Part shown: piece by piece, positions 1 to 64,000 of the stretch | Layout of the letters: every line of letters starts with the position of its first letter | Numbering within the stretch: position 1 is the stretch's first letter | Origin: Prochlorococcus sp. AG-311-J23 | Lineage (GTDB): Bacteria > Cyanobacteriota > Cyanobacteriia > PCC-6307 > Cyanobiaceae | Assembly: GCA_003284375.1 (NCBI GenBank) | Contig: QBVL01000002.1 | Coordinates: forward strand, 96,821-160,820 | Reading direction: 5' to 3' | Length of the DNA stretch: 64,000 bases | Made by a program: the position numbers and the translations under genes | Notes under the pieces: model-generated | The model's input: only the letters and a program-made list of their open reading frames with translations | Databases searched by the model: none | What the model was told of the DNA's origin: nothing

Positions 1-357
1 AAGCCAGGACATTTGTCTGACCACCAGCATCAAATTATGGAGGCATTATCTAGACAGGTTGTAACTCTGTTGGAACTTCGTAAAAGATCTATTCGTCTTC
101 TTGATGCTCTTACCCATATGCATAATACGGAAGGTATTTTAACGACATGTTCATATTGCAAAGAGGTAAGGGATTCGGATGGTGAGTGGCAGCATTTAGA
201 AAAATACCTGTCGAAAATCGCAGATATTCGTTTTAGCCATGGGATTTGCGATTGTTGTATGGAGAAGCACTTCCCTGATGTATTAGAAGTCTGGAGTGAT
301 GACAAACTTAATTTAGATAATAAAAAAACAAGCCAGCATGCAAAAAAAAGTAATTAG
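1..357 (+). CDS. C-terminal end of a GAF-type sensor/signalling protein (partial)
   Basis: The reading frame is open from the first base of the window (it reads KPGH before the TTG at 13), so the true start lies outside. The first 25 or so residues look like the last helix of a GAF domain (EALSRQVVTLLELRK). They are followed by a Cys-rich tail with CSYCKEVRD at about residue 46 and HGICDCC further on. This tail, with CxxC then SHGIC-x-C, is known from the C-termini of many GAF/PAS sensor proteins and response regulators and may bind a metal. No kinase domain follows. I infer a truncated view of a signalling protein; its N-terminal domains and partner cannot be seen. Confidence 0.75.
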   Translation, partial: KPGHLSDHQHQIMEALSRQVVTLLELRKRSIRLLDALTHMHNTEGILTTCSYCKEVRDSDGEWQHLEKYLSKIADIRFSHGICDCCMEKHFPDVLEVWSDDKLNLDNKKTSQHAKKSN

Positions 358-452
358 TTTCCTAGAAAATAAATTTATGTGAGTTATCCTCTTTTTAGAC
401 TTTTGATGAATATATAAAAGCTTTTAAAAATTCGTTTGTAAGAAAGTTTTAA

Positions 453-1319
453 ATGATTGGTCTTTTTGCAGCAATTTCAGCGGTATTATGTTGGACATTT
501 TCATGTTCAATTTGGCGTAAAGAAGTTGAGAATTTATTACCAAGGCAAATAAATATTTATAAAAATGCTTTTGCTTCAATCTTATTTTTACCAGTGGTAT
601 TAACCATAAGTTGGTTATCTAACCTGAGTTCCATCTTCGTTTTGGTGATAAGTGGAATAGTCGGTATTTCTATCGGGGATACTCTATATATAAATGCTTT
701 GAAAATAATAGGAACTAGAAAAACTCTTTCATTCGAAGCGTTGACTCCAATAATTGCAACTACTTTAGGAACATGGAGTACCGATGAGATATATCCTCAA
801 AAAGCATGGCTAGGATCTTTGATTGTGTCTTTCTCTTTATTAATGATTGTACGCCAAAATACTTTTCAAAAAGAAGAGCCTAAAGAAAAAAATATTCTTG
901 GTATTCTTTGCGCTTTGGGATCGGTCCTTTGTGCTGTTTTGGCAGCATTATTGTCAAGGATAATTTTAATTAGCTCTACATTTACCCCCTTGCAAACAAC
1001 TGAAATCAGACTTTTATCAGCATCAATATTTTTATTTGTAATTTTTAAAAAAGATTTTATTTATATTTTTAAGAATAGATCATTAACTAAAAAAAATCAT
1101 TCAAATTTAATTTTATCAACCTTACTTGGCACTAATTTTGGAATATTATTTCAACAGATAGTTTTTAAATTTTTACCTATTGGGATTGGTTGGACTTTGC
1201 TAAGTCTTTCTCCTATCTTTGCACTTTTTATTTCACATAGGGAAGGAGATAAAATAAATATATTAACAATTTTTTATTCTTTTTTATCTTTTATTGGAGT
1301 TGCGATTACTTTGATTTAG
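453..1319 (+). CDS. EamA/DMT-family membrane transporter
   Basis: A 288-residue protein that is almost entirely hydrophobic, with about ten predicted membrane segments arranged as two halves, the layout of the EamA (drug/metabolite transporter) family. The first half carries GIVGISIGDTLYINAL, and the second half GTNFGILFQQIVFKFLPIG in the equivalent place, consistent with the internal duplication of the family. It acts in the cytoplasmic membrane, but substrates in this family range from amino acids to nucleotide metabolites and nothing here settles which. The stop overlaps the end of the convergent 81-residue gene by 4 bp. Family call is good; substrate unknown. Confidence 0.8.
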   Translation: MIGLFAAISAVLCWTFSCSIWRKEVENLLPRQINIYKNAFASILFLPVVLTISWLSNLSSIFVLVISGIVGISIGDTLYINALKIIGTRKTLSFEALTPIIATTLGTWSTDEIYPQKAWLGSLIVSFSLLMIVRQNTFQKEEPKEKNILGILCALGSVLCAVLAALLSRIILISSTFTPLQTTEIRLLSASIFLFVIFKKDFIYIFKNRSLTKKNHSNLILSTLLGTNFGILFQQIVFKFLPIGIGWTLLSLSPIFALFISHREGDKINILTIFYSFLSFIGVAITLI

Positions 1320-1561
1320 ACCTCAAAGTAATCATTTTCTTGCCAATATTCATCAGGATCATCTTCAATATCGGGTGGGTCTTCAAGCTCTCCGGATTTC
1401 TCACCTAGTAGTATCAATAATCCTTCTAAATATCTCATCTCTGAAGGGTTGTCTGATTTATCAAGGCGATCCTTGACTTTTTTGGCAACTTGAGGATCAC
1501 CTTGCTCAACAGCTTTTGTTAATAAATAAAGAGGATCATTTTGGGGGTCTATTTCTTGCAT
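1316..1561 (-). CDS. conserved small acidic hypothetical protein
   Basis: An 81-residue soluble protein with a very acidic C-terminal third (GELEDPPDIEDDPDEYW). The middle (AVEQGDPQVAKKVKDRLDK) looks like two short helices. No signal peptide or membrane segment. Its ends abut the EamA transporter (4-bp convergent overlap) and the DUF2958-like gene upstream (48 bp). The sequence has the look of a conserved picocyanobacterial protein, but I do not recognise a named family or function. Confidence 0.65.
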   Translation of the reverse strand: MQEIDPQNDPLYLLTKAVEQGDPQVAKKVKDRLDKSDNPSEMRYLEGLLILLGEKSGELEDPPDIEDDPDEYWQENDYFEV

Positions 1562-1608
1562 TTTAATTTAAAATTATTTAGGTAGGTGAGATTCAGTCTT
1601 TCATCTAT

Positions 1609-2031
1609 TCAAGATAAACTTCTATCAGTTGTACCTGGATAGAAAAGAGTATTTTGATCAATATTAATTTCTGAAAACTTGATAGGTTTCCAAAATAAAT
1701 CTCTTGTAATCAAAAAACGAATATCTTTCTCTTTTAAAAATTTCTCATTGACAAGACCTTGTAGTTTTTTGATAGGGATTTCTCCCCATTTACTTGAATT
1801 AGTTACCCAATCATCCATTTCCCATACAGGTTCAGAATTTATGATTTGAAATCCAAAAGCTATATTTCTATCTACTGATATCTCCGAAAGATACCAATCA
1901 CCAACAACTCCGTATAGGTGACAATAAATTAAATCATCAATCGACCCTTTGGGTTCGCTTGACATAGTTTTCATCAACTTAGCAGATGACTCTGGAACGA
2001 GAACAAGTGGATTTTCGTTTTGGTCGGGCAA
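1609..2031 (-). CDS. hypothetical protein resembling DUF2958
   Basis: A 140-residue soluble protein. The pattern GDWYLSE, then FGFQII, then EIPIKKLQGL, then ITRDLFWKPIKFSEI matches my memory of the DUF2958 family (WY-x-E ... FG ... G-x-x-x-x-x-x-L ... RDL-x-(F/W)-x-P-x-x-x-SE). That family is small, of unknown function, and often found near plasmid or phage genes, although nothing mobile is seen here. The family assignment is inference from motif spacing only. It is probably transcribed with the 81-residue gene downstream. Confidence 0.6.
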   Translation of the reverse strand: MPDQNENPLVLVPESSAKLMKTMSSEPKGSIDDLIYCHLYGVVGDWYLSEISVDRNIAFGFQIINSEPVWEMDDWVTNSSKWGEIPIKKLQGLVNEKFLKEKDIRFLITRDLFWKPIKFSEINIDQNTLFYPGTTDRSLS

Positions 2032-2145
2032 AATAAAAAAATTTTGTAACCCTTATTAGTAAGGATTTATTATCTCATTATAATTTTTTAAAAGTCTATT
2101 ATGGTTATTAAATTTCTTATGTAATAAATTACTAATGTTTTATTT

Positions 2146-2454
2146 CTATTGATTAGATCCAGTCGCTTTAAGCGCTTGTAAAGCCAAATTTATATGTGCA
2201 GACATCGCCCCAAAGGCCATGAGAGATTTAGGATCTTTATTATTAGTGAAAACTTTCTCATTATTATTCATGATTAGAAGTAATTTTTGACTTGTTGTGG
2301 TCCAATTTTTTATTAAATCATTAAAATTCTGTTCTTCCTTACTGTAGTTGTTTTCAGGAGAATTATTCAAAGATATATCTTTCTTGGCGTTTATTAAAAA
2401 AGCATTCAATTCCTTGTGACTAATAGAATTTTTGGGGAAATGATTTTGGTCCAA
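2146..2454 (-). CDS. hypothetical protein, 102 aa
   Basis: A Lys/Asn-rich soluble protein of 102 residues. It has a disordered-looking first half and an Ala-rich helical C-terminus (MAFGAMSAHINLALQALKATG). No signal peptide, no membrane segment and no motif that I recognise. It sits 95 bp downstream of murD on the same strand. It is kept because the frame fills the gap between two minus-strand genes and has a plausible ATG; function unknown. Confidence 0.5.
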   Translation of the reverse strand: MDQNHFPKNSISHKELNAFLINAKKDISLNNSPENNYSKEEQNFNDLIKNWTTTSQKLLLIMNNNEKVFTNNKDPKSLMAFGAMSAHINLALQALKATGSNQ

Positions 2455-2549
2455 CTTATTTCTGACAAATATATCTTTAAATTATCACGTGCAAAATACA
2501 AACAAAGTGTGGATCTCCGACCAAGTCTAATCCGTTTTGAAAAATCACA

Positions 2550-3959
2550 TCATTTTATCGAGTTATACTTTTTGACAAGATTTTTGAAATGGTCCCCTCT
2601 CTCTTCGTAGTTTTTATATTGATCAAAACTTGCACAAGCTGGAGATAATAGTATGCTTCTTGAATTTGTTTTTCTCGCCAAATGAATAGATGCTATTGTT
2701 GCTTCTTCTAGATTTTGTTTGACAATTATTTCTCCTATATAAGAAGAAATTAATAATTCTTCCTTCAAGTTATTTGCACTCATTCCAAATAAAACTATCC
2801 CATTTGTAGATTGCTTTATTTGTTTAACCCAAGGCATAAAATCTCCTTTCTTTTGTATACCTCCAGCTAGTAGAATTATTGGATTAGGAACAGATTTTAA
2901 ACCAGTTATTGAAGAGTCGAAATTAGTTGCTTTGCTGTCGTTATAAAAGCTTAAATTATTTACCTTTTCTAAATACTCCAATCTATGGGGGATTGATTTA
3001 AATGATTTTATAGATGTAGCTATTGATGAATGATCAAGCCCTATTTCTCTTGCCGCAGCTATTACAAGCAAGAGATTTTGCAAATTATGTTTACCGGGTA
3101 TGTTAAGTATAGAACTATGAAATAGTTGTTTTTTATCTTCAAATATATAACCTTTTTGATCGATCCAGAATTTTTGATGTTGAGAGTAGAAGGATTGTTG
3201 ATTTGTTCCAACCCATATACCTTTAGGTAATTCTTTTCTTTTGCTGGATAAATATTTATCATCAGAATTATAAATTCGAATTGATGATTTCTCAAGTAAA
3301 CTAAGCTTTATCTTAAAGTAATTTTCTATATCATAATGTCTTTCTAAATGATCAGGGGTAAATGTTGTCCATATGCCTATGGTCGGTGCTACTTTTGGTG
3401 AACCTTCGATTTGATAACTACTTAATTCTAGAACTATCCAGTTTAACTCTTGGTCATTACTCTTCATACTTTCTAAAGCAATTTTGGATAATGCTTTACC
3501 AATATTCCCTCCCATATCAGTTCTTAAATTATTTAATTTAAGAACATGATTAAGCATATTAGTGACGGTAGTTTTTCCATTAGTACCAGTTATTCCAATA
3601 GAAGGGATATGATTCAATCTTTCCCAAGCTAATTCTACTTCTCCCTGCATGCTGATATTCTTATATCTTAATTCTTTCAGCGCTATATGCTCCCAATCTA
3701 TTCCTGGACTTACAGTAATAGAACAAATCCTTTCTATCCAGGGGGTGAAATTATTAATATGAAGTGGTTCGTCCAGTAAAATAACATTGATTCCTTCTGA
3801 TTTTAATTTATTAGATATATTTAATAGTTTTTCATTTAAATTATTCTCTAAAACTAAAACGTTCTTTCCTTCTGCTTTAAGTAGTTTTGCTGCACTTACT
3901 CCTGAGAAGCCTAGTCCAAGTACGATATGTATTTGATTTGATTGTGTTTGTTTTGACAA
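2550..3959 (-). CDS. murD: UDP-N-acetylmuramoylalanine--D-glutamate ligase
   Basis: Adds D-glutamate to UDP-MurNAc-L-alanine in the cytoplasmic phase of peptidoglycan synthesis, using ATP. The 469-residue protein has the usual three-domain Mur ligase layout: an N-terminal Rossmann domain (VLGLGFSGVSAAKLL near residue 13), the ATP-binding loop GITGTNGKTTVTNML at about 120, the central LELSSYQIEG segment, and the C-terminal domain with NDSKATN and LLSPACASFDQY. Length is normal. It stands alone, with no other mur gene beside it here. The region just upstream of the ATG holds a short hexamer repeat. Confidence 0.96.
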   Translation of the reverse strand: MSKQTQSNQIHIVLGLGFSGVSAAKLLKAEGKNVLVLENNLNEKLLNISNKLKSEGINVILLDEPLHINNFTPWIERICSITVSPGIDWEHIALKELRYKNISMQGEVELAWERLNHIPSIGITGTNGKTTVTNMLNHVLKLNNLRTDMGGNIGKALSKIALESMKSNDQELNWIVLELSSYQIEGSPKVAPTIGIWTTFTPDHLERHYDIENYFKIKLSLLEKSSIRIYNSDDKYLSSKRKELPKGIWVGTNQQSFYSQHQKFWIDQKGYIFEDKKQLFHSSILNIPGKHNLQNLLLVIAAAREIGLDHSSIATSIKSFKSIPHRLEYLEKVNNLSFYNDSKATNFDSSITGLKSVPNPIILLAGGIQKKGDFMPWVKQIKQSTNGIVLFGMSANNLKEELLISSYIGEIIVKQNLEEATIASIHLARKTNSRSILLSPACASFDQYKNYEERGDHFKNLVKKYNSIK

Positions 3960-3960
3960 T

Positions 3961-3980
3961 TTGATTTTGATTTTGATTTT
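3961..3980. repeat. short TGATTT hexamer repeat upstream of murD
   Basis: Just over three copies of TGATTT in a row lie directly against the murD start codon, in the position of its 5' untranslated leader (read as AAATCA on the coding strand). It may simply be low-complexity AT-rich sequence; no Shine-Dalgarno-like run is seen there. Confidence 0.5.
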
Positions 3981-4228
3981 AATAGATTTTTCGTTGGTAT
4001 TTAGCTATTGCCTTAGAGTGAATTTGATCACATTCTATTTTGACTACTCTCTAATATAAGATATTTTTATATTAACATTGTTTTGATTTTTAAATAAAGA
4101 TATTATCTCATTAGTGTTTTAAGATCTTTCCTTTTAAGAATTGATTTTATTAAGATTAAAAAAACGTTAATAACCCTAGCTTTATTCTCTAAAAGTTGTT
4201 TTGATGCAAATGTATTTGCTTCTTTTTA

Positions 4229-4375
4229 ATGGCTGCAAAAATTGAAGGTATCAAAATTTTAAAAGAAAAAGAAATTCAAGAGCCAACGAATATTGAGTAT
4301 TCTCTAAATGGTCTGGCAGATCAGAGAGAGAGAGAAATTAAATGGATTAAACTTCATCAAATGTTTGATAAATAA
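4229..4375 (+). CDS. small ORF, 48 aa, hypothetical
   Basis: Starts with ATG at 4229 (MAAKIEGIKILKEK) and ends DQREREIKWIKLHQMFDK. The product is short, soluble and charged, and ends 67 bp before tRNA-Val. It lies alone in the 480-bp gap between murD (minus strand) and the tRNA (minus strand). Protein-like composition and a clean ATG support it, but it has no recognised family and is too short to be certain. About 270 bp before it (3960-4228) holds the divergent promoter region of murD and this gene; I see no other feature there. Confidence 0.5.
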   Translation: MAAKIEGIKILKEKEIQEPTNIEYSLNGLADQREREIKWIKLHQMFDK

Positions 4376-4441
4376 AGAGTTGAAACCCCCTTCACTTTCT
4401 TTGTAATTGGGTAAATGTATGCATTCTCGGGTGCTGGTGAA

Positions 4442-4513
<72 letters not shown>

Positions 4514-4582
4514 TTGAGAACCCTCTTACGATTAAGGTTTTAAGTTCCTTAGTTAAAGTTAGCAGGAAATAGGCCTTCATCC

Positions 4583-5371
4583 TCACTGTCTTAGTAGTTT
4601 GACTCTCCAGCGTTCTTTTTTTGTTTTATCAATATTTAAAATTTTAAGCGAACCTTTTTTCTCTAAATGAATGTGGTCTCCAATATTTACCGATTTACTT
4701 GGCTGATCATTCAAAGCCCAGTTAAGTCGCAAACACCCTTGCTTGATTTGTGTGGTTATTTTTGATCTTGATAGCCCAAAGCCTGCAGAGGCTATTGCGT
4801 CAATCCTGGTAGATGCCTCAACCGTATTGATTACTTTCTCTGGTCTATTGAAAGGGATCTCCATATCGTTTAGATCTAATGCTTGGATTGATATTTCAAC
4901 TTCTCTTAGCTTGCCATTCTTTTGATTTATTGAATCAGCATATTTTTTCGAGCAAATAGCTTGAGCTCCTCTATCTCTTATTAACCAAATGTCTCCAATT
5001 TCATCTGCTGGAGCATGAAGTTCATGTAAGACATCTCTAAAATCACTTTGTTTGGCTCTGTCAAAAAGGAAATTGCCTTTTATGTAAAGACCTTTTATGG
5101 GGATATTGATAGAGGGTGGGTTCATTTCTTCTTCAGTTCTTAGAAAACATATTCTTTTACGTTCTGCTCTTGGGAATCCTCCTTCAAAAAGAAGACTTAT
5201 ATCATTCAAATTATTAAATTTATTTTTAACTTCCTCTATTAATTGTGCTGATAAAAAAGGGGACCATGTCGCTACTCTCTCACTTAGAGCCTTCTCTGCA
5301 AAATGAAGCAATATCTCTAACTCTTTTCGAAAAGGGCTTTTAAATAGGATCTTTTCTTTTGGAAGACGCAT
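4583..5371 (-). CDS. photosystem II S4 domain protein (YlmH-like RNA-binding)
   Basis: A 262-residue protein with a C-terminal S4 RNA-binding domain (SASTRIDAIASAGFGLSRSKITTQIKQGCLRLNW, cited as residues ~188-222) and an N-terminal YlmH-like half. The protein family is known in cyanobacteria and plants as the 'photosystem II S4 domain protein' and is related to the cell-division-associated YlmH. The RNA target is unknown; a role in photosystem II repair or chloroplast ribosome function has been suggested from the family, not from this sequence. It ends 70 bp before tRNA-Val. Length matches the family. Confidence 0.85.
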   Translation of the reverse strand: MRLPKEKILFKSPFRKELEILLHFAEKALSERVATWSPFLSAQLIEEVKNKFNNLNDISLLFEGGFPRAERKRICFLRTEEEMNPPSINIPIKGLYIKGNFLFDRAKQSDFRDVLHELHAPADEIGDIWLIRDRGAQAICSKKYADSINQKNGKLREVEISIQALDLNDMEIPFNRPEKVINTVEASTRIDAIASAGFGLSRSKITTQIKQGCLRLNWALNDQPSKSVNIGDHIHLEKKGSLKILNIDKTKKERWRVKLLRQ

Positions 5372-5527
5372 AAAAATAGATAGAATTTTCTTATTTTATT
5401 AATAAATAGTCTAAACCATTTTTTTGTTTTTCTTCTATATTTGGAGAAATATAATATTCAATCTTGGACTAAAACTATTAATGTTTATAATCACTTTTTT
5501 TGTCAAATATTATTGAATTAACTACTC

Positions 5528-6091
5528 TTATTTGCCTATGTTTATTATTTCTAGGCTGTCTATTTCTTTTAGAATTGCCCAAGGAGGTTCTATTTCCATT
5601 GGTAATTCTAGAATTAAAAGCCAATAACCCTCTTCACTTTTTTTTCGAATAACTCTCAAATCATCAACAGTTTCTTGGCTCGTGCCCCCGGCTGAAAAAA
5701 AACTTCCCAGCGCTCCTGAAATCATTCCAATTAGGCCACCTAATAGCTTCTCTAATGGATTTGGGAACCCCATATTTGCAAACGTCTTCAGGTCGGTCAT
5801 TTGAGAAAAACTTAGACCTGCAATAAAACCAAAGGGTATCAACCATGTAGCTAGAATTTTTTGGCGATCCTTTCGAGCAAGAGCTGGATTCAGAAGCTTG
5901 ATATTATTAAAATTTGATTGATTAGCAAATACTTCTTCAGATGTATCTATCTTTGAGTCTTCATTGTCAGTTCTATTATCCAAAGGTTCTACAAGATCGC
6001 AATTAAGGATAGGTGTTTGAGCTTCTCTTAATTTGAGTAATAACTCTTTTGCTGGTTTCTTTTCTTTTGAGGTGATTACGAATGTGGACAC
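5528..6091 (-). CDS. conserved cyanobacterial membrane protein, function unknown
   Basis: A 187-residue protein. Residues 1-75 are soluble. Then come two hydrophobic stretches, ATWLIPFGFIAGLSFSQM and a Gly-rich segment LLGGLIGMISGALGSFFSAGG, and a soluble C-terminal 60 residues (VDDLRVIRKKSEEGYWLLILELP). The Gly-rich segment suggests close helix packing. It is divergent from serA (104 bp apart). I recognise the general look of a conserved cyanobacterial membrane protein but no named family. Confidence 0.65.
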   Translation of the reverse strand: MSTFVITSKEKKPAKELLLKLREAQTPILNCDLVEPLDNRTDNEDSKIDTSEEVFANQSNFNNIKLLNPALARKDRQKILATWLIPFGFIAGLSFSQMTDLKTFANMGFPNPLEKLLGGLIGMISGALGSFFSAGGTSQETVDDLRVIRKKSEEGYWLLILELPMEIEPPWAILKEIDSLEIINIGK

Positions 6092-6195
6092 AAATTAGCT
6101 CCTTGAAATGTTTGGATATTCAATCCTGCTCAACATAATTCTGGTCAGCGGCAAATAGATCACTAAAGTTCAGATCGGCACGTTTATCGCCCTTA

Positions 6196-7782
6196 ATGAC
6201 GAAAGTTCTTGTTTCTGATCCAATTGATCAAGCAGGTATAGATATTCTTACTCAGGTTGCCCAGGTTGACCAAAAAGTAGGTCTTTCACCAGATCAGTTG
6301 AAGAATATTATTGGTGAGTATGACGGATTAATGATCCGTTCAGGAACCCAAGTCACATCAGATGTTATATCTGAGGCTAAGAAATTAAGAATCATTGGTA
6401 GAGCTGGAGTTGGAGTGGATAATGTTGATGTGCCAACTGCTACTAGAAAGGGAGTCTTAGTCGTTAATTCTCCAGGTGGAAACACGATCGCTGCCGCTGA
6501 GCATGCTTTAGCAATGATGCTTGGATTATCTAGAAATATTCCCCAAGCACACGCAAGTATGTTTTCTGGAGGTTGGGATCGAAAGAAATATGTAGGAAAT
6601 GAGCTTTATAAGAAAACCTTAGGAGTCGTTGGACTTGGCAAGATTGGATCTCATGTCGCAAAGGTTGCCAATGCAATGGGAATGGAAGTTATTGGATTTG
6701 ATCCTTTTGTTTCTAATGAAAGAGCCCAGCAAATGCAGGTTCGATTAAGCGATATTGAGGAGTTATTTAAAGAATCTGATTATGTAACCCTTCATCTTCC
6801 AAGGACACCAGAAACAGAGAATTTAGTTGATATTGATCTTCTAAGAAAAATGAAACCAACTTCCAGGCTAGTGAATTGTGCCAGGGGTGGAATTATAAAC
6901 GAAAATGATCTAGCTAATGCCTTAGCAGAAAATGTTATTCAAGGTGCTGCAATCGATGTATATGCAAAAGAACCTTTAGCTGCAAACTCCCCTTTACGCA
7001 CTGTAAAAAAAGGATTGGTCCTTACGCCTCATCTAGGTGCTTCAACTGTGGAGGCACAACAAAATGTAGCAATTGATGTTGCAGAACAAATTAGAGATGT
7101 CCTTTTAGGCTTGCCAGCACGCAGCGCTGTAAATATTCCTGGCCTTAGCGCAGAGATAATGGATAGTCTTAAACCACATTTAAAACTTGCTGAGACATTA
7201 GGATTATTAGTTAGTCAAATTTCAGGGGGACAGATTCAAAAATTAGAAGTACGTTTGCAAGGAGAATTCGCTCAACATCCATCTCAGCCTCTAGTTATTG
7301 CAACTTTGAAAGGATTACTCACCAGTGCCTTGGGAGATAAAATTAATTATGTAAACGCTTCATTGGAAGCTAAAGGACGTGGTATTGATGTCGTAGAAAT
7401 TAAGGATGAGTTGAGCCCAGAGTTTGCCCGAGGCTCTTTGCAGTTGGATAGTTTTAGTGACAAAGGTGTTCACAGTGTTTCTGGAACTGTTTTTGGTGAT
7501 GGCGATCTTGGTATTACAAGTATTGATGAGTACCCGATAAATTTTGTGCCAAGTAGACATATGCTTTTTACAAGGCATAGGGATATGCCGGGAATCATTG
7601 GTCAGATAGGTTCACTTCTTGGAAAATACAATGTGAATATTGCATCAATGCAAGTAGGAAGAAGGATTGTGAGAGGTGAGGCAGTTATGGTTTTAAGTAT
7701 CGATGACCCTATCCCTTCAGAGTTACTGGGTTCAATTCTTTCAATGCAAGGAATTAATGAAGCTCATGCGGTGACGCTATAA
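6196..7782 (+). CDS. serA: D-3-phosphoglycerate dehydrogenase
   Basis: Oxidises 3-phosphoglycerate to 3-phosphohydroxypyruvate with NAD+, the first step of serine synthesis. The 528-residue protein is the long form. It has a catalytic domain with an inserted NAD-binding Rossmann domain (GVVGLGKIGSHVAK), the substrate-binding CARGGIINE segment and the catalytic His in TPHLGAST. These are followed by an intervening domain (about 310-450) and a C-terminal ACT domain (RHRDMPGIIGQIGSLLGKYN). An ACT domain usually gives serine feedback control. prmA begins one base after its stop, so the two are probably co-transcribed. Confidence 0.96.
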   Translation: MTKVLVSDPIDQAGIDILTQVAQVDQKVGLSPDQLKNIIGEYDGLMIRSGTQVTSDVISEAKKLRIIGRAGVGVDNVDVPTATRKGVLVVNSPGGNTIAAAEHALAMMLGLSRNIPQAHASMFSGGWDRKKYVGNELYKKTLGVVGLGKIGSHVAKVANAMGMEVIGFDPFVSNERAQQMQVRLSDIEELFKESDYVTLHLPRTPETENLVDIDLLRKMKPTSRLVNCARGGIINENDLANALAENVIQGAAIDVYAKEPLAANSPLRTVKKGLVLTPHLGASTVEAQQNVAIDVAEQIRDVLLGLPARSAVNIPGLSAEIMDSLKPHLKLAETLGLLVSQISGGQIQKLEVRLQGEFAQHPSQPLVIATLKGLLTSALGDKINYVNASLEAKGRGIDVVEIKDELSPEFARGSLQLDSFSDKGVHSVSGTVFGDGDLGITSIDEYPINFVPSRHMLFTRHRDMPGIIGQIGSLLGKYNVNIASMQVGRRIVRGEAVMVLSIDDPIPSELLGSILSMQGINEAHAVTL

Positions 7783-7783
7783 A

Positions 7784-8719
7784 TTGTTGGTTGAAAAAAC
7801 TATAAATTTGCAAAACTCCCAGCCGTCTTGGTTGAGATTGGAGCAGGAATTTTTCGTTGAGCTAGAAGATTCTTTTTATTGGCTGTTAAGCAAACTTGAT
7901 ATTCATAGATTCTCTTTTGAGCATGATCCAGATAACAACTACAGTCAAACGCTATTTATATGGCTTCCTTTGAATGAATGGTCAGATAAAGATCAAGATA
8001 TATTAGTCCAATCATTAATTTCGTTAGCAAAAACTTTTGAATTGGAGTTGCCTCCTTGCCAATGGATTCAAGTAAAAGATGAAGATTGGAGCTTAAGTTG
8101 GAAAAAAAGTTGGAAGCCTGATCCCATTGGAAAATCAATTTTGATTTTACCGGCGTGGTTAGATATTCCTGAAAAATTTTTAGCACGAAAAATTATTCGC
8201 TTAGATCCTGGAAGTACATTTGGAACTGGTAGTCATCCTTCCACACGACTATGCATTGAAGCCTTGGATAATGATCCTCCAGTAGGTCAAACAATTGCAG
8301 ACTTGGGTTGTGGAAGTGGAATACTATCTATAACTGCATTGAAATTGGGCGCGAAGAGTACTTTCTCAGTTGATACTGATTCTTTAGCAATTTCAGCTAC
8401 CAAAACTAACTCTGCTTTAAATGATTTGCATGAAAAAAACTTAAATTTTTTTCATGGTTCTATTGAGGAAATTGAAGCGAATATGCCGAAAGAAAAAATT
8501 GATTTGGTCCTATGCAATATTCTTGCACCTGTCATAAAATTATTGGGACCAGGGTTTAAAAAAATCATTGGACTTCAAGGTAAAGTGATTTTATCTGGTT
8601 TGCTAGTTCAGCAAATCAAAGAACTTCAAGAATTCTTTTTACAGCTTGGTTGGCAAGTTCTTGAAATAAAGACAAAGGATCAATGGGCCTTAATGGTGTT
8701 GAAATTGAATTTGTCTTGA
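7784..8719 (+). CDS. prmA: ribosomal protein L11 methyltransferase
   Basis: A SAM-dependent enzyme that methylates lysines and the N-terminus of ribosomal protein L11. The C-terminal catalytic half has the PrmA signature LDPGSTFGTGSHPSTRLCIE, followed by the SAM-binding IADLGCGSGILSI and later DLVLCNILAPV. The N-terminal half is the L11-recognition domain. The start is a TTG one base after the serA stop; no ATG or GTG lies close by and the N-terminal domain would otherwise be cut. Tight spacing suggests coupling to serA. 311 residues is normal for the family. Confidence 0.92.
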   Translation: MLVEKTINLQNSQPSWLRLEQEFFVELEDSFYWLLSKLDIHRFSFEHDPDNNYSQTLFIWLPLNEWSDKDQDILVQSLISLAKTFELELPPCQWIQVKDEDWSLSWKKSWKPDPIGKSILILPAWLDIPEKFLARKIIRLDPGSTFGTGSHPSTRLCIEALDNDPPVGQTIADLGCGSGILSITALKLGAKSTFSVDTDSLAISATKTNSALNDLHEKNLNFFHGSIEEIEANMPKEKIDLVLCNILAPVIKLLGPGFKKIIGLQGKVILSGLLVQQIKELQEFFLQLGWQVLEIKTKDQWALMVLKLNLS

Positions 8720-8747
8720 TTAAATAAATTCTAAATTTTCAGAATAA

Positions 8748-9056
<309 letters not shown>

Positions 9057-9165
9057 TATTAATTTTTTCGCCAGATTTTCATTGTTTTGCTTGCCAAAGA
9101 TCTCCTTCCTCGCCAACCTCTTGTTTATGTGCTCATTGGCGCAATTAAAATTATTTAGGGATTAA

Positions 9166-9555
9166 TTGATTTCAGAAGTTTTGCCAACCAATAAAGTTCA
9201 AGATCTTTTAGATCATGGTTCTATTCATTCAAGTATTGGTGGCCAATTTAGTTTTAGGGTTCTAGGACCATGTTGTCGTCTCTATGACCGTGAGGAATTA
9301 CCTTGGCCTTGTTGCAGACTCTCATGGCGAAGTAAGGAGCCTAGCTGGAGAAGAATTGGAAAAAGATTGGTTGCTGATATTGCTGCTCAAAAGTGTCCAT
9401 CATATTCGGTTGAGATTATCCAACCAGGAGTGAAACCAACAAAAACTATTTTGACTTTATTCTCTAGTCGTTTAGATACGAATATTCAGGAATGGTGGTA
9501 TAGCAAACATCCACGTTCTAGAGATAGTTCAAATATTGCACCTCAAGCAGCATGA
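9166..9555 (+). CDS. conserved picocyanobacterial protein with CC-motif repeats
   Basis: A 129-residue soluble protein starting at a TTG. Its most striking part is GPCCRLYDREELPWPCCR, two PCCR motifs 12 residues apart, followed by basic, Trp-rich sequence (LSWRSKEPSWRRIGKRL) and one more Cys. The paired cysteines could hold a metal or disulphides. No signal peptide. I do not recognise the family; the Trp/Arg-rich centre suggests nucleic acid or membrane-surface binding, but this is only inference. Neighbours are ferredoxin and a small membrane protein. Confidence 0.6.
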   Translation: MISEVLPTNKVQDLLDHGSIHSSIGGQFSFRVLGPCCRLYDREELPWPCCRLSWRSKEPSWRRIGKRLVADIAAQKCPSYSVEIIQPGVKPTKTILTLFSSRLDTNIQEWWYSKHPRSRDSSNIAPQAA

Positions 9556-9675
9556 ATTGAAAAAATTGGTTTTTTTGGATTTAAAGTGATGAAGATATGA
9601 AGCATTTCAGGCATAAGCTCGTACCATTTTTCAAATTTGAAGGATAATTATAAGTAATTAAATTTCAACACAGGG

Positions 9676-9867
9676 ATGAACTTCGACTATCACGCTGTTG
9701 CTTCTGCCGCTACGGCAGCTATTCCTTTAGCTGCTGGAGCTGCTGGAGTTGGCTATTTTATATTGCGCCAAAAAGGATTTGGCTTTGGCACCTCACATTT
9801 GTTAGTTGGGTTGCCGATGTTTGCGGTTGGAGGGGCTGCAGCGGCTTTCTTCTTAGTGACAAAGTGA
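9676..9867 (+). CDS. small two-helix membrane protein, hypothetical
   Basis: A 63-residue protein with two hydrophobic helices, AAIPLAAGAAGVGYFIL and LLVGLPMFAVGGAAAAFFLV, joined by a short loop RQKGFGFGTSH. It is rich in Ala and Gly. A small thylakoid or plasma-membrane subunit is plausible. It is followed directly by a strong terminator, consistent with a real single-gene transcript. No recognised family. Confidence 0.65.
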   Translation: MNFDYHAVASAATAAIPLAAGAAGVGYFILRQKGFGFGTSHLLVGLPMFAVGGAAAAFFLVTK

Positions 9868-9880
9868 AAAAGTTAGTTTT

Positions 9881-9923
9881 CAACCAATAAAAAAGGGGCC
9901 ATTGGCCCCTTTTTTATTGGTTG
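9881..9923. terminator. bidirectional rho-independent terminator, perfect 20-bp stem
   Basis: The arms at 9881-9900 and 9904-9923 are perfectly complementary around the 3-base loop ATT. The G/C core (GGGGCC/GGCCCC) is flanked by A and T runs on both sides, so it works in both directions. It serves the plus-strand gene ending at 9867 and the minus-strand pentapeptide gene ending at 9941. Confidence 0.93.
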
Positions 9924-9940
9924 TTAAATTTTGAATAAAT

Positions 9941-10489
9941 TTAAGTACCTGGGTTGAAACCTTGACCTTTGGTTGCAGGCACGTATCCAGCACCTCTAGT
10001 ACTACAACCAAGACTTTCGGCTGTGCTACCAGTAGCTACTTCGCAAAGTTTTTTCTGTTGACTTCTATCTAAAACAGCATCAGTAAAGTCAGCACCATCA
10101 ATGGTTACACCATCAAAAACACTCTTGAGTAACTCTGCTCCAGTAAGATTTACGTTCGTAAGGTTCGCATTGTCAAACCTCGTTGCATAAGCAATAACAT
10201 TGGTCATGTTTGCGCCTGTTAGATCAGAGTTCTTCAAAGTTGAGACACTGAAATAAGCGCCAGTGAAATTGGCCCCACCAAGATCTTTTCCTGATAAGTC
10301 GTATTTTACATACTCTGTATTTTGTAAGTCCTTACCAGCCAAGCTTGGATCTAAGCTCTCCACTGAAGAAGGATCGCTGGGATACAAGGCACTTACAGAA
10401 AGAGGACTAATAATGAGACTTACAAGCACAGGTATCAAGACAAATAGTCTTGTAAAGGACCTTTTAAGGGAAGAAATAAAAGAATTCAT
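9941..10489 (-). CDS. pentapeptide-repeat protein, exported (probably thylakoid lumen)
   Basis: A 182-residue protein with an N-terminal basic-hydrophobic signal sequence (SLKRSFTRLFVLIPVLVSLIIS, cited as residues ~7-29, then SALYP). The central part has about ten A(D/N)LXX-type pentapeptides, for example GANFTGAYF, NANLTNVNLTGAEL and GADFTDAVLDRSQ. Pentapeptide repeats fold as a square right-handed beta helix. The C-terminal region has two cysteines (LCEVATG...LGCSTRG) that could form a disulphide, as in exported lumenal homologues. Its role in cyanobacteria is unknown. It ends at the shared terminator. Confidence 0.8.
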   Translation of the reverse strand: MNSFISSLKRSFTRLFVLIPVLVSLIISPLSVSALYPSDPSSVESLDPSLAGKDLQNTEYVKYDLSGKDLGGANFTGAYFSVSTLKNSDLTGANMTNVIAYATRFDNANLTNVNLTGAELLKSVFDGVTIDGADFTDAVLDRSQQKKLCEVATGSTAESLGCSTRGAGYVPATKGQGFNPGT

Positions 10490-10581
10490 TAATAACGCCA
10501 GCGATTAAAGAAGCACCAAACTCGACTATTGTTTCATGTAGAGGCATTTCATAGGCAAAGGGATCACGAACTGTTGCAGTT

Positions 10582-11526
10582 TCAGCTTTTATTTATATCA
10601 ATTTGCAGAAAGTCTTTTGCTAACTGAGTATTTGGAAAAATTGCTTTTGCTTCATTAAGCAAATCATTAGGACATGTTTGATTCCCAGGGTTATACCTCG
10701 GACTCAAATGAGTCAAAATTAATTGATTTACGTTCGCTTTTGCCGCAATCTGAGCCGCCATGGTGGCAGTTGAATGTCCGCGTTCATAAGCCATTTCAGT
10801 TTCTTTATAAGAATAAGTTGATTCATGGATTAGTAGATCGGCCTCTTTAGAAATCTCAATTGCTGATTCTGCATATACAGTATCTGTGCAATAAACCATG
10901 CTTACCCCAGTCCTGGGAGGACCGCAGAATTCTTTCCCAGAAAAAATGCGACCATCTTCTGATCTCACTTCCTCCCCTCTCTGAAGGGCTGCATATACAG
11001 GACCAGGAGGTATTCCTTTCGATTTTGCTTTCTCTATATCGAATCTACCTGGTCTAGTTTTTTGATTCACTCTGTAAGCAAAAGAAGGTATTCGATGCTT
11101 GAGTGGAGCAGTTTTGACTTCTAAATCGGAATCTTCAAATAAAATTTCTTTGTTAGCAGCAGCATTTTCAACTCTATGGAATTTTAGAGAGTAAGCCAAT
11201 CTGCTTGAACTGTTGTATAAACAAGAATCAATAAAGTTTTTAAGAGGAGCTGGACCGTACAATTCAATTCCAGAGCTGCTACCTGACAATCCAATACTTG
11301 CTAGAAGACCAGGCAGACCATATATATGATCCCCATGCATATGGGTAATGAATATTTTTTTGATTTGAGATAACTTAAGATTGCTTCGGATGAACTGATG
11401 TTGCGTACCTTCGCCACAATCGAACAGCCACAATTCTGATCTTTGCGGAGGTTTTAGTACCATTGCTGATACGTTCCTATTTAGAGTTGGGACCCCTGAA
11501 CTTGTTCCTAGAAAAGTGACTTGCAA
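10582..11526 (-). CDS. rnz: ribonuclease Z (tRNA 3'-processing endonuclease)
   Basis: Cuts the 3' trailer from tRNA precursors that lack an encoded CCA, which fits the tRNA genes seen in this window. It is a metallo-beta-lactamase fold protein with the zinc motif [13 protein letters not shown], the further ligands H in HESTY and in [14 protein letters not shown], and the typical N-terminus [12 protein letters not shown]. The 314-residue length is that of short-form RNase Z. It has 97 bp to the divergent SpoIID-like gene. Confidence 0.94.
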
Positions 11527-11623
11527 GTTTTCCTCTTTTAAGAAATGGTGCCATTCATAGTTCTGACCACTGGTGGATCTTCTTTCTTATAGGCAAAATT
11601 AGTACCTAAATCCAATTTTTATT

Positions 11624-12850
11624 GTGAGCGCATCACCTAAAGCAAAATCTGGATGGGCAATAATCTTTGTGGCTATATTTTTTATCTCTCCAATAAAGGC
11701 TATTGCGGCAAGGGAACCAATAATTCGTGTTTTGATCAGTAATGAAAACAAGGCAAGATTTAGAGCAGATAGTGTAGAAAATATTTTTGTTCAAGGCCTA
11801 TCTTCTAATCATAGAAGAATTAAATCTTTAAATTTAGTCTATAGCAATAATGAAGTTAAATATTCAATTAATAATGACTTGAATGCATGGTTCGAATTAC
11901 CAAATAATTTTAATTTAATTATTAGAAATAGCGATAAAAGAGGGATTTGGTTTAAGAATAGAAGATATGCCGGAGAATTAAGAGTTTCATTGAATGATAA
12001 GAAGTTAAATATAATTAATTATTTAAAATTAGAGAAGTATTTGAAAAGTGTGGTTGGTAGTGAAATGCCCAAAGAATTTCCTCTTGCTGCACTTCAAGCT
12101 CAAGCTATTGCAGCAAGGACTTATGCCTTAAAACTTTTAGATAAAAATAAATTATTTGATCTTCATTCAACACAGGCTAGCCAAGTTTACTTAGGACTTG
12201 AATCTGAAACCGTAAAAATAAATAGGGCAGTGAAGAGTACAAATTCACTTGTTCTGTTTTATAAGGATCAGCTGATTGATGCTGTTTTTCATAGTAGTTC
12301 TGGTGGTAGGACTGAGAGTAGTGGTCAAGTTTGGAAATATCAATTACCTTATTTGAAAAGTGTTATTGACTATGATCATAATAGTACTAAATATAAATGG
12401 ACGGATAAATTTACTTCTGCAGAATTGGAAAAGATATTTCCTGACTTGGGCGGAGTAAATAGTATTCATATCATTGAAAGAAGTAATACTGATAGAGTCT
12501 TGAAAATCATACTTTACGGGACTAATCGAAATAAGATTATTTCTGGAAAAAACTTAAGAAAAAAATTGAAATTACTTAGTACTAAATTTGAGTTTGATTT
12601 GAAATTTAATCCATTTAATTCAAGTAATCTTGATAATAAATTGAATTTTGATACTAAATTAGTTAACGATTTGGCACCTCAACCTCTACCACTAATTCCA
12701 GAAGAATTTTTTCTATTGGTGAAAGGTTTTGGTGCTGGGCATGGCGTAGGAATGAGTCAGTGGGGCGCTAAAGCTATGGCTGAAAGAGGCTCAAGTTTCC
12801 GTAAAATTCTAAAACATTATTACACTGGAGTGCAAATAAAAACCTATTAG
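11624..12850 (+). CDS. SpoIID/LytB-domain exported protein
   Basis: A 408-residue protein beginning with GTG and a signal peptide (GWAIIFVAIFFISPIKAIAA). The SpoIID/LytB core is clear: YLKSVVGSEMPKEFPLAAL near residue 140, then AQAIAARTYALK, later FHSSSGGRTESS, and near the end GFGAGHGVGMSQWGAKAMAE. In Bacillus, SpoIID is a lytic transglycosylase that trims peptidoglycan; cyanobacterial members probably act on the wall in the periplasm, but no substrate is proved. Single gene between divergent rnz and convergent truB. Confidence 0.85.
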   Translation: MSASPKAKSGWAIIFVAIFFISPIKAIAAREPIIRVLISNENKARFRADSVENIFVQGLSSNHRRIKSLNLVYSNNEVKYSINNDLNAWFELPNNFNLIIRNSDKRGIWFKNRRYAGELRVSLNDKKLNIINYLKLEKYLKSVVGSEMPKEFPLAALQAQAIAARTYALKLLDKNKLFDLHSTQASQVYLGLESETVKINRAVKSTNSLVLFYKDQLIDAVFHSSSGGRTESSGQVWKYQLPYLKSVIDYDHNSTKYKWTDKFTSAELEKIFPDLGGVNSIHIIERSNTDRVLKIILYGTNRNKIISGKNLRKKLKLLSTKFEFDLKFNPFNSSNLDNKLNFDTKLVNDLAPQPLPLIPEEFFLLVKGFGAGHGVGMSQWGAKAMAERGSSFRKILKHYYTGVQIKTY

Positions 12851-12902
12851 TAAACTATTTAATAGCTACTAATTATTATCATAGTATTTCAATTTTATTG
12901 TT

Positions 12903-13847
12903 TTAACCAATGGCATTAAAAACAACCTTAGGTTTAATTTGAAAACCCTCATCTAAATTACCTATGCCAATGATTTTGTCTTTTTCACCCAATACTAATA
13001 TATTTTTATTATCAATAATAATATCTTCATCCTCATCTTTTTTAGCTGTCTTTAAACGTCTAATATGATTATGAAAACATATTTTTCTTCCTGAGCGCCA
13101 GCTAATAATTTCTTCTTCAGAAATTAGTTTAAAAGAAGAAAGATGTTTAAGAAAAATATTAGGGTCAAGAACTTTAGGTTTATCTTCCTCTGGGTAAAAA
13201 TCTGATTTCTCAGGAAGTATTACTGAATATTTTTCGTTGAAATTATATGCTTTTGTACGGCGTAAACTTTTTAAATAACCACCGCATCCAATTTTATCTC
13301 CAATGTCTCTAGCCAAGGCTCTAATGTATGTTCCTGTTGAGCAGTCAACTTCAACCAATAACTCACCTTTATTTTGAGACCAGCTTATTAAATTTAATTT
13401 GTTTATGGTGACTTTCTTTGGAGCTAAATCAAATTTTTCTCCTTTTCTTGCTTTCTTATAAGCTCTCTCGCCTTTAATGTGAACACTAGAAAAAATAGGA
13501 GGCTTTTGTGAAATCTCACCTCTAAAATTTTCTAGGAGAGAATTTATATCATTTTCGGTAATTAAGGGCCAGACTTTTGATTCTATAATTTCCCCTTGCA
13601 TATCATCAGTATTTGTAGTGGCACCTAACTGGATGATTCCTGTGTAAGCTTTAGATCCTTGTAAATAAGAGATTAATCTTGTCGCATCGCCTATTGCTAT
13701 TGGAAGTACTCCAGTAACTGCAGGGTCTAGAGTTCCAGTATGTCCAATTTTTTTGATACCAAATACTTTCCTAAGTCTATTGACGCAATCATGAGACGTA
13801 AGCCCAGAAGGCTTATCAATGACAACAAATCCAAAGGTCTTTTCCAA
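12903..13847 (-). CDS. truB: tRNA pseudouridine-55 synthase
   Basis: Converts U55 of the tRNA T loop to pseudouridine. Key motifs are the N-terminal DKPSGLTSHDCVNRLRK, the catalytic Asp in HTGTLDPAVTGVLPI, and GTYIRALARDIG. 314 residues. The C-terminal stretch (about 230-314) is less conserved and rich in Lys, Asp and Ile, as expected for the extra region of AT-rich picocyanobacteria. Faces the divergent methyltransferase gene 75 bp away. Confidence 0.94.
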   Translation of the reverse strand: MEKTFGFVVIDKPSGLTSHDCVNRLRKVFGIKKIGHTGTLDPAVTGVLPIAIGDATRLISYLQGSKAYTGIIQLGATTNTDDMQGEIIESKVWPLITENDINSLLENFRGEISQKPPIFSSVHIKGERAYKKARKGEKFDLAPKKVTINKLNLISWSQNKGELLVEVDCSTGTYIRALARDIGDKIGCGGYLKSLRRTKAYNFNEKYSVILPEKSDFYPEEDKPKVLDPNIFLKHLSSFKLISEEEIISWRSGRKICFHNHIRRLKTAKKDEDEDIIIDNKNILVLGEKDKIIGIGNLDEGFQIKPKVVFNAIG

Positions 13848-13922
13848 AATTGATATTGCAGGTTGAGGCTCACAAGAAAAAATTGTTCAAGTAACCCTGA
13901 ACACTTAAAGTTATAACTCAGT

Positions 13923-14705
13923 GTGTTCAGTCAGCCAAATAATATGAATTCTTTAGATCTAGGTATTTCCTCTTTCCTTAAAGATGGCTTTAATTTGAAA
14001 AATCATCTTATTGATTTCCTAAACATTACTAATGAGCAATTAGATCAAAGGTTACTTAAGGGTGTTGATGATTTGGCAGCTCTTCATCCAGGAGCATTTA
14101 CTGAGAACAATGCGAGCGATTTTTACGAGGAAAAAGTAGGAGATGCTCATTTAATAGATCTAGCGTCTTGGCATCTAAATAGTTCTAATTACATAGCTGA
14201 CACTCTTCGCTTACAACAAAAATTTGCCTCTGGAAAAGTTTTAGATTTTGGTGGTGGTATTGGTACACATGCTCTGGCTGCCTCATTTTTGCCAGAGGTT
14301 GAACATGTTTGGTTTGTTGATCTTAACCCTCAAAATCGAAGCTTTGTAGAACACAGGTCTAAGGAATTGGGTATCGAAGATAAGATTTCAATTTTTAGAG
14401 ACTTAGAAAGCACATCTGATGTTGTTTTTGATTCTTTAGTTTGCTTGGACGTACTTGAACATCTCCCAAATCCTGCCAAACAATTAGAAATATTTTTGGA
14501 GAAACTTTCGCCTGAATCAATAGCTCTAATGAATTGGTATTTTTACAAAGGAAAAAATGGAGAGTATCCTTTTCATTTCGATGATCCTATTCTTATTAAA
14601 AATTTCTTTTCTACTTTACAGTTAAATTATTTAGAAGTTTTCCATCCATTTCTGATTACTACTCGAGCTTATCAACCATTGAAAAGACAAATTAGACAGC
14701 CTTAG
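13923..14705 (+). CDS. class I SAM-dependent methyltransferase, substrate unknown
   Basis: A 260-residue protein with a Rossmann-type SAM site: [15 protein letters not shown] (motif I, near residue 102), then WFVDLNPQN, and [12 protein letters not shown] (motif IV/V). These motifs place it in the methyltransferase-11/12 group, but the methylated substrate cannot be told. GTG at 13923 is used; an ATG eight codons in (13947) is an alternative start with little loss. Its 3' end overlaps the convergent rpmA gene by 14 bp. Confidence 0.75.
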
Positions 14706-14964
14706 CAGTAGAAATATTAATCCTTTTTCTATTCCTTAGGCCTCTACGAATACTTTCAAAATGAACTGAACCATCAGTTAGTGCGAAAAGAGTATCATCT
14801 TTCCCCCTGCCAACATTGATTCCTGGAAGAACAGATGTCCCTCTTTGACGAATAAGAATTGATCCAGAAGTTACTTTCTCTCCACCATAGGCCTTGATGC
14901 CAAGTCTTTTGGAGTTTGAATCTCTTCCATTTCTAGTTGAGCCTGTACCTTTCTTGTGGGCCAT
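14692..14964 (-). CDS. rpmA: 50S ribosomal protein L27
   Basis: A 90-residue basic protein with the classic N-terminus [19 protein letters not shown] and later [19 protein letters not shown]27 reaches the peptidyl transferase centre of the large subunit with its N-terminal tail. It follows rplU by 25 bp, the near-universal rplU-rpmA operon order. Confidence 0.98.
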
Positions 14965-14989
14965 GATTTATTTAATCTTTTGGATTTAA

Positions 14990-15424
14990 TTAGTTAGATT
15001 CTACTTTACTAGCAGTGGCTTTGACATCTTTTGCTTTTTTTATGTTTGATCCTACGGTAATGGATTGAACTAAAACTCTTGTAAGTTCCTGGCGATGACC
15101 TTGCTTTCTCCGAGTCTTTTTCTTAGGTCTCATTTTATAAACTATTATTTTTGGACCTCTTCTATGCTCCAATACTTTAATTTCTACTTTCGCATCTTTT
15201 ACATAAGGTTTTCCAAGTTTTAAATCTTTCCCATCATTGATAAGAAGAACCTTCTCAAGAGTCAAAACATCATCTACTTCAGCGTGGAATCTATCTAAGT
15301 CGTAATAACGGTTGGGTTGAAGCCAAAATTGTTGTCCTGAGGCCTCTACTATCGCATAAGTTTTATCTTGAGGAGTTTCCTTTCTGGGAGATGATTTCTT
15401 ATCAGCCATGATTATTGGTGACAC
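14990..15424 (-). CDS. rplU: 50S ribosomal protein L21
   Basis: Binds 23S rRNA domain II in the large subunit. The core runs from YAIVEASGQQFWLQPNRYYD to TRRKQGHRQELTRVLVQSI. At 144 residues it is longer than the E. coli form (about 103) because of a charged N-terminal extension and a Lys/Ala-rich C-terminal tail. ATG at 15409 (MADKKSS) is an equally likely start and would remove five residues. Its 5' end faces kaiB 155 bp away, the place where other cyanobacteria have kaiA. Confidence 0.96.
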   Translation of the reverse strand: MSPIIMADKKSSPRKETPQDKTYAIVEASGQQFWLQPNRYYDLDRFHAEVDDVLTLEKVLLINDGKDLKLGKPYVKDAKVEIKVLEHRRGPKIIVYKMRPKKKTRRKQGHRQELTRVLVQSITVGSNIKKAKDVKATASKVESN

Positions 15425-15579
15425 GTCAAGGCTCGAAATAAAATAAAGGGAGTTTCCTTTCTTTAATCGATTAAGCCTTAATCGTAATCGAAAAACAAAC
15501 TAACATTTTCACCTTTTGTTGGTTACTTAGTCAAGATCTAAGAAGGACAAATGTTCTGTTGATTTTTCGGAGTTTTTAA

Positions 15580-15903
15580 ATGAATGCAAGAAAGACATAT
15601 ATTCTCAAGCTTTATGTGGCAGGGAATACACCAAACTCTATGAGGGCTTTGAACACGTTGAGAGAGATATTAGAAAGTGAATTCAAAGGTGTCTATGCTC
15701 TTAAGGTTATTGATGTTTTAAAAAGCCCTCAATTAGCTGAAGAAGATAAAATACTTGCGACACCAACATTGGCTAAGATTTTACCACCACCTGTTCGAAG
15801 GATAATTGGTGACTTGTCAGATAGAGAAAAGGTTCTAATTGGATTGGACCTTCTGTATGATGAATTAACAGATCAGGAAATGTTTTATTCTTCAGATAAA
15901 TAA
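15580..15903 (+). CDS. kaiB: circadian clock protein KaiB
   Basis: KaiB is a fold-switching thioredoxin-like protein that binds the CI ring of KaiC at night and relays timing to output kinases. The 107-residue sequence is full length: [19 protein letters not shown] at the start, [20 protein letters not shown] in the middle and [18 protein letters not shown] near the end, all family hallmarks. kaiC follows 128 bp downstream. No kaiA is present upstream, which is known for Prochlorococcus and makes the clock an hourglass-like timer. Confidence 0.97.
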
Positions 15904-16031
15904 TGGAGCCTCGTCAACAAGACTTAACTGAATTCTTAAGCCCAACCGATAACTAAACTATTTTTTCAGTTTGCTTATTATGTTTTATACATAAGAGCTT
16001 TTAGCGTTCTTCAATAAAAAATCGACCCAAA

Positions 16032-17534
16032 ATGCATGTTCAAAAACTCCCCACCGGAATCGAGGGCTTTGATGATATTTGTCATGGTGGGTTGCCTAAT
16101 GCGCGCAGCACTCTAGTCAGCGGAACGTCAGGTACTGGTAAAACTATTTTTTCTCTACAGTATCTTCACTATGGAATATGTAATTTTGATGAGCCTGGGA
16201 TTTTTGTTACTTTTGAAGAATCGCCTCTAGATATTATTCGAAATGCTGCAAGTTTTGGTTGGGATTTACAAGGTTTAATTGATCAAAATAAACTTTTTAT
16301 TTTAGATGCATCACCGGATCCCGAGGGACAAGATGTCGCTGGAAGTTTTGATTTGTCCGGTTTAATTGAAAGGATAAGTTATGCGATTAGAAAGTTCAAA
16401 GCTAAAAGAGTAGCTATAGATTCTATGACAGCAGTTTTTCAACAATATGATGCTATTTATGTTGTTAGAAGAGAGATTTTTCGACTGATAGCAAGACTTA
16501 AAGAAATAGGTGTGACTACTGTTATGACCACTGAAAGAATAGAAGAATATGGTCCTATTGCTAGATATGGAGTTGAAGAATTCGTTTCTGACAATGTTGT
16601 TATTTTGAGAAATGTTTTAGAGTCAGAAAAGAGGAGAAGAACTGTAGAGATTTTGAAATTAAGAGGAACTACACATATGAAGGGTGAATTTCCTTTTACT
16701 ATGGGTTCCCAGGGAATAGTAGCATTCCCTTTAGGTGCGATGAGGTTGACTCAAAGATCGTCCAATGTTCGCATAAGTTCTGGCGTTCCTGCTTTGGATG
16801 AGATGTGTGGAGGAGGATATTTTCAAGATTCAATTATTCTTGCAACTGGTGCAACTGGTACCGGAAAAACAATGCTAGTTTCTAAGTTTGTTGAGGATGC
16901 ATACATAAATAAAGAAAGAACAATTCTTTTCGCATATGAAGAATCAAGAGCACAACTTCTTCGAAATGCAACTAGCTGGGGAATTGATTTTGAAAAAATG
17001 GAAGCTGATGGATTATTGAAGATTATTTGTGCTTATCCCGAGTCAACTGGTTTGGAAGATCATTTGCAAATTATTAAAACCGAGATTAGCGAATATAAAC
17101 CATCCAGAATGGCTATAGATTCTCTATCCGCATTAGCTAGAGGTGTAAGCTTGAATGCTTTTAGACAATTTGTTATTGGAGTGACTGGTTATGCAAAACA
17201 AGAAGAAATAGCAGGATTCTTTACTAATACTGCAGAAGAATTCATGGGAAGCCACTCAATTACTGATTCTCATATTTCAACGATAACTGATACTATTTTG
17301 CTTTTGCAATATGTAGAAATAAGAGGTGAAATGGCAAGAGCAATAAATGTTTTTAAGATGCGCGGATCCTGGCATGATAAGAGGATACGTGAGTATATCA
17401 TTACTAAAGAAGGACCTGAGATTAAGGATTCATTCTCTAACTTTGAACAGATATTTAGTGGAGCCCCTCATCGTATTAATCCTGAAGAACAGTTGCCGGG
17501 CGTTTTTAAAAGCATTAATTCAAAAGAAGAGTAG
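16032..17534 (+). CDS. kaiC: circadian clock ATPase/kinase KaiC
   Basis: The central clock protein: a double RecA-type ATPase that forms a hexamer and phosphorylates itself. The CI half has Walker A SGTSGTGKT and the paired glutamates in FVTFEESP. The CII half has ATGATGTGKT and FAYEESR. The two autophosphorylation sites are kept (SHISTITDT; S416 and T417 here, equivalent to S431 and T432 of Synechococcus elongatus). At 500 residues it is shorter than the 519-residue S. elongatus protein, mainly at the N-terminus (about 15 residues) with a slightly shorter C-terminal tail, the part that binds KaiA elsewhere. It ends 9 bp from the convergent nblS. Confidence 0.98.
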   Translation: MHVQKLPTGIEGFDDICHGGLPNARSTLVSGTSGTGKTIFSLQYLHYGICNFDEPGIFVTFEESPLDIIRNAASFGWDLQGLIDQNKLFILDASPDPEGQDVAGSFDLSGLIERISYAIRKFKAKRVAIDSMTAVFQQYDAIYVVRREIFRLIARLKEIGVTTVMTTERIEEYGPIARYGVEEFVSDNVVILRNVLESEKRRRTVEILKLRGTTHMKGEFPFTMGSQGIVAFPLGAMRLTQRSSNVRISSGVPALDEMCGGGYFQDSIILATGATGTGKTMLVSKFVEDAYINKERTILFAYEESRAQLLRNATSWGIDFEKMEADGLLKIICAYPESTGLEDHLQIIKTEISEYKPSRMAIDSLSALARGVSLNAFRQFVIGVTGYAKQEEIAGFFTNTAEEFMGSHSITDSHISTITDTILLLQYVEIRGEMARAINVFKMRGSWHDKRIREYIITKEGPEIKDSFSNFEQIFSGAPHRINPEEQLPGVFKSINSKEE

Positions 17535-17543
17535 CTAGTTACT

Positions 17544-19613
17544 CTATTTAATTAATGACTTATCATTTTCAAGTTCCCAATTTTTCCTGGCAGATATTAG
17601 TAAAAGCTGATCAGCGTCAGAGTCTTCAAGAGGAAGTTCAAACCAAAAAGTTGTTCCAATATTTGGTTCGCTTGCCATTCTTATCTCACTTCCGTGTTTA
17701 TCAACGATCCCTTTAACGATTGAAAGGCCAAGTCCAGTTCCCACTTCAGTATGTACTGAATCTTCAACTCTGTAAAAACGTTCAAATATTCTTTGTTGAT
17801 CAATTTCAGAAATCCCACATCCAGTATCAGAGACTTCAACTCTGATTTTTGGCATCGGCGACAAAATTTCACAATGTGGAGCCTTATTATCTAGATCAAC
17901 TGGTGAAGCAACGCAAATATCAGGCCATGTATAGGCTTTTAAATATATAGTCCCTCCTTCTTGGCTAAATTTCAGTGCATTTCCAACAAGATTGTCAAAA
18001 ACCTGGAGAAGCATATCCCAATTACCTAAAACAAATGTCAAATTATTTTCAACACTTAATATTAATTTCACATTTTTATCTTCTGCATTAAGTTTATAGT
18101 TTCTAAGGGTTTGTTCCATAGCTTCTTTTATACTTAGTGCTTCTAATTGTATTGTTCTTCCAGACTCCAGCTTGGATAAGTCAAGAACATCATTGACCAA
18201 GCGAGTGAGTCTATCTGTTTCTGAATTTGCAACACCTAGGAATTCTTTTTGCTCTTCTTTTGTAAGCTGCTCACCCAGATCATATAGGGTCTCAACATAG
18301 CTTTTAATATTGAATAATGGCGTTCTCAATTCGTGAGAAACATTACTTATGAATCTTTTTTGTGCTGCGTTTAATTGCACTTCCCTAGTGAGATCTTGAA
18401 CTGTAACAGCAATACCTTTTATATTCTCTCCAGTGGTGTCTCTGACAGACTTTAAAACTATTCTAAGTGTTCTTGGTGGCTCTTCAAGATTGCAACGCAA
18501 ATCATCGCTGTCTCCGAAATTGTTCAATAGAGATGTTATTGGTGTTTCAAGCTTTTTTACAAGAGATTCAGGAAGTTGATTCAATAAATTTTGACCTTCA
18601 AGATTTCTCCCTTCCCAGCGGAAGAGTCTTCTAGCAGTTGGATTAACTAGGACAATGTTTCCTTGTTCGTCAAGAAGAAGCGCTCCGTCTGCCATTGTGG
18701 CTATTAAAGATTGCTGTTTGACTTGGGCAGCTTTTAATTCCTCAATATTTGCAGCATCATAATCTTCTAATCTGGATGCCATTGCATTAAATCCAGTTAA
18801 GAGTTCCCCGAGTTCTCCACTCATTGGTAGATCTACTCTTGATTTAAAATTACCTTTAGCAATCTCTCTGACTCCAATAACTAATTCTCTTATTGGACGA
18901 GTAATTGTTAAAGCATTAAATACTGCGCCTATTATTACTAAAACCCAAATAGAAATAAATACTGCAACAGTAATTTCTCTCGTTAATGCGGCAGTAGCTA
19001 GAGCTTTTTTATTCGGTGTTACTCCTAAAGCTAACGTGCCTAGATATTCACCCTTCCAAAGCATCGGAACAAAAACATCAGTTACTTGGCCTTGTGGAGT
19101 TGAATGTTGTCTAACTAATGGAAATTGAGGTTGTTTTTTTAATTCACTTGGTAATTGAAGCTTTCTGGTTAGTTGCAATGCCCCTTCAGCCTCAGATTCT
19201 GAGGTCGTTGCACTAACTGGAATACCCAATTTTACAAATCCATCTGGGTCAGTGAAGAAAATGTATCTTAAGTTTCTACTTGAACGCCAAAACTTCTCAG
19301 CAACATTGAAAAGTTCTCTTGTTTGATTCTTCGCTACTAATTCCGTAACGTTTCCTGACAATAATAGTCCTAAATCTCTGGCATATCTGGTATCGTTCAT
19401 TCCAGCATCTTTTTGAATACTACTTAAAGCAAAAAACGTAATAAGTGTCATTATAAAACTTACTACTAGTGTTCCAAATGCTAGCAATTTTGATCTTAAA
19501 TTAAATCTAGCCCACCATAAATTTATTTTTTCTAATATATTTAAATTATCTTTTAGTACATCTTCATTTGAAGCTTGAAAAGATTTACTTTGACTTGAAT
19601 TTGTAGTATTCAT
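17544..19613 (-). CDS. nblS: membrane sensor histidine kinase, NblS/Hik33 type
   Basis: Hybrid layout of 689 residues. There are two membrane segments (about 41-66 and 217-240) around a periplasmic sensing domain, then HAMP (TRPIRELVIGVREIAKGNF), a PAS domain (ADGALLLDEQGNIVLVNP), and HisKA with the H box FISNVSHELRTPLFNIKSY. The HATPase domain carries DNLVGNALKF, VSDTGCGIS and GTGLGLSIVKGIV. The H-box context LFNIKSY and the domain order match NblS/DspA (Hik33), the conserved cyanobacterial kinase for high light, nutrient and redox stress, which controls hli genes. Convergent with kaiC; purD lies 15 bp upstream. Confidence 0.9.
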   Translation of the reverse strand: MNTTNSSQSKSFQASNEDVLKDNLNILEKINLWWARFNLRSKLLAFGTLVVSFIMTLITFFALSSIQKDAGMNDTRYARDLGLLLSGNVTELVAKNQTRELFNVAEKFWRSSRNLRYIFFTDPDGFVKLGIPVSATTSESEAEGALQLTRKLQLPSELKKQPQFPLVRQHSTPQGQVTDVFVPMLWKGEYLGTLALGVTPNKKALATAALTREITVAVFISIWVLVIIGAVFNALTITRPIRELVIGVREIAKGNFKSRVDLPMSGELGELLTGFNAMASRLEDYDAANIEELKAAQVKQQSLIATMADGALLLDEQGNIVLVNPTARRLFRWEGRNLEGQNLLNQLPESLVKKLETPITSLLNNFGDSDDLRCNLEEPPRTLRIVLKSVRDTTGENIKGIAVTVQDLTREVQLNAAQKRFISNVSHELRTPLFNIKSYVETLYDLGEQLTKEEQKEFLGVANSETDRLTRLVNDVLDLSKLESGRTIQLEALSIKEAMEQTLRNYKLNAEDKNVKLILSVENNLTFVLGNWDMLLQVFDNLVGNALKFSQEGGTIYLKAYTWPDICVASPVDLDNKAPHCEILSPMPKIRVEVSDTGCGISEIDQQRIFERFYRVEDSVHTEVGTGLGLSIVKGIVDKHGSEIRMASEPNIGTTFWFELPLEDSDADQLLLISARKNWELENDKSLIK

Positions 19614-19628
19614 TTAGGATACATTTAA

Positions 19629-20933
19629 TCAAATATTTCTAACCTGGTAACCTATATCTTCTCGAAAATGCATACCATTAAAATTGATTTTTTTTAGGTT
19701 AGAGTAGGCTAAATCGAAAGCTTTGTCGAAACTTTCTCCCTGAGCAACTACTGAAAGTACTCTGCCTCCCGAAGTAATTATATTGTCAAATTTGTCGACT
19801 GTGGTGCCTGCATGAAAAATTTGGAGTGAAGAATTTGATTCAACATTGATGTCAATCTTGTCACCTTTTTGTGGACTTTCGGGATATCCCCTAGATGCTG
19901 CAACTATACAAGCACTGCATTCAGCATTATATGTAAGTTTTGGTGCGTTTTTAATCTCTCCTCGAGCACAAGCAAAAAGAACAGAAGCAAATTCCTTTCC
20001 CATTAAGGGCATTAAAGCTTGACATTCTGGATCCCCAAAGCGGCAATTAAATTCAATAACTTTTGGCCCTGACGATGTAAGCATTAAGCCGGCATAAATG
20101 ACCCCAATGTAGTTGATATTCTTTTTTCTTAAACCTTTTAAAGTTGGGAAAAGAACCAGTTCAGTTAAGTATTGAAGATCTTGTTCGTTAATTAAAAGTG
20201 CAGGAGCATATGCTCCCATTCCGCCAGTATTTGGGCCATTGTCTCCATTAAGTAATCTTTTGTGATCCTGGGCTGGAGGAAGAACAATTAATCTCTCTCC
20301 ATCACAAAGGGCAAAAATAGAAACTTCTGGTCCTTCAATTTTTTCTTCGAGAATAACTTTATTTCCTGCGGAGCCAAACTTTCCAGAAAATATGTCCTTA
20401 ATTGCTTCCTCGGATTCCTCAATGGTGTCACAAACAGTGACACCTTTACCTGCCGCAAGACCATCTGCTTTGACAACTAGAGGTTGGTTGAATCTTCTAA
20501 GAATTTCTAGTGCTTCTTCTTTAGAGTTTGTTGACCAGTACTTGGCTGTAGGTATATTGTTCTCCAACATTAAAGCTTTAGACCAGTCTTTACTTGCCTC
20601 TAATTGAGCACCATCTTTACCTGGACCAAAAACTGTTAATCCTGCTTCACGCATTTTATCTGCCAAGCCCTCAGCTAAAGGCACTTCAGGCCCAATGATG
20701 ATTAAATTAATTCCAAGTAGTTGAGATTCCTCAATAATCGTTTGTGCATTTTCATCTTTAGGTCTTAGGCAAATACATTTTTTAAAGTTGGCAGTCCCAC
20801 CATTTCCTGGACAAACATATATTTGTTCAATAGATTCATTTTTTGATAGAGCCCAAGCAATAGAGTTTTCTCTTCCTCCACTTCCAATTATTAGTATTTT
20901 TTTTAATTCCTCAGTCTTTTGATTCTTGGTCAT
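19629..20933 (-). CDS. purD: phosphoribosylamine--glycine ligase
   Basis: Second enzyme of purine synthesis, joining glycine to phosphoribosylamine with ATP. An ATP-grasp protein of 434 residues. The N-terminal domain has ILIIGSGGRENSIAWALS. The ATP-grasp core has VVKADGLAAGKGVTVCD, NTGGMGAYAPA, and EFNCRFGDPECQALMPLM; the C-terminal domain has AGTTVDKFDNIITSGGRVL. Fifteen bases before nblS on the same strand, and 188 bp from the divergent purC, so the two purine genes share a control region. Confidence 0.97.
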   Translation of the reverse strand: MTKNQKTEELKKILIIGSGGRENSIAWALSKNESIEQIYVCPGNGGTANFKKCICLRPKDENAQTIIEESQLLGINLIIIGPEVPLAEGLADKMREAGLTVFGPGKDGAQLEASKDWSKALMLENNIPTAKYWSTNSKEEALEILRRFNQPLVVKADGLAAGKGVTVCDTIEESEEAIKDIFSGKFGSAGNKVILEEKIEGPEVSIFALCDGERLIVLPPAQDHKRLLNGDNGPNTGGMGAYAPALLINEQDLQYLTELVLFPTLKGLRKKNINYIGVIYAGLMLTSSGPKVIEFNCRFGDPECQALMPLMGKEFASVLFACARGEIKNAPKLTYNAECSACIVAASRGYPESPQKGDKIDINVESNSSLQIFHAGTTVDKFDNIITSGGRVLSVVAQGESFDKAFDLAYSNLKKINFNGMHFREDIGYQVRNI

Positions 20934-21121
20934 GAATTACTTTTGGTTGAATGAAAAAATAGTTTTAGTGGATCTTTAATTCCCTTTTGATTATTAGTTA
21001 ATACATATCTTGAAGATAAGTTATTTAGTTGTTTGAATTTTAGCTTTTGAATAAATTTGTCTTGATTGAAGTGATTTTTGAAGCATTGTCTATTTATACT
21101 AATTAGATATCTGAGGCATTA

Positions 21122-21865
21122 ATGAATCATATCCATGGATCACTAATTTATGAAGGCAAGGCAAAAAGAGTTTTTGCTTGTGAAAATCCAAATAGGGTTT
21201 TAATAGAGTTCAAAAATGATGCTACAGCTTTTAACGCAAAAAAACGATCAGAGATCGAAGGTAAAGGGCGCCTGAATTGCAAAATTTCTGCGGCACTTTT
21301 TAAATTGCTTGAATTGAATGGAATTCCCACGCACTTTATAAAACTTCAATCGGAAACATTCATGATTGCCGATAAAATTAAAGTAATCCCTTTAGAAGTT
21401 GTTATTCGCAATATTGCTACAGGTTCATTATGTAGAGAAACACCGATCAATCAAGGAACAATCTTAAACCCGCCACTCCTTGATTTTTATTATAAAGATG
21501 ATGAATTAGGAGACCCTATACTAACTGAAAGAAGAATTAAGTTGCTTGATGTGATTACTCCTTCTCAGATAGAAGAAGTAGAGAAAATTACTAGAAGTGT
21601 AAATAAAATTTTAAAAGAATATTTTGATTCACTCGATTTATTATTGGTTGATTTTAAATTAGAGTTCGGTTTTAACTCTTTAAGCAAAATTGTGATAGCT
21701 GATGAAATAAGTCCAGATAATTGTAGGTTTTGGGATAAAACAAATTCTGACCCCAAGGGACGTATCCTTGACAAAGATCGCTTTCGGCAAGATCTTGGAG
21801 GGGTCATAGATGCTTATGAGGAGATTTTGAAACGTATAGAAAAAGACTCTTCTAATGGTTCTTGA
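21122..21865 (+). CDS. purC: phosphoribosylaminoimidazole-succinocarboxamide synthase
   Basis: Joins aspartate to CAIR in purine synthesis. 247 residues, usual length. Motifs include YEGKAKRVF at the start, [33 protein letters not shown], and the conserved [13 protein letters not shown] near the C-terminus. It lies divergent from purD with 188 bp between. The stop is 45 bp from the Omp85 gene. Confidence 0.96.
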
Positions 21866-21910
21866 TCAAATTATTCTTAGCCAAAGATTCCCTCATTTTA
21901 TTGAATTGCT

Positions 21911-24220
21911 TTGAAAGCTATGTTCAAAAGACCCCCCATCTCTGATAAAAAATTAATAAGCAAAAGTGCATATGCAATTGCTTTGGTAGTTCCTTTTATT
22001 AGTCTTTTTGGAGAAACTAAAGCTTCTAAAATAATCTCAAGTGAAAATCAATTTTTTGTTGAAAATAAGCTGACTGAAAATTTAAAATATACTCACCAAT
22101 CAAATCATAGATTTAATTTAAATCTTGATAACTTTTTAGTTTCTGAGGGGGACAATCAAAATGATAAAAATACTCTTGTTGAAGAACAAAGAGTATTAAT
22201 TTCAGAAATTATTATTGAGGGACTTGAAGATCATCCCGACAAAGAACGCTTGGAAGTAATTGCTTATGATGCAATGTTAATTAGACCAGGTAGTAAAGTT
22301 ACAAGTGAAGATGTTAAGAAGGATTTAGATCGAATTTATTCAACTGGCTGGTTCTCTGGCGCGAAAATCGAGTCTTTGCAGAGTGCTATAGGAGTTCAAC
22401 TTTTGATTAAGATTGAACCTAATCCGATATTAAATAATATAAGTATTATTCCGCTTGAAAGAAAACTATCGAATACAAAAATAAATGAGGTTTTTAATAA
22501 TGATTATGGAAAAACCTTAAATCTCAACACTCTTCAAATAAGGATTAAAGAAATTAAGAATTGGTATAGTACTCAAGGATACTCGTTGGCAAGAATATCT
22601 GGTCCAAGCCGTGTCACTAAAGAAGGGAGAGTTGAACTGAATATTCAGGAAGGATATATTGCTGGCATTCAGATAAATTTTATAGATGAAGATGGAAATA
22701 CAGAAGATGAAAAAGGTAAGTTAATAGAAGGAAAAACAAAGAAGTGGGTAATTGAAAGAGAATTAATTACTAAAGTTGGAGATATTTTTAATAGAAATAA
22801 ATTAGAATCAGATATTAAAAGATTATACTCAACGTCACTTTTTAATGATGTTAAAGTCACTCTTAAACCAGTAAGTTCTGAGCCTGGAAAGATTATAGTT
22901 TCACTAGGCATAACAGAGCAAAGAACAGGTTCATTGACTGGAGGACTTGGTTATAGCGGAGGACAAGGTGTATTTGGGCAGATCGGATTGCAAGAGTCCA
23001 ATTTGGTTGGGAGAGCATGGTCGTCAAATATGAATTTGACTTATGGAGAATATGGTGCGCTCCTGAATCTTTCTTTATATGATCCCTGGATTAAAAATGA
23101 TAAATATAGAACATCTCTAAGAACTTCATTATATTTAAGTAGAGAAGTTCCTCAAGAATTTAGAAGTCAAGATGGCGGAAGTATTAGAGGAGTTACAGAT
23201 AGATATAAAGCACCTAATTCATTAATAAGTTACGACACTAATCAATCTCAGAAGTTAGACGTAAACGATGATAATACTTTAATTGAAACTGGCCCATTTT
23301 CTAATCTTTCTTCTGCTCAGTTATCTGCACCCCAATTTAGCTGGTTTGATTACGAGGGCGACTCTATTGTTCTTGAGCGAACAGGAGGAGGTTTCTCTTT
23401 GGCAAGACCTCTGAATGGTGGTCAGCCTTTAAAAAAGGTTCCTTGGAGTGTACTTATTGGTGCAAATTTCCAGAAGGTTAAGCCAATAGACTATGCCGGA
23501 GATAAAAGACCTTATGGCGTAGCATCAACAAATTTTTTAGATGGTAAAGTTCCTGAGAATGAAGTTGTTTGTGTCGCATATAATTGCTCTACAGAAAATA
23601 CATTAGTTAGTTTCAAAAGTGCCGTTACTTACAATAATTTAGATAATTCAAGAAATCCAACTTCCGGAGATTATTTAAATATTGGATCTGAACAATTTTT
23701 TAGTTTAGGTGAGAATTCACCTACTTTTAATAGAACTAGGGTTAATTATTCTCGTTTTTATCCTGTTAATTGGCTGAAGTTTCATAAGGGTTGTCGCCCC
23801 AAGCCTGGTGAAAAATCAGATTGCTCACAATCGATAGGTTTTCAAGCAAAGATTGGAACAATCATCGGAGATCTACCACCTTATGAAGCATTTTGCTTAG
23901 GAGGAGCCAGTTCTGTTAGAGGTTGGAACTCTTGTGACCTAGGCGTCGCAAGAAATTTTGGAGAGGCAACAGGAGAATACAGATTTCCTATTTGGCGATT
24001 AGTTTCCGGGGTCTTATTTGTTGATGCAGGCTCTGATTTTGGTTCTCAATCAAATGTTCCAGGGAAGCCTGGAAAAATCCTAGAAAAACCAGGATCTGGT
24101 TTTTCTGTTGGACCTGGAGCAGTCATTAACACACCTGTGGGCCCCATTCGGATAGAGGCAGCTACTCAAGATTTCAGTGGTAATTGGCGCTATAACATAG
24201 GAATTGGCTGGAAATTCTAG
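21911..24220 (+). CDS. Omp85/BamA family outer-membrane assembly protein
   Basis: A 769-residue exported protein with an N-terminal signal region (AYAIALVVPFISLFG), then about three POTRA domains (for example ISEIIIEGLEDHPDKERLEV near 95 and LITKVGDIFNRNKLESDIKR near 280). A C-terminal 16-strand barrel follows, with GLGYSGGQGVFGQIGLQESNLVGR and FCLGGASSVRGW, the latter being the loop-6 VRGF/Y-type motif. The end GNWRYNIGIGWKF has the terminal aromatic of outer-membrane proteins. It inserts beta-barrel proteins in the outer membrane. The TTG at 21911 or the ATG at 21920 could be the start. The lpxC GTG overlaps its stop, linking it to lipid A synthesis. Confidence 0.9.
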   Translation: MKAMFKRPPISDKKLISKSAYAIALVVPFISLFGETKASKIISSENQFFVENKLTENLKYTHQSNHRFNLNLDNFLVSEGDNQNDKNTLVEEQRVLISEIIIEGLEDHPDKERLEVIAYDAMLIRPGSKVTSEDVKKDLDRIYSTGWFSGAKIESLQSAIGVQLLIKIEPNPILNNISIIPLERKLSNTKINEVFNNDYGKTLNLNTLQIRIKEIKNWYSTQGYSLARISGPSRVTKEGRVELNIQEGYIAGIQINFIDEDGNTEDEKGKLIEGKTKKWVIERELITKVGDIFNRNKLESDIKRLYSTSLFNDVKVTLKPVSSEPGKIIVSLGITEQRTGSLTGGLGYSGGQGVFGQIGLQESNLVGRAWSSNMNLTYGEYGALLNLSLYDPWIKNDKYRTSLRTSLYLSREVPQEFRSQDGGSIRGVTDRYKAPNSLISYDTNQSQKLDVNDDNTLIETGPFSNLSSAQLSAPQFSWFDYEGDSIVLERTGGGFSLARPLNGGQPLKKVPWSVLIGANFQKVKPIDYAGDKRPYGVASTNFLDGKVPENEVVCVAYNCSTENTLVSFKSAVTYNNLDNSRNPTSGDYLNIGSEQFFSLGENSPTFNRTRVNYSRFYPVNWLKFHKGCRPKPGEKSDCSQSIGFQAKIGTIIGDLPPYEAFCLGGASSVRGWNSCDLGVARNFGEATGEYRFPIWRLVSGVLFVDAGSDFGSQSNVPGKPGKILEKPGSGFSVGPGAVINTPVGPIRIEAATQDFSGNWRYNIGIGWKF

Positions 24221-25065
24221 TGTTCACCTTCCCCAATGACTATGAAGAAGGTTGGACGCTTCAAAATGAGATTGAAAAAGATGGTATTGGATTGCATACA
24301 GGTCTTAAATGCACAGTCATAATTAAGCCAACAGAATTAGCTGGATTTCATATCTCTTTTTCAAATGAACCTAATAAAGTTACCCTCATAGATATTTCCC
24401 AAGTAAGGAATACTCCTTTATGCACAACTCTTGATATCAATGAAAAAAAAGTAGCTACCGTTGAACACTTGCTGGCTTCATTAATTGGATCAGGCTTAAC
24501 TCATGCACTTATAGAGATAACTGGCAATGAGATTCCCTTGCTTGATGGTTCTGCTATTGGTTGGATCGAAGAAATTCAAAAGGTAGGAATGGTTAATCCC
24601 ATTACATCTCCTAGACCAAGGCCAGAAATCAAATCTCCAATTTTTGTGAGCAAAGGAGAAAGTGTGATTTTTGCAATACCATCAAAAAAATTGAAATTAG
24701 TAGGTTTGATTGATTTCCCATATAAGGCAATTGGTCAGCAAATGTTTTCCATTGAGATGTCCCCAAATAATTTTGTTAAAGAAATTGCACCTGCACGAAC
24801 TTTTGGCTTTCTTGATCAGTTAGAAGAATTAAAGAAAGCTGGTCTAATCAAAGGAGGAGCTCTTGAAAATGCGTTAGTTTGTAATGGAGATTCTTGGGTG
24901 AATCCACCCTTGAGATTTTCAAACGAACCAGTGCGTCATAAATTGCTTGACTTGATTGGAGATTTAGCTTTTGTTGGATTACCGAAAGCTCAAATTTTTG
25001 TTTACAAAGGGTCTCACGCACTTCATGCTGAATTTGCAGCTTCTCTTCACAAGGTATTAACTTAA
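24220..25065 (+). CDS. lpxC: UDP-3-O-acyl-GlcNAc deacetylase
   Basis: Zinc deacetylase for the committed step of lipid A synthesis. 281 residues with two alpha/beta sandwich domains. The N-terminal GIGLHTGLKCTV, the zinc site TVEHLLASLIGSGLTHALIE (first His), PLLDGSAIGW, and the C-terminal RHKLLDLIGDLAFVG (second His and the Asp) with GSHALH are all intact. The GTG start overlaps the last base of the Omp85 stop codon (TAG/GTG), so translation is probably coupled. Confidence 0.95.
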   Translation: MFTFPNDYEEGWTLQNEIEKDGIGLHTGLKCTVIIKPTELAGFHISFSNEPNKVTLIDISQVRNTPLCTTLDINEKKVATVEHLLASLIGSGLTHALIEITGNEIPLLDGSAIGWIEEIQKVGMVNPITSPRPRPEIKSPIFVSKGESVIFAIPSKKLKLVGLIDFPYKAIGQQMFSIEMSPNNFVKEIAPARTFGFLDQLEELKKAGLIKGGALENALVCNGDSWVNPPLRFSNEPVRHKLLDLIGDLAFVGLPKAQIFVYKGSHALHAEFAASLHKVLT

Positions 25066-25077
25066 TTAAATCTAATT

Positions 25078-25536
25078 TTGACTGACATTTCTTCTTCTCA
25101 ACCTCTTGTTTTAAATAGTGAGCAAATAATGGGGCTTTTGCCTCATAGATATCCCTTTGCTCTTGTTGACAGAGTTATAGAACATGATCAAGGAAAGAAA
25201 GCTGTGGCAATAAAAAATGTCACTCTTAATGAGCCTCAATTTCAAGGCCATTTCCCCGATAGACCCTTAATGCCAGGAGTTTTAATAGTTGAAGCAATGG
25301 CTCAGGTAGGTGGTTTGATTGTTTCTCAAATGCCTGATCTTCCAAAAGGACTTTTTGTGTTCGCTGGGATTGATTCAGTTAGGTTTAGGCGTCCAGTTGT
25401 CCCTGGAGATCAATTATTGATATCTTGTGAGTTGATAAGTATCAAAAGAAAGAGATTTGGGAAAGTTAGGGGAGAAGCAAAAGTTGATGATCAGTTGGTT
25501 TGTTCTGGAGATTTGATGTTCTCTCTTATGGATTGA
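25078..25536 (+). CDS. fabZ: 3-hydroxyacyl-ACP dehydratase FabZ
   Basis: Dehydrates 3-hydroxyacyl-ACP in fatty acid elongation; its substrate is also used by LpxA for lipid A. 152 residues with a single hot-dog fold: [14 protein letters not shown] (active His) and [22 protein letters not shown] (active Glu). The start is TTG at 25078. It lies between lpxC and lpxA, a position found in many Gram-negative bacteria, and is separated from lpxA by one base. Confidence 0.96.
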
Positions 25537-25537
25537 A

Positions 25538-26392
25538 GTGATGAGTAAACTTCAATCTTCTGAGAGCTTAATTACAGATAACAAAGTAAATATTCATGAA
25601 TTTGCAGACGTCTCTCCCAAAGCTGAACTTGGGATAGGTGTAAGGGTAGGTTCAGGGGCTGTTGTTGGTCCAGATGTGATTGTTGGTTCTAATACTTGGA
25701 TAGGACCAAATGTAATTATCGAGGGGAAAGTAAAAATAGGCTCAAATAATAAGATTTTTCCAGGAGCATGTATTGGATTAGAACCCCAAGATTTGAAGTA
25801 TAGAGGAGATTCTACTGATGTTTTAATAGGAGATAATAATACTTTTAGAGAATGTGTAACTATTAATAGGGCTACCTTTGAAGGGGAGAAAACTATCGTT
25901 GGGAATCAGAATTTGTTAATGGCTTATTCACATTTAGGACATAATTGTGAAATTGGAAACTGTGTAGTTATAGCTAATAGCGTGCAGGTTGCAGGTCACG
26001 TTGTCGTTGAAGATAGAGCTGTTATTGGGGGTTGCTTGGGGATACATCAATTTGTTCATATTGGTTATTTAGCTATGGTTGGAGGTATGACAAGAGTTGA
26101 TAGAGATGTTCCTCCATATTGTTTAGCAGAAGGTCATCCTGGAAGAATGCGTGGACTAAATAAAGTTGGAATTAAAAGGCAAAACATAGATAAAGAGAAT
26201 AAAGAAGAATATCTACAATTGAAAAGAATTTGGAACTTATTATTTAAATCTGAATATGTAATTTCTGATGGTTTAAAAATTGCAAGACAAGAGAATTTAT
26301 TACAATCTTCCACACGGTTATGTGGATTTATAGAACTCTCTATTGGAAGAGGTAGAAGAGGCCCAATGCCTTCTTTGTTGTCAAATAAATAA
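25538..26392 (+). CDS. lpxA: acyl-ACP--UDP-N-acetylglucosamine O-acyltransferase
   Basis: First enzyme of lipid A synthesis. 284 residues, mostly a left-handed parallel beta helix made of hexapeptides (VRVGSGAVVGPDVIVGSN, IGPNVIIEGKVKIG). The catalytic His is in MAYSHLGHNCEIGN. The C-terminal quarter is the usual helical domain, slightly Lys/Arg rich (GIKRQNIDKENKEEY). The stop of lpxA shares a base with the lpxB ATG (TAATG), so the genes are coupled. Confidence 0.95.
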   Translation: MMSKLQSSESLITDNKVNIHEFADVSPKAELGIGVRVGSGAVVGPDVIVGSNTWIGPNVIIEGKVKIGSNNKIFPGACIGLEPQDLKYRGDSTDVLIGDNNTFRECVTINRATFEGEKTIVGNQNLLMAYSHLGHNCEIGNCVVIANSVQVAGHVVVEDRAVIGGCLGIHQFVHIGYLAMVGGMTRVDRDVPPYCLAEGHPGRMRGLNKVGIKRQNIDKENKEEYLQLKRIWNLLFKSEYVISDGLKIARQENLLQSSTRLCGFIELSIGRGRRGPMPSLLSNK

Positions 26393-27567
26393 TGAAGTTG
26401 TTAATAAGTACTGGTGAAGTATCTGGGGACTTGCAGGGAAGTTTATTAATAAATGCTTTAAAGACTAATGCAGAAAAAAGGAAAATTGAATTAGATATAA
26501 TTGCTTTAGGCGGTGAAAGGATGAAAGAAGCAGGGGCTCAATTAATATCTAATACTTCCTCTATAGGTGCGATTGGTTTTTTAGAAGCTATTCCTTATAT
26601 TCTGCCAACTTTAAAAGCACAATCAAAAATTGACAATTACTTAAGCTCTTCCCCACCTGATGCAGTTGTTTTAATAGATTATATGGGGCCAAATATTCGA
26701 CTAGGATTAAAAGTAAAAAAAAAGTTCCCTAATATTCCCATAATATATTACATTGCCCCTCAAGAATGGGCATGGAGATTAGGTGACTCGGGTACAACTG
26801 ATTTGATTAGTTTTACGGATAAAATATTAGCCATCTTTGAGCAGGAAGCTAAATTTTATTCAAATAAGGGAGGAAATGTAAAATTTGTTGGTCATCCAAT
26901 GTTGGATTTCTATAGAAATATTCCTACTAAAGAGGAATCTTTAAAAAAAATAGGATTAAATTCTGATCAGAAACCTCTTCTTATTATTCCAGCTTCTCGA
27001 AAACAAGAACTTAAATATATTTTACCTACGTTGCTAAAAGCGGCTAAGCTTCTCCAAGAAAAAGATCCTTCTATTACTGTTCTAATACCATCTGGATTAA
27101 ATGAATTTGATGAACTATTAAATAATTCATTAAAAGAATATGGTGTGACTGGAAGGATTATTTTGTCGAATGAAGTTGATGGTTTAAAACCATTTCTATT
27201 CTCAGCGGCCCATCTGGCTTTAGCTAAGTCTGGGACGATAAATATGGAATTAGCTCTAAACTCAGTTCCACAAATCGTTGGATATAAAGTAAGCAGAGTC
27301 ACTGCTTTTTTTGCAAGATATTTATTGAGATTTAATGTTAAATATATTTCCCCAGTTAATCTTCTTTTAAATAAAATGTTAATACCAGAGTTTGTACAAG
27401 AGGATTTTAAAGCCGAAAAAATTTTTAATGCAGCATTAAAAATCCTTGAAGATAATTCTACAAAAGAAGATATAATGATTGGTTATGAGATATTGAAAGA
27501 TAAATTAGGAAAGCCTGGAGTTACAAATAGAGCATCAAAGGATATTCTTGACTTATTAGTTCAATGA
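26392..27567 (+). CDS. lpxB: lipid-A-disaccharide synthase
   Basis: A GT19 glycosyltransferase that joins UDP-2,3-diacylglucosamine and lipid X. 391 residues with two Rossmann-type domains: LLISTGEVSGDLQGS at the N-terminus, ALGGERMKEAGAQL, YIAPQEWAWR, and in the C-terminal half VGHPMLDF, LPASRKQEL-like (IIPASRKQELKYI) and ALAKSGTINMELAL. It ends the lpxC-fabZ-lpxA-lpxB run. Its last four bases overlap the msrA ATG. Confidence 0.95.
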   Translation: MKLLISTGEVSGDLQGSLLINALKTNAEKRKIELDIIALGGERMKEAGAQLISNTSSIGAIGFLEAIPYILPTLKAQSKIDNYLSSSPPDAVVLIDYMGPNIRLGLKVKKKFPNIPIIYYIAPQEWAWRLGDSGTTDLISFTDKILAIFEQEAKFYSNKGGNVKFVGHPMLDFYRNIPTKEESLKKIGLNSDQKPLLIIPASRKQELKYILPTLLKAAKLLQEKDPSITVLIPSGLNEFDELLNNSLKEYGVTGRIILSNEVDGLKPFLFSAAHLALAKSGTINMELALNSVPQIVGYKVSRVTAFFARYLLRFNVKYISPVNLLLNKMLIPEFVQEDFKAEKIFNAALKILEDNSTKEDIMIGYEILKDKLGKPGVTNRASKDILDLLVQ

Positions 27568-28175
27568 TTCCTATGAATAAAATCTTTAGAAAAATAATAG
27601 TATTTTCAATTCTCCTGCAATTATTAATAGCTTGCCCTTTGAAGGTATTTGCAGAATCAGAAGAAGCTATTTTTGCAGGTGGTTGTTTTTGGTGCTTAGA
27701 ACATGATCTAGAGAAACTTGATGGAGTAGTTTCTGCCGAAAGTGGATACTCCGGAGGAGACTTGACGAATCCCACATATGGAAATCATAGTGGGCATCAA
27801 GAGGCTGTTAAAGTTATTTTTGATCCCAATTTTATAAGCTATAAGGATTTACTTCAACAATATTGGGTTAATATAGATCCTTTTGATAACGAGGGCCAAT
27901 TTTGTGATAGAGGTGATTCGTATAAGCCTGTTATTTTTACATCTAACCAAGAACAAGAGATTGATGCAAAAGAAAGTCAAGAAATTATTTCTGTTGCATT
28001 AAATGTACCCTTGGATCAACTAAAGGTTGATATTACTGACTCAAAAGCTTTTTGGAAAGCAGAGAAGTATCATCAAGACTTTGCAGTTAAAAATTCCATT
28101 AAATATAATTTTTATAGAACGAGTTGTGGTAGGGATAACAGACTTAAAAAAGTTTGGGGAGAATATAATCAATAA
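27564..28175 (+). CDS. msrA: peptide-methionine (S)-S-oxide reductase with export signal
   Basis: Reduces methionine-S-sulphoxide in oxidised proteins. The catalytic GGCFWCLEHDLEKLDGV and later NHSGHQEAVKV, CDRGDSYKPVIF and KYHQDF are intact. Unusually, about 30 residues precede the catalytic domain and form a signal sequence: basic NKIFRK, hydrophobic IIVFSILLQLLIAC, then PLKVFA. LIAC fits a lipobox and VFA-ES fits a signal peptidase I site, so it could be a lipoprotein or a soluble periplasmic/lumenal enzyme. Overlaps lpxB by 4 bp (ATG at 27564; a second ATG at 27573). Confidence 0.93.
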   Translation: MIPMNKIFRKIIVFSILLQLLIACPLKVFAESEEAIFAGGCFWCLEHDLEKLDGVVSAESGYSGGDLTNPTYGNHSGHQEAVKVIFDPNFISYKDLLQQYWVNIDPFDNEGQFCDRGDSYKPVIFTSNQEQEIDAKESQEIISVALNVPLDQLKVDITDSKAFWKAEKYHQDFAVKNSIKYNFYRTSCGRDNRLKKVWGEYNQ

Positions 28176-28181
28176 AAAATA

Positions 28182-28227
28182 ATATAATCAAAGGCTTTAA
28201 ATATATATTTAAAGCCTTTGATTATAT
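28182..28227. terminator. perfect 46-bp palindrome, bidirectional terminator
   Basis: The two 23-base halves (28182-28204 and 28205-28227) are exact reverse complements with core AAGGCTTTAAAT/ATTTAAAGCCTT. It lies between convergent msrA (ends 28175) and pepA (ends 28237). Though AT rich, its stem is very long, so a transcription terminator for both genes is the simplest reading. Confidence 0.85.
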
Positions 28228-28236
28228 GTAAAAATA

Positions 28237-29724
28237 TTAATTAGTGTTGAAACTTAATTCTTTTATCCAATTGACTAACGTTCTGACTCCATAGCCAGTG
28301 GCACCCTTTGGATTTATATCTCTATCTTTTTCAGTCCAACATGTGCCTGCTATGTCAATGTGAGCCCATGGAATGTTTGACTCCACAAATTCTTTGAGAA
28401 ATAAGGCAGCAGTAATTGATCCCCCTGGCCTAGGCCCTGTGTTTTGCAAATCGGCAATAGATGATTTAATTCCAGATTTATATGAATCTTGCATTGGCAT
28501 TCTCCAAATACCCTCTCCAGCTTTACCCGCAGCTTTCGTTAATTGTTCAGAGAGCTGATCATTGTCAGTCCATAAGCCTGCTATTTCATCACCTAATGCA
28601 ATGACACAAGCCCCAGTAAGAGTAGCTAGATCTACGATGGCATCAGGCTTCAGTTTGCATGCATAAACCAAAGCGTCAGCTAAAGTTAATCTTCCTTCTG
28701 CATCGGTATTGTTTACTTCGATGGTTTTCCCATTCGAAGCTTTAATAATATCTCCAGGATGCAATGCAGAACCGTTAATCATATTTTCGCAAGCAGCAAC
28801 AATGAAATGAACCTCGATGTTCTTCGGTTTTAATTCTGCTATCGCTCTTGCTGCTCCAAGAACAGAAGCGCTCCCCCCCATGTCGTACTTCATTTTTTCA
28901 ATTTGAGAGGCACCAACTTTTAAGTTGTATCCACCAGAGTCAAAAGTTAAGCCTTTGCCAATTAATACGACTTTATTTTTTGCATTTTTTGGAGAATATT
29001 TTAAATGTATAAATTTAGGATCCAGATCTGATCCTTTAGCAACTGCTAAGTAAGCTCCCATTCCTTGATTTTCGCATTCTTTTCTATCGAGAATTTTTAA
29101 ATCCATATCATATTGAGTGGCTAACTTTTCAGCCTCTTTAGCCATTTGATATGGGGTAAGAAAATTGGGAGGAGCTGAAACAAGTTCTCTTGCAAATTTA
29201 ACTCCTTCGCAAATTGGATTGATTTGATCAATGGCTAAATTAGTGGTTTTGGTGTCCAAGCCCATCAAATCAACTTCATCTATTGAAGTAGGTTCTTTTG
29301 ATTCTGATTTGAATCTAAAATCTTTAATAGATGACAATCGAACTGCTTCTCCAACTGCGCACGCAGCGGAGGACGGGTCAAATGCATCCCAAGGGAAAAA
29401 TATTCCTATCTTTCTTTCATAGCTTGAAACTTGACGAGTACCAATGGAAGCTGCTTTCCGAAGATCATCAATTCTAAGAGTTTCGGCCTTGCCTAAGCCT
29501 ACAAAAATTAATTTTTTTATTTTGCCTTCTATTAGTTCAATTGATATTTTCTGACCTTTTTTACCTTCGAACTTTGAATCAATAAACCTTTGACTCAAAA
29601 AAGTATCTTTGACTATGGTCTTAAATAAATTAATTTGGCTTTCGATTGTTCCTTCCAAAATCCCAGCAATAAGAACTGATCCTGACCATTCGTTAATTTC
29701 TTTGGTAACCGCTGAAATTTGCAT
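28237..29724 (-). CDS. pepA: leucyl aminopeptidase (M17)
   Basis: A hexameric two-metal aminopeptidase that recycles peptides in the cytoplasm. 495 residues: a divergent N-terminal domain (1-170) and the catalytic domain with VVLIGKGLTFDSGGYNLK (metal ligands and Lys), KYDMGGSASVLGA, and the family signature NNTDAEGRLTLADAL. GIWRMPM and STADLQN-like IADLQNTGPRPGGSITAALFL follow near the end. Length is typical. Some bacterial PepA proteins also bind DNA, but nothing here tells whether this one does. Confidence 0.95.
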   Translation of the reverse strand: MQISAVTKEINEWSGSVLIAGILEGTIESQINLFKTIVKDTFLSQRFIDSKFEGKKGQKISIELIEGKIKKLIFVGLGKAETLRIDDLRKAASIGTRQVSSYERKIGIFFPWDAFDPSSAACAVGEAVRLSSIKDFRFKSESKEPTSIDEVDLMGLDTKTTNLAIDQINPICEGVKFARELVSAPPNFLTPYQMAKEAEKLATQYDMDLKILDRKECENQGMGAYLAVAKGSDLDPKFIHLKYSPKNAKNKVVLIGKGLTFDSGGYNLKVGASQIEKMKYDMGGSASVLGAARAIAELKPKNIEVHFIVAACENMINGSALHPGDIIKASNGKTIEVNNTDAEGRLTLADALVYACKLKPDAIVDLATLTGACVIALGDEIAGLWTDNDQLSEQLTKAAGKAGEGIWRMPMQDSYKSGIKSSIADLQNTGPRPGGSITAALFLKEFVESNIPWAHIDIAGTCWTEKDRDINPKGATGYGVRTLVNWIKELSFNTN

Positions 29725-29770
29725 TTAATTTTTATACTTATTTAAATGATAACAATTTTTACTAATCAAT

Positions 29771-30361
29771 TTAAGAAGTAAATGGCGTTGCCCATATTTC
29801 CCTTGTCTCTTTATTAAATGGAGGTAGCCAAGTTTGGATAAGCTTTTGTTCTAATTTTCTTCTCTCCTTTGTTTTATTTGGAACATCAAGCCAAAAACGA
29901 ATGCTTAACTTGGTTGACATGTTTGCTTTATGTAGAGAATCTGAATAACTTGAAAGATAATTTTTACAGTCATGTTCACCTTTCCACCTTTTTTCTGCAG
30001 AAATTGTTTCTCCGATGTATAAAATTATATTTTCATCCGAATCAATGATTTTATCCATTACAAAATAAACAGCAGCTCCCTTATGCAATGCTTTTGGCCA
30101 CCTCCAAAAACTTAAAGGTAAAGGAGTAAGCTCAATTGGATTGAAAGATTCGTTTAACTCCTCTGAGCTAGATTCAAATAGCGTGCATTGATTTACATCC
30201 ATGTTTCCGGTTTTAAAAATGGGAGATTGATGATTAATAATTTTCGCTTGCCATTCCTTAATTATTTTTTTATCAATAAATACATCTTGAATAGGGTCTT
30301 TCTCTGAAAAAACTAGATCATTATTGTTAAATAAATCATATTGTCGATTGAATTTGATCAT
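29771..30361 (-). CDS. GIY-YIG-like nuclease-domain protein, function unknown
   Basis: A 196-residue protein. Residues 1-75 are poorly conserved. The C-terminal 110 residues match a GIY-YIG core: AVYFVMDKI in the place of GIY, NIILYIGETISAEKRW (YIG plus the conserved Arg), then a long insert with HDCKNYL, RKLEQKLIQTW (catalytic Glu) and PPFNKE (the conserved Asn). This is enough to expect the fold and probably the metal site. It is a stand-alone domain without a DNA-binding partner. It may act in repair or be an unstudied nuclease; there is no mobile element beside it. The call is by motif order, so moderate. Confidence 0.7.
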   Translation of the reverse strand: MIKFNRQYDLFNNNDLVFSEKDPIQDVFIDKKIIKEWQAKIINHQSPIFKTGNMDVNQCTLFESSSEELNESFNPIELTPLPLSFWRWPKALHKGAAVYFVMDKIIDSDENIILYIGETISAEKRWKGEHDCKNYLSSYSDSLHKANMSTKLSIRFWLDVPNKTKERRKLEQKLIQTWLPPFNKETREIWATPFTS

Positions 30362-30870
30362 TTAAAAAAAAATTAAAGTAAGAGATGATGTTCAATTAAT
30401 ATTTTTATTATGATATAAATGGAATTTTACATTATTTGGATTGAGAAAGTTTGAGCTTAGCTTGTAATGATCAGATAAAAAGTGTTTTTCTCCATTAGTA
30501 ATTTTTATGTTGATTGAGTAAGAATTATACTTTTTTGGCAGTGTGGCTATTTACACTTCCCAACCAAATATTTTTGGGTGGAAAAGGTCTTAAATTATTT
30601 TAATAATTGAATATTACTGTTAATGATGGTAGTTGAAATCAAAATCGAGCAATTGTTCTATCAGCTTGGGTTAGGGATATGAGTTTTTTGAGTCCGGAAT
30701 TCATCATTAAAAAATATATCTTATTCTCAATTAGAACCCCTGCAATTACTATAGATTCTCATTAGTGGAGTAGCATAGACTTTACAAACCCAATTCATTG
30801 AACAACTAAACTCATAAAGTTATCTAAAAATATATAACTTTAATTTTAAATGTGCTATGTAAAAATATAT
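30362..30870. other. AT-rich non-coding stretch with weak hairpin and gene-start fragment
   Basis: No convincing gene in 509 bp. It holds a 9-bp stem with one mismatch (30560-30568 with 30573-30581). There are also two very short overlapping ORFs (30623-30682, 19 codons; 30679-30765, 28 codons). The second begins with 28 bases closely matching the first bases of the DUF1825 gene at 31793. The rest looks like decayed or regulatory sequence. Confidence 0.5.
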
Positions 30871-30912
30871 ATTTCATATTTCATATTTCATATTTCATGT
30901 TTCATATTTCAC
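30871..30912 (+). repeat. ATTTCAT heptamer tandem repeat (six copies)
   Basis: Six head-to-tail 7-base units: four exact ATTTCAT, then GTTTCAT, then ATTTCAC. The array ends only four bases before the ATG of the secreted 132-residue protein, so it occupies the whole place where a ribosome-binding site would sit and lies in its leader or promoter. No SD-like sequence is seen. The array could change copy number by slippage. Confidence 0.9.
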
Positions 30913-30916
30913 TTTG

Positions 30917-31315
30917 ATGAAAAATAAATTAAGTTTACTTGCTCTATCTTTATTAAGTTTTCCTTTTATTTCAAATTCAGCATTAGCAGACTTGAGAGAG
31001 AATTTTAAAAATCAAAGTATCTGCACAATCTCCAATAGTCAATATGTAGGTTCTACTCTTGGGGGAAGTAACACATATATTTGCGTTATAAATAATGTTG
31101 TTTATAGAGCTAGTGATCCCTCCTTAGAGCCAGCTTATCTGAATGCTGCATTTGCAGGAAAGAAAGGGGTTATTGGACAAAAAGAATATAATCAATATGA
31201 TAATTTATTATCTCAATTTGCGATTGAGGGGAATGAATTAGTTAGATATATCTGTTCAGGTATGTTTGATTGCGAAGGACCTGTTTCTAGGATTGTATAT
31301 GCTAAGAAAAGATAG
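30917..31315 (+). CDS. small secreted protein, hypothetical
   Basis: A 132-residue protein (from ATG at 30917; TTG at 30914 would add one residue). It has a clear signal peptide: MKNKLSLLALSLLSFPFI followed by SNSALA, cut before DLREN. The mature protein is about 110 residues with four cysteines (SICTIS, TYICVI, RYICSGMFDCEG), which may form two disulphides. It is expected in the periplasm or outside the cell. No family recognised. It stands alone between two long gaps, with a heptamer repeat directly upstream, and looks like an accessory gene. Confidence 0.7.
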   Translation: MKNKLSLLALSLLSFPFISNSALADLRENFKNQSICTISNSQYVGSTLGGSNTYICVINNVVYRASDPSLEPAYLNAAFAGKKGVIGQKEYNQYDNLLSQFAIEGNELVRYICSGMFDCEGPVSRIVYAKKR

Positions 31316-31525
31316 TTTATTTTAGACATATAATTTTTACTTTTATTGAAATTTTATAAATGCAAAGTATACTGATAAATATACTATGCCAGTTAAATCT
31401 TTAGGAGGTAAAGTCTTTAGCATTAATTATTTTAGGATCAAGAACTACAATAATTGAAAGTTAGATTATTAATTTTTCTTTGAAAAACTTATATTCTTTA
31501 AATTAAATAATTCTAGGAAATCATT

Positions 31526-31567
31526 TTTTTAATAGGTGGTCACATACAAGTGATTACCTATTAAAAA
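31526..31567. terminator. long hairpin, terminator-like
   Basis: The core arms at 31531-31543 (AATAGGTGGTCAC) and 31550-31562 (GTGATTACCTATT) pair over 13 bp with two G-U pairs when read as plus-strand RNA. A further five T-A pairs extend the stem outward, giving 18 bp around the loop ATACAA. It lies about 210 bp downstream of the secreted-protein gene. The flanking T and A runs make it a possible bidirectional terminator. Confidence 0.55.
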
Positions 31568-31588
31568 TTTTAAAAATTTTAAAAATTT
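31563..31588. repeat. AAAAATTTT nonamer tandem repeat
   Basis: Two complete AAAAATTTT units and a third one base short, next to the hairpin at 31526-31567. Low-complexity; it may add DNA curvature because A-tracts are spaced about 9 bases apart. Confidence 0.6.
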
Positions 31589-31696
31589 ACGGAAACCTCC
31601 CTATCTCAATAGTTTTATTTGAGAATTGCAATGATAAAGTAGAGACATCATTGAACAAGTAGTCAAGACCCTAATGAAAATCTGGACAGATTTATC

Positions 31697-31720
31697 AAAA
31701 GTTCAATACATTGAACTTTT
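31697..31720 (+). terminator. perfect 10-bp hairpin followed by T run
   Basis: AAAAGTTCAA at 31697-31706 pairs perfectly with TTGAACTTTT at 31711-31720 around the loop TACA, and more T bases follow. It lies about 70 bp upstream of the DUF1825 ATG, facing the same way. It could therefore end a small RNA or act as an attenuator in the leader. Confidence 0.6.
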
Positions 31721-31792
31721 TTATCTTTCAGATAACACCATTTTTTTTAGTCATAGCATGCAATCACAGCATTTTGAGGGAGGATATCTCAA

Positions 31793-32110
31793 ATGAGTTT
31801 CTTTGAGTCCGAAATTGTTCAGGAAGAGGCAAAAAAACTTTTCACTGATTATCAGAATCTAATGCAATTAGGCTCCGAATATGGGAAATTTGATAGAGAG
31901 GGAAAAGTAATGTTTATTGATACTATGGAGAATTTAATGGAGAGGTATAAAGTTTTTATGAAAAGATTTGAACTTTCAGAAGATTTTCAAGCAAAAATGA
32001 CAGTAGAGCAATTAAAGACTCAATTGAGTCAATTTGGGATTACTCCTGATCAAATGTTTGATCAGATGAACAAAACTTTAGTGAGAATGAAATCAGAATT
32101 GGATAAATGA
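31793..32110 (+). CDS. DUF1825 family cyanobacterial protein
   Basis: A 105-residue soluble, mainly helical protein ([20 protein letters not shown] at the start, [20 protein letters not shown] at the end). It matches the DUF1825 family, which is restricted to cyanobacteria and of unknown function. Its conservation suggests a core role. Translation signals are unusually strong: GAGGGAGG at 31776-31783, nine bases before the ATG. tyrS starts 25 bp downstream and may share its transcript. Confidence 0.88.
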
Positions 32111-32135
32111 TTATCAACCTTTTCATGTTTGGACT

Positions 32136-33383
32136 ATGTTAGATAAAATCAATGAGTTACCTGATTGGATCTCCAGAGGTTTGGATGATCTTTTCCCTTA
32201 TGATAATTCAGGAAACTCAGATCAAAACTTGATAAGAAGATTAGAATTTGCATCTATAGAAAAAAAGCCTCTACGTGTAAAACTTGGAATTGATCCGACA
32301 GGAACTGATATTCATATAGGACATAGCATTCTTTTTAGAAAATTAAGAGCTTTCCAAGATGCTGGACATACTGCAGTACTTATAATCGGAGATTTTACAG
32401 CAAGGATTGGAGACCCAACTGGAAAAAGTAACACTAGAATTCAGCTTTCAAAAGATGAAGTTGAATTAAATGCACAGAACTATCTTGAACAACTAGGTCT
32501 CGGCAAAGAACCCAAAGATTCATTGCTTGATTTTTCAACTCCTAGGCGCCTAGAAATCAGAAGAAATAGTGAGTGGCTTGAAAATCTTAATTTGTCTAAA
32601 GTTATAGAACTCTTGTCAAATTCAACAGTTGGTCAAATGCTGGCTAAGGAAGACTTTAGTAATCGATATAAATCTGGCACTCCTATATCTCTTCATGAAT
32701 TTCTCTATCCGCTTCTTCAAGGATATGATTCAGTTGCAATCAATTCTGATGTGGAACTTGGTGGCACTGATCAAAAATTTAATATTGCTATGGGACGAGA
32801 TCTGCAAAGAGCTTTTGGACAGAAACCCCAATTTGGAATGCTATTACCTATCTTAGTTGGGTTAGATGGGACACGAAAAATGAGTAAAAGCTTAGACAAT
32901 ATTGTAGGAATAAATGAAGATTCATTATCTATGTATTCAAAATTAGAAAAAGTTCCTGATGAGTTGGTTTTGACATATTTAAATTTACTAACTAATGAAA
33001 ACTTAAAAGAATTAAGTTCAAATCCGAGAGAGGTTCAAAAATTCATGGCTTTAAAAATAACATCTAATTTTAAAGGAATAGAAGCCGCAAAAAATGCTCA
33101 ATTTAATTCTGAAAAATTAGTTTTTGGTACTAAAGATTCTCTTGACGAGATACCAGAAGCCTCTATTTCTAATGTGAATTTTCCAGCTAAAGCATTTTAT
33201 TTATTTAGTAAGATGGAAATGTGTTCAAGTAGTAGTGAAGCAAGAAGACAAATTCTTGGAGGAGGAGTGAGAATTGATGGGAAAAAAATTATGGATCCTA
33301 ATTTAGAGTTTGATACTCCAGATGATCTCATAGGAAAAATATTGCAAGTAGGAAAGAAAAAATTTCTTCGTGTTTCAAATTGA
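32136..33383 (+). CDS. tyrS: tyrosyl-tRNA synthetase
   Basis: Charges tRNA-Tyr. Class I synthetase of 415 residues: [20 protein letters not shown] carries the HIGH motif, then [12 protein letters not shown]-like [16 protein letters not shown] binds tyrosine, and KMSKSLDN is the KMSKS loop. A C-terminal S4-like RNA-binding domain follows ([22 protein letters not shown]). It lies between the DUF1825 gene and pyrF, all on the plus strand with short gaps. Confidence 0.97.
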
Positions 33384-33392
33384 TAGATTGCT

Positions 33393-34118
33393 ATGAAAAA
33401 TATTGAGAATCCAAGTGAAAAAATAATTATTGCATTAGATGGTATGGATAAAAACCATGTTTTCACGTTATTGGAAAAAATACCTGAAATTGTCTGGGTT
33501 AAAGTTGGACTCGAGTTGTTTGTTAATGAAGGACCAGAGGTATTATCAATCTTAAGAGATAAGGGAAAAAAAATATTTTTAGATCTTAAATTTCATGATA
33601 TTCCTTCAACAGTTGCCAGAGCCTGTTATGCAGCATCACAAACTGGCGCTGAATTTATTTCTTTGCATACTTGCGCAGGGATGAAGGCTCTCAAGATGGC
33701 CAATGAAGCTGCACAGGAAGGAGCTGCAAAAGTAAATTTAATGCCGCCAAAACTTTTGGGAATTACAATATTAACTAGTTGGACTAGCGAAAGTTTTTCT
33801 AGTGATCTTCTAATTAATCAATCAATAGATCAACGTGTTAAGCACTTGGCAAAGATTTCGTTGGATTCGGGTTTAGGAGGGTGTGTGTGTAGTCCTAAAG
33901 AGGTTCAATTCCTTCGTGAAGCTTATCCTGAGAGCTTTGAGTTGATAACTCCTGGAATAAGGCCATTAGGTTTAGATGCTAACGATCAATCAAGGGTTTC
34001 TGATGCATCCGAAGCTATTAAAAAGGGAGCTTCAAAGTTGGTTATTGGAAGAGCAATTACCCAATCAAATGATCCAGGTAATATGTTTAAAAGTTTTTGC
34101 GATAAAGTTACTATTTAA
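33393..34118 (+). CDS. pyrF: orotidine-5'-phosphate decarboxylase
   Basis: Last step of UMP synthesis. 241-residue TIM barrel. The catalytic Lys/Asp array is in IFLDLKFHDIPSTVARA; IIALDGMD at the N-terminus and LITPGIRPLG followed by LVIGRAIT at the C-terminus bind the phosphate. It follows tyrS by 9 bp. It ends 4 bp from the convergent plsY. Confidence 0.96.
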   Translation: MKNIENPSEKIIIALDGMDKNHVFTLLEKIPEIVWVKVGLELFVNEGPEVLSILRDKGKKIFLDLKFHDIPSTVARACYAASQTGAEFISLHTCAGMKALKMANEAAQEGAAKVNLMPPKLLGITILTSWTSESFSSDLLINQSIDQRVKHLAKISLDSGLGGCVCSPKEVQFLREAYPESFELITPGIRPLGLDANDQSRVSDASEAIKKGASKLVIGRAITQSNDPGNMFKSFCDKVTI

Positions 34119-34122
34119 TTGT

Positions 34123-34719
34123 TTATGACTGTCCGATTCTTGGCTCTTTGCCCTTAATTAATCTAACTATATTCTCTCTATGTCTCCAAACTACTAACGT
34201 CATGGCTAATAGTGAAATAATTAGAAATGGTAAAGAAAAATTTGAAGTACTAAAGCTTAGAAACATTATTAAAGGTAGGGCTAATGCTGCACTAAGACTT
34301 GCAAGAGAAACTATCCTAAATAATGCAATCATGATGATAAAGATGCCCAGAGTGGCGAGTCCAACTTGCCATGAAAGTCCAAGAAATATACCTAATCCTG
34401 TCGCTACAGCTTTACCGCCTTTCCAATTAAGCCAGATAGGCCAAATGTGACCAATTAAAGTTGATAGACCTATAGCTACTTGCCAGGAATCATTTAGTAG
34501 TAAATATTTCGCTAATAAAATAGACAGAACTCCTTTGAATAAATCTAGTAGAAAGACTGCAATTGCTGCGCGCTTTCCTATATGTCTCAATACATTTGTT
34601 GCTCCTGTAGAACCAGAACCTAAGGAACGAATATCAATTCCTTTCACAATTCTTCCGGCTAGATAACCGCTAGGAAAAGATCCAAATAAATATCCTAAAA
34701 ATAGAATTAAAAGATTCAA
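34123..34719 (-). CDS. plsY: glycerol-3-phosphate acyltransferase PlsY
   Basis: Transfers an acyl group from acyl-phosphate to glycerol-3-phosphate, starting phospholipid synthesis in the membrane. 198 residues, about five membrane segments. The three PlsY motifs are visible: GSFPSGYLAGRIVKGIDIRSLGSGSTGATNVLR near the N-terminus (cited as residues ~12-44), HIWPIWLNWKGGKAVATGLG in the middle, and WRHRENIVRL near the end. It ends the minus-strand run that starts at the GPH transporter. Confidence 0.95.
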   Translation of the reverse strand: MNLLILFLGYLFGSFPSGYLAGRIVKGIDIRSLGSGSTGATNVLRHIGKRAAIAVFLLDLFKGVLSILLAKYLLLNDSWQVAIGLSTLIGHIWPIWLNWKGGKAVATGLGIFLGLSWQVGLATLGIFIIMIALFRIVSLASLSAALALPLIMFLSFSTSNFSLPFLIISLLAMTLVVWRHRENIVRLIKGKEPRIGQS

Positions 34720-34739
34720 AATAATTTCTATTGGAATTT

Positions 34740-35768
34740 TTATATTAATCCATCCTCTTCATAAATTTCATTGGGACTTCCTGCGAAAGCAAGCCAAATA
34801 GGAAACTGAAGAATTGGAATTTCTACATTAATTTCAGCCGCATCAATAATTATCAAAGGCAACTCACCTCTTTCTTCCAGTCGATCTGCTCTTTCAATTA
34901 GTCCGTCGGATCGCTCGAAAAGAACTATTCCGCTATTTGGCCCGAAATCCTCACGACTAAGTCCTAATGAATCTTGTAGACATCTTCGCCATTCTCCTAG
35001 TCGCTCTGGTTGACTCGCTAAAACTAGAGTCTGAAATTGTTCGCCGTATAACTCACCTAAAACAGCAATGATTCCTGCGGCAACTAAAGCATTCTTTGAT
35101 CTACTCCCTCTACTTGGTTGAGCGCCTCTTCCCCCCATGCTGAAGAACCAATCTTCAAGTATTTCAAGATCAATGGATTCAAGACTCCTTCTAAGTTTCC
35201 AAGGCTCAGCATAGAAATCGGGTTGTTCTCGAAATTGACTAAAGCAGCCTCTGATTAAAGTCTCATCAGGTTTGAAAGTATCAGAAACAGCAGAGATAAC
35301 TTCTTGCTCTTTAGTAGGTTCAATTTTTTTATTTTCATCAAGTGGTGATGGCTTAACTATTACTGGCGGTACAACAAGCTCTAATTGCTCAGCTGAATTA
35401 GCTAGATCTTGTAATGCACCAGTTAAATATTCCTGAAAACCTTTAACTTTTCTAGCGATTGCATCAGATTGACCTGTGAATGAGCTTTTAAGTTCATTAT
35501 CAATTTGTACTTTCTTTTGAGAAAGTACCTCTAATTCTTTCTCTAATTGCTCACGTGAACGCTGAAGATCTTTAAGCGCAATGTCAATGAAAGACTGCGT
35601 CTGCGTGTTAGAGGGCTTATGGTTATTTTCAGGATTAATGATGTTTTGTGATTTATTTAGCTTCTCGTGTTGTTTTTGAGGAGTATTGTTGATTGAAGAA
35701 GACTTTTTCAGAGAAATATTAAGCTCTGAATCTTGTTTCTCTCTTGATAGATTTTCTTCGGATTCCAT
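34740..35768 (-). CDS. DUF3086 family cyanobacterial protein
   Basis: A 342-residue soluble protein. The first 60 residues are low-complexity (Ser, Asn, Lys, Gln). Residues about 62-110 form a coiled coil (RSREQLEKELEVLSQKKVQID). The conserved C-terminal 180 residues (FSQFREQPDFYAEPWKLRRS, GGRGAQPSRGSRSKNALVAAG, LVLASQPERLGEWRRCLQ) match DUF3086, found in cyanobacteria and of unknown function. It lies 20 bp upstream of plsY and 31 bp downstream of the DUF3119 gene. Confidence 0.85.
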   Translation of the reverse strand: MESEENLSREKQDSELNISLKKSSSINNTPQKQHEKLNKSQNIINPENNHKPSNTQTQSFIDIALKDLQRSREQLEKELEVLSQKKVQIDNELKSSFTGQSDAIARKVKGFQEYLTGALQDLANSAEQLELVVPPVIVKPSPLDENKKIEPTKEQEVISAVSDTFKPDETLIRGCFSQFREQPDFYAEPWKLRRSLESIDLEILEDWFFSMGGRGAQPSRGSRSKNALVAAGIIAVLGELYGEQFQTLVLASQPERLGEWRRCLQDSLGLSREDFGPNSGIVLFERSDGLIERADRLEERGELPLIIIDAAEINVEIPILQFPIWLAFAGSPNEIYEEDGLI

Positions 35769-35799
35769 ATTTCAAAAACTTCAATTAAGTTTTATATTT

Positions 35800-36213
35800 T
35801 CAAGATTCTACTTCTTTTTGTATTTCTAAATCCTTGACCCTTAACCTTAGCTGTTCTACTAATGAGTTAACGTTAAAAAGTATTGGTAGTAGATGAGGGC
35901 TTGCTTCTTCTCTAAAATAAAGAAACCCTGGCAATTTAGGTAATATAATTCTCCACGCTAACCAATTTTTGAAAGGAAATCTTCTTAATTCATTCCCAAG
36001 TTGCATGACAATTAAATCGTCCTTGGTAAATTTTAGTTTTAAGGTAAATGATTGCAATAATAGGAAAAACCCAAAGCTACTAATTATAATGGTTGGCCAG
36101 GGATGAAATGGTGTTATTAAAAGAAATAAGCCCACCAATATTATGAAGATGGGTAAACGATAAGAAGGCGATAAGATTACACTGTCTTTATCAAGAAGAT
36201 TTTCAGAATTCAT
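35800..36213 (-). CDS. DUF3119 family membrane protein
   Basis: A 137-residue protein with two close membrane segments (LPIFIILVGLFLLITPF and TIIISSFGFFLLLQSF), then a PH-like soluble part (DDLIVMQLGNELRRFPFKNW, PGFLYFREEASPHLLPILF). The composition and order fit DUF3119, a cyanobacterial family. An open frame extends 45 codons further upstream to 36348, but that part overlaps mlaE in another frame and is basic, low-quality sequence. The ATG at 36213 (MNSENLL), five bases after the mlaE stop, is therefore the likely start. Function unknown; neighbourhood suggests a link with lipid transport. Confidence 0.8.
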   Translation of the reverse strand: MNSENLLDKDSVILSPSYRLPIFIILVGLFLLITPFHPWPTIIISSFGFFLLLQSFTLKLKFTKDDLIVMQLGNELRRFPFKNWLAWRIILPKLPGFLYFREEASPHLLPILFNVNSLVEQLRLRVKDLEIQKEVES

Positions 36214-36218
36214 AGTTT

Positions 36219-36968
36219 TTAGCCAAAAAGAACTTGGGTGAGTAAAACATCTACTAAAGAAACGGTTATTAGAGTCATTACTACTGCTCCAGTAGTGCTT
36301 GAACCTACTTCTTTTGGACCGCCTCTTGTGGTTAATCCCCATCCGCAAGCAATGATTGCGATTAAAAGACCAAACACTAATGCTTTAACAAGCATAAATG
36401 GAAGATCAGATGTTATCAGCCATTCCCTAACTGAATTCCAAAAAATGCTTGGTGGGATTTGATAGAGAATGGTGCTGCTAAATTGACCACTAAATAATGC
36501 GATAGAAAAAAATAGTAAGCATTGAATTGGCGCCATTACAACCATTGAGCATAGCCTTGGAACAACTAGATATTCAACAGGATCTGTTTGTAACATCGTA
36601 ATAGCATCTATTTGCTCAGTAACTTTCATTGTTCCTATTTGAGCAGCATAAGCAGTTGCAACTTTTCCAGTAAGAAGAGTTGCGGTGAGTAATGGAGCTA
36701 TCTCTCTTGCCATACCAATTGCCAAAAGTCCTCCAACGGCAGAACCTAATCCTTGTTTGCTTAACTCTGCCGCGACTTGAATATTAAAAACGGTTCCTGC
36801 TGCAATTCCTGTTATTAGAACAATAAGGAAGCTTCCTGGTCCTGCTTCCATTAATTGATCTATTAAATCTGATTTATTGATTTTCCCTTTGGCTATTGAT
36901 GCAATTGCTTGCCCTCCAATTAAAATACTGCTAAAAAATCTTCTGAGCCATCGAGGTGAGTAGTTCAT
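36219..36968 (-). CDS. mlaE: MlaE-type ABC transporter permease
   Basis: The membrane subunit of an Mla-type lipid transporter, which moves phospholipids between the inner and outer membranes (in plants, the TGD1 homologue feeds lipid to chloroplasts). 249 residues, about six membrane segments. The conserved motifs are VLITGIAAGTVFNIQVAAEL, GLLAIGMAREIAPLLTATLLTGK, and MKVTEQIDAITMLQTDPVEYLVVPR. The ATPase and MCE-domain partners are not in this window. The start overlaps the end of the GPH transporter by 4 bp. Confidence 0.93.
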   Translation of the reverse strand: MNYSPRWLRRFFSSILIGGQAIASIAKGKINKSDLIDQLMEAGPGSFLIVLITGIAAGTVFNIQVAAELSKQGLGSAVGGLLAIGMAREIAPLLTATLLTGKVATAYAAQIGTMKVTEQIDAITMLQTDPVEYLVVPRLCSMVVMAPIQCLLFFSIALFSGQFSSTILYQIPPSIFWNSVREWLITSDLPFMLVKALVFGLLIAIIACGWGLTTRGGPKEVGSSTTGAVVMTLITVSLVDVLLTQVLFG

Positions 36969-38368
36969 TGACTTAACCTTCTAGATTTTAAATCTAAACT
37001 TCGCCAAGGATTCATTGCTATTAATCCAGCAATTACTAAGAAAGAAGGTATTAAACCCATGCATAATCTAATGGTAATAATTGCTGTTAAAGGTTGATCT
37101 AAGTCTTCAAGACTTGATAAGCAATTAGTCGATGATTTATATCCTGATAAAGATAAAAGAACTCCCAAAAATTGAACGCTTAAACCAATACCAATTTTCT
37201 GAATGAAAACCATCCAGGCTGTATATATTCCTGAAGGCTTTTCGGGATCTTGGTCAATTGCATCAGGAAGTAAAGACCACGGAATTAGATATGCTGTTGA
37301 AGCTCCAAATCCTACTAAAAGAATTATTAATAAAAGAATTAGCATCTTTATCCCTTCAATATTTCCAAAAGATAATAAATTATTGATACTTACTCCTTTA
37401 GTAATTGGGGGCATAAACATAATTAAAAGGCAAGCTATTATCCATATTTTTCCACCTTTGAATAGTGCTGATATTCTTCCATATTTATTTGAGTAAAAGC
37501 TCCAAAACTGTAGACCTAATAGAGTACTAATTTGAAATGGTATTGGTATCCATTTTGAAATTTCTATGGGAACAAGCATTACTTGCTCGAGATAGATTAA
37601 TGAAACAGTTTGCATTAATTGTAATCCGCACCAAAGAAGCAAATAAAGAGCGATAATTCTTGTGAAAAGTTTATTATTTAAAACTCTTTTGATTTGCTGA
37701 TTAAAAGGTTCTGATTGAGAGGTGGGCTTTCTAGCTTTTTTAGCAAATGGAGCTAATCCCCAGCAAGCAATTAAAGTAGTACAAGTAGCAATAAGACCTG
37801 TTACTCTTCCCATTGAAGTATAACCTTCCACTCCTTGAGATAAGAAGCCTGCAGCCACTATTAACCCAGTAGTCCCAGCTAAAATAGACCCAGTAAATCT
37901 TGCAGCATTGAGTCTTGTTCTAATTGCTGTATTTTCAGTTAGCTCTGTAGACAATGCGGCAAAAGGTAGATTTACGGCTGTATAGGCTGTCATCAAGAAA
38001 ATTGCTGCGAATACGTAATAAGTTGTTTTCGCATCTATTCCTCCTTGAGGTACCCACCACATTGCGGCAAGGAATAAACCAAGTGGAACAGCACCTCCAA
38101 TCATCCACGGAAGTCTTGGCCCCCATCTTGATCTTGTGTGATCACTCATCCATCCAATTAGAGGATCATTTATCGCATCCCAAAGTTTTGAAACCATGAG
38201 AATAGATCCTGCAATAAATGCAGGAATTCCTGCCGCACAAGTGAAAAATAGAAATAGATAAGTACCTAACTGTATTGCGGCTAATCCCGTTCCAGCATCT
38301 CCCATTGCATAAGAGACCATTAGTCTTGTGCGATTATTTCCTTCGTTAAGCGATGTGGACTTATTCAC
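36965..38368 (-). CDS. GPH (MelB-type) sugar/cation symporter
   Basis: A 467-residue protein with about twelve membrane segments of the glycoside-pentoside-hexuronide:cation symporter group. The N-terminal pattern SKLWDAINDPLIGWMSDHTRSRWG is diagnostic, with the two Asp residues (D64 and D68) that bind the coupling cation in MelB. It probably takes up a sugar or related small molecule, but the substrate is unknown. It is first in a minus-strand run with mlaE, DUF3119, DUF3086 and plsY. tRNA-Gly lies 90 bp upstream on the other strand. Confidence 0.85.
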   Translation of the reverse strand: MNKSTSLNEGNNRTRLMVSYAMGDAGTGLAAIQLGTYLFLFFTCAAGIPAFIAGSILMVSKLWDAINDPLIGWMSDHTRSRWGPRLPWMIGGAVPLGLFLAAMWWVPQGGIDAKTTYYVFAAIFLMTAYTAVNLPFAALSTELTENTAIRTRLNAARFTGSILAGTTGLIVAAGFLSQGVEGYTSMGRVTGLIATCTTLIACWGLAPFAKKARKPTSQSEPFNQQIKRVLNNKLFTRIIALYLLLWCGLQLMQTVSLIYLEQVMLVPIEISKWIPIPFQISTLLGLQFWSFYSNKYGRISALFKGGKIWIIACLLIMFMPPITKGVSINNLLSFGNIEGIKMLILLLIILLVGFGASTAYLIPWSLLPDAIDQDPEKPSGIYTAWMVFIQKIGIGLSVQFLGVLLSLSGYKSSTNCLSSLEDLDQPLTAIITIRLCMGLIPSFLVIAGLIAMNPWRSLDLKSRRLSQ

Positions 38369-38457
38369 TCTTTTTTGGATAATGGGGCTCGCAAGGTAAT
38401 AATGGAGGAAGCTGAATTTCGTTTTACTCCAACAGTGAGTAGATCTGTGGTTCTAGC

Positions 38458-38528
<71 letters not shown>

Positions 38529-38540
38529 TGATTTTGATTC

Positions 38541-40598
38541 TCATAGCTTGATTTTTTTTGAATACTCGCTTGAGACCATAAGCACAAGACTGTTCCTTTC
38601 AATAAGCACATTTGATTGATTCGCTATAGGTTTTTTAGAAACATTTTTAGTTTTTAAAATAGAGGTATCAATGTATTTTTTCCAAGGAGAAATTGGGGTT
38701 GGCAAGTCAAAAAGCATTGATTCTTTGTAAGCATTGAAGCCAAGCCAGATTGCTGAACCTTCATTGTTTTTGTTAATGCTAAATCCAAGAGTATGTGACC
38801 AGTCCCCCCAGTCAGGTTTATTCACTTTAATGCCATGCCACTGAATCCAAAAATTGGGTGTTTTGACCTTGGTATTGTCTTTTTGACAGTCATAAATACT
38901 ATCAGGACTGAAAAATTCAGGTAGTTGTTTCCTTAGCGATATCAGTTTTAATACAAATTCTTTTAAGTCATGATCCCAATTCTTGCGATTCCAATCCATC
39001 CAACCAAGTGGATTGTCTTGACACCATGTGTTGTTATTACCTCCTTGGCTTCTGCCTACTTCGTCTCCCATTAAAATCATCGGTACTCCAGGAGATAAAA
39101 GAAGTGTTGCAAGAAGATTTCTTTGTTGTTTTTGCCTTAAATTGTTTATTTCTTTATTAGTCGTGGGTCCTTCAACCCCGTAATTATAACTATTATTATT
39201 ATTCTCCCCATCTCGATTGTTTTCACCATTTGCAAGGTTATGTTTCTTGTTAAAACTTAACAGATCTTTCAATGTGAATCCGTCATGAGAAGTTATGAAA
39301 TTAATACTAAATATATTTGCTAAACTATTATCGTTATACAGTGATTTGTTCCCTATTAATCTATCTTTAAGTGGCCATATTGTGTCCTTTTCTCCTTTCC
39401 AAAATCGTCTAACATCATCTCTAAAATGACCATTCCAAGTTCTGAATTCTTTTGCTGGGAAATCACCTAGTTTGTAAAGGCCTCCACAATCCCAAGGCTC
39501 ACTGATTAATTTCACATCACTTAGTTTAGGATCTGATTCTATTTCTTCAAATAAGGGAGGTTTCTCCAAAGGAATTAAATTTTCGCCTCTACTCAAAGCA
39601 ATACCTAAGTCAAAACGAAACCCATCAACACCTAACTCAGTGGCCCAACAACGCAATGATTCTAATATTAATTTTCTAACTAAAGGACGATTAGCGGCAA
39701 TGCTATTTCCACATCCACTCACATCTTGATAATTTCCCTTTTCATCTTGATGGTAGTAAGTTTCAGGACCAAAATTTTTCCAACTGATACTTGGACCATT
39801 TTGATTCCCTTCTGTTGTGTGATTATAAACAACATCGATTAATACTTCTAGATCATTATCATGGCAAACTTCGACAAACTGTTTGAATTGTTTCCTTGCT
39901 TCCAATGGATTACAACTATCTATAAAACCTTGATGTGGTGTGAACCAATTGATAGGGCTATAACCCCAATAGTTAACTAGTCCTTCAGGAGCATCATTAG
40001 AATCAAAAGCGAATACGGGAAGAAGTTCAATAGATGTAATCCCAAGACTTTTGAGATAAGGTATTTTTTCAATTAAACCTATAAATGTCCCTTTTTTACT
40101 TTTGCTGATACTTGAATCAATGCTTTTAGTAAAACCGCCTACATGTAATTCATAAATAATTGTTTTATTCCATGAATGTTTAGGTCTTGGGTGAGATTTG
40201 AAATCAAAATAATCTCTTTCTGTAACGACTCCCTTTAGGCAATTTCTGTAACCTTTATTCACTTTTTCTTGTTGATCCCTTATGTAATTTCTCCACCCTG
40301 TAATTGCTCTGGCACATGGATCAAGAACAATATGTTCTTGATCCATGTGCCAGTCAATTGATATTTTATATCCATATAACGCTCCCTCAGTTAATCCCTC
40401 TACTTCAACGTGCCAATAATCCCCAGACCTGTTTTCCTGATTTAAGGAAATTGTTTGTTTTGCATACTCGTCATCTTCATTCTGAAATACTAGTAACTCT
40501 ACATTTTTTGCATGTGGCGCTGCGATAGAAAAATTAACCCCATCAAGAGTCACTGAGCTGCCCAGAGGCCATGCTGAACCAATTTTTACTTTTCCCAA
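38541..40598 (-). CDS. glgX: glycogen debranching enzyme (GlgX/isoamylase, GH13)
   Basis: Cleaves alpha-1,6 branches in glycogen, releasing stored carbon at night. 685 residues. The N-terminal CBM48 domain (VTLDGVNFSIAAPHAKNVEL) is followed by a GH13 barrel: DVVYNHTTEGNQ, DGFRFDLGIAL with the nucleophile Asp, KLISEPWDCGG with the acid Glu, and NFITSHDGFTL with the third acidic residue. The C-terminal all-beta domain ends about residue 680. The region around residues 82-97 (WHMDQEHIVLDPCAR) is encoded by a perfect 21-bp inverted repeat and reads unusually before the conserved LDPCAR. Confidence 0.93.
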   Translation of the reverse strand: MGKVKIGSAWPLGSSVTLDGVNFSIAAPHAKNVELLVFQNEDDEYAKQTISLNQENRSGDYWHVEVEGLTEGALYGYKISIDWHMDQEHIVLDPCARAITGWRNYIRDQQEKVNKGYRNCLKGVVTERDYFDFKSHPRPKHSWNKTIIYELHVGGFTKSIDSSISKSKKGTFIGLIEKIPYLKSLGITSIELLPVFAFDSNDAPEGLVNYWGYSPINWFTPHQGFIDSCNPLEARKQFKQFVEVCHDNDLEVLIDVVYNHTTEGNQNGPSISWKNFGPETYYHQDEKGNYQDVSGCGNSIAANRPLVRKLILESLRCWATELGVDGFRFDLGIALSRGENLIPLEKPPLFEEIESDPKLSDVKLISEPWDCGGLYKLGDFPAKEFRTWNGHFRDDVRRFWKGEKDTIWPLKDRLIGNKSLYNDNSLANIFSINFITSHDGFTLKDLLSFNKKHNLANGENNRDGENNNNSYNYGVEGPTTNKEINNLRQKQQRNLLATLLLSPGVPMILMGDEVGRSQGGNNNTWCQDNPLGWMDWNRKNWDHDLKEFVLKLISLRKQLPEFFSPDSIYDCQKDNTKVKTPNFWIQWHGIKVNKPDWGDWSHTLGFSINKNNEGSAIWLGFNAYKESMLFDLPTPISPWKKYIDTSILKTKNVSKKPIANQSNVLIERNSLVLMVSSEYSKKIKL
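40309..40353. repeat. perfect 21-bp inverted repeat inside glgX
   Basis: Arms 40309-40329 and 40333-40353 are exact reverse complements around the loop ATA. The motif begins CTGGCACATGGATC and is read in the coding strand as residues 82-97. Such a long perfect palindrome is not expected inside a gene by chance. Confidence 0.95.
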
Positions 40599-40816
40599 TT
40601 GTGTTTGTCCTTTATAAAATTAATTACGTAAGTTTCCTTACAAGTTACGTGGTTAGTTTGTTTTAACAAGTTTTGAAAATCAAATTCAATTTTAAAAGAA
40701 TCTTGCACTAGGGCATTTAGTGATTTTTCAATTAATACTAAATCGTTTTTGTGAGAGAACTTCGTTGATTTTGCAATTTGGTGCTTGAACGGAGTTTTAA
40801 GCGCTTTCAATCTCAA
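40586..40816 (-). CDS. doubtful ORF, 76 aa
   Basis: An ATG-started frame of 76 codons whose end overlaps the glgX start by 13 bp. The product is Lys/Phe/Asn rich (KSTKFSHKNDLVLIEKSLNALVQDSF) with no motif. In an AT-rich gap of this size such a frame may be chance, or may be a short upstream gene. The rest of the gap to HU (40817-41332) holds a decayed-looking ORF and a 7-bp inverted repeat GGTATTA/TAATACC at 40924-40942. Confidence 0.3.
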   Translation of the reverse strand: MRLKALKTPFKHQIAKSTKFSHKNDLVLIEKSLNALVQDSFKIEFDFQNLLKQTNHVTCKETYVINFIKDKHNWEK

Positions 40817-40993
40817 TTGAAATTCTAAATTTTATAGCTTTTTTAGGTATTACAGCTTCAAAATGAATGTTCTTGAGCTAAAAAAAGTCAGATTTGTCAT
40901 TTATTTTTCTCTTTTTTAGTGTGGGTATTATTTTGTAATACCAATAATTGTGCTGTTCTGCAGACCTTTGTAAATTCATGAGAAGTTAATAAA

Positions 40994-41161
40994 ATGTCCG
41001 ATTTTGGTTGGAAAAAATAATTAATTTCAAACTTTAGAGCTCTTCTTTATGAAAAATATGGAAATACATTTTTGCAGAAGTCTTTCTCTGACAAGCTTCT
41101 TGGGGAAAATAGCAAACTTGCATCTTTCTTAAGTTATTTAGTTCAAATCTTTAAAAGATAA
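40994..41161 (+). pseudogene. small ORF broken by an in-frame TAA
   Basis: Starting at ATG 40994 the frame reads MSDFGWKK, then TAA (41018-41020). It then stays open for 46 codons (ALLYEKYGNTFLQKSFSDKL... to VQIFKR) up to a second TAA at 41159. The part after the first stop has protein-like composition, and no other start codon fits it well. It could be a nonsense-mutated small gene of about 55 residues, or a chance frame. No family recognised. Confidence 0.35.
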
Positions 41162-41332
41162 GTTAATAAAGAAAAAATGCAGATATATTTTTTAGAAACC
41201 TTACTGTCACAAGCCCTTTGGGTTGCAGGCAAGTGATTTGGTCCATACGATTAGCAAGATTGAGTTATTTGGAAACTAATTACCTTTTGGTTTCCCTCCT
41301 CTTACTCCCTGCTACTACATACAATCTTTCCA

Positions 41333-41608
41333 ATGAACAAAGCAGATTTAGTCAACCTGGTTGCAGCTCGTACAGAGCTAACTAAAACAGACGTTTCTCT
41401 GGTAGTGGATGCCGCCATAGATACAATTATTGATTCTGTAGTGGAGGGTAAGAAAGTCTCCATTCTGGGGTTTGGCTCATTTGAGCCCCGCGATCGTTCT
41501 GCTCGACAGGGACTAAACCCTAAGACTGGAGAAAAGATAGCAATACCTGCGAAGCGTGTCCCTGCCTTTACTGCTGGGAAATTGTTTAAGGACCGTGTGC
41601 AGGGATGA
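41333..41608 (+). CDS. hup: DNA-binding protein HU
   Basis: A small histone-like dimer that bends DNA and compacts the nucleoid. 91 residues with MNKADLVNLVAARTELTKTD at the start, GFGSFEPRDRSARQGLNPKTG (the DNA-binding arm) and VPAFTAGKLFKDRV at the end. Single gene with its own long upstream region (about 500 bp) and a terminator 40 bp downstream, suggesting strong and separate control. Confidence 0.97.
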   Translation: MNKADLVNLVAARTELTKTDVSLVVDAAIDTIIDSVVEGKKVSILGFGSFEPRDRSARQGLNPKTGEKIAIPAKRVPAFTAGKLFKDRVQG

Positions 41609-41647
41609 GCCTTTAAAAAGCTGTTTTGCTTACTTACCTTCTTCTAT

Positions 41648-41679
41648 AAGGGACTCCTAACCAATGAGTCCTTTTTTTT
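41648..41679 (+). terminator. rho-independent terminator after HU
   Basis: Stem GGACTC (41651-41656) with GAGTCC (41666-41671), extended outward by A/G-T pairs, then a run of eight T bases. It sits 40 bp after the HU stop. Confidence 0.88.
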
Positions 41680-41750
41680 GTAGAAATTTAAATTCTATAT
41701 GATTGAGAAAATAAGTTTTCTTTTTTTATTTAATATAGGTATTGTTAGTC

Positions 41751-42119
41751 ATGTTTAAACAATTATCAACACAATTTATTGGAGATTGTGTTTTATTTAG
41801 TAATCGATTTGAAAAAATAAAATTTGTATCTCTTCTCTTTATATGTATATTTATTCCTTTAAATTCATTGATAGCAAAAGACTTTAGTGACTATCTAGAA
41901 ATTGATATGCTTGTATTAAGATGTTACAAAGATGTAAAAGCTTGCAAGGAAGCATTGTTTAAAATAAATGAATATCAAAAATATGCTGCAAAGGATAAAA
42001 AGTTTTCTTGTCAAACGAGATTATTAGGTTTAGAGGCGAATTTAATAATGGCTGCGAATTCTAATTTCAAAAGAAAAGAAGCTAAAAGTATTATTAATTA
42101 TATAAAGAAATATTGCTAG
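41751..42119 (+). CDS. hypothetical secreted or membrane-anchored protein
   Basis: From ATG 41751, 122 residues (a TTG at 41742 would add three). About 25 residues in there is a hydrophobic stretch FVSLLFICIFIPLNSLIA followed by KDF, resembling a long signal peptide or anchor. The mature part has four cysteines (LRCYKDVKACKEA, FSCQTRL and the terminal KKYC) and is strongly helical and basic. No family recognised. The AT-rich composition and lone position suggest an accessory gene. Confidence 0.6.
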   Translation: MFKQLSTQFIGDCVLFSNRFEKIKFVSLLFICIFIPLNSLIAKDFSDYLEIDMLVLRCYKDVKACKEALFKINEYQKYAAKDKKFSCQTRLLGLEANLIMAANSNFKRKEAKSIINYIKKYC

Positions 42120-42266
42120 ATATAATCAAAAAAATCACCACTTGATTTTTGATTTCTGACTTAATTAACAAACTAATGTGAAAAACTAGAGCAAAATAAG
42201 TTTTTAAATGATTTACCTAAGTAAGATTAGAACTATAAAGATAAAGAAATTCTTCTAACTAAGAAA

Positions 42267-42539
42267 ATGGGCTCCAAAGCTTTTAATTCCAAAAAAACTA
42301 ATGATAAGGAAACTAAGGCCAATAAGGTCAAAAGTAATAAGTTTAAAAAATCAACTTCTAATGATCAAGATGTATTAGTTAATCTGCCCGCTGGGATGAA
42401 ATATAAAGTACCAGGCAAGCGCCAGAGAGTGATTATTGGTTCAATAGTTATAGGTTTAAATGTCTTATTAGTTATTGGTGTTCTTGTTTACTTTTACAAT
42501 CCTGCATTTCAAGATTTTGTTTACAATTTTGGCAGATGA
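42267..42539 (+). CDS. small single-pass membrane protein, hypothetical
   Basis: 90 residues: a Lys/Asn/Ser-rich, disordered first half (KTNDKETKANKVKSNKFKK), a short conserved-looking LPAGMKYKVPGKRQR, then one membrane helix VIIGSIVIGLNVLLVIGVLVYFY and a short tail FQDFVYNFGR. The basic region before the helix predicts a cytoplasmic N-terminus. No family recognised; the KVPGKRQR-helix part looks more conserved than the tail. Confidence 0.6.
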   Translation: MGSKAFNSKKTNDKETKANKVKSNKFKKSTSNDQDVLVNLPAGMKYKVPGKRQRVIIGSIVIGLNVLLVIGVLVYFYNPAFQDFVYNFGR

Positions 42540-42600
42540 TACTGTTTTTATAAATATATTATTCGAATCATTAGGAACGATTAAGTGAGATTACTAAAAG

Positions 42601-42735
42601 ATGGGTAAGATTATGATTGAAAAATATAATAAAAGTTTGACTAAGTGTTTTTTGTGTTCTGAGATAGACTCTCTATCTCTTAATAGTTTTACTATTGGCC
42701 TTTTAGGCGTAATTGTCCAAACAAATAAGCCATGA
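42601..42735 (+). CDS. possible small ORF, 44 aa
   Basis: ATG 42601 (a second in-frame ATG at 42613) to TGA 42733. The product is MGKIMIEKYNKSLTKCFLC... ending VQTNKP. One CxxC pair. It lies in the 413-bp gap 42540-42952, which otherwise holds only another small ORF. Too short for certainty. Confidence 0.25.
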   Translation: MGKIMIEKYNKSLTKCFLCSEIDSLSLNSFTIGLLGVIVQTNKP

Positions 42736-42780
42736 GAATGAGGCGATAAAGATTTTTCAACAGCGAAAGACTACTATTGA

Positions 42781-42897
42781 ATGAGAAACCAATATAGGCA
42801 GTCAGCTCTTGCTATCATTAATATATTGGATCGTTTGAATAATCAAGATCTCACTGAATATGAGATACCTTTAGAAACAGTAAAAAAAAAGCTATAA
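42781..42897 (+). CDS. possible small ORF, 38 aa
   Basis: ATG 42781 to TAA 42895. The product is MRNQYRQSALAIINILDRL followed by NNQDLTEYEIPLETVKKKL, an amphipathic helical protein with good protein-like composition. It might be a genuine mini-protein of the small-gene cluster around it. No family recognised. Confidence 0.35.
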   Translation: MRNQYRQSALAIINILDRLNNQDLTEYEIPLETVKKKL

Positions 42898-42952
42898 ATT
42901 CTTTTTTTGTCTATGAGAAAAGCTAATATATTTATATGCTTTATTAGCTTTT

Positions 42953-43192
42953 ATGAAAATAAGTATTGCGTTAATATCTTTAATAATAATAATTCTTGGG
43001 TATTTATATCTGTTCCCTGGATATAAATCCGCTTTTGAAGCTGACCAGCAATGTCATTATGAATTACGATTGAAATCTGTTGAACTAGAAGGCTTGGGTT
43101 GTGATCACGATCTCGAGACTAATCAATGGATACTTTATCAGAAAGGAATTAATGACAAGCCTTCTCAAGTTGTTGTACGTTATCGTTATTAA
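42953..43192 (+). CDS. small N-anchored protein, hypothetical
   Basis: 79 residues: an N-terminal membrane helix (ISIALISLIIIILGYLYLF) then about 55 soluble residues with two cysteines (QQCHYEL, GLGCDHDLE), probably facing the periplasm or lumen. The end VVVRYRY is beta-like. Its stop overlaps the convergent 70-residue gene by 4 bp. No family recognised. Confidence 0.55.
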   Translation: MKISIALISLIIIILGYLYLFPGYKSAFEADQQCHYELRLKSVELEGLGCDHDLETNQWILYQKGINDKPSQVVVRYRY

Positions 43193-43401
43193 CTTATGAA
43201 TTTATTATTTATAGTTGGAAAAAAATATATGGCAATAATTGAAGAGAATAACGCTGTAATTATAAATGTTGCAAACTGTCCTATTGAACCTGGAAGATAT
43301 GTATTTTGAAGGAAATAAAAATCAATAAGTGAACCAATTGTTCCCCAAATAATTACCCAAGTAGATACGTATGAAACACCAACTAATGTTTTTTTATTCA
43401 T
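43189..43401 (-). CDS. small two-helix membrane protein, hypothetical
   Basis: 70 residues with two hydrophobic stretches, VSYVSTWVIIWGTIGSLIDF and FATFIITALFSSIIAIYFF. The layout resembles other small cyanobacterial membrane proteins, but I recognise no family. It lies 56 bp downstream of the hli gene on the same strand and may be co-transcribed with it, so a stress-related role is possible (inference only). Confidence 0.55.
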   Translation of the reverse strand: MNKKTLVGVSYVSTWVIIWGTIGSLIDFYFLQNTYLPGSIGQFATFIITALFSSIIAIYFFPTINNKFIS

Positions 43402-43457
43402 GGCTTTAAAAAAATCAAGTAACTTAATGGAATAAATATAATATAAAGATTTGATTT

Positions 43458-43751
43458 CTAGCTAATTCCAAAAATTTTCAGCGTTGCTGGCTCGCCACCA
43501 AAAGCTAATTCAGTGAGTATGAGCATCAAAAAACCGATCATAGCGGCTCTGGCATTGACGAGTTCAGCATTTTCATTAAAACCAAAAACTTGTTTTACCT
43601 CTTCCCCTTTATTATTTATCCATTTAGGGTCTAAATTAAGGTTTTGACTTTGCTCGATTAGTTTTGTATCATTCTTCGACTGAATTGTTTCTCTATCATC
43701 AAGATCTGAATTGATACTTTGATGATTGATCTCTGCATCATTATCAGACAT
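43458..43751 (-). CDS. hli: high-light-inducible protein (Hli/HLIP)
   Basis: A 97-residue protein whose C-terminal third is the single chlorophyll-binding helix of the Hli family: FGFNENAELVNARAAMIGF, with the Glu-x-x-Asn-x-Arg chlorophyll-ligand motif, followed by LMLILTELAFGG. The first 55 residues are polar and variable. Hli proteins sit in thylakoids near photosystem II, bind chlorophyll and carotenoid, and protect during light and nutrient stress. In cyanobacteria NblS controls hli genes; an nblS-type gene is at 17.5-19.6 kb here. Confidence 0.9.
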   Translation of the reverse strand: MSDNDAEINHQSINSDLDDRETIQSKNDTKLIEQSQNLNLDPKWINNKGEEVKQVFGFNENAELVNARAAMIGFLMLILTELAFGGEPATLKIFGIS

Positions 43752-44024
43752 TTGATTTTAAAGCTTATTACAGTTAAATTATAATCTATTTTGATATGAG
43801 TTTTGTCTTTTCGATATGTGTCTATATCTTTGGAACTTTTAGTGAGATTCAATGAAATTATAATATTATAAATTTTTACCGTATGTATTAGTAGTATATA
43901 AAAAAAGAGTTATATAAACTGAATAAGACTTTATTTTCTCCTTATTAAGTTTTGTTTGACTATTAATTGATAGCTTGTTTTCTAATCATTTTCTTGCTAA
44001 AAAACATTATATATATTTTTTGAA

Positions 44025-44138
44025 ATGAATAGTGCTAGTCCGATTGGTATTGATTTAATATCTGCTTGCTATTCTATTTTTAGTTTTCATGAAGTAATAA
44101 AAGAACTTATAGTTACATCTGATATTAAGCTTGTTTGA
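44025..44138 (+). CDS. possible small ORF, 37 aa
   Basis: ATG 44025 to TGA 44136, starting MNSASPIGIDLISACYSIF. It ends just before the next membrane-protein gene and could act as a leader or be chance. The rest of the gap 43752-44024 holds the upstream region of hli; I see nothing else in it. Confidence 0.25.
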   Translation: MNSASPIGIDLISACYSIFSFHEVIKELIVTSDIKLV

Positions 44139-44143
44139 TTGCT

Positions 44144-44596
44144 ATGTTATTAAATCTTACTTGGCTAATCCCTGGGCTACCATTACTTGTATCTGTTTTT
44201 ATAGCTGTGCTCTTATTAAATTTTAGTAAAACAATGAACAGACTCACAAAGCCTGTTTCATATTTTATTATTATCAGTTTGACCCTTTCTGAAATAATCA
44301 ACTTTATTTTATTTAAAAACAATATATCAGGCAATGATACTTTTTTTGGAAGCAATTTAGTATTAGTTATTGATAGGCCCGCTTTAATTTTTTCCGAATC
44401 AATAGGTTTAATCTTCTTATTAATTATGCTTTTTTCAGTTGCTAAATTAGAAAGAAGAAGCGGCTACGTTAGATACTTTATTTCCCTAGGACTCTTGAGT
44501 GCTTTAGTTTATTTATTCTCTTTTAGTGGTAGTTTATTTCATAACTTTTATGATCCATTAATGTCATCTATAGATAAAACAGGTATTTCTTTTTAG
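44144..44596 (+). CDS. four-helix membrane protein, hypothetical
   Basis: About 150 residues from ATG 44144 (TTG 44135 would add three). Hydrophobic segments: WLIPGLPLLVSVFIAVLLLN, PVSYFIIISLTLSEIINFIL, ALIFSESIGLIFLLIMLF, and FISLGLLSALVYLFSFSG. The first segment and PGLPL resemble the N-terminus of NDH-1 membrane subunits such as NdhF, but the protein is far too short, and I do not assign it. Neighbours are hli and the glycosyltransferase. Confidence 0.6.
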   Translation: MLLNLTWLIPGLPLLVSVFIAVLLLNFSKTMNRLTKPVSYFIIISLTLSEIINFILFKNNISGNDTFFGSNLVLVIDRPALIFSESIGLIFLLIMLFSVAKLERRSGYVRYFISLGLLSALVYLFSFSGSLFHNFYDPLMSSIDKTGISF

Positions 44597-44729
44597 AAAA
44601 ATTATTTTATAAGCTAATGCGCTTACTAAGAAAATAATAAGTTTGCACAATTGATGTTTTTTTTTTATCTTGTCATATTATCAAAACTGTAATAAAATAT
44701 AAAAAAAATTAGGATTTAAGGCTTTTACT

Positions 44730-45953
44730 TTGAGTGTAAATTCATCTTTAGATCTTCCAAGTAATATTGCGTTAGTACATGAATGGTTTACTCCCAGATC
44801 TAGTGGTGGGGCTGAGAATGTTGTTCAAGTGATTGATGATTTGTTAACTCAAATTTCATCACAACCAGAGCTTTTTTCTTTAGTTAATCAAGAGAACTTG
44901 CATGAAAATAGCTGGTTGTTTAAACGAAAAGTAAAAACTAGCTTTATTCAAAAATTACCATTCGGCATCTCACGTGTTCAACAATATTTACCCCTTATGC
45001 CTTTCGCAATAGAGCAGCTGGATCTAGAGGGATATCCATTAGTTATAAGCAGCAGTCATCTTGTAGCTAAGGGTATTTTGACTTCGCCTGATCAACTTCA
45101 TATTAGTTATGTCCATACACCTGTTAGATACGCTTGGGATCAAATGAATATATATTTGAAACGATCTTTTTTAAGAAGAATTGGATTAGGACCATTGATT
45201 AGATGGCAATTACATTCTTTGAGGCAATGGGACCAACTAAGTAGCTCAAGAGTAGATTATTTGCTGGCAAATTCAAATTTTACGGCAAAAAGGATTTGGA
45301 AGTATTGGAGAAGGCGCTCAGAGGTTCTACATCCACCTGTAGACGTAAATCGTTTCGAATGGAATAGGCCTAGAGAAGATTACTATCTAAGTGTCTGTAG
45401 ATTGGTTCCTAATAAAAGGGTTGATTTACTTGTTAGAGCTTTTAATAGGCTCCAATTACCTTTAATAGTTGTTGGCGAAGGGGTGGAAAAGGACTATTTA
45501 AAAAAACTTGCAGGCCCAACAGTTCAAATTATTGGTTTTCAAAGCAAAGAGAAGATTGAAAGTCTAATGAGCAGATGTAGAGCCTTTGTTTATTCAGGTA
45601 TTGAAGATTTTGGAATAGCTCCTGTTGAGGCAATGGCATCGGGAGCGCCTGTAATCGCTTTTGGTAAGGGAGGGGTTTTAGATACAGTTAGATGTTTTCA
45701 CGCTAATCCAAGCAAAGGAGCGACTGGCCTGTTGTTCCCTTCTCAGACAGTAAAGTCCTTGGTTGAAGCAATCGAATTTTTCAAAGAAAAGCAACTTTGG
45801 AGAGATTTAAATCCTGAATCAATTAGAGATTGGAGTAATTCTTTTTCTCAAGATTCTTTTAAAGATAGATTTGCAAAAACCATAAATAGAGCTTGGAGGG
45901 AGCATGTCAATTCTTGTGACATTGCTACTAGTGACCTTAGTTCTTCATCATGA
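44730..45953 (+). CDS. family 4 glycosyltransferase (surface polysaccharide)
   Basis: A 407-residue GT-B fold enzyme with start TTG. The N-terminal acceptor domain has HEWFTPRSSGGAENVVQVI and SYVHTPVRYAWDQM. The C-terminal donor domain has PVDVNRFEW, LSVCRLVPNKRVDLLVRAF, and the E-x7-E motif EDFGIAPVEAMASGAPVIAF. It adds a sugar to a lipid-linked oligosaccharide. Together with the sugar transferase downstream it suggests O-antigen or extracellular polysaccharide synthesis; the sugar is unknown. Confidence 0.9.
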   Translation: MSVNSSLDLPSNIALVHEWFTPRSSGGAENVVQVIDDLLTQISSQPELFSLVNQENLHENSWLFKRKVKTSFIQKLPFGISRVQQYLPLMPFAIEQLDLEGYPLVISSSHLVAKGILTSPDQLHISYVHTPVRYAWDQMNIYLKRSFLRRIGLGPLIRWQLHSLRQWDQLSSSRVDYLLANSNFTAKRIWKYWRRRSEVLHPPVDVNRFEWNRPREDYYLSVCRLVPNKRVDLLVRAFNRLQLPLIVVGEGVEKDYLKKLAGPTVQIIGFQSKEKIESLMSRCRAFVYSGIEDFGIAPVEAMASGAPVIAFGKGGVLDTVRCFHANPSKGATGLLFPSQTVKSLVEAIEFFKEKQLWRDLNPESIRDWSNSFSQDSFKDRFAKTINRAWREHVNSCDIATSDLSSSS

Positions 45954-46013
45954 AAATCTTAATTAAGTATGGTGTGAATTAAAAGGATTCCTGGCTTACT
46001 ACCTCATTAATTT

Positions 46014-46766
46014 GTGCAAACTAATCCTAGAAAATCTTTATTAAGATGGTCTGAGTTTCGTAAAGGCTCTCCAATAATTCCGTTTGAAGTCATCTCAAAA
46101 GAACCTTCCTCTTTGCTTGCTGTAGAAATAATAAGAAATCAAAGTCGATATGGACGCACATTAAAAAGGATTGGAGATATTATTTTTTCTTTTTTTGTTT
46201 TGATCTTAGGCTCACCAATATTTATCTTAATTGGAATATTAGTAAAGTTAAGTTCTCCAGGATCAGTTTTTTATATACAAAAAAGAGTAGGTAGAAACTA
46301 TAGAGAATTTGGATGTATAAAGTTTCGTACTATGTATAAAGATGCTGATGATTTACTTCCTAACTTGTTAGAGAAATATCCGCTTATGAGAAAGGAATTT
46401 GAAAAAGACTTTAAATTACGTCAAGATCCAAGAATAACAAAATTAGGAAGATTTCTTCGACGCTCTAGCTTGGATGAATTACCCCAATTCTTTAATATTT
46501 TAAAAGGGGAAATGAGTGTTGTTGGACCAAGACCAATAGTTAGTAATGAGATTGCTAAATACAGCCTTTTTATGGAAGAAGTTATATCAGTCAGGCCAGG
46601 ACTAACTGGACTATGGCAGGTTAGTGGTAGAAACAATCTGAGTTATAAAAAAAGGGTTGAATTAGACTTCTTTTATGCAAGAAATAGAAATTTTCTTCTT
46701 GATTTAGAAATCATTATTCTTACGTTGGGCGTTTTACTATTTCCAATGGATAGAGGTGCTTTTTGA
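46014..46766 (+). CDS. polyprenyl-phosphate sugar-phosphate transferase
   Basis: The initiating enzyme of polysaccharide synthesis: it loads the first sugar-phosphate from a nucleotide sugar onto undecaprenyl phosphate. 250 residues, start GTG. One membrane helix (IIFSFFVLILGSPIFILIG) preceded by the KRIGD motif, then KLSSPGSVFYIQKRVGRN, FGCIKFRTMYKDAD, RRSSLDELPQFFNILKGEMSVVGPRP, and RPGLTGLWQVSGRN. WcaJ/RfbP type, short form lacking extra N-terminal helices. 60 bp after the glycosyltransferase. Confidence 0.93.
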   Translation: MQTNPRKSLLRWSEFRKGSPIIPFEVISKEPSSLLAVEIIRNQSRYGRTLKRIGDIIFSFFVLILGSPIFILIGILVKLSSPGSVFYIQKRVGRNYREFGCIKFRTMYKDADDLLPNLLEKYPLMRKEFEKDFKLRQDPRITKLGRFLRRSSLDELPQFFNILKGEMSVVGPRPIVSNEIAKYSLFMEEVISVRPGLTGLWQVSGRNNLSYKKRVELDFFYARNRNFLLDLEIIILTLGVLLFPMDRGAF

Positions 46767-46768
46767 AT

Positions 46769-47773
46769 TTATAAATTTATAAATTTTATTATCAAGTAAA
46801 AACCTAGAACCCAAACCAGCTCAAGCTTAAGACTTAGATCCAGTATTTTCCTGACCGAATTAATACTTGCCATAGGGTATGTTTTTGCAATTATTGGCTT
46901 TAACCTTCTTTCTCCTTTGTAATAGTTAACCCCCCCCATTTTTACTTCGGCACAATAAGCAAATATTGCTTCAGAAATTCCTGAGTTTGGGGAAGAATCA
47001 ACAATTCCATCCTTCCAGGAATCTTTTATTGTTTTAAAAATTGACTGCTTTGATTTGCAGCAAAAAGGAAGCGTAATTAATACAATTCTTGAGGGTATCC
47101 ATACCATTAGATCATCGAGCTTCGCACCAGTAAAGCCCAGCCACTTTAATTTTCCCTCTTTGTATCCAATCATAGAATCAACAGTGCTAGAGGCTTTAAA
47201 CACCCATGCCATCGCCAATGGCCCTGGCATGGATTGATTGAATTCCCAGAAAATAGTTCCTAAAAACATCCAAAATAATGGGGCAAAAATACCATCTACA
47301 GAATTTTCACTTGCTGTTTCGGCTAAGGCTCTAAGGATTTCATTGGCGTCTAAATTCTCAACATCTCTACCAACTATAAGACTTAATTTTTTTCTTGAAT
47401 TAATAAGATTATCTCTATTATTTTCTTTGCTTATTAAATTTAGAACTTGTAAAATACTTTTATTAAGACTTTTTGAAGCAAGTGAACTACTTAGAATTAA
47501 AGAAAAAAAACATGTGCTGAAAATAGGATTATTTATTTGAAAAGATAAATATAATCTTTCTATAAGCCATCCAGACAAACCACTTAAGGCTATAACTACT
47601 AATGTAATCATAGCGCCTCCAATATATAATTTAGATTTATTTTCTTTTGCAATTCTCTCTGCTAATCCTTTTAAAAAATTAATAACCACACCCATAAATT
47701 GGACAGGATGTGGCAAGCTTTTGGGATCACCTATTAAAAGGTCAAGAATAACAGCAACTAAGATTAAGTGAAT
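46769..47773 (-). CDS. cobD: adenosylcobinamide-phosphate synthase (CbiB/CobD), non-standard start
   Basis: Joins the aminopropanol arm to cobyric acid in B12 synthesis. Conserved parts: LPHPVQFMG, LRALAETASENSVDGIFAPLFW, KASSTVDSMIGYK and DSSPNSGISEAIFAYC. The first ATG/GTG/TTG in frame is TTG 47716, but it would cut off VAVILDLLIGDP, the family's conserved N-terminus, which is encoded directly upstream in the same frame. Between the frame's stop (TAA 47791-47789) and that segment only ATC, ATT and similar codons occur. I therefore place the start at ATT 47773 (ATC 47776 also possible), 5 bp after the ilvC stop. About 334 residues, five or more membrane segments. Confidence 0.85.
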   Translation of the reverse strand: MHLILVAVILDLLIGDPKSLPHPVQFMGVVINFLKGLAERIAKENKSKLYIGGAMITLVVIALSGLSGWLIERLYLSFQINNPIFSTCFFSLILSSSLASKSLNKSILQVLNLISKENNRDNLINSRKKLSLIVGRDVENLDANEILRALAETASENSVDGIFAPLFWMFLGTIFWEFNQSMPGPLAMAWVFKASSTVDSMIGYKEGKLKWLGFTGAKLDDLMVWIPSRIVLITLPFCCKSKQSIFKTIKDSWKDGIVDSSPNSGISEAIFAYCAEVKMGGVNYYKGERRLKPIIAKTYPMASINSVRKILDLSLKLELVWVLGFYLIIKFINL

Positions 47774-47778
47774 GATAT

Positions 47779-48798
<1,020 letters not shown>

Positions 48799-48903
48799 TT
48801 AAGGCTGAGCTTACGAAATAGAGTGCTATTGAAACCACTTTCATTGATATATTTTTTTGACTATCAAGACAATTTAATTAATCAGAACGCCGAACTTTTC
48901 ATC

Positions 48904-49506
48904 TTAACTTTCACTTGGATGTGTAATTACTCGGTCGATTAGACCGTAATTTTTTGCTTCTTCCGCACTCAAAAAGTAATCACGATCAGTATCTTTCTCT
49001 ATCTTTTCAAATGTTTGTCCTGTCATCTCTGCCATGGATTTATTGAGCATTTCTTTAATTCTTAGAATTTCACGTGCTTCAATCTCAATGTCACTCGCTT
49101 GTCGTTGCGCAGTGCCGCCAAGTGGCTGGTGAATCATGATTCTGCTATGGGGTAATGCAAGTCTTTTGCCTTTTGTTCCTGCAGAGAGTAAAAAAGCACC
49201 CATCGAGGCCGCTAACCCAACACAAATAGTTACCAGGTCGCTTTTTACATATTTCATCGTGTCATATATAGCTAAACCTGCGGTTACGGACCCTCCAGGA
49301 CTGTTGATATATAGATAGATAGGCTTGCTACTATCTTCAGAATCAAGATAAAGCATCTGTGCTACAAGGCTATTTGCAATTCCATCGTTTACTTCTTGAC
49401 CAAGAAATAGAATTCTTTCCGCACCGAGTCTTGTATAAATATCAACCCATCTTTCGAATTGACTTCCTGGGAGACGGTATGGAACGCTTGGAGTACCTAT
49501 TGGCAT
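48904..49506 (-). CDS. clpP3: ATP-dependent Clp protease proteolytic subunit ClpP3
   Basis: 200-residue serine protease subunit. The catalytic Ser is in [19 protein letters not shown], His in [12 protein letters not shown], and the Asp in [11 protein letters not shown]. It is named clpP3 because it lies next to clpR, the pair that forms the mixed essential protease core in Synechococcus elongatus. clpR precedes it by 49 bp on the same strand, so they are co-transcribed. Confidence 0.93.
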
Positions 49507-49555
49507 GACTGATTTCTGTTAGTAGTTGAGGATAATGATTTTAAAAATTTGTAAA

Positions 49556-50239
49556 CTAATTTGGTTCTGTGGGCAAAACTTTCTCGCCTGGTAAGTCTTT
49601 TCTACTTGCAAGAACGCGATCTATGATCCCATATTCAACTGCTTCATGAGGGTTCAAATAACTCATTCGATCCGAGTCTTTGGATAATTGATCGACTGAT
49701 CTTCCAGTGTTGTGACTAAGGATTTCTAGCATTGCTTTCTTATTGTGAATAACCTCATTCGCTCTGATTTGAATATCAGTTGCTTGGCCTTGAGCCCCAC
49801 TTCTAGGCTGATGAAGGACAATAGACGCATGAGGTAATGCTGCGCGTTGCCCTTTTGTTCCTGCTGAGAGTATTACTGCTGCGGTTCCCATTGCTTGACC
49901 TATGCAAATGGTATGCACTGGAGGCTTGACGTACCTGAGAGTGTCACAGATCGCAAAGGCTTCAGTTTCAAATCCGATTGCATCTCCTGTATACCAGCTC
50001 GTTCCAGTTGAGTTTATATAAAAGTAGATAGGTTTTTCAGAATTATCAAATTCCAGAAAAAGAAGTTGGGCAATAATCAGTTCAGTTACATCCATTCCGA
50101 GTTGCCTCTTGGCATCATCATCGGAAAATAATGGCAATCCTAAATAAACTATCCTTTCTTTTAGAAGAAGTGATGGTAAATCAGGTGGCGGAGTTCTCAT
50201 TACGGCAGAGTCGCCATAATATGGGGAAGATGCAGTCAT
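49556..50239 (-). CDS. clpR: ClpR, proteolytically inactive Clp subunit
   Basis: A 227-residue ClpP-like protein. In the active-site loop CIGQAMGTAAVILSAGTKG the catalytic Ser position is Gly when aligned with [11 protein letters not shown] of its neighbour. The surrounding structural parts (LPHASIVLHQPRSGAQGQ) are kept. ClpR subunits mix with ClpP3 to form the cyanobacterial and plastid Clp core and have a structural role. The longer N-terminus is typical. Confidence 0.93.
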   Translation of the reverse strand: MTASSPYYGDSAVMRTPPPDLPSLLLKERIVYLGLPLFSDDDAKRQLGMDVTELIIAQLLFLEFDNSEKPIYFYINSTGTSWYTGDAIGFETEAFAICDTLRYVKPPVHTICIGQAMGTAAVILSAGTKGQRAALPHASIVLHQPRSGAQGQATDIQIRANEVIHNKKAMLEILSHNTGRSVDQLSKDSDRMSYLNPHEAVEYGIIDRVLASRKDLPGEKVLPTEPN

Positions 50240-50283
50240 ATGGAGTTAAGTCTTCTTGAATCCGAGCCTAGCTAGATCTGGCC

Positions 50284-51387
50284 TTAAGATGCTTTTGTTT
50301 TTCCATATTTGTTCGGGGGCTGATCATTTGAAGCTTTACTAAAAACCATTCGGCCCGTGGGTGTTTGTAATGCTCCAGTCACAACTACGTCTATTCTTTT
50401 ACCGATCCATTGGAGCCCCTCCTCGATAACTACCATTGTGCCATCTTCAAGATAGGCAATACCTTGTGAGTTTTCCTTACCTTCTCTAACTACTTTTAAA
50501 CTTAACTTCTCACCAGGTTGAACTTCAGGCCTAATAGCAAGTACTAAATCACTTAAGTTGAGAACCTTTATTTCTTGGACTAAAGCTACTTGAGATAAGT
50601 TGTAATCGACCGTAATTAATATTCCTGAAATGTCTGAAGTTAATTTCAAAAGAATTTCATCAGTTCCTTCCCCTTCATATTTTGTACTGTTTATAACTAA
50701 TCTTCTTCCATAACTTTCTCTTAATTGGTTGAGCAGTTTTAGTCCTCTTCTTCCTTTTCCTCGTTTTTCGTTGTTACTTGAGTCAGCTAATTTTTGCAGC
50801 TCATCCATAACTGATTGGGCTACTATTATTTGCCCTTCTATTAATCCAAATCTGAGGAGGGACTGAATACGACCATCAATTATTACGCTAGTATCTAAAA
50901 CTTTTGCACTGGCTGGAGTTAAAATACCATCTGCCATCAACAAAGATTCCGTGCTATTGGGATTGAATAAACGTAAAACGGTTCGACCGTGAACATCGGC
51001 AAGGTTATATCCAAGTATTCCAAAAAATATGTTGCTAAGTACAGCAAATATAGGCTTTACAAAAAATAATTCAGCAGGTAAAGGTAAAAGAAGTACAGGT
51101 ACTAATAAAAGCGTTGCTGTGACAAGTCCAAGAACTATGCCAACAGATCTACTAAATATAAGATCTGTTGGCATAGTTCTTATTGTATTAGTTAATTTAT
51201 TTCTAAATTGCTGAAAAAGGAATGCTACTAAAAGACCTATAAGAGCAGTTAAACCTGATAAAGCAATTTTTAAATTTCTTAAATTAGTTATATGATCTAA
51301 AGTTTCTTGAGGTAACCAACTCACTCCAATCCATCCGGTGATTGCACCTGATATGAGAAATAAAATCAGAATAACTAAGTCTGCCAT
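50284..51387 (-). CDS. membrane-anchored PIN/TRAM domain protein (YacL-like)
   Basis: A 367-residue protein. About four membrane helices at the N-terminus (LVILILFLISGAITGWIGVS, LSGLTALIGLLVAFLF, SVGIVLGLVTATLLLVPVLL and a fourth) are followed by a PIN ribonuclease-like domain (LDTSVIIDGRIQSLLRFGLI, VMDELQKLAD and TVDYNLSQVA, with acidic residues). The C-terminal TRAM-type domain is GIAYLEDGTMVVIEEG. Bacillus YacL is the best-known relative; its role is unclear. A perfect 21-bp inverted repeat lies within codons about 69-86. Confidence 0.88.
   Translation of the reverse strand: MADLVILILFLISGAITGWIGVSWLPQETLDHITNLRNLKIALSGLTALIGLLVAFLFQQFRNKLTNTIRTMPTDLIFSRSVGIVLGLVTATLLLVPVLLLPLPAELFFVKPIFAVLSNIFFGILGYNLADVHGRTVLRLFNPNSTESLLMADGILTPASAKVLDTSVIIDGRIQSLLRFGLIEGQIIVAQSVMDELQKLADSSNNEKRGKGRRGLKLLNQLRESYGRRLVINSTKYEGEGTDEILLKLTSDISGILITVDYNLSQVALVQEIKVLNLSDLVLAIRPEVQPGEKLSLKVVREGKENSQGIAYLEDGTMVVIEEGLQWIGKRIDVVVTGALQTPTGRMVFSKASNDQPPNKYGKTKAS
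51130..51181. repeat. perfect 21-bp inverted repeat inside the PIN/TRAM gene
   Basis: Arms 51130-51150 and 51161-51181 are exact reverse complements around a 10-base loop (ACTAAATATA). The arms are built on AACTATGCCAACAGATC. They encode residues about 69-86 of the protein (TIRTMPTDL and RSVGIV around IFS), in the loop before the third membrane helix. Confidence 0.95.
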
Positions 51388-51495
51388 ATATTCAGGTTAT
51401 GCTTGCTTTTCGTTTTTTACTAAAGCCTTATTTATTTTCAAAGATTTGGATTGGAAAAGTGACCGTTTATTTGGGTTTGTATATCTAGAGCTCAA

Positions 51496-52728
51496 ATGGT
51501 AGCCCCACCAAGAAGTGCATATTTGCATATACCCTTTTGCCATAAAAGATGTTTTTACTGTGATTTTTCCATTATCCCTTTAGGTGATAGCGCTCAAGCC
51601 CCAGGTAGTCCAGGGATAACTTCCATTAACGCATATTTGGATTTACTTCATAGAGAGATTTCAATTGCCCCCAAAGGTCCTGCCTTATCAACAATCTATT
51701 TTGGCGGTGGCACCCCTTCTTTATTAAAAAAAAATGAGGTGAGTGATTTGTTGATAAACCTTCAAAGAAAATTTGGATTTCAAGATGGTGCAGAGATAAC
51801 CATGGAGGTTGATCCAGCAACATTTTTTGAAAACGACCTTAATGGTTACATAGGAATTGGAATTAATAGATTTAGCTTGGGAGCGCAGGCATTTGATGAC
51901 ATTACTTTGGCTTCAATTGGCAGAAAACATAAGCGATCACAATTAATTGAGGCTTGTAATTGGATAAATAACTTATTTAAAAAAGGAATTCTAAGAAGCT
52001 GGAGTCTTGATTTGATTCAAAATCTTCCAGGATTAAATTTGTCCAAGTGGATTAAAGAGTTGGAACAAGCGGTTCTTACGGAGGCCCCTCATTTGTCAAT
52101 TTATGATTTAACTATCGAACCAGATACTGTTTTTGGGAGACTACATAAAAAAGGGAAGTTAAATATTCCAATTGATTCAGAAGCTCAACAAATAGATTTT
52201 GAAACCAATAGATTATTAAAAAGTAGAGGTTTCGCTAGATACGAGATTTCGAGTTATTCATTGCCTGGTCATGCCTCTAGACATAATCGTATGTATTGGA
52301 GTGGTTCTGGTTGGTGGGGTTTTGGAATGGGGGCTACAAGTGCTCCTTGGGGGGAAAGATTCTCTAGACCAAGAACAATTGCTGGATATAAAAAATGGCT
52401 TGAACAGCAAGAGAATCAGTTATTAGAAAAAACTTTGTTTAATGAAAAGTCAAAACCAATGCCATTGGATGAACTTCTAATGATTGGTCTCAGAAGACGT
52501 GAGGGTGTCCATCTGGAGGAATTTGCTAAAAATGCTGGATGGACAAAGAAAGAATGCGATAAGAATTTAAAATCACTGGAGAAATTTTGGCTAAATTTTA
52601 TAAATGAAGGATATCTATTAACAAACAATGGTAGGTATTTTTTAAGTGATCCAAAGGGGATGCAAATTAGCAATCAGATTTTGATTCAGATGTTTTTGTG
52701 GTGGGATTCACTTGATCTAGATCAATAG
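51496..52728 (+). CDS. hemW: radical SAM haem chaperone HemW (HemN-like)
   Basis: 410 residues. The radical SAM cluster motif is [16 protein letters not shown] (C-x3-C-x2-C) at the start, followed by [12 protein letters not shown] and a SAM-binding [14 protein letters not shown]. HemW lacks the extra Cys/N-terminal extension of true HemN and is now regarded as a haem chaperone, although many such genes are labelled oxygen-independent coproporphyrinogen oxidase. Its last 62 bp overlap the convergent panB gene. Confidence 0.9.
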
Positions 52729-53485
52729 AATTAATCCATTCTTTTAGGGCATCGATGCAAATTTCTCTCCCTGCAAGTAAAGGTTTTGCAAAAGGAGGCT
52801 GTGCGATTGAAAGGCCAAGAATATCAGCTGTAACTCTTACCTGCCCATCACAATCAATGCCAGCTCCAATGCCAATTACAGGAATATCTAAATGTTTTTT
52901 TAATTGGCTGGCAATTTCTCCAGGGATATGTTCTAGAACTATTGCAAAACATCCTGATTCTTGAAGCATTTTTGAATCTTTAAAAATTTTTTCTTGACTA
53001 TCTTTATCCCTGGCTTGTGATTTATATCCAAGTTGATGAACTGACTGTGGTGTTAGGCCAAGATGGCCCATCACTGGGATTCCCACCCTAATAAGTCTTT
53101 TAATTACTAACAAAGTCTCAGGTTCTGCTCCTTCAAGTTTCACTGCTGAAGCAGAGGAGTTTTTCAGGAGAGTTCCAGCAGCTTCAACAGCCTTGTCTTC
53201 TCCACATTGATAACTTAGAAAAGGGAGATCACAAACCACTAAGGGTTGCTTGGCAAGAGGTTTACAAAAACCTCGACAAACAGCCTTTGTGTGATGAAGC
53301 ATTTGATCAAGTGTTACCGGAAGTGTCGTTGAGTGTCCCAATACAACCATTCCAAGTGAATCTCCCACTAGAACAACATCAGCTCCTGCGGCCTCGACAA
53401 TTGAGGATGAGATAGCATCCCAAGCAGTTAATACGGTTATCTGTTTACCCAACTTTTTAAAACTAACCAATTCTGTGGTTTGCAT
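52667..53485 (-). CDS. panB: 3-methyl-2-oxobutanoate hydroxymethyltransferase
   Basis: First committed step of pantothenate (vitamin B5) synthesis. 272-residue TIM barrel with [33 protein letters not shown] near the start (cited as residues ~19-51), [28 protein letters not shown], and [15 protein letters not shown]. About the last 10-15 residues ([11 protein letters not shown]) go past the usual end and lie antisense to the hemW 3' end, a 62-bp convergent overlap. Confidence 0.95.
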
Positions 53486-53530
53486 TTAATTCTTAATAAC
53501 GTGTTTAGGTATTGCTAGAATATTAATGAC

Positions 53531-53630
53531 TCGGCCCCATGCGGCTGTGACGCTCAAACCTGGTCAGGACCGGAAGGTAGCAGCCATACGGGATGCTCAA
53601 AGCAGGCGTGGACTCCGGGTCACCTTAATC
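53531..53630 (+). ncRNA. ffs: signal recognition particle RNA (small bacterial type)
   Basis: Holds the diagnostic SRP apical region CTGGTCAGGACCGGAAGGTAGCAGCC, given in two parts (53560-53572 and 53573-53585): the symmetric internal loop and the GGAA tetraloop closed by CC/GG. Flanking GTGAC (53547) and GTCAC (53619) pair to close the long hairpin. The RNA binds Ffh and helps target membrane proteins. It lies between panB and ftsZ on the opposite strand. Exact ends are approximate. Confidence 0.9.
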
Positions 53631-53648
53631 CATGAACATTAATAAGTT

Positions 53649-54758
53649 TCAACGATTTTGTCTTAGACGTAAAAAATCAGGGATTGAAGCACCTGCTTCC
53701 CTAGCTTCTGATTGTTCGTAAAGTGATTGAGGAGAAAGTCTTGCTCTAGTTCTTTCGTTTGAATAAATTTGATTACTGTCGAATCCAGTAGCAATAACAG
53801 TTACCTGAATCTCCCCCTCAAGTTTTTCATCAACAACTGTACCTACAATGATATTTGCCTCTGGATCTACAACATCGGATATAACTTCAGAAGCAGATGT
53901 CATATCTTCAAGAGTCATATCTTTGCCTCCAGTAATGTTTATCACACATCCTTTTGCACCATCTATTCTAGCGGCTTCTAAAAGAGGACTATTGATTGCT
54001 GCTTGAGCTGCTTCCAGAGCTCTTGACCTTCCAGAACCTAAACCAATGCCTAAAAGCGCACTACCAGCTTCCGTCATGACAGATCGCACATCAGCAAAAT
54101 CTACATTCACCAATCCAGGAAAAGTAATTATGTCGCTTATTCCTTGAACTCCTTTCATAAGAACATCATCAGCGCTTCTGAAGGCTTCTTGCAAAGGTGC
54201 TCCTGAAATTACGTCTTTTAATCTGTCGTTTGGAATAACGATTAACGTATCAACATTCTCTGCAAGCCTTGCGATACCTTCGTCAGCCTGTCTTAAGCGA
54301 CGTTTACCTTCAAAACTAAATGGTTTGGTAACTATTCCTACTGTCAAAGCTCCACTTTCTTTTGCAACTTGAGCGACGACAGGGGCTGCCCCAGTTCCAG
54401 TACCTCCTCCCATGCCAGCGGCAATAAATACTAGGTCTACTCCTTCTAAGGCTTGTTGAAGATCAGCTCTCGATTCTTCTGCGGCCTTTTGCCCAATACT
54501 TGGATTCCCCCCTGCCCCAAGCCCCCTAGTTAAGCTTTGGCCAAGCTGAACTCTGTGAGTAGCGGATGATTGAATAAGAGCTTGAGCGTCTGTGTTAAGC
54601 ACCCTATATGTGACTCCATCAAGATCACTATTAATCATTCGGTTGACGGCATTACTTCCTCCACCCCCAACGCCAATGACCTCAATACGTGCAGATTGAC
54701 TGGGTAGGATTCCTTCGTCCATGTTGAAACTAGATTTGTTTCCCATTCCCATCACCAT
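53649..54758 (-). CDS. ftsZ: cell division protein FtsZ
   Basis: Tubulin-like GTPase that forms the division ring. 369 residues. GTP-binding [16 protein letters not shown], the tubulin signature [16 protein letters not shown], and the T7 loop Asp in [10 protein letters not shown] are intact. The C-terminus [12 protein letters not shown] is the short conserved peptide that binds partners. ftsQ-type gene and ddl lie upstream on the same strand (157 bp to the former), a common division and cell-wall grouping. Confidence 0.97.
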
Positions 54759-54915
54759 ATTCAGGATTAGAACTCTTTTCGGGCATTATGAACATCATCC
54801 ATGATTTCTGTTGGCTTACAGGTTCAAATTGATTAACAAATTAATTTCAATGATTGAACCTGAATTGAAATGTATATTTTGATGCCCTCTAAAATATTAT
54901 GTCATAGCAAGGCTT

Positions 54916-55776
54916 TCACCTCCCATCGTTAACGATTCTTTCTACTTTTAATTCTGGTTTAGTGGGATCTTTCAGATCTACAATTTTTACTTTTGTGTTG
55001 ATTAAAAGATTTGGCAATGATTTTTGTATCTGGTTGAGTTTGTTGATTTGCTCGATTAAGCGATCAGTTCCTGAGCCTAAAAGGACTGAATCGAAGTGCT
55101 CGGTTTTTAGGCTGATTTCTTGAAGAGGACTTATTATGATTTTTTGAAGAGGGCTTTGAAAAATCAATCTATTTTTTATTATTAGGATGATTTCTTTTCT
55201 TTTATTTGGATTCCAATTTTCAATTGATAATTTTATTTTATTTTGTTTTGATTTATTTACAAATTGAAGTGGTATCCAAGACCCTTCAATATCAATCATT
55301 CCTTTTTCAATATTGTTTGAAAAACCTCGATTTGCAAATGCGATTGGCTCTCTTTCTAAAACATTTATATAAATTTCTGGAGGGAAAAACTTTCGGCTTA
55401 CTGAAACTCCTTTAATAGGAAGCTTTTTTATTAAATAATATTCAACTTCTTTTGGATTTAATTCCAACAAATTTTTAGGATAAAAAATACTAGTGGTTTT
55501 TTTGATATCTTTTTTTGTTATTCCAGATAAACCTGTGACTTTAGTTTGATCAAAACTTATTGGTTTCCAAGCTTGGTTCGAAAATGTAAGAATTAGAAAA
55601 ATTGAAGTGCTAGTAAAAAAAAGTAATTGCCAAAGTTCAGTTAAAAAGTTTTTATTTTGATTAATAAACGAGACTTTTGCCGTTGATATTGGATTGTTTT
55701 TATGTGAGTTTCTGTCTTTTATTTTATGGGATTTCAAATGTCGCATCTTGCTTTGGACATAAGTTTGTCCATCCAT
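54916..55776 (-). CDS. ftsQ: FtsQ/DivIB-type cell division protein
   Basis: A 286-residue bitopic protein with a basic N-terminal tail, one membrane helix (LWQLLFFTSTSIFLILTF), then a POTRA-like domain (QTKVTGLSGITKKDIKK, NLLELNPKEVEYYLIKKLPIKGV and VSRKFFPPEIYINVLEREPI, the classic FtsQ pattern) and a C-terminal beta domain. Its position before ftsZ fits FtsQ. ATG 55746 (MRHLKSHK) is an alternative start that would shorten the overlap with the upstream 136-residue gene to 13 bp. Confidence 0.85.
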   Translation of the reverse strand: MDGQTYVQSKMRHLKSHKIKDRNSHKNNPISTAKVSFINQNKNFLTELWQLLFFTSTSIFLILTFSNQAWKPISFDQTKVTGLSGITKKDIKKTTSIFYPKNLLELNPKEVEYYLIKKLPIKGVSVSRKFFPPEIYINVLEREPIAFANRGFSNNIEKGMIDIEGSWIPLQFVNKSKQNKIKLSIENWNPNKRKEIILIIKNRLIFQSPLQKIIISPLQEISLKTEHFDSVLLGSGTDRLIEQINKLNQIQKSLPNLLINTKVKIVDLKDPTKPELKVERIVNDGR

Positions 55777-56144
55777 TGACGAGCACGTTCAGCATCTGAA
55801 AAAGGCACATCTATTTCTCTCCCTGAACCAACAAGTCTTAATCGACAACGTCCTTCAGATTCTTTTGTTAGTGGGGCTTCACCTGAACTGAGAGCCATCA
55901 GCTCAACCATTTCTAATTTCTTAACTTCGAAAGTTTCTTCCTCCTTAAAACTGCCAGCCTCAAAGCTACTCCAGCATAAAATGCCAGCTTTTAATCGAGC
56001 GGCTCCTGTTCCATCAAGTTTGGCAAGCTCTGAACCTTTAGCCCAAACCAAATAGAGATTCTGTCGCCTTCTCTCAATCCATCCAAGGGAGGCTATGAGA
56101 ATAAAAGCCATCAATAATGGCAACCAAAGGAGACCGTGAATCAT
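55734..56144 (-). CDS. conserved cyanobacterial hypothetical, N-anchored
   Basis: 136 residues with one N-terminal membrane helix (GLLWLPLLMAFILIASLGWI) and a soluble part containing SSFEAGSFKEEETFEVKKLEMVEL and LRLVGSGREIDVPFSDAERARQWMDKL, which resembles a small PH-like beta domain. It lies between ddl (36 bp) and ftsQ (overlapping), so it may help in cell division or wall synthesis. No named family recognised. Confidence 0.7.
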   Translation of the reverse strand: MIHGLLWLPLLMAFILIASLGWIERRRQNLYLVWAKGSELAKLDGTGAARLKAGILCWSSFEAGSFKEEETFEVKKLEMVELMALSSGEAPLTKESEGRCRLRLVGSGREIDVPFSDAERARQWMDKLMSKARCDI

Positions 56145-56180
56145 CTTTTGAGAAAGAGATCTGAAAATTTCATGGTTAAT

Positions 56181-57227
56181 TCATTCTTTAGCTGTTTCTA
56201 TGAGACTAGCAACAAGTTTTTCTAGTTTTAATCCAGAAGCTTCCCACAATGTTGGATACATGCTTGTTTTAGTGAATCCTGGCAAGGTATTAACTTCATT
56301 TATATAAATCTGTCGAGTGCTCTCTTGATAAAAGAAATCGACTCTCGCTAAACCATATACATTAATAGCTTTACAGGCCTCGATAGCTAGCTTTTGTATC
56401 TTATTGGCTATCTCTACATTTAAATCAGCTGGGATAATCGTACTACTTAGATTCGCATTATATTTAGACTCGTAGGTATACCAATCCGTTTGAAATTTAA
56501 CTTCTCCAACAACAGATGATTTCATGATGGATTTTCCTAATACTCCGCATTCAAGTTCTCTTCCTTCTATATTTTTCTCTACTATGATTCTCTCATCATA
56601 TTTTGCTGCAACTTCTATTCCAGTAATAAAATCTTCTTTAGAGTAAGCTTTTGAAATGCCGACAGAAGAACCTAGATTTGCAGGCTTAATAAAACAAGGA
56701 TAACTAATTATTTCATTTATTTTTTCATAAATAGATTTCATATATAATTTATTTTTTATATCAATTCTGTTTAAGCTTATATAAGGAACTTGAGGTAAAT
56801 GATATGATTTAAATACTGATTTCATTGCAATTTTATCCATACCTAAGGCGGATCCGAGAACACCCGAACCTACAAATGGTTTTCCAGTTGATTGAAACAG
56901 TCCTTGGATCACACCATCCTCTCCATTTGGTCCATGAAGACAAGGGAACCAGATATCAATATCTTCCATTTTTGATAAATTAGTGAGATTAACTTTTCTT
57001 TCTTCGAAGATTAAATCATCTTTTTTATCAAATAAAATGGATTCTGATAATATATAGTCATGCCAATAACCGGACTTATCAATATAAATTGGTCTTGCTA
57101 AATAACGTTCCTCATTACTTAAATGTCTTAAAGCTTTATAAATAGTTCTTGCTGATTTTATAGAGACTTCATGCTCACTAGATTTACCTCCAAAAACAAT
57201 TCCTATAACTGGTTTGTTAGATATCAT
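56181..57227 (-). CDS. ddl: D-alanine--D-alanine ligase
   Basis: ATP-grasp enzyme that makes the D-Ala-D-Ala end of the peptidoglycan stem. 348 residues. IGIVFGGKSSEHEVSIKSART at the start, CLHGPNGEDGVIQGLFQ, PCFIKPANLGSSVGISKAYS, and ARVDFFYQ with INEVNTLPGFTKTSMYP near the C-terminus are intact. Grouped with ftsQ and ftsZ as in many bacteria. Confidence 0.95.
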   Translation of the reverse strand: MISNKPVIGIVFGGKSSEHEVSIKSARTIYKALRHLSNEERYLARPIYIDKSGYWHDYILSESILFDKKDDLIFEERKVNLTNLSKMEDIDIWFPCLHGPNGEDGVIQGLFQSTGKPFVGSGVLGSALGMDKIAMKSVFKSYHLPQVPYISLNRIDIKNKLYMKSIYEKINEIISYPCFIKPANLGSSVGISKAYSKEDFITGIEVAAKYDERIIVEKNIEGRELECGVLGKSIMKSSVVGEVKFQTDWYTYESKYNANLSSTIIPADLNVEIANKIQKLAIEACKAINVYGLARVDFFYQESTRQIYINEVNTLPGFTKTSMYPTLWEASGLKLEKLVASLIETAKE

Positions 57228-57280
57228 AGTTAAAGAATTCAGTTTTTAATTTTGGCTTATTTTTGATATGTAAGATCTTT

Positions 57281-58672
57281 TTAAAGTAATTTAGCTGTTA
57301 AAGAAAAAGGACGAATGTCAGTAATCTTTACCTTGATAAGTTCCCCGAGATTGTGGAGTTCTCCATTCTCTAAGGATCTTGGAAAAAAAGTAAGACGGTT
57401 TGTACGTGTTCGACCCATTAATTGTGAACTATCTTTTGGATTTATATTCTCAATAAGTATTTCTTGAGATGAATTTTTATATCTTTCATTTCTTTCTTTA
57501 GCTATATTTTCAACCAAACTATTTATTTCTCTAAGTCTCTTTACTTTTACATCCTCATTTAATTGTCCAGGCCAAGTAGCCGCTGGTGTATTTGGTCTAG
57601 GAGAATATGCGGCTGTATTGACATGATCAAATTTTATTTCATCAATTAATGATAAAGTTTGCTCAAAATCCGTTTCACTTTCTCCTGGGAAAGCTACAAT
57701 TGCATCTCCACTAATTGCTGCTTTAGGTATGGAATCCTTGATGTAATTGATAATATTTTTGTAACTTTCTATTGTATACCCCCGTCCCATATTTTTTAGA
57801 ATTTGATTACTTCCACTCTGAAATGGGATATGAAAGTGTTCGCAGACTTTGGGAAGTTCTGCACATGTATCAATTAACTCCTTAGTAAAGTAACGTGGAT
57901 GACTAGTCGCAAATCTAATACGTTCAATTCCATCAATATCATGAATATAGTTTAATAAATAAGATAGTGTAATTCGTTCAGAATCTTTTTGGTTTTGAAC
58001 TTGAAAATCTCTACCGTAAGCATCTATGTTCTGTCCCAATAAAGTTATTTCTTTATAACCACTTTTTGCTAAGTTTTTTATTTCAGATTTAATTACTTCT
58101 GGTGTTCTTGATTGTTCTTTGCCTCTTACAGAGGGAACTACACAATAAGTACAACGTTCATTACATCCGTAAATAATATTCACCCATCCGCAAATAGAAC
58201 TATCTCTTCTAGGAGTGGTTATGTCTTCGAGTATAAATTGTTCTTCAGTTGCAAGAACTTGCTGGCCGGTATCAACTTGATTAAGCAAACTTTCAAGACG
58301 ATTGCAATGTTGAGGCCCCATTAAAAGATCTATTTCAGGGACACGTCTTAAAAGAGACTCACCTTCTTGTTGAGCAAGGCAACCTGCAACGATGATTTTT
58401 AAATTTGGTAATGATCTTTTTCTTATGGCCTGTCTTCCCAGATAGCTATAAACTTTTTGCTCAGCACTATCACGAATAGTACATGTGTTATAAAGAACTA
58501 AATCTGCCTTAAGTTCTTCTGCAGCAGGGTAATAACCCATATATTCAAGTATGCCCGACATCCTTTCTGAGTCAGCTTTGTTCATTTGACATCCAAAAGT
58601 AGTAATCCAATAGCTACCTCTTAAGGGATTAATTGGAGATTTATTTGTTTTTTGGAGCTGAACTGTTGTCAT
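57281..58672 (-). CDS. miaB: tRNA-2-methylthio-N6-isopentenyladenosine synthase MiaB
   Basis: Radical SAM enzyme that adds the methylthio group at A37 of tRNAs. 463 residues: an N-terminal MTTase domain with three Cys ([16 protein letters not shown] and [10 protein letters not shown]), the radical SAM site [12 protein letters not shown] (C-x3-C-x2-C), and a C-terminal TRAM domain ([30 protein letters not shown]). Length normal. Beside tRNA-His, on the same strand, 86 bp downstream of it. Confidence 0.96.
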
Positions 58673-58758
58673 CGTTGTTAGGCTATATAATTTTTCTTTA
58701 AGCTAAATTATTCTAGGGAATTTATTTAAAGGGATTTTAAATAAAAAAAGAATTTAAG

Positions 58759-58832
58759 GGCGGATGAGGGGATTCGAACCCCCGGATGGCGGCACCACAA
58801 GCCGCTGCCTTAACCACTTGGCGACACCCGCC
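58759..58832 (-). tRNA. tRNA-His(GTG)
   Basis: Reverse complement gives a full cloverleaf: extra 5' G (-1) paired with discriminator C73, as bacterial tRNA-His requires; acceptor GCGGGTG/CATCCGC; anticodon arm GCGGC-TTGTGGT-GCCGC with anticodon GTG; T loop TTCGAAT. CCA is not encoded. Confidence 0.97.
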
Positions 58833-59035
58833 TCGAAATCAGAATTTATCAAGCTTTTGTCATTTTGATATCTCAAAATGATTCAGCGAAATATTTCCTT
58901 TATTTATTCTAACTTGGAAGTTTCTATAAATATCACTTTTGTATGTTGATCACAACGCATTTCAAAGATATTGAAGTTACTGTGGATTTGTGAGGCCTTG
59001 AAAATAGGCTTTTGATTTGGTGATCGTATTATTAA

Positions 59036-60349
59036 GTGACTTTCGAAAAAGAAGAATTCAATTTATTTACTAGAGCATCAGGTCGTGTTGATGTATTAGT
59101 ACCCAGATGCTTAATCGGAGAGGGTGCAAGTGTTTTGGGAATAAAAGTTGACTTTGAAGGGTTATGTTCGCTTCAAGTTGAGTGGAAGCACGGGAAAATC
59201 TGCTCAATTAAAGGTTTAAAAGATGATTCAAAACTTCCTAATGAAATCCTTCTACCTAGATTTGCTGAACCTCATGCTCATTTAGATAAAGCATTTTCAT
59301 GGTCTCGAGCTCCGAATTATAAAGGGAGTTATCAAGAAGCTTTAGTAGCCAATTTGAGTGACTATAAAAGTAGGTCCGAAAATCAATTGCTTTTTAGTGT
59401 TGAAAAATCTCTAAACCTAGCCCTTGTTAATGGGATACGCGCTATTAGATCTCATATAGATAGTTTTGGAAAAAATGTAATTAGAGATTGGGATCTCTTG
59501 GAAGATGTTAGAAAAAAATGGCGAGACAAAATTTTCTTACAGTTTGTGGCTTTAGTTCCATTAGAATTTTGGCAAACGCACGAAGGTGAGCTTTTAGCTC
59601 AAAGAGTTGCTTTGAATGGAGATCTCCTAGGAGGTGTCATAGCGCCTCCTTTTAATAAAAAGAAGACAATTAAGTCTTTATTACACTTAGTGCAACTAGC
59701 AAATAGACTTAATTGTGATATTGATCTTCATATTGATGAGTCTCAGTCTTGCCCTGCTGCAGGAGTAAAATTACTTCTTGAAGTATTAGACCGTATTGAA
59801 AATGATATATCAATAACTTGTAGTCATTTGAGCAGTATGTCTTTTCTAAGAGAAAAAGCGATCTCAAATTTGGCAAAAGAAATGGCTGAAAAAAAATTAA
59901 ATGTTGTTGCTTTACCACTCACTAATTCTTGGCTTCTCGGTAGAAATGATCGAGCCACTTTAATTGAAAGACCTCTGGCTCCCATATTTCAACTTCAAAA
60001 GGCTGGGGTTGTTGTATCTGTAGGAGGGGACAATGTAAATGATGCATGGTTTCCTTTCTCTAATTTTGATCCTATAAATTTAATGGCTTTTTCAATGCCA
60101 ATTGCTCATTTAGCTCCCTGGGATAGATTGGGCCTTTCTCCATTTACTTCGTCCTCAGCAAGTATTCTTAATCTTCAATGGGATGGCCTTGTTCAAAAAG
60201 GAAGTCCTGCCGATTTTGTTTTGTTAGATTCAAACAGTTGGGTAAAAGCTTTATCTGAAAGACCTAAAAGAAGAGTAGTAGTTAATGGCCAATTCCTGAA
60301 TGAATTGCCTAAAACCCAAAATTCAACATCCAACATTTCTAACCCATGA
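59036..60349 (+). CDS. CodA-like amidohydrolase (cytosine-deaminase family), substrate unknown
   Basis: A 437-residue metal-dependent amidohydrolase, start GTG. Metal ligands: PHAHLDKAF (H80, H82), DIDLHIDES (His and catalytic Glu), ITCSHLSS (His) and VSVGGDNVNDAW (Asp). The overall order and spacing follow E. coli CodA (cytosine deaminase). The segment aligned with the cytosine-binding Gln of CodA (FPQEG) reads VPLEFW here, with Leu instead of Gln, so the substrate may not be cytosine. Its stop overlaps the start of the FAD oxidase (ATGA, 60346-60349), so the two are coupled and probably act on one pathway. Confidence 0.8.
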   Translation: MTFEKEEFNLFTRASGRVDVLVPRCLIGEGASVLGIKVDFEGLCSLQVEWKHGKICSIKGLKDDSKLPNEILLPRFAEPHAHLDKAFSWSRAPNYKGSYQEALVANLSDYKSRSENQLLFSVEKSLNLALVNGIRAIRSHIDSFGKNVIRDWDLLEDVRKKWRDKIFLQFVALVPLEFWQTHEGELLAQRVALNGDLLGGVIAPPFNKKKTIKSLLHLVQLANRLNCDIDLHIDESQSCPAAGVKLLLEVLDRIENDISITCSHLSSMSFLREKAISNLAKEMAEKKLNVVALPLTNSWLLGRNDRATLIERPLAPIFQLQKAGVVVSVGGDNVNDAWFPFSNFDPINLMAFSMPIAHLAPWDRLGLSPFTSSSASILNLQWDGLVQKGSPADFVLLDSNSWVKALSERPKRRVVVNGQFLNELPKTQNSTSNISNP

Positions 60350-61698
60350 CTAATAAAGAGAAAGTAGAGTTGATTTTAAGTGAACTAAAATCAGTACCTG
60401 ATCTAGAGATCTATCAAAAAACTAGTGATTTAAAAAGGTTTTCTAAAGATTTCTTTGATTATTCACCGATATTGATTAATGAATTAAAAGATTGTTTGGC
60501 TGATATAGTCGTTCGACCGCTTTCGGTAGACGCAATTATTATTGTGGCTCAAATGTGTAATCGGTATTCAACTCCTTTGACCCTAAGAGGCTCTGGAACA
60601 GGGAATTATGGTCAGTGTGTTCCGCTTGACGGTGGAGTCGTTATGGTCATGTCTGGTCTTCGGAAAATTAGAAATTTCGATTCAAAATCAGGTGAAATCA
60701 CAGTTGAACCTGGTTGTTTACTTAGAGATATTAATGATGAGTTGATTAAACATGGTCGTCAGTTACGGTTGCTTCCGAGTACATGGAGAAGCGCTTCCGT
60801 TGGTGGATTTATTGCTGGCGGTTCAGGTGGAATAGGATCCGTTCGTTGGGGCTTCCTCAGAGATCCTGGGCATTTGCATGCCTTAGAAGTAATAACGACT
60901 GAGGATTCACCAAGAAAACTAGAATTGAATGCAAGCAATTCTGAAGCTTTAAATCATGCTTATGGAACTAACGGAATTATTACTGCATTGACATTATCAA
61001 CTGCCCCATATGTTGAATGGCAACAAATAGTAGTCGACTGCTTTGATTTGGATCAGGCAGTTGACTTGTTACGTGAATTTAGTTGTGCAGCATTGGAGCT
61101 TTATTTGGGAACCTTGTTAGAGAAAGAAATTGTTAAGTGTCTTCCCTCTGGGTCTGGCAAACCTTCAAACAAACATAGACTTTTACTTTTGGTTTCACCT
61201 GATGGTGTTAGTACTATTGAACGACTTGCGAAATCGGCTGGCGCAGATTTTGACAACTTAGGTCCAGAAAATCTTAAGGCAGGAACAGGCCTTCGAGAGC
61301 TTTCTTGGAACCATACGACTTTACATATGCGTGGGATTGATCCTGCTTGGACATATTTGCAAATGCTTCTTCCTCAGCCTGAGTTGGAAATGATGAAAAA
61401 ATTGAAATCAGAGTGGGGATCAAACCTTTTATGGCATTTGGAATGTGTTCGTCAAAATGGAGTTCAAAGATTAGCTTCACTTCCTGTTGTTAAGTGGCAA
61501 GGTGAAGAAGCTATGAATCAATTAATCAGTCAATGCAGAGACCTTGGTGCAGTAATTTTTAATCCGCATACAATCACTGTTGAAGATGGAGGCCTAGGTG
61601 TAATTGATTCTGATCAAGTGCAAGCTAAGAGTAACTTTGATCCAAAAGGTATTCTCAACCCAGGGAAACTCAAAGGGTGGAATATAAAAGTCAATTGA
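60346..61698 (+). CDS. FAD-dependent oxidase, GlcD/VAO (PCMH) type
   Basis: A 450-residue flavoprotein with a PCMH FAD-binding domain: TLRGSGTGNYGQCVPLDGGVV, VEPGCLLRDINDELIKHG, and RSASVGGFIAGGSGGIGS. The C-terminal cap domain is less conserved, and FDPKGILNPGKLKG at the end is the family's closing motif. Relatives include glycolate, D-lactate and alditol oxidases/dehydrogenases. Cytoplasmic; substrate unknown. Translationally coupled (4-bp overlap) to the CodA-like hydrolase. No partner iron-sulphur subunit (GlcE/F) is beside it. Confidence 0.85.
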   Translation: MTNKEKVELILSELKSVPDLEIYQKTSDLKRFSKDFFDYSPILINELKDCLADIVVRPLSVDAIIIVAQMCNRYSTPLTLRGSGTGNYGQCVPLDGGVVMVMSGLRKIRNFDSKSGEITVEPGCLLRDINDELIKHGRQLRLLPSTWRSASVGGFIAGGSGGIGSVRWGFLRDPGHLHALEVITTEDSPRKLELNASNSEALNHAYGTNGIITALTLSTAPYVEWQQIVVDCFDLDQAVDLLREFSCAALELYLGTLLEKEIVKCLPSGSGKPSNKHRLLLLVSPDGVSTIERLAKSAGADFDNLGPENLKAGTGLRELSWNHTTLHMRGIDPAWTYLQMLLPQPELEMMKKLKSEWGSNLLWHLECVRQNGVQRLASLPVVKWQGEEAMNQLISQCRDLGAVIFNPHTITVEDGGLGVIDSDQVQAKSNFDPKGILNPGKLKGWNIKVN

Positions 61699-61723
61699 TT
61701 TAATTGCTTTATTTTTAAACAAT

Positions 61724-62962
61724 TTAACTTGTCAGTATCTTCTTTTGAAAAAGGTCACCTATTAAATATAGTGATCCTGAAATTATAGGTGGTGGAGATG
61801 GCCATCTATGTTGTTTTTTAAGTGTTGATAAAACTTCTACTACAGTAAATGCTTCTTTGATTTGGTCTTTATATTCAGGGCGAAAACTTAAAATTTGATC
61901 TTTTGACCAGCTTTGTTGACCTGGGACAGGAACTATCCAAGCTAAATCTTTCGCTCTAATTAGCTTATGCAAAATGCCTATCATATCTTTTCTTTTTTGA
62001 ATCCCCAGTATCCAAATAATTCCACTTTCTTGATCAGTCCATGCGTCTCTTTCTCTTGATAATTGCTTAGCCGCATGAGGATTATGTGCACCATCAACAA
62101 CTATGGGCATCCCTTCCCATTTTGTTGTTTGAAGTCTTCCAGGCCATTTAGCAAGAGACAAGCCTTCTCGAAGTTGTCCTTCAGAAATATTCCATCCAAT
62201 AGTTTTTAGGGATTCAATAACCCCTTTTGCTACAGCTGCATTTTCTTTTTGTATTGCTCCTGCTAAACCGAGTTCCCAAGCTGAGGGAATTGGATCTACC
62301 CAATGAATGACTGCTTGTTTCCTTTTTGCAGTCTCTTCGAAAACTCTTTTTACAATATTGTGTTGAGGAGCTGTAATGACAGTACTCTTTGTAGTTATTA
62401 CGGCTGCTTTCTCAATAGCTACTTTTTCTAGACTATTGCCTAAGTATTCACAATGATCAAGCCCAACAGCTCCAAATGCAATAATAGGTCTATATTGATG
62501 CGCGGTTGTTGCATCAAGTCTACCTCCAAGCCCTACTTCAAGGATAAGAAGTTCAACTTCCCTTAAAGTGAAATATTTAAGTGCTATTGCAATAATACTT
62601 TCAAAAGGAGTCAAACTATACTTTTTTGCAATTGGTGCAAGAGACAGGCTTAACGATTGAAATTCTTCTTTTGATATTGGAGTCTTGTTGATACATATTC
62701 TCTCGACCCAATCAACTAAATGGGGAGAAGTGCTAACTCCAGTTTTGATATTTACTAAGCTAAGAACACTATTAATAAAAGCGCAAATTGAGCCTTTCCC
62801 ATTCGTTCCTGCTATGTGAATAGCAGGGGTTTCTTTACAGGGATCTCCCATGGCATTAATCGCTAATGACATACGATCTATGCTCAGATTCATATCTTCA
62901 TATTCTTTACTCTTGCTTTCAAAAATGAAATTCGATTGTGCTATGAAAGTTTCATCAGACAT
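61724..62962 (-). CDS. folC: folylpolyglutamate / dihydrofolate synthase
   Basis: Adds glutamate to folates. A Mur-ligase-like ATPase of 412 residues: HIAGTNGKGSICAFINSVL (P-loop), STSPHLVDWVERICIN, ILEVGLGGRLDATTAH, and VDGAHNPHAAKQL. About 20 residues precede the usual start, and the first 22 bp overlap the end of argD upstream, indicating coupled translation. Confidence 0.93.
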   Translation of the reverse strand: MSDETFIAQSNFIFESKSKEYEDMNLSIDRMSLAINAMGDPCKETPAIHIAGTNGKGSICAFINSVLSLVNIKTGVSTSPHLVDWVERICINKTPISKEEFQSLSLSLAPIAKKYSLTPFESIIAIALKYFTLREVELLILEVGLGGRLDATTAHQYRPIIAFGAVGLDHCEYLGNSLEKVAIEKAAVITTKSTVITAPQHNIVKRVFEETAKRKQAVIHWVDPIPSAWELGLAGAIQKENAAVAKGVIESLKTIGWNISEGQLREGLSLAKWPGRLQTTKWEGMPIVVDGAHNPHAAKQLSRERDAWTDQESGIIWILGIQKRKDMIGILHKLIRAKDLAWIVPVPGQQSWSKDQILSFRPEYKDQIKEAFTVVEVLSTLKKQHRWPSPPPIISGSLYLIGDLFQKKILTS

Positions 62963-64000
62963 TTGTCTAGTCTCGATAAAAGCTCGTTGATTTCTTTTTT
63001 TGTAATAGTTAAAGGAGGGACTATCCTTAATACTTTTACACCAGCTGATACTAGAAGTAGTTTCTCTTCTATGGCGGATTTGACAATATCAAGAGATGTT
63101 ATTTTGATATTGTCTTTTATAACGAGACCTTGAATAAGCCCAACACCTCTTGTGGAAATAAATATGTCTGAAAATTTATTGGAAAGTTTAATTAATCCTT
63201 CTTTTAATTGAGCGCCTCTTTCTGTAACTTTATTTAGGAGGTCTCTTTTTTGTATTTCTTTCCCAACGGTTAGAGCTGCTCTGCAAGCGAAAGGATTCCC
63301 TCCGAAAGTGCTGGCATGATCACCGGGCTCAAAGACATCAGCCAACTGATTAACCAATAGCGCTCCAATGGCATGACCTCCACCAAGCCCTTTGGCTAGT
63401 GTGAAAACATCAGGTTCAATCCCTAGTTGTTCATATCCCCAAAGAGTACCTGTCCTTCCCATTCCAGTTTGGACTTCGTCAAATATTAATAAAACATTGT
63501 TGTCAGTACATTTTTTTCTTAAGAGCTCAAAAAATGATTTTTTCCCAATATTTATTCCTCCCTCACCTTGGATAGGTTCAATAAATACAGCTGCAATTTG
63601 TGGGGCTGTTTTTTCTAAATCATCAAATAGATTTTCAAAAGATTCACTGTCGTTAAAAGAAAAAAACTGAAATCCCTGAACCATTGGCTCGAATCCTTTG
63701 TGGTATTTAGATTGCCCTGTCGCACTTACAGCTGCGAGTGTTCTTCCGTGAAAGCTTTCCTTTGAGCAAAGAATAACTGGGTTGTCGATGTTTCGTTTAA
63801 TATGACCATATTTTCTCGCCAATTTAATTGCAGCTTCATTTGCTTCAGCACCGCTATTGCAAAAAAATACACTCTTGGCAAAACTTTGTGAAGTTAACCA
63901 TTGAGCTAGTTCTTCTTGCTCTGGTATCCCGTAAAGGTTAGATACATGTTGAAGTCTTTTTAATTGTTTTGATAAGGATTTGATTAATGCTTTATCACTG
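62941..64000 (-). CDS. argD: acetylornithine aminotransferase (partial, start outside window)
   Basis: PLP enzyme of arginine synthesis. The frame is open to the window edge (reading ...CNSGAEANEAAIKLARKYG near 63790-63850), so its N-terminus is missing. The visible part has SFHGRTLAAVSATGQ, FIEPIQGEGGI, IFDEVQTGMGRTGTLWGYE, the PLP Lys in TLAKGLGGGHAIGA, and TFGGNPFACRAAL. It is the standard ArgD/class III aminotransferase pattern. 3' end overlaps folC by 22 bp. Confidence 0.94.
   Translation of the reverse strand, partial: SDKALIKSLSKQLKRLQHVSNLYGIPEQEELAQWLTSQSFAKSVFFCNSGAEANEAAIKLARKYGHIKRNIDNPVILCSKESFHGRTLAAVSATGQSKYHKGFEPMVQGFQFFSFNDSESFENLFDDLEKTAPQIAAVFIEPIQGEGGINIGKKSFFELLRKKCTDNNVLLIFDEVQTGMGRTGTLWGYEQLGIEPDVFTLAKGLGGGHAIGALLVNQLADVFEPGDHASTFGGNPFACRAALTVGKEIQKRDLLNKVTERGAQLKEGLIKLSNKFSDIFISTRGVGLIQGLVIKDNIKITSLDIVKSAIEEKLLLVSAGVKVLRIVPPLTITKKEINELLSRLDKCLMKLS

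Follow-up and report, generated by a model that had tools for sequence, protein, structure and literature searches.

Two adjacent genes in a stretch of 64,000 nucleotides from contig QBVL01000002.1 of Prochlorococcus sp. AG-311-J23 (the window, analysed here as a whole) encode a COG0402-type amidohydrolase and an FAD enzyme, and we propose, with a probability of roughly 57%, that they form a pterin-degrading unit of picocyanobacteria, in which a pterin deaminase and a flavin oxygenase are kept for internal pterin breakdown products. For the substrate, the succession of steps, the FAD chemistry and the physiological role, we infer that the hydrolase would take the 2-amino group off an oxidised pterin to give a lumazine and ammonia, the candidate substrates being pterin-6-carboxylate or 6-formylpterin released by the light breakdown of folates or related pterins, and that the FAD enzyme (the oxidase) would oxidise the lumazine ring, leading to its opening or disposal. 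Where the two enzymes occur in proteobacteria and in certain other cyanobacteria, they would act behind an importer, and a creatininase-type hydrolase and RidA would finish the pathway. No match to that importer is found in the family of the window, which retains the two enzymes, mostly linked, most likely to act on intracellular pterins. Removal of the pterin amino group by published homologues is described in the relevant passages of PMC9513972. The features of the locus are collected in Table 1.

Table 1. The hydrolase-oxidase pair and its surroundings, in positions of the window.
Feature	Position	Strand	Remarks
Hydrolase, COG0402-type amidohydrolase, pterin-deaminase-like	59036..60349	+	GTG start, 437 aa, intact
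FAD enzyme of 6v42 type (oxidase)	60346..61698	+	ATG start, 450 aa, intact
ATGA stop/start overlap, 4 bases	60346..60349	+	Read from sequence
Upstream region of the pair, without a GTAN8TAC (NtcA-type) site	58832..59035	+	
miaB, conserved flank, outside the unit	57281..58672	-	TIGR01574, 446 bits against a cut-off of 355
folC, conserved convergent flank, outside the unit	61724..62962	-	TIGR01499, 264 bits against a cut-off of 163

Both open reading frames and the four-base overlap described in an earlier note on this DNA were recovered in the window. The pair is bordered on one side by tRNA-His and by miaB on the opposite strand, and on the other side by the convergent folC. Among the neighbouring genes in the window there are no partner subunits of the oxidase and neither glcE nor glcF, so that the earlier description of an oxidase lacking its usual partners holds. 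Importer, creatininase, RidA and regulator genes are all absent alongside the window pair, and the hydrolase is the only linked partner of the oxidase. In five comparisons for each gene dN/dS ranges from 0.18 to 0.22 for the hydrolase and from 0.09 to 0.18 for the oxidase; both genes are real, stand under purifying selection and do not arise by chance. The window matches the single-cell genome AG-311-D23 at 99-100%.

The arrangement is widely conserved in picocyanobacteria. Among the best 80 of 520 contig loci, found through the oxidase, the hydrolase lies directly 5' of the oxidase in 79, the exception being a contig that starts inside the oxidase gene (L061); the contig start cuts the hydrolase in L049 and L073. 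The distance between the two genes ranges from -8 to 79 bases in the 76 measurable loci, with the genes overlapping in 22 of these and by exactly four bases in 12, and the exact four-base overlap seen in the window is not general. The flanks recur as well, miaB lying at most 6 kb upstream of the pair in 64/64 loci and folC at most 2.5 kb from it in 68/68. Within the genus of the window, both genes are present and adjacent in 31 of 37 genomes, the contig of one genome (G028) begins inside the oxidase, and five genomes are without both genes; the locus seems to be unassembled in these five because folC and any good match to miaB are missing from them too. A patchy presence within the genus was therefore rejected, the pattern looking like one of assembly gaps.

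In the wider family the oxidase is found in 111 and the hydrolase in 101 of 121 genomes, and all 101 genomes with the hydrolase also carry the oxidase. The two genes lie within 600 bases of each other in 97 of these 101 genomes and on different contigs in four, all of one genus. In the 75 family genomes with a completeness of 90% or more and a contamination of 5% or less, the oxidase is present in 74 and the hydrolase in 68. Ten family genomes contain the oxidase without the hydrolase, of which two are truncated by the end of a contig and the other eight belong to three genera, and neither gene was found in a further ten, one of which is 99% complete. Some absences in the wider family seem real, as in G218, a one-contig genome with the oxidase and no hydrolase. 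The pairing is thus not obligatory, given the eight oxidase-only genomes of three genera and the one genus with the genes on separate contigs. The two-gene unit recognised in the earlier note is nevertheless conserved: far from being unlinked in most relatives, the genes are adjacent wherever both occur save in the four genomes above, and conservation of the unit in all picocyanobacteria, which the note had raised, comes close to holding, the shortfall being the eight genomes with the oxidase alone and the ten with neither gene. Across 146 cyanobacterial genomes the oxidase accompanies the hydrolase in 28 of 30 cases and occurs in 9 of the 116 genomes without it (Fisher p 6e-20, relatedness not corrected). 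The pair is found within about 600 bases in 9 of the 28 co-occurring genomes of that set, six of the nine belonging to the family of the window; outside this family the two genes are often apart.

The oxidase is assigned by both profile and fold. A profile of 39 picocyanobacterial oxidases searched against solved structures retrieved 6v42 with an E value of 2e-110, the next structure following at 2.5e-22. Similarly, the predicted structure of the oxidase (mean pLDDT 81.6) superposes on 6v42 with a Z score of 41.5 over 429 residues at 34% identity, the next structure reaching a Z score of 28.7. The entry of 6v42 is titled 'Crystal structure of the flavin oxygenase with cofactor bound involved in folate catabolism', and the role in folate catabolism is taken here from that title. 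Residues N322-T325, H364, E366, P407, H408, E413 and G415 of the oxidase are conserved in 96% or more of 54 aligned rows, and its identity to the oxidases of the proteobacterial clusters described below is 31-37%. An identification as GlcD was rejected, the TIGR00387 score amounting to only 84 bits, where the cut-off is 567.9, and glcE and glcF being absent alongside. As judged from sequence and from the model, the oxidase is not GlcD and belongs to the FAD enzymes of 6v42 type, with a predicted function as a folate-catabolism flavin oxygenase.

The hydrolase retains the metal and catalytic residues of E. coli CodA (H80, H82, H232, E235, H264 and D332), as the earlier note had read them. In the CodA numbering and with the residue roles that we assume, Gln156 being taken as the cytosine-binding residue, the window enzyme carries Pro175 (P175) in place of Gln156 and Asn333 in place of Asp314. 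Gln is absent from the first position and Asn occupies the second in 51/51 aligned hydrolases, of which 27 are picocyanobacterial (the window included), 10 come from other cyanobacteria and 14 from the clusters; the missing cytosine-binding glutamine of the earlier note is thereby borne out. Two aligned pocket positions are also altered, to W299 (Y, L or F in the others) and to W338 (F in the others), each in 27/27 picocyanobacterial hydrolases. The best NCBIfam profile for the window hydrolase is PRK07583, which scores 247 bits, with the next at 131, and lies under its curated cut-off of 403 bits. PRK07583 is likewise the best profile for 9/9 relatives tried other than CodA, for which PRK09230 is best; its cut-off is passed by L121 (631 bits), L145, L147 and L148 and missed by L066, L142, L156, L158 and the pADP-1 protein. 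The CodA-type profile PRK09230 gives 107 bits for the window enzyme against a cut-off of 483 and 896 bits for E. coli CodA. The NCBI name of PRK07583 is 'cytosine deaminase', which is probably misleading, as the cluster context suggests.

Overall similarity to CodA is less discriminating than these residues and profiles. Identity of the window hydrolase amounts to 22-27% with the cluster enzymes and to 23% with CodA, and on these sequences plain identity does not separate the two. The folds nearest to the predicted structure (mean pLDDT 87.8) are those of CodA and a 5-methylcytosine deaminase (Z 41-43), followed by AtzC-type enzymes (Z 38-39). The picocyanobacterial hydrolases form one clade in the tree, which was built from 55 rows; the clade has a support of 100 and a long stem of 1.75 changes per column. 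With a support of 98 it joins the enzymes of the clusters and of other cyanobacteria to the exclusion of CodA and AtzC, a split that rests on two long-branched outgroups flagged by a warning of the tree tool. The amidohydrolase of pADP-1, which comes from another context and was intended as an outgroup, was placed inside the hydrolase clade. The trees exclude the Klebsiella hydrolase, split in two frames (L140), and L144 and L153, which carry no annotation; L071 and L097 have no usable hydrolase start, the open reading frame of L097 being intact. By its residues and profile scores the hydrolase stands apart from ordinary cytosine deaminases.

The two enzymes together constitute the core of gene clusters of 6v42 type in proteobacteria, and the statement in the earlier note that no described pathway has this pairing must be withdrawn. 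An oxidase match was obtained in 168 plasmid records; in a sample of 18 of these, an amidohydrolase is present within the cluster in 17, L141 having none; it lies directly upstream of the oxidase in 13 of the 18 (in L144 in two frames) and elsewhere in the cluster in three, while in L140 it is an unannotated, frame-split open reading frame. Each of the 16 annotated records contains RidA, genes of an ABC transporter and a gene of the creatininase family, the last annotated in 15 and recognised by Pfam in one; the importer of these clusters is of NMT1 type. Pfam domains in example clusters comprise Creatininase, NMT1/THI5, a flavodoxin-type reductase, a YcdC-like TetR regulator and L-PSP. In the Rhizobium cluster L148 the oxidase aligns almost end to end with 6v42 (722.5 bits), and 6v42 therefore belongs to this cluster type. 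The picocyanobacterial pair shares with clusters such as L148 and L142 the two enzymes, the active-site pattern and the 6v42 fold. In contrast to them it has no adjoining importer, creatininase, RidA or regulator and forms a deep clade of its own, the identities of two picocyanobacterial sequences compared being 22-28% for the hydrolase and 31-37% for the oxidase.

A link to pterins is also suggested by characterised amidohydrolases. Arad3529 is reportedly a pterin deaminase (EC 3.5.4.11) that removes the pterin amino group. The family of RidA in Pfam, PF01042, is named Endoribonuclease L-PSP, and in the Rahnella and Pantoea clusters the amidohydrolase is followed by RidA. According to the relevant passages of PMC9513972, the Variovorax pterin deaminase, a protein of 399 aa with 37% identity to Arad3529, deaminates folate and pteroate, and conserved 'endoribonuclease' genes lie downstream of it. 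From the name of PF01042 and the gene order in Rahnella and Pantoea, these 'endoribonuclease' genes may be read as RidA, so that the succession of pterin deaminase and 'endoribonuclease' genes reported for V. paradoxus in those passages of PMC9513972 resembles the RidA-bearing clusters. The window hydrolase is likened by gene context to the PDA of Variovorax sp. F1 and to Arad3529, amidohydrolases that take off the pterin amino group, and would by this analogy do the same. Two independent sources thus point to folate and pterins, the tie to pterin deaminase being one of context and not of sequence comparison. A nitrogen heterocycle is the likely class of substrate, in agreement with the small nitrogen-containing ring envisaged in the earlier note.

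An importer precedes the same pair in some other cyanobacteria. In L121 and L178 genes for a substrate-binding protein (SBP), an ATPase, a permease, the hydrolase and the oxidase follow each other in a row by Pfam, with a short open reading frame between hydrolase and oxidase in L178; the order of the two enzymes is that of picocyanobacteria, whose pair, unlike these cassettes, is not preceded by importer genes. In G037, G047 and G059 an SBP gene is located 2-3 kb before the hydrolase and the oxidase lies elsewhere. A cluster-type SBP is present in 11 of 60 cyanobacterial genomes, that is in 11/23 outside the genus of the window and in 0/37 within it, and the query that matches these 11 of 23 other cyanobacteria finds none in the 121 genomes of the family. 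Of the enzymes that finish the pathway in the clusters, the creatininase family was found in 19 and RidA in 15 of 24 genomes searched in the genus of the window, both unlinked to the pair, and neither was found in the genome of the window itself, which is 77% complete. The three creatininase genes read in the genus form a distinct branch, the nearest two being 31-35% identical to the cluster ones; cluster-type creatininases, 46-55% identical to those of L156-L158, were read in four other cyanobacterial genomes, and L160 gave no creatininase match among its open reading frames. The later steps of the pathway are uncertain, since the creatininases of the genus are a distinct branch and both creatininase and RidA are unlinked to the pair.

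Regulation was approached through upstream sites. GTAN8TAC, which we take to be the consensus of an NtcA-type site, is absent from the 200 bases upstream of the pair in all 76 loci, where about 3.6 occurrences would be expected by chance, and control by NtcA was rejected on this count. Control by a riboswitch was also rejected, there being no Rfam match near the pair; in the seven cluster loci covered, out of 12 selected, the sole Rfam match is a sul1 RNA located elsewhere in L139. It is from the importer not being found and from the absence of GTAN8TAC that an internal role in pterin breakdown would follow, and the two absences lean towards such a role over nitrogen feeding.

The strongest competitor of the pterin-degrading unit is action on another nitrogen heterocycle, with fold and chemistry (deamination followed by FAD oxidation) retained but the picocyanobacterial substrate shifted, for example to a modified purine, a lumazine of the riboflavin pathway or an oxidised guanine product. 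This is a serious rival, if on balance an unlikely one, because the low identities to the cluster enzymes, W299 and W338, the PRK07583 score under its cut-off, the placement of the pADP-1 protein and the oxidase-only genera all count against the pterin reading; the long stem of the hydrolase clade, the missing importer match and the lack of a cluster-type gene among the three creatininases read in the genus also fit a shift. It is opposed by the oxidase, which is still 31-37% identical to the cluster enzymes and keeps the conserved residues listed above. Scavenging of nitrogen from pterins or folates in seawater, by way of another kind of transporter encoded elsewhere, appears improbable: pterins are rich in nitrogen and homologous units elsewhere have an importer, but neither the cluster-type SBP, sought throughout genus and family, nor the upstream GTAN8TAC site was found. 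An ordinary cytosine (or creatinine) deaminase beside an unrelated glycolate or D-lactate dehydrogenase, already disfavoured, is very improbable, for although the automatic NCBIfam names ('cytosine deaminase' and glcD), the CodA-like fold and an identity to CodA equal to that of the cluster enzymes agree with it, the replacement of Gln156 and Asp314 throughout the alignment, the PRK09230 and glcD scores far under their cut-offs and the adjacency of the genes in the family do not, and a cytosine deaminase with a glycolate oxidase was rejected on residues and profiles, although plain identity does not reject it. A part in purine or pyrimidine cross-feeding was set aside, the pair being unmentioned in the relevant passages of PMC11698098 and PMC10119275.

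Among the matches listed in the open-access literature, most subscription journals being outside its scope, no title mentions 6v42 or the picocyanobacterial pair. Catabolic clusters of the folate/pterin type with these two enzymes at their core are known; what is new is the core by itself, without importer or linked finishing enzymes, in most of the picocyanobacterial genomes examined. Beyond the pterin-degrading unit itself, a broader picture is offered tentatively as a possibility that we hold to be doubtful: nearly all members of Earth's most abundant phototrophs may carry an internal pterin-disposal unit that derives from a folate-catabolic cluster linked to uptake and was domesticated through loss of the importer; there it would clear oxidised pterins made by light, which are photosensitisers, and recycle their nitrogen, with a ring-opening route that would do without the cluster creatininase. 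The pair is widespread in Prochlorococcus and marine Synechococcus, where the automatic profile names are cytosine deaminase and glycolate oxidase-like. If it is pterin-degrading, a wrong entry may stand in models of how these organisms use nucleobases and carry out photorespiration, and the turnover of folates and pterins in the sunlit ocean would become testable through a defined pair of genes.

The NCBIfam profile NF005759 (PRK07583), which best matches the hydrolase of the window, bears the name 'cytosine deaminase', and rhizobial and cyanobacterial genes may be wrongly annotated on account of this name. The members examined reside mostly within folate/pterin-type clusters, and the cytosine-binding Gln of CodA is missing from them.

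Relatives of the amidohydrolase also occupy other gene settings. The pADP-1 enzyme, whose gene lies next to atzDEF and to genes for an ABC transporter of the BMP type, is placed by the tree within the pterin-deaminase-like clade and displays 44% identity to the Pantoea enzyme. In Rhizobium sp. BT04 (L147) the PRK07583 enzyme has as neighbours an ABC importer and an oxygenase of the isopenicillin-N-synthase type, which perhaps provides an alternative oxidation step in the same pathway; no FAD oxidase is annotated within this stretch. In another cyanobacterium a different amidohydrolase paralogue adjoins a creatininase gene of the cluster type. The cluster amidohydrolase of Klebsiella pneumoniae is broken over two frames in the record retrieved, a 5.4 Mb entry labelled 'plasmid' that looks like a chromosome.

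Among the picocyanobacterial loci, two extra genes separate miaB from the pair in Synechococcus UW140, with best matches to DgcA (170 bits, cut-off 400) and DgcN (232 bits, cut-off 480), both under the NCBIfam cut-offs; DgcA and DgcN function in D-glutamate use. The pair is also present, with an oxidase identity of 63%, on a contig labelled Candidatus Microthrix (L073), probably picocyanobacterial DNA that contaminates a metagenome bin.

Coordinates of RNA elements and of genes at the loci compared
Feature	Locus	Position	Remark
sul1 RNA (RF03058)	L139	17432-17489	directly 5' of SulP transporter gene
Bacterial small SRP RNA (RF00169)	window	53528-53624	54.8 bits
Two extra genes, Synechococcus UW140	L097	5832-8113	
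Amidohydrolase, pADP-1	L159	32491-33822	
Paralogue and creatininase gene, other cyanobacterium	L175	4028-6304	
Split amidohydrolase, K. pneumoniae	L140	3560-4998	

The search of the window's family revealed eight genomes from three genera (G218, G225, G236, G261, G271, G287, G295 and G308) with the oxidase present and no match to the hydrolase. A different deaminase may serve in these organisms, or the oxidase may have a separate role.
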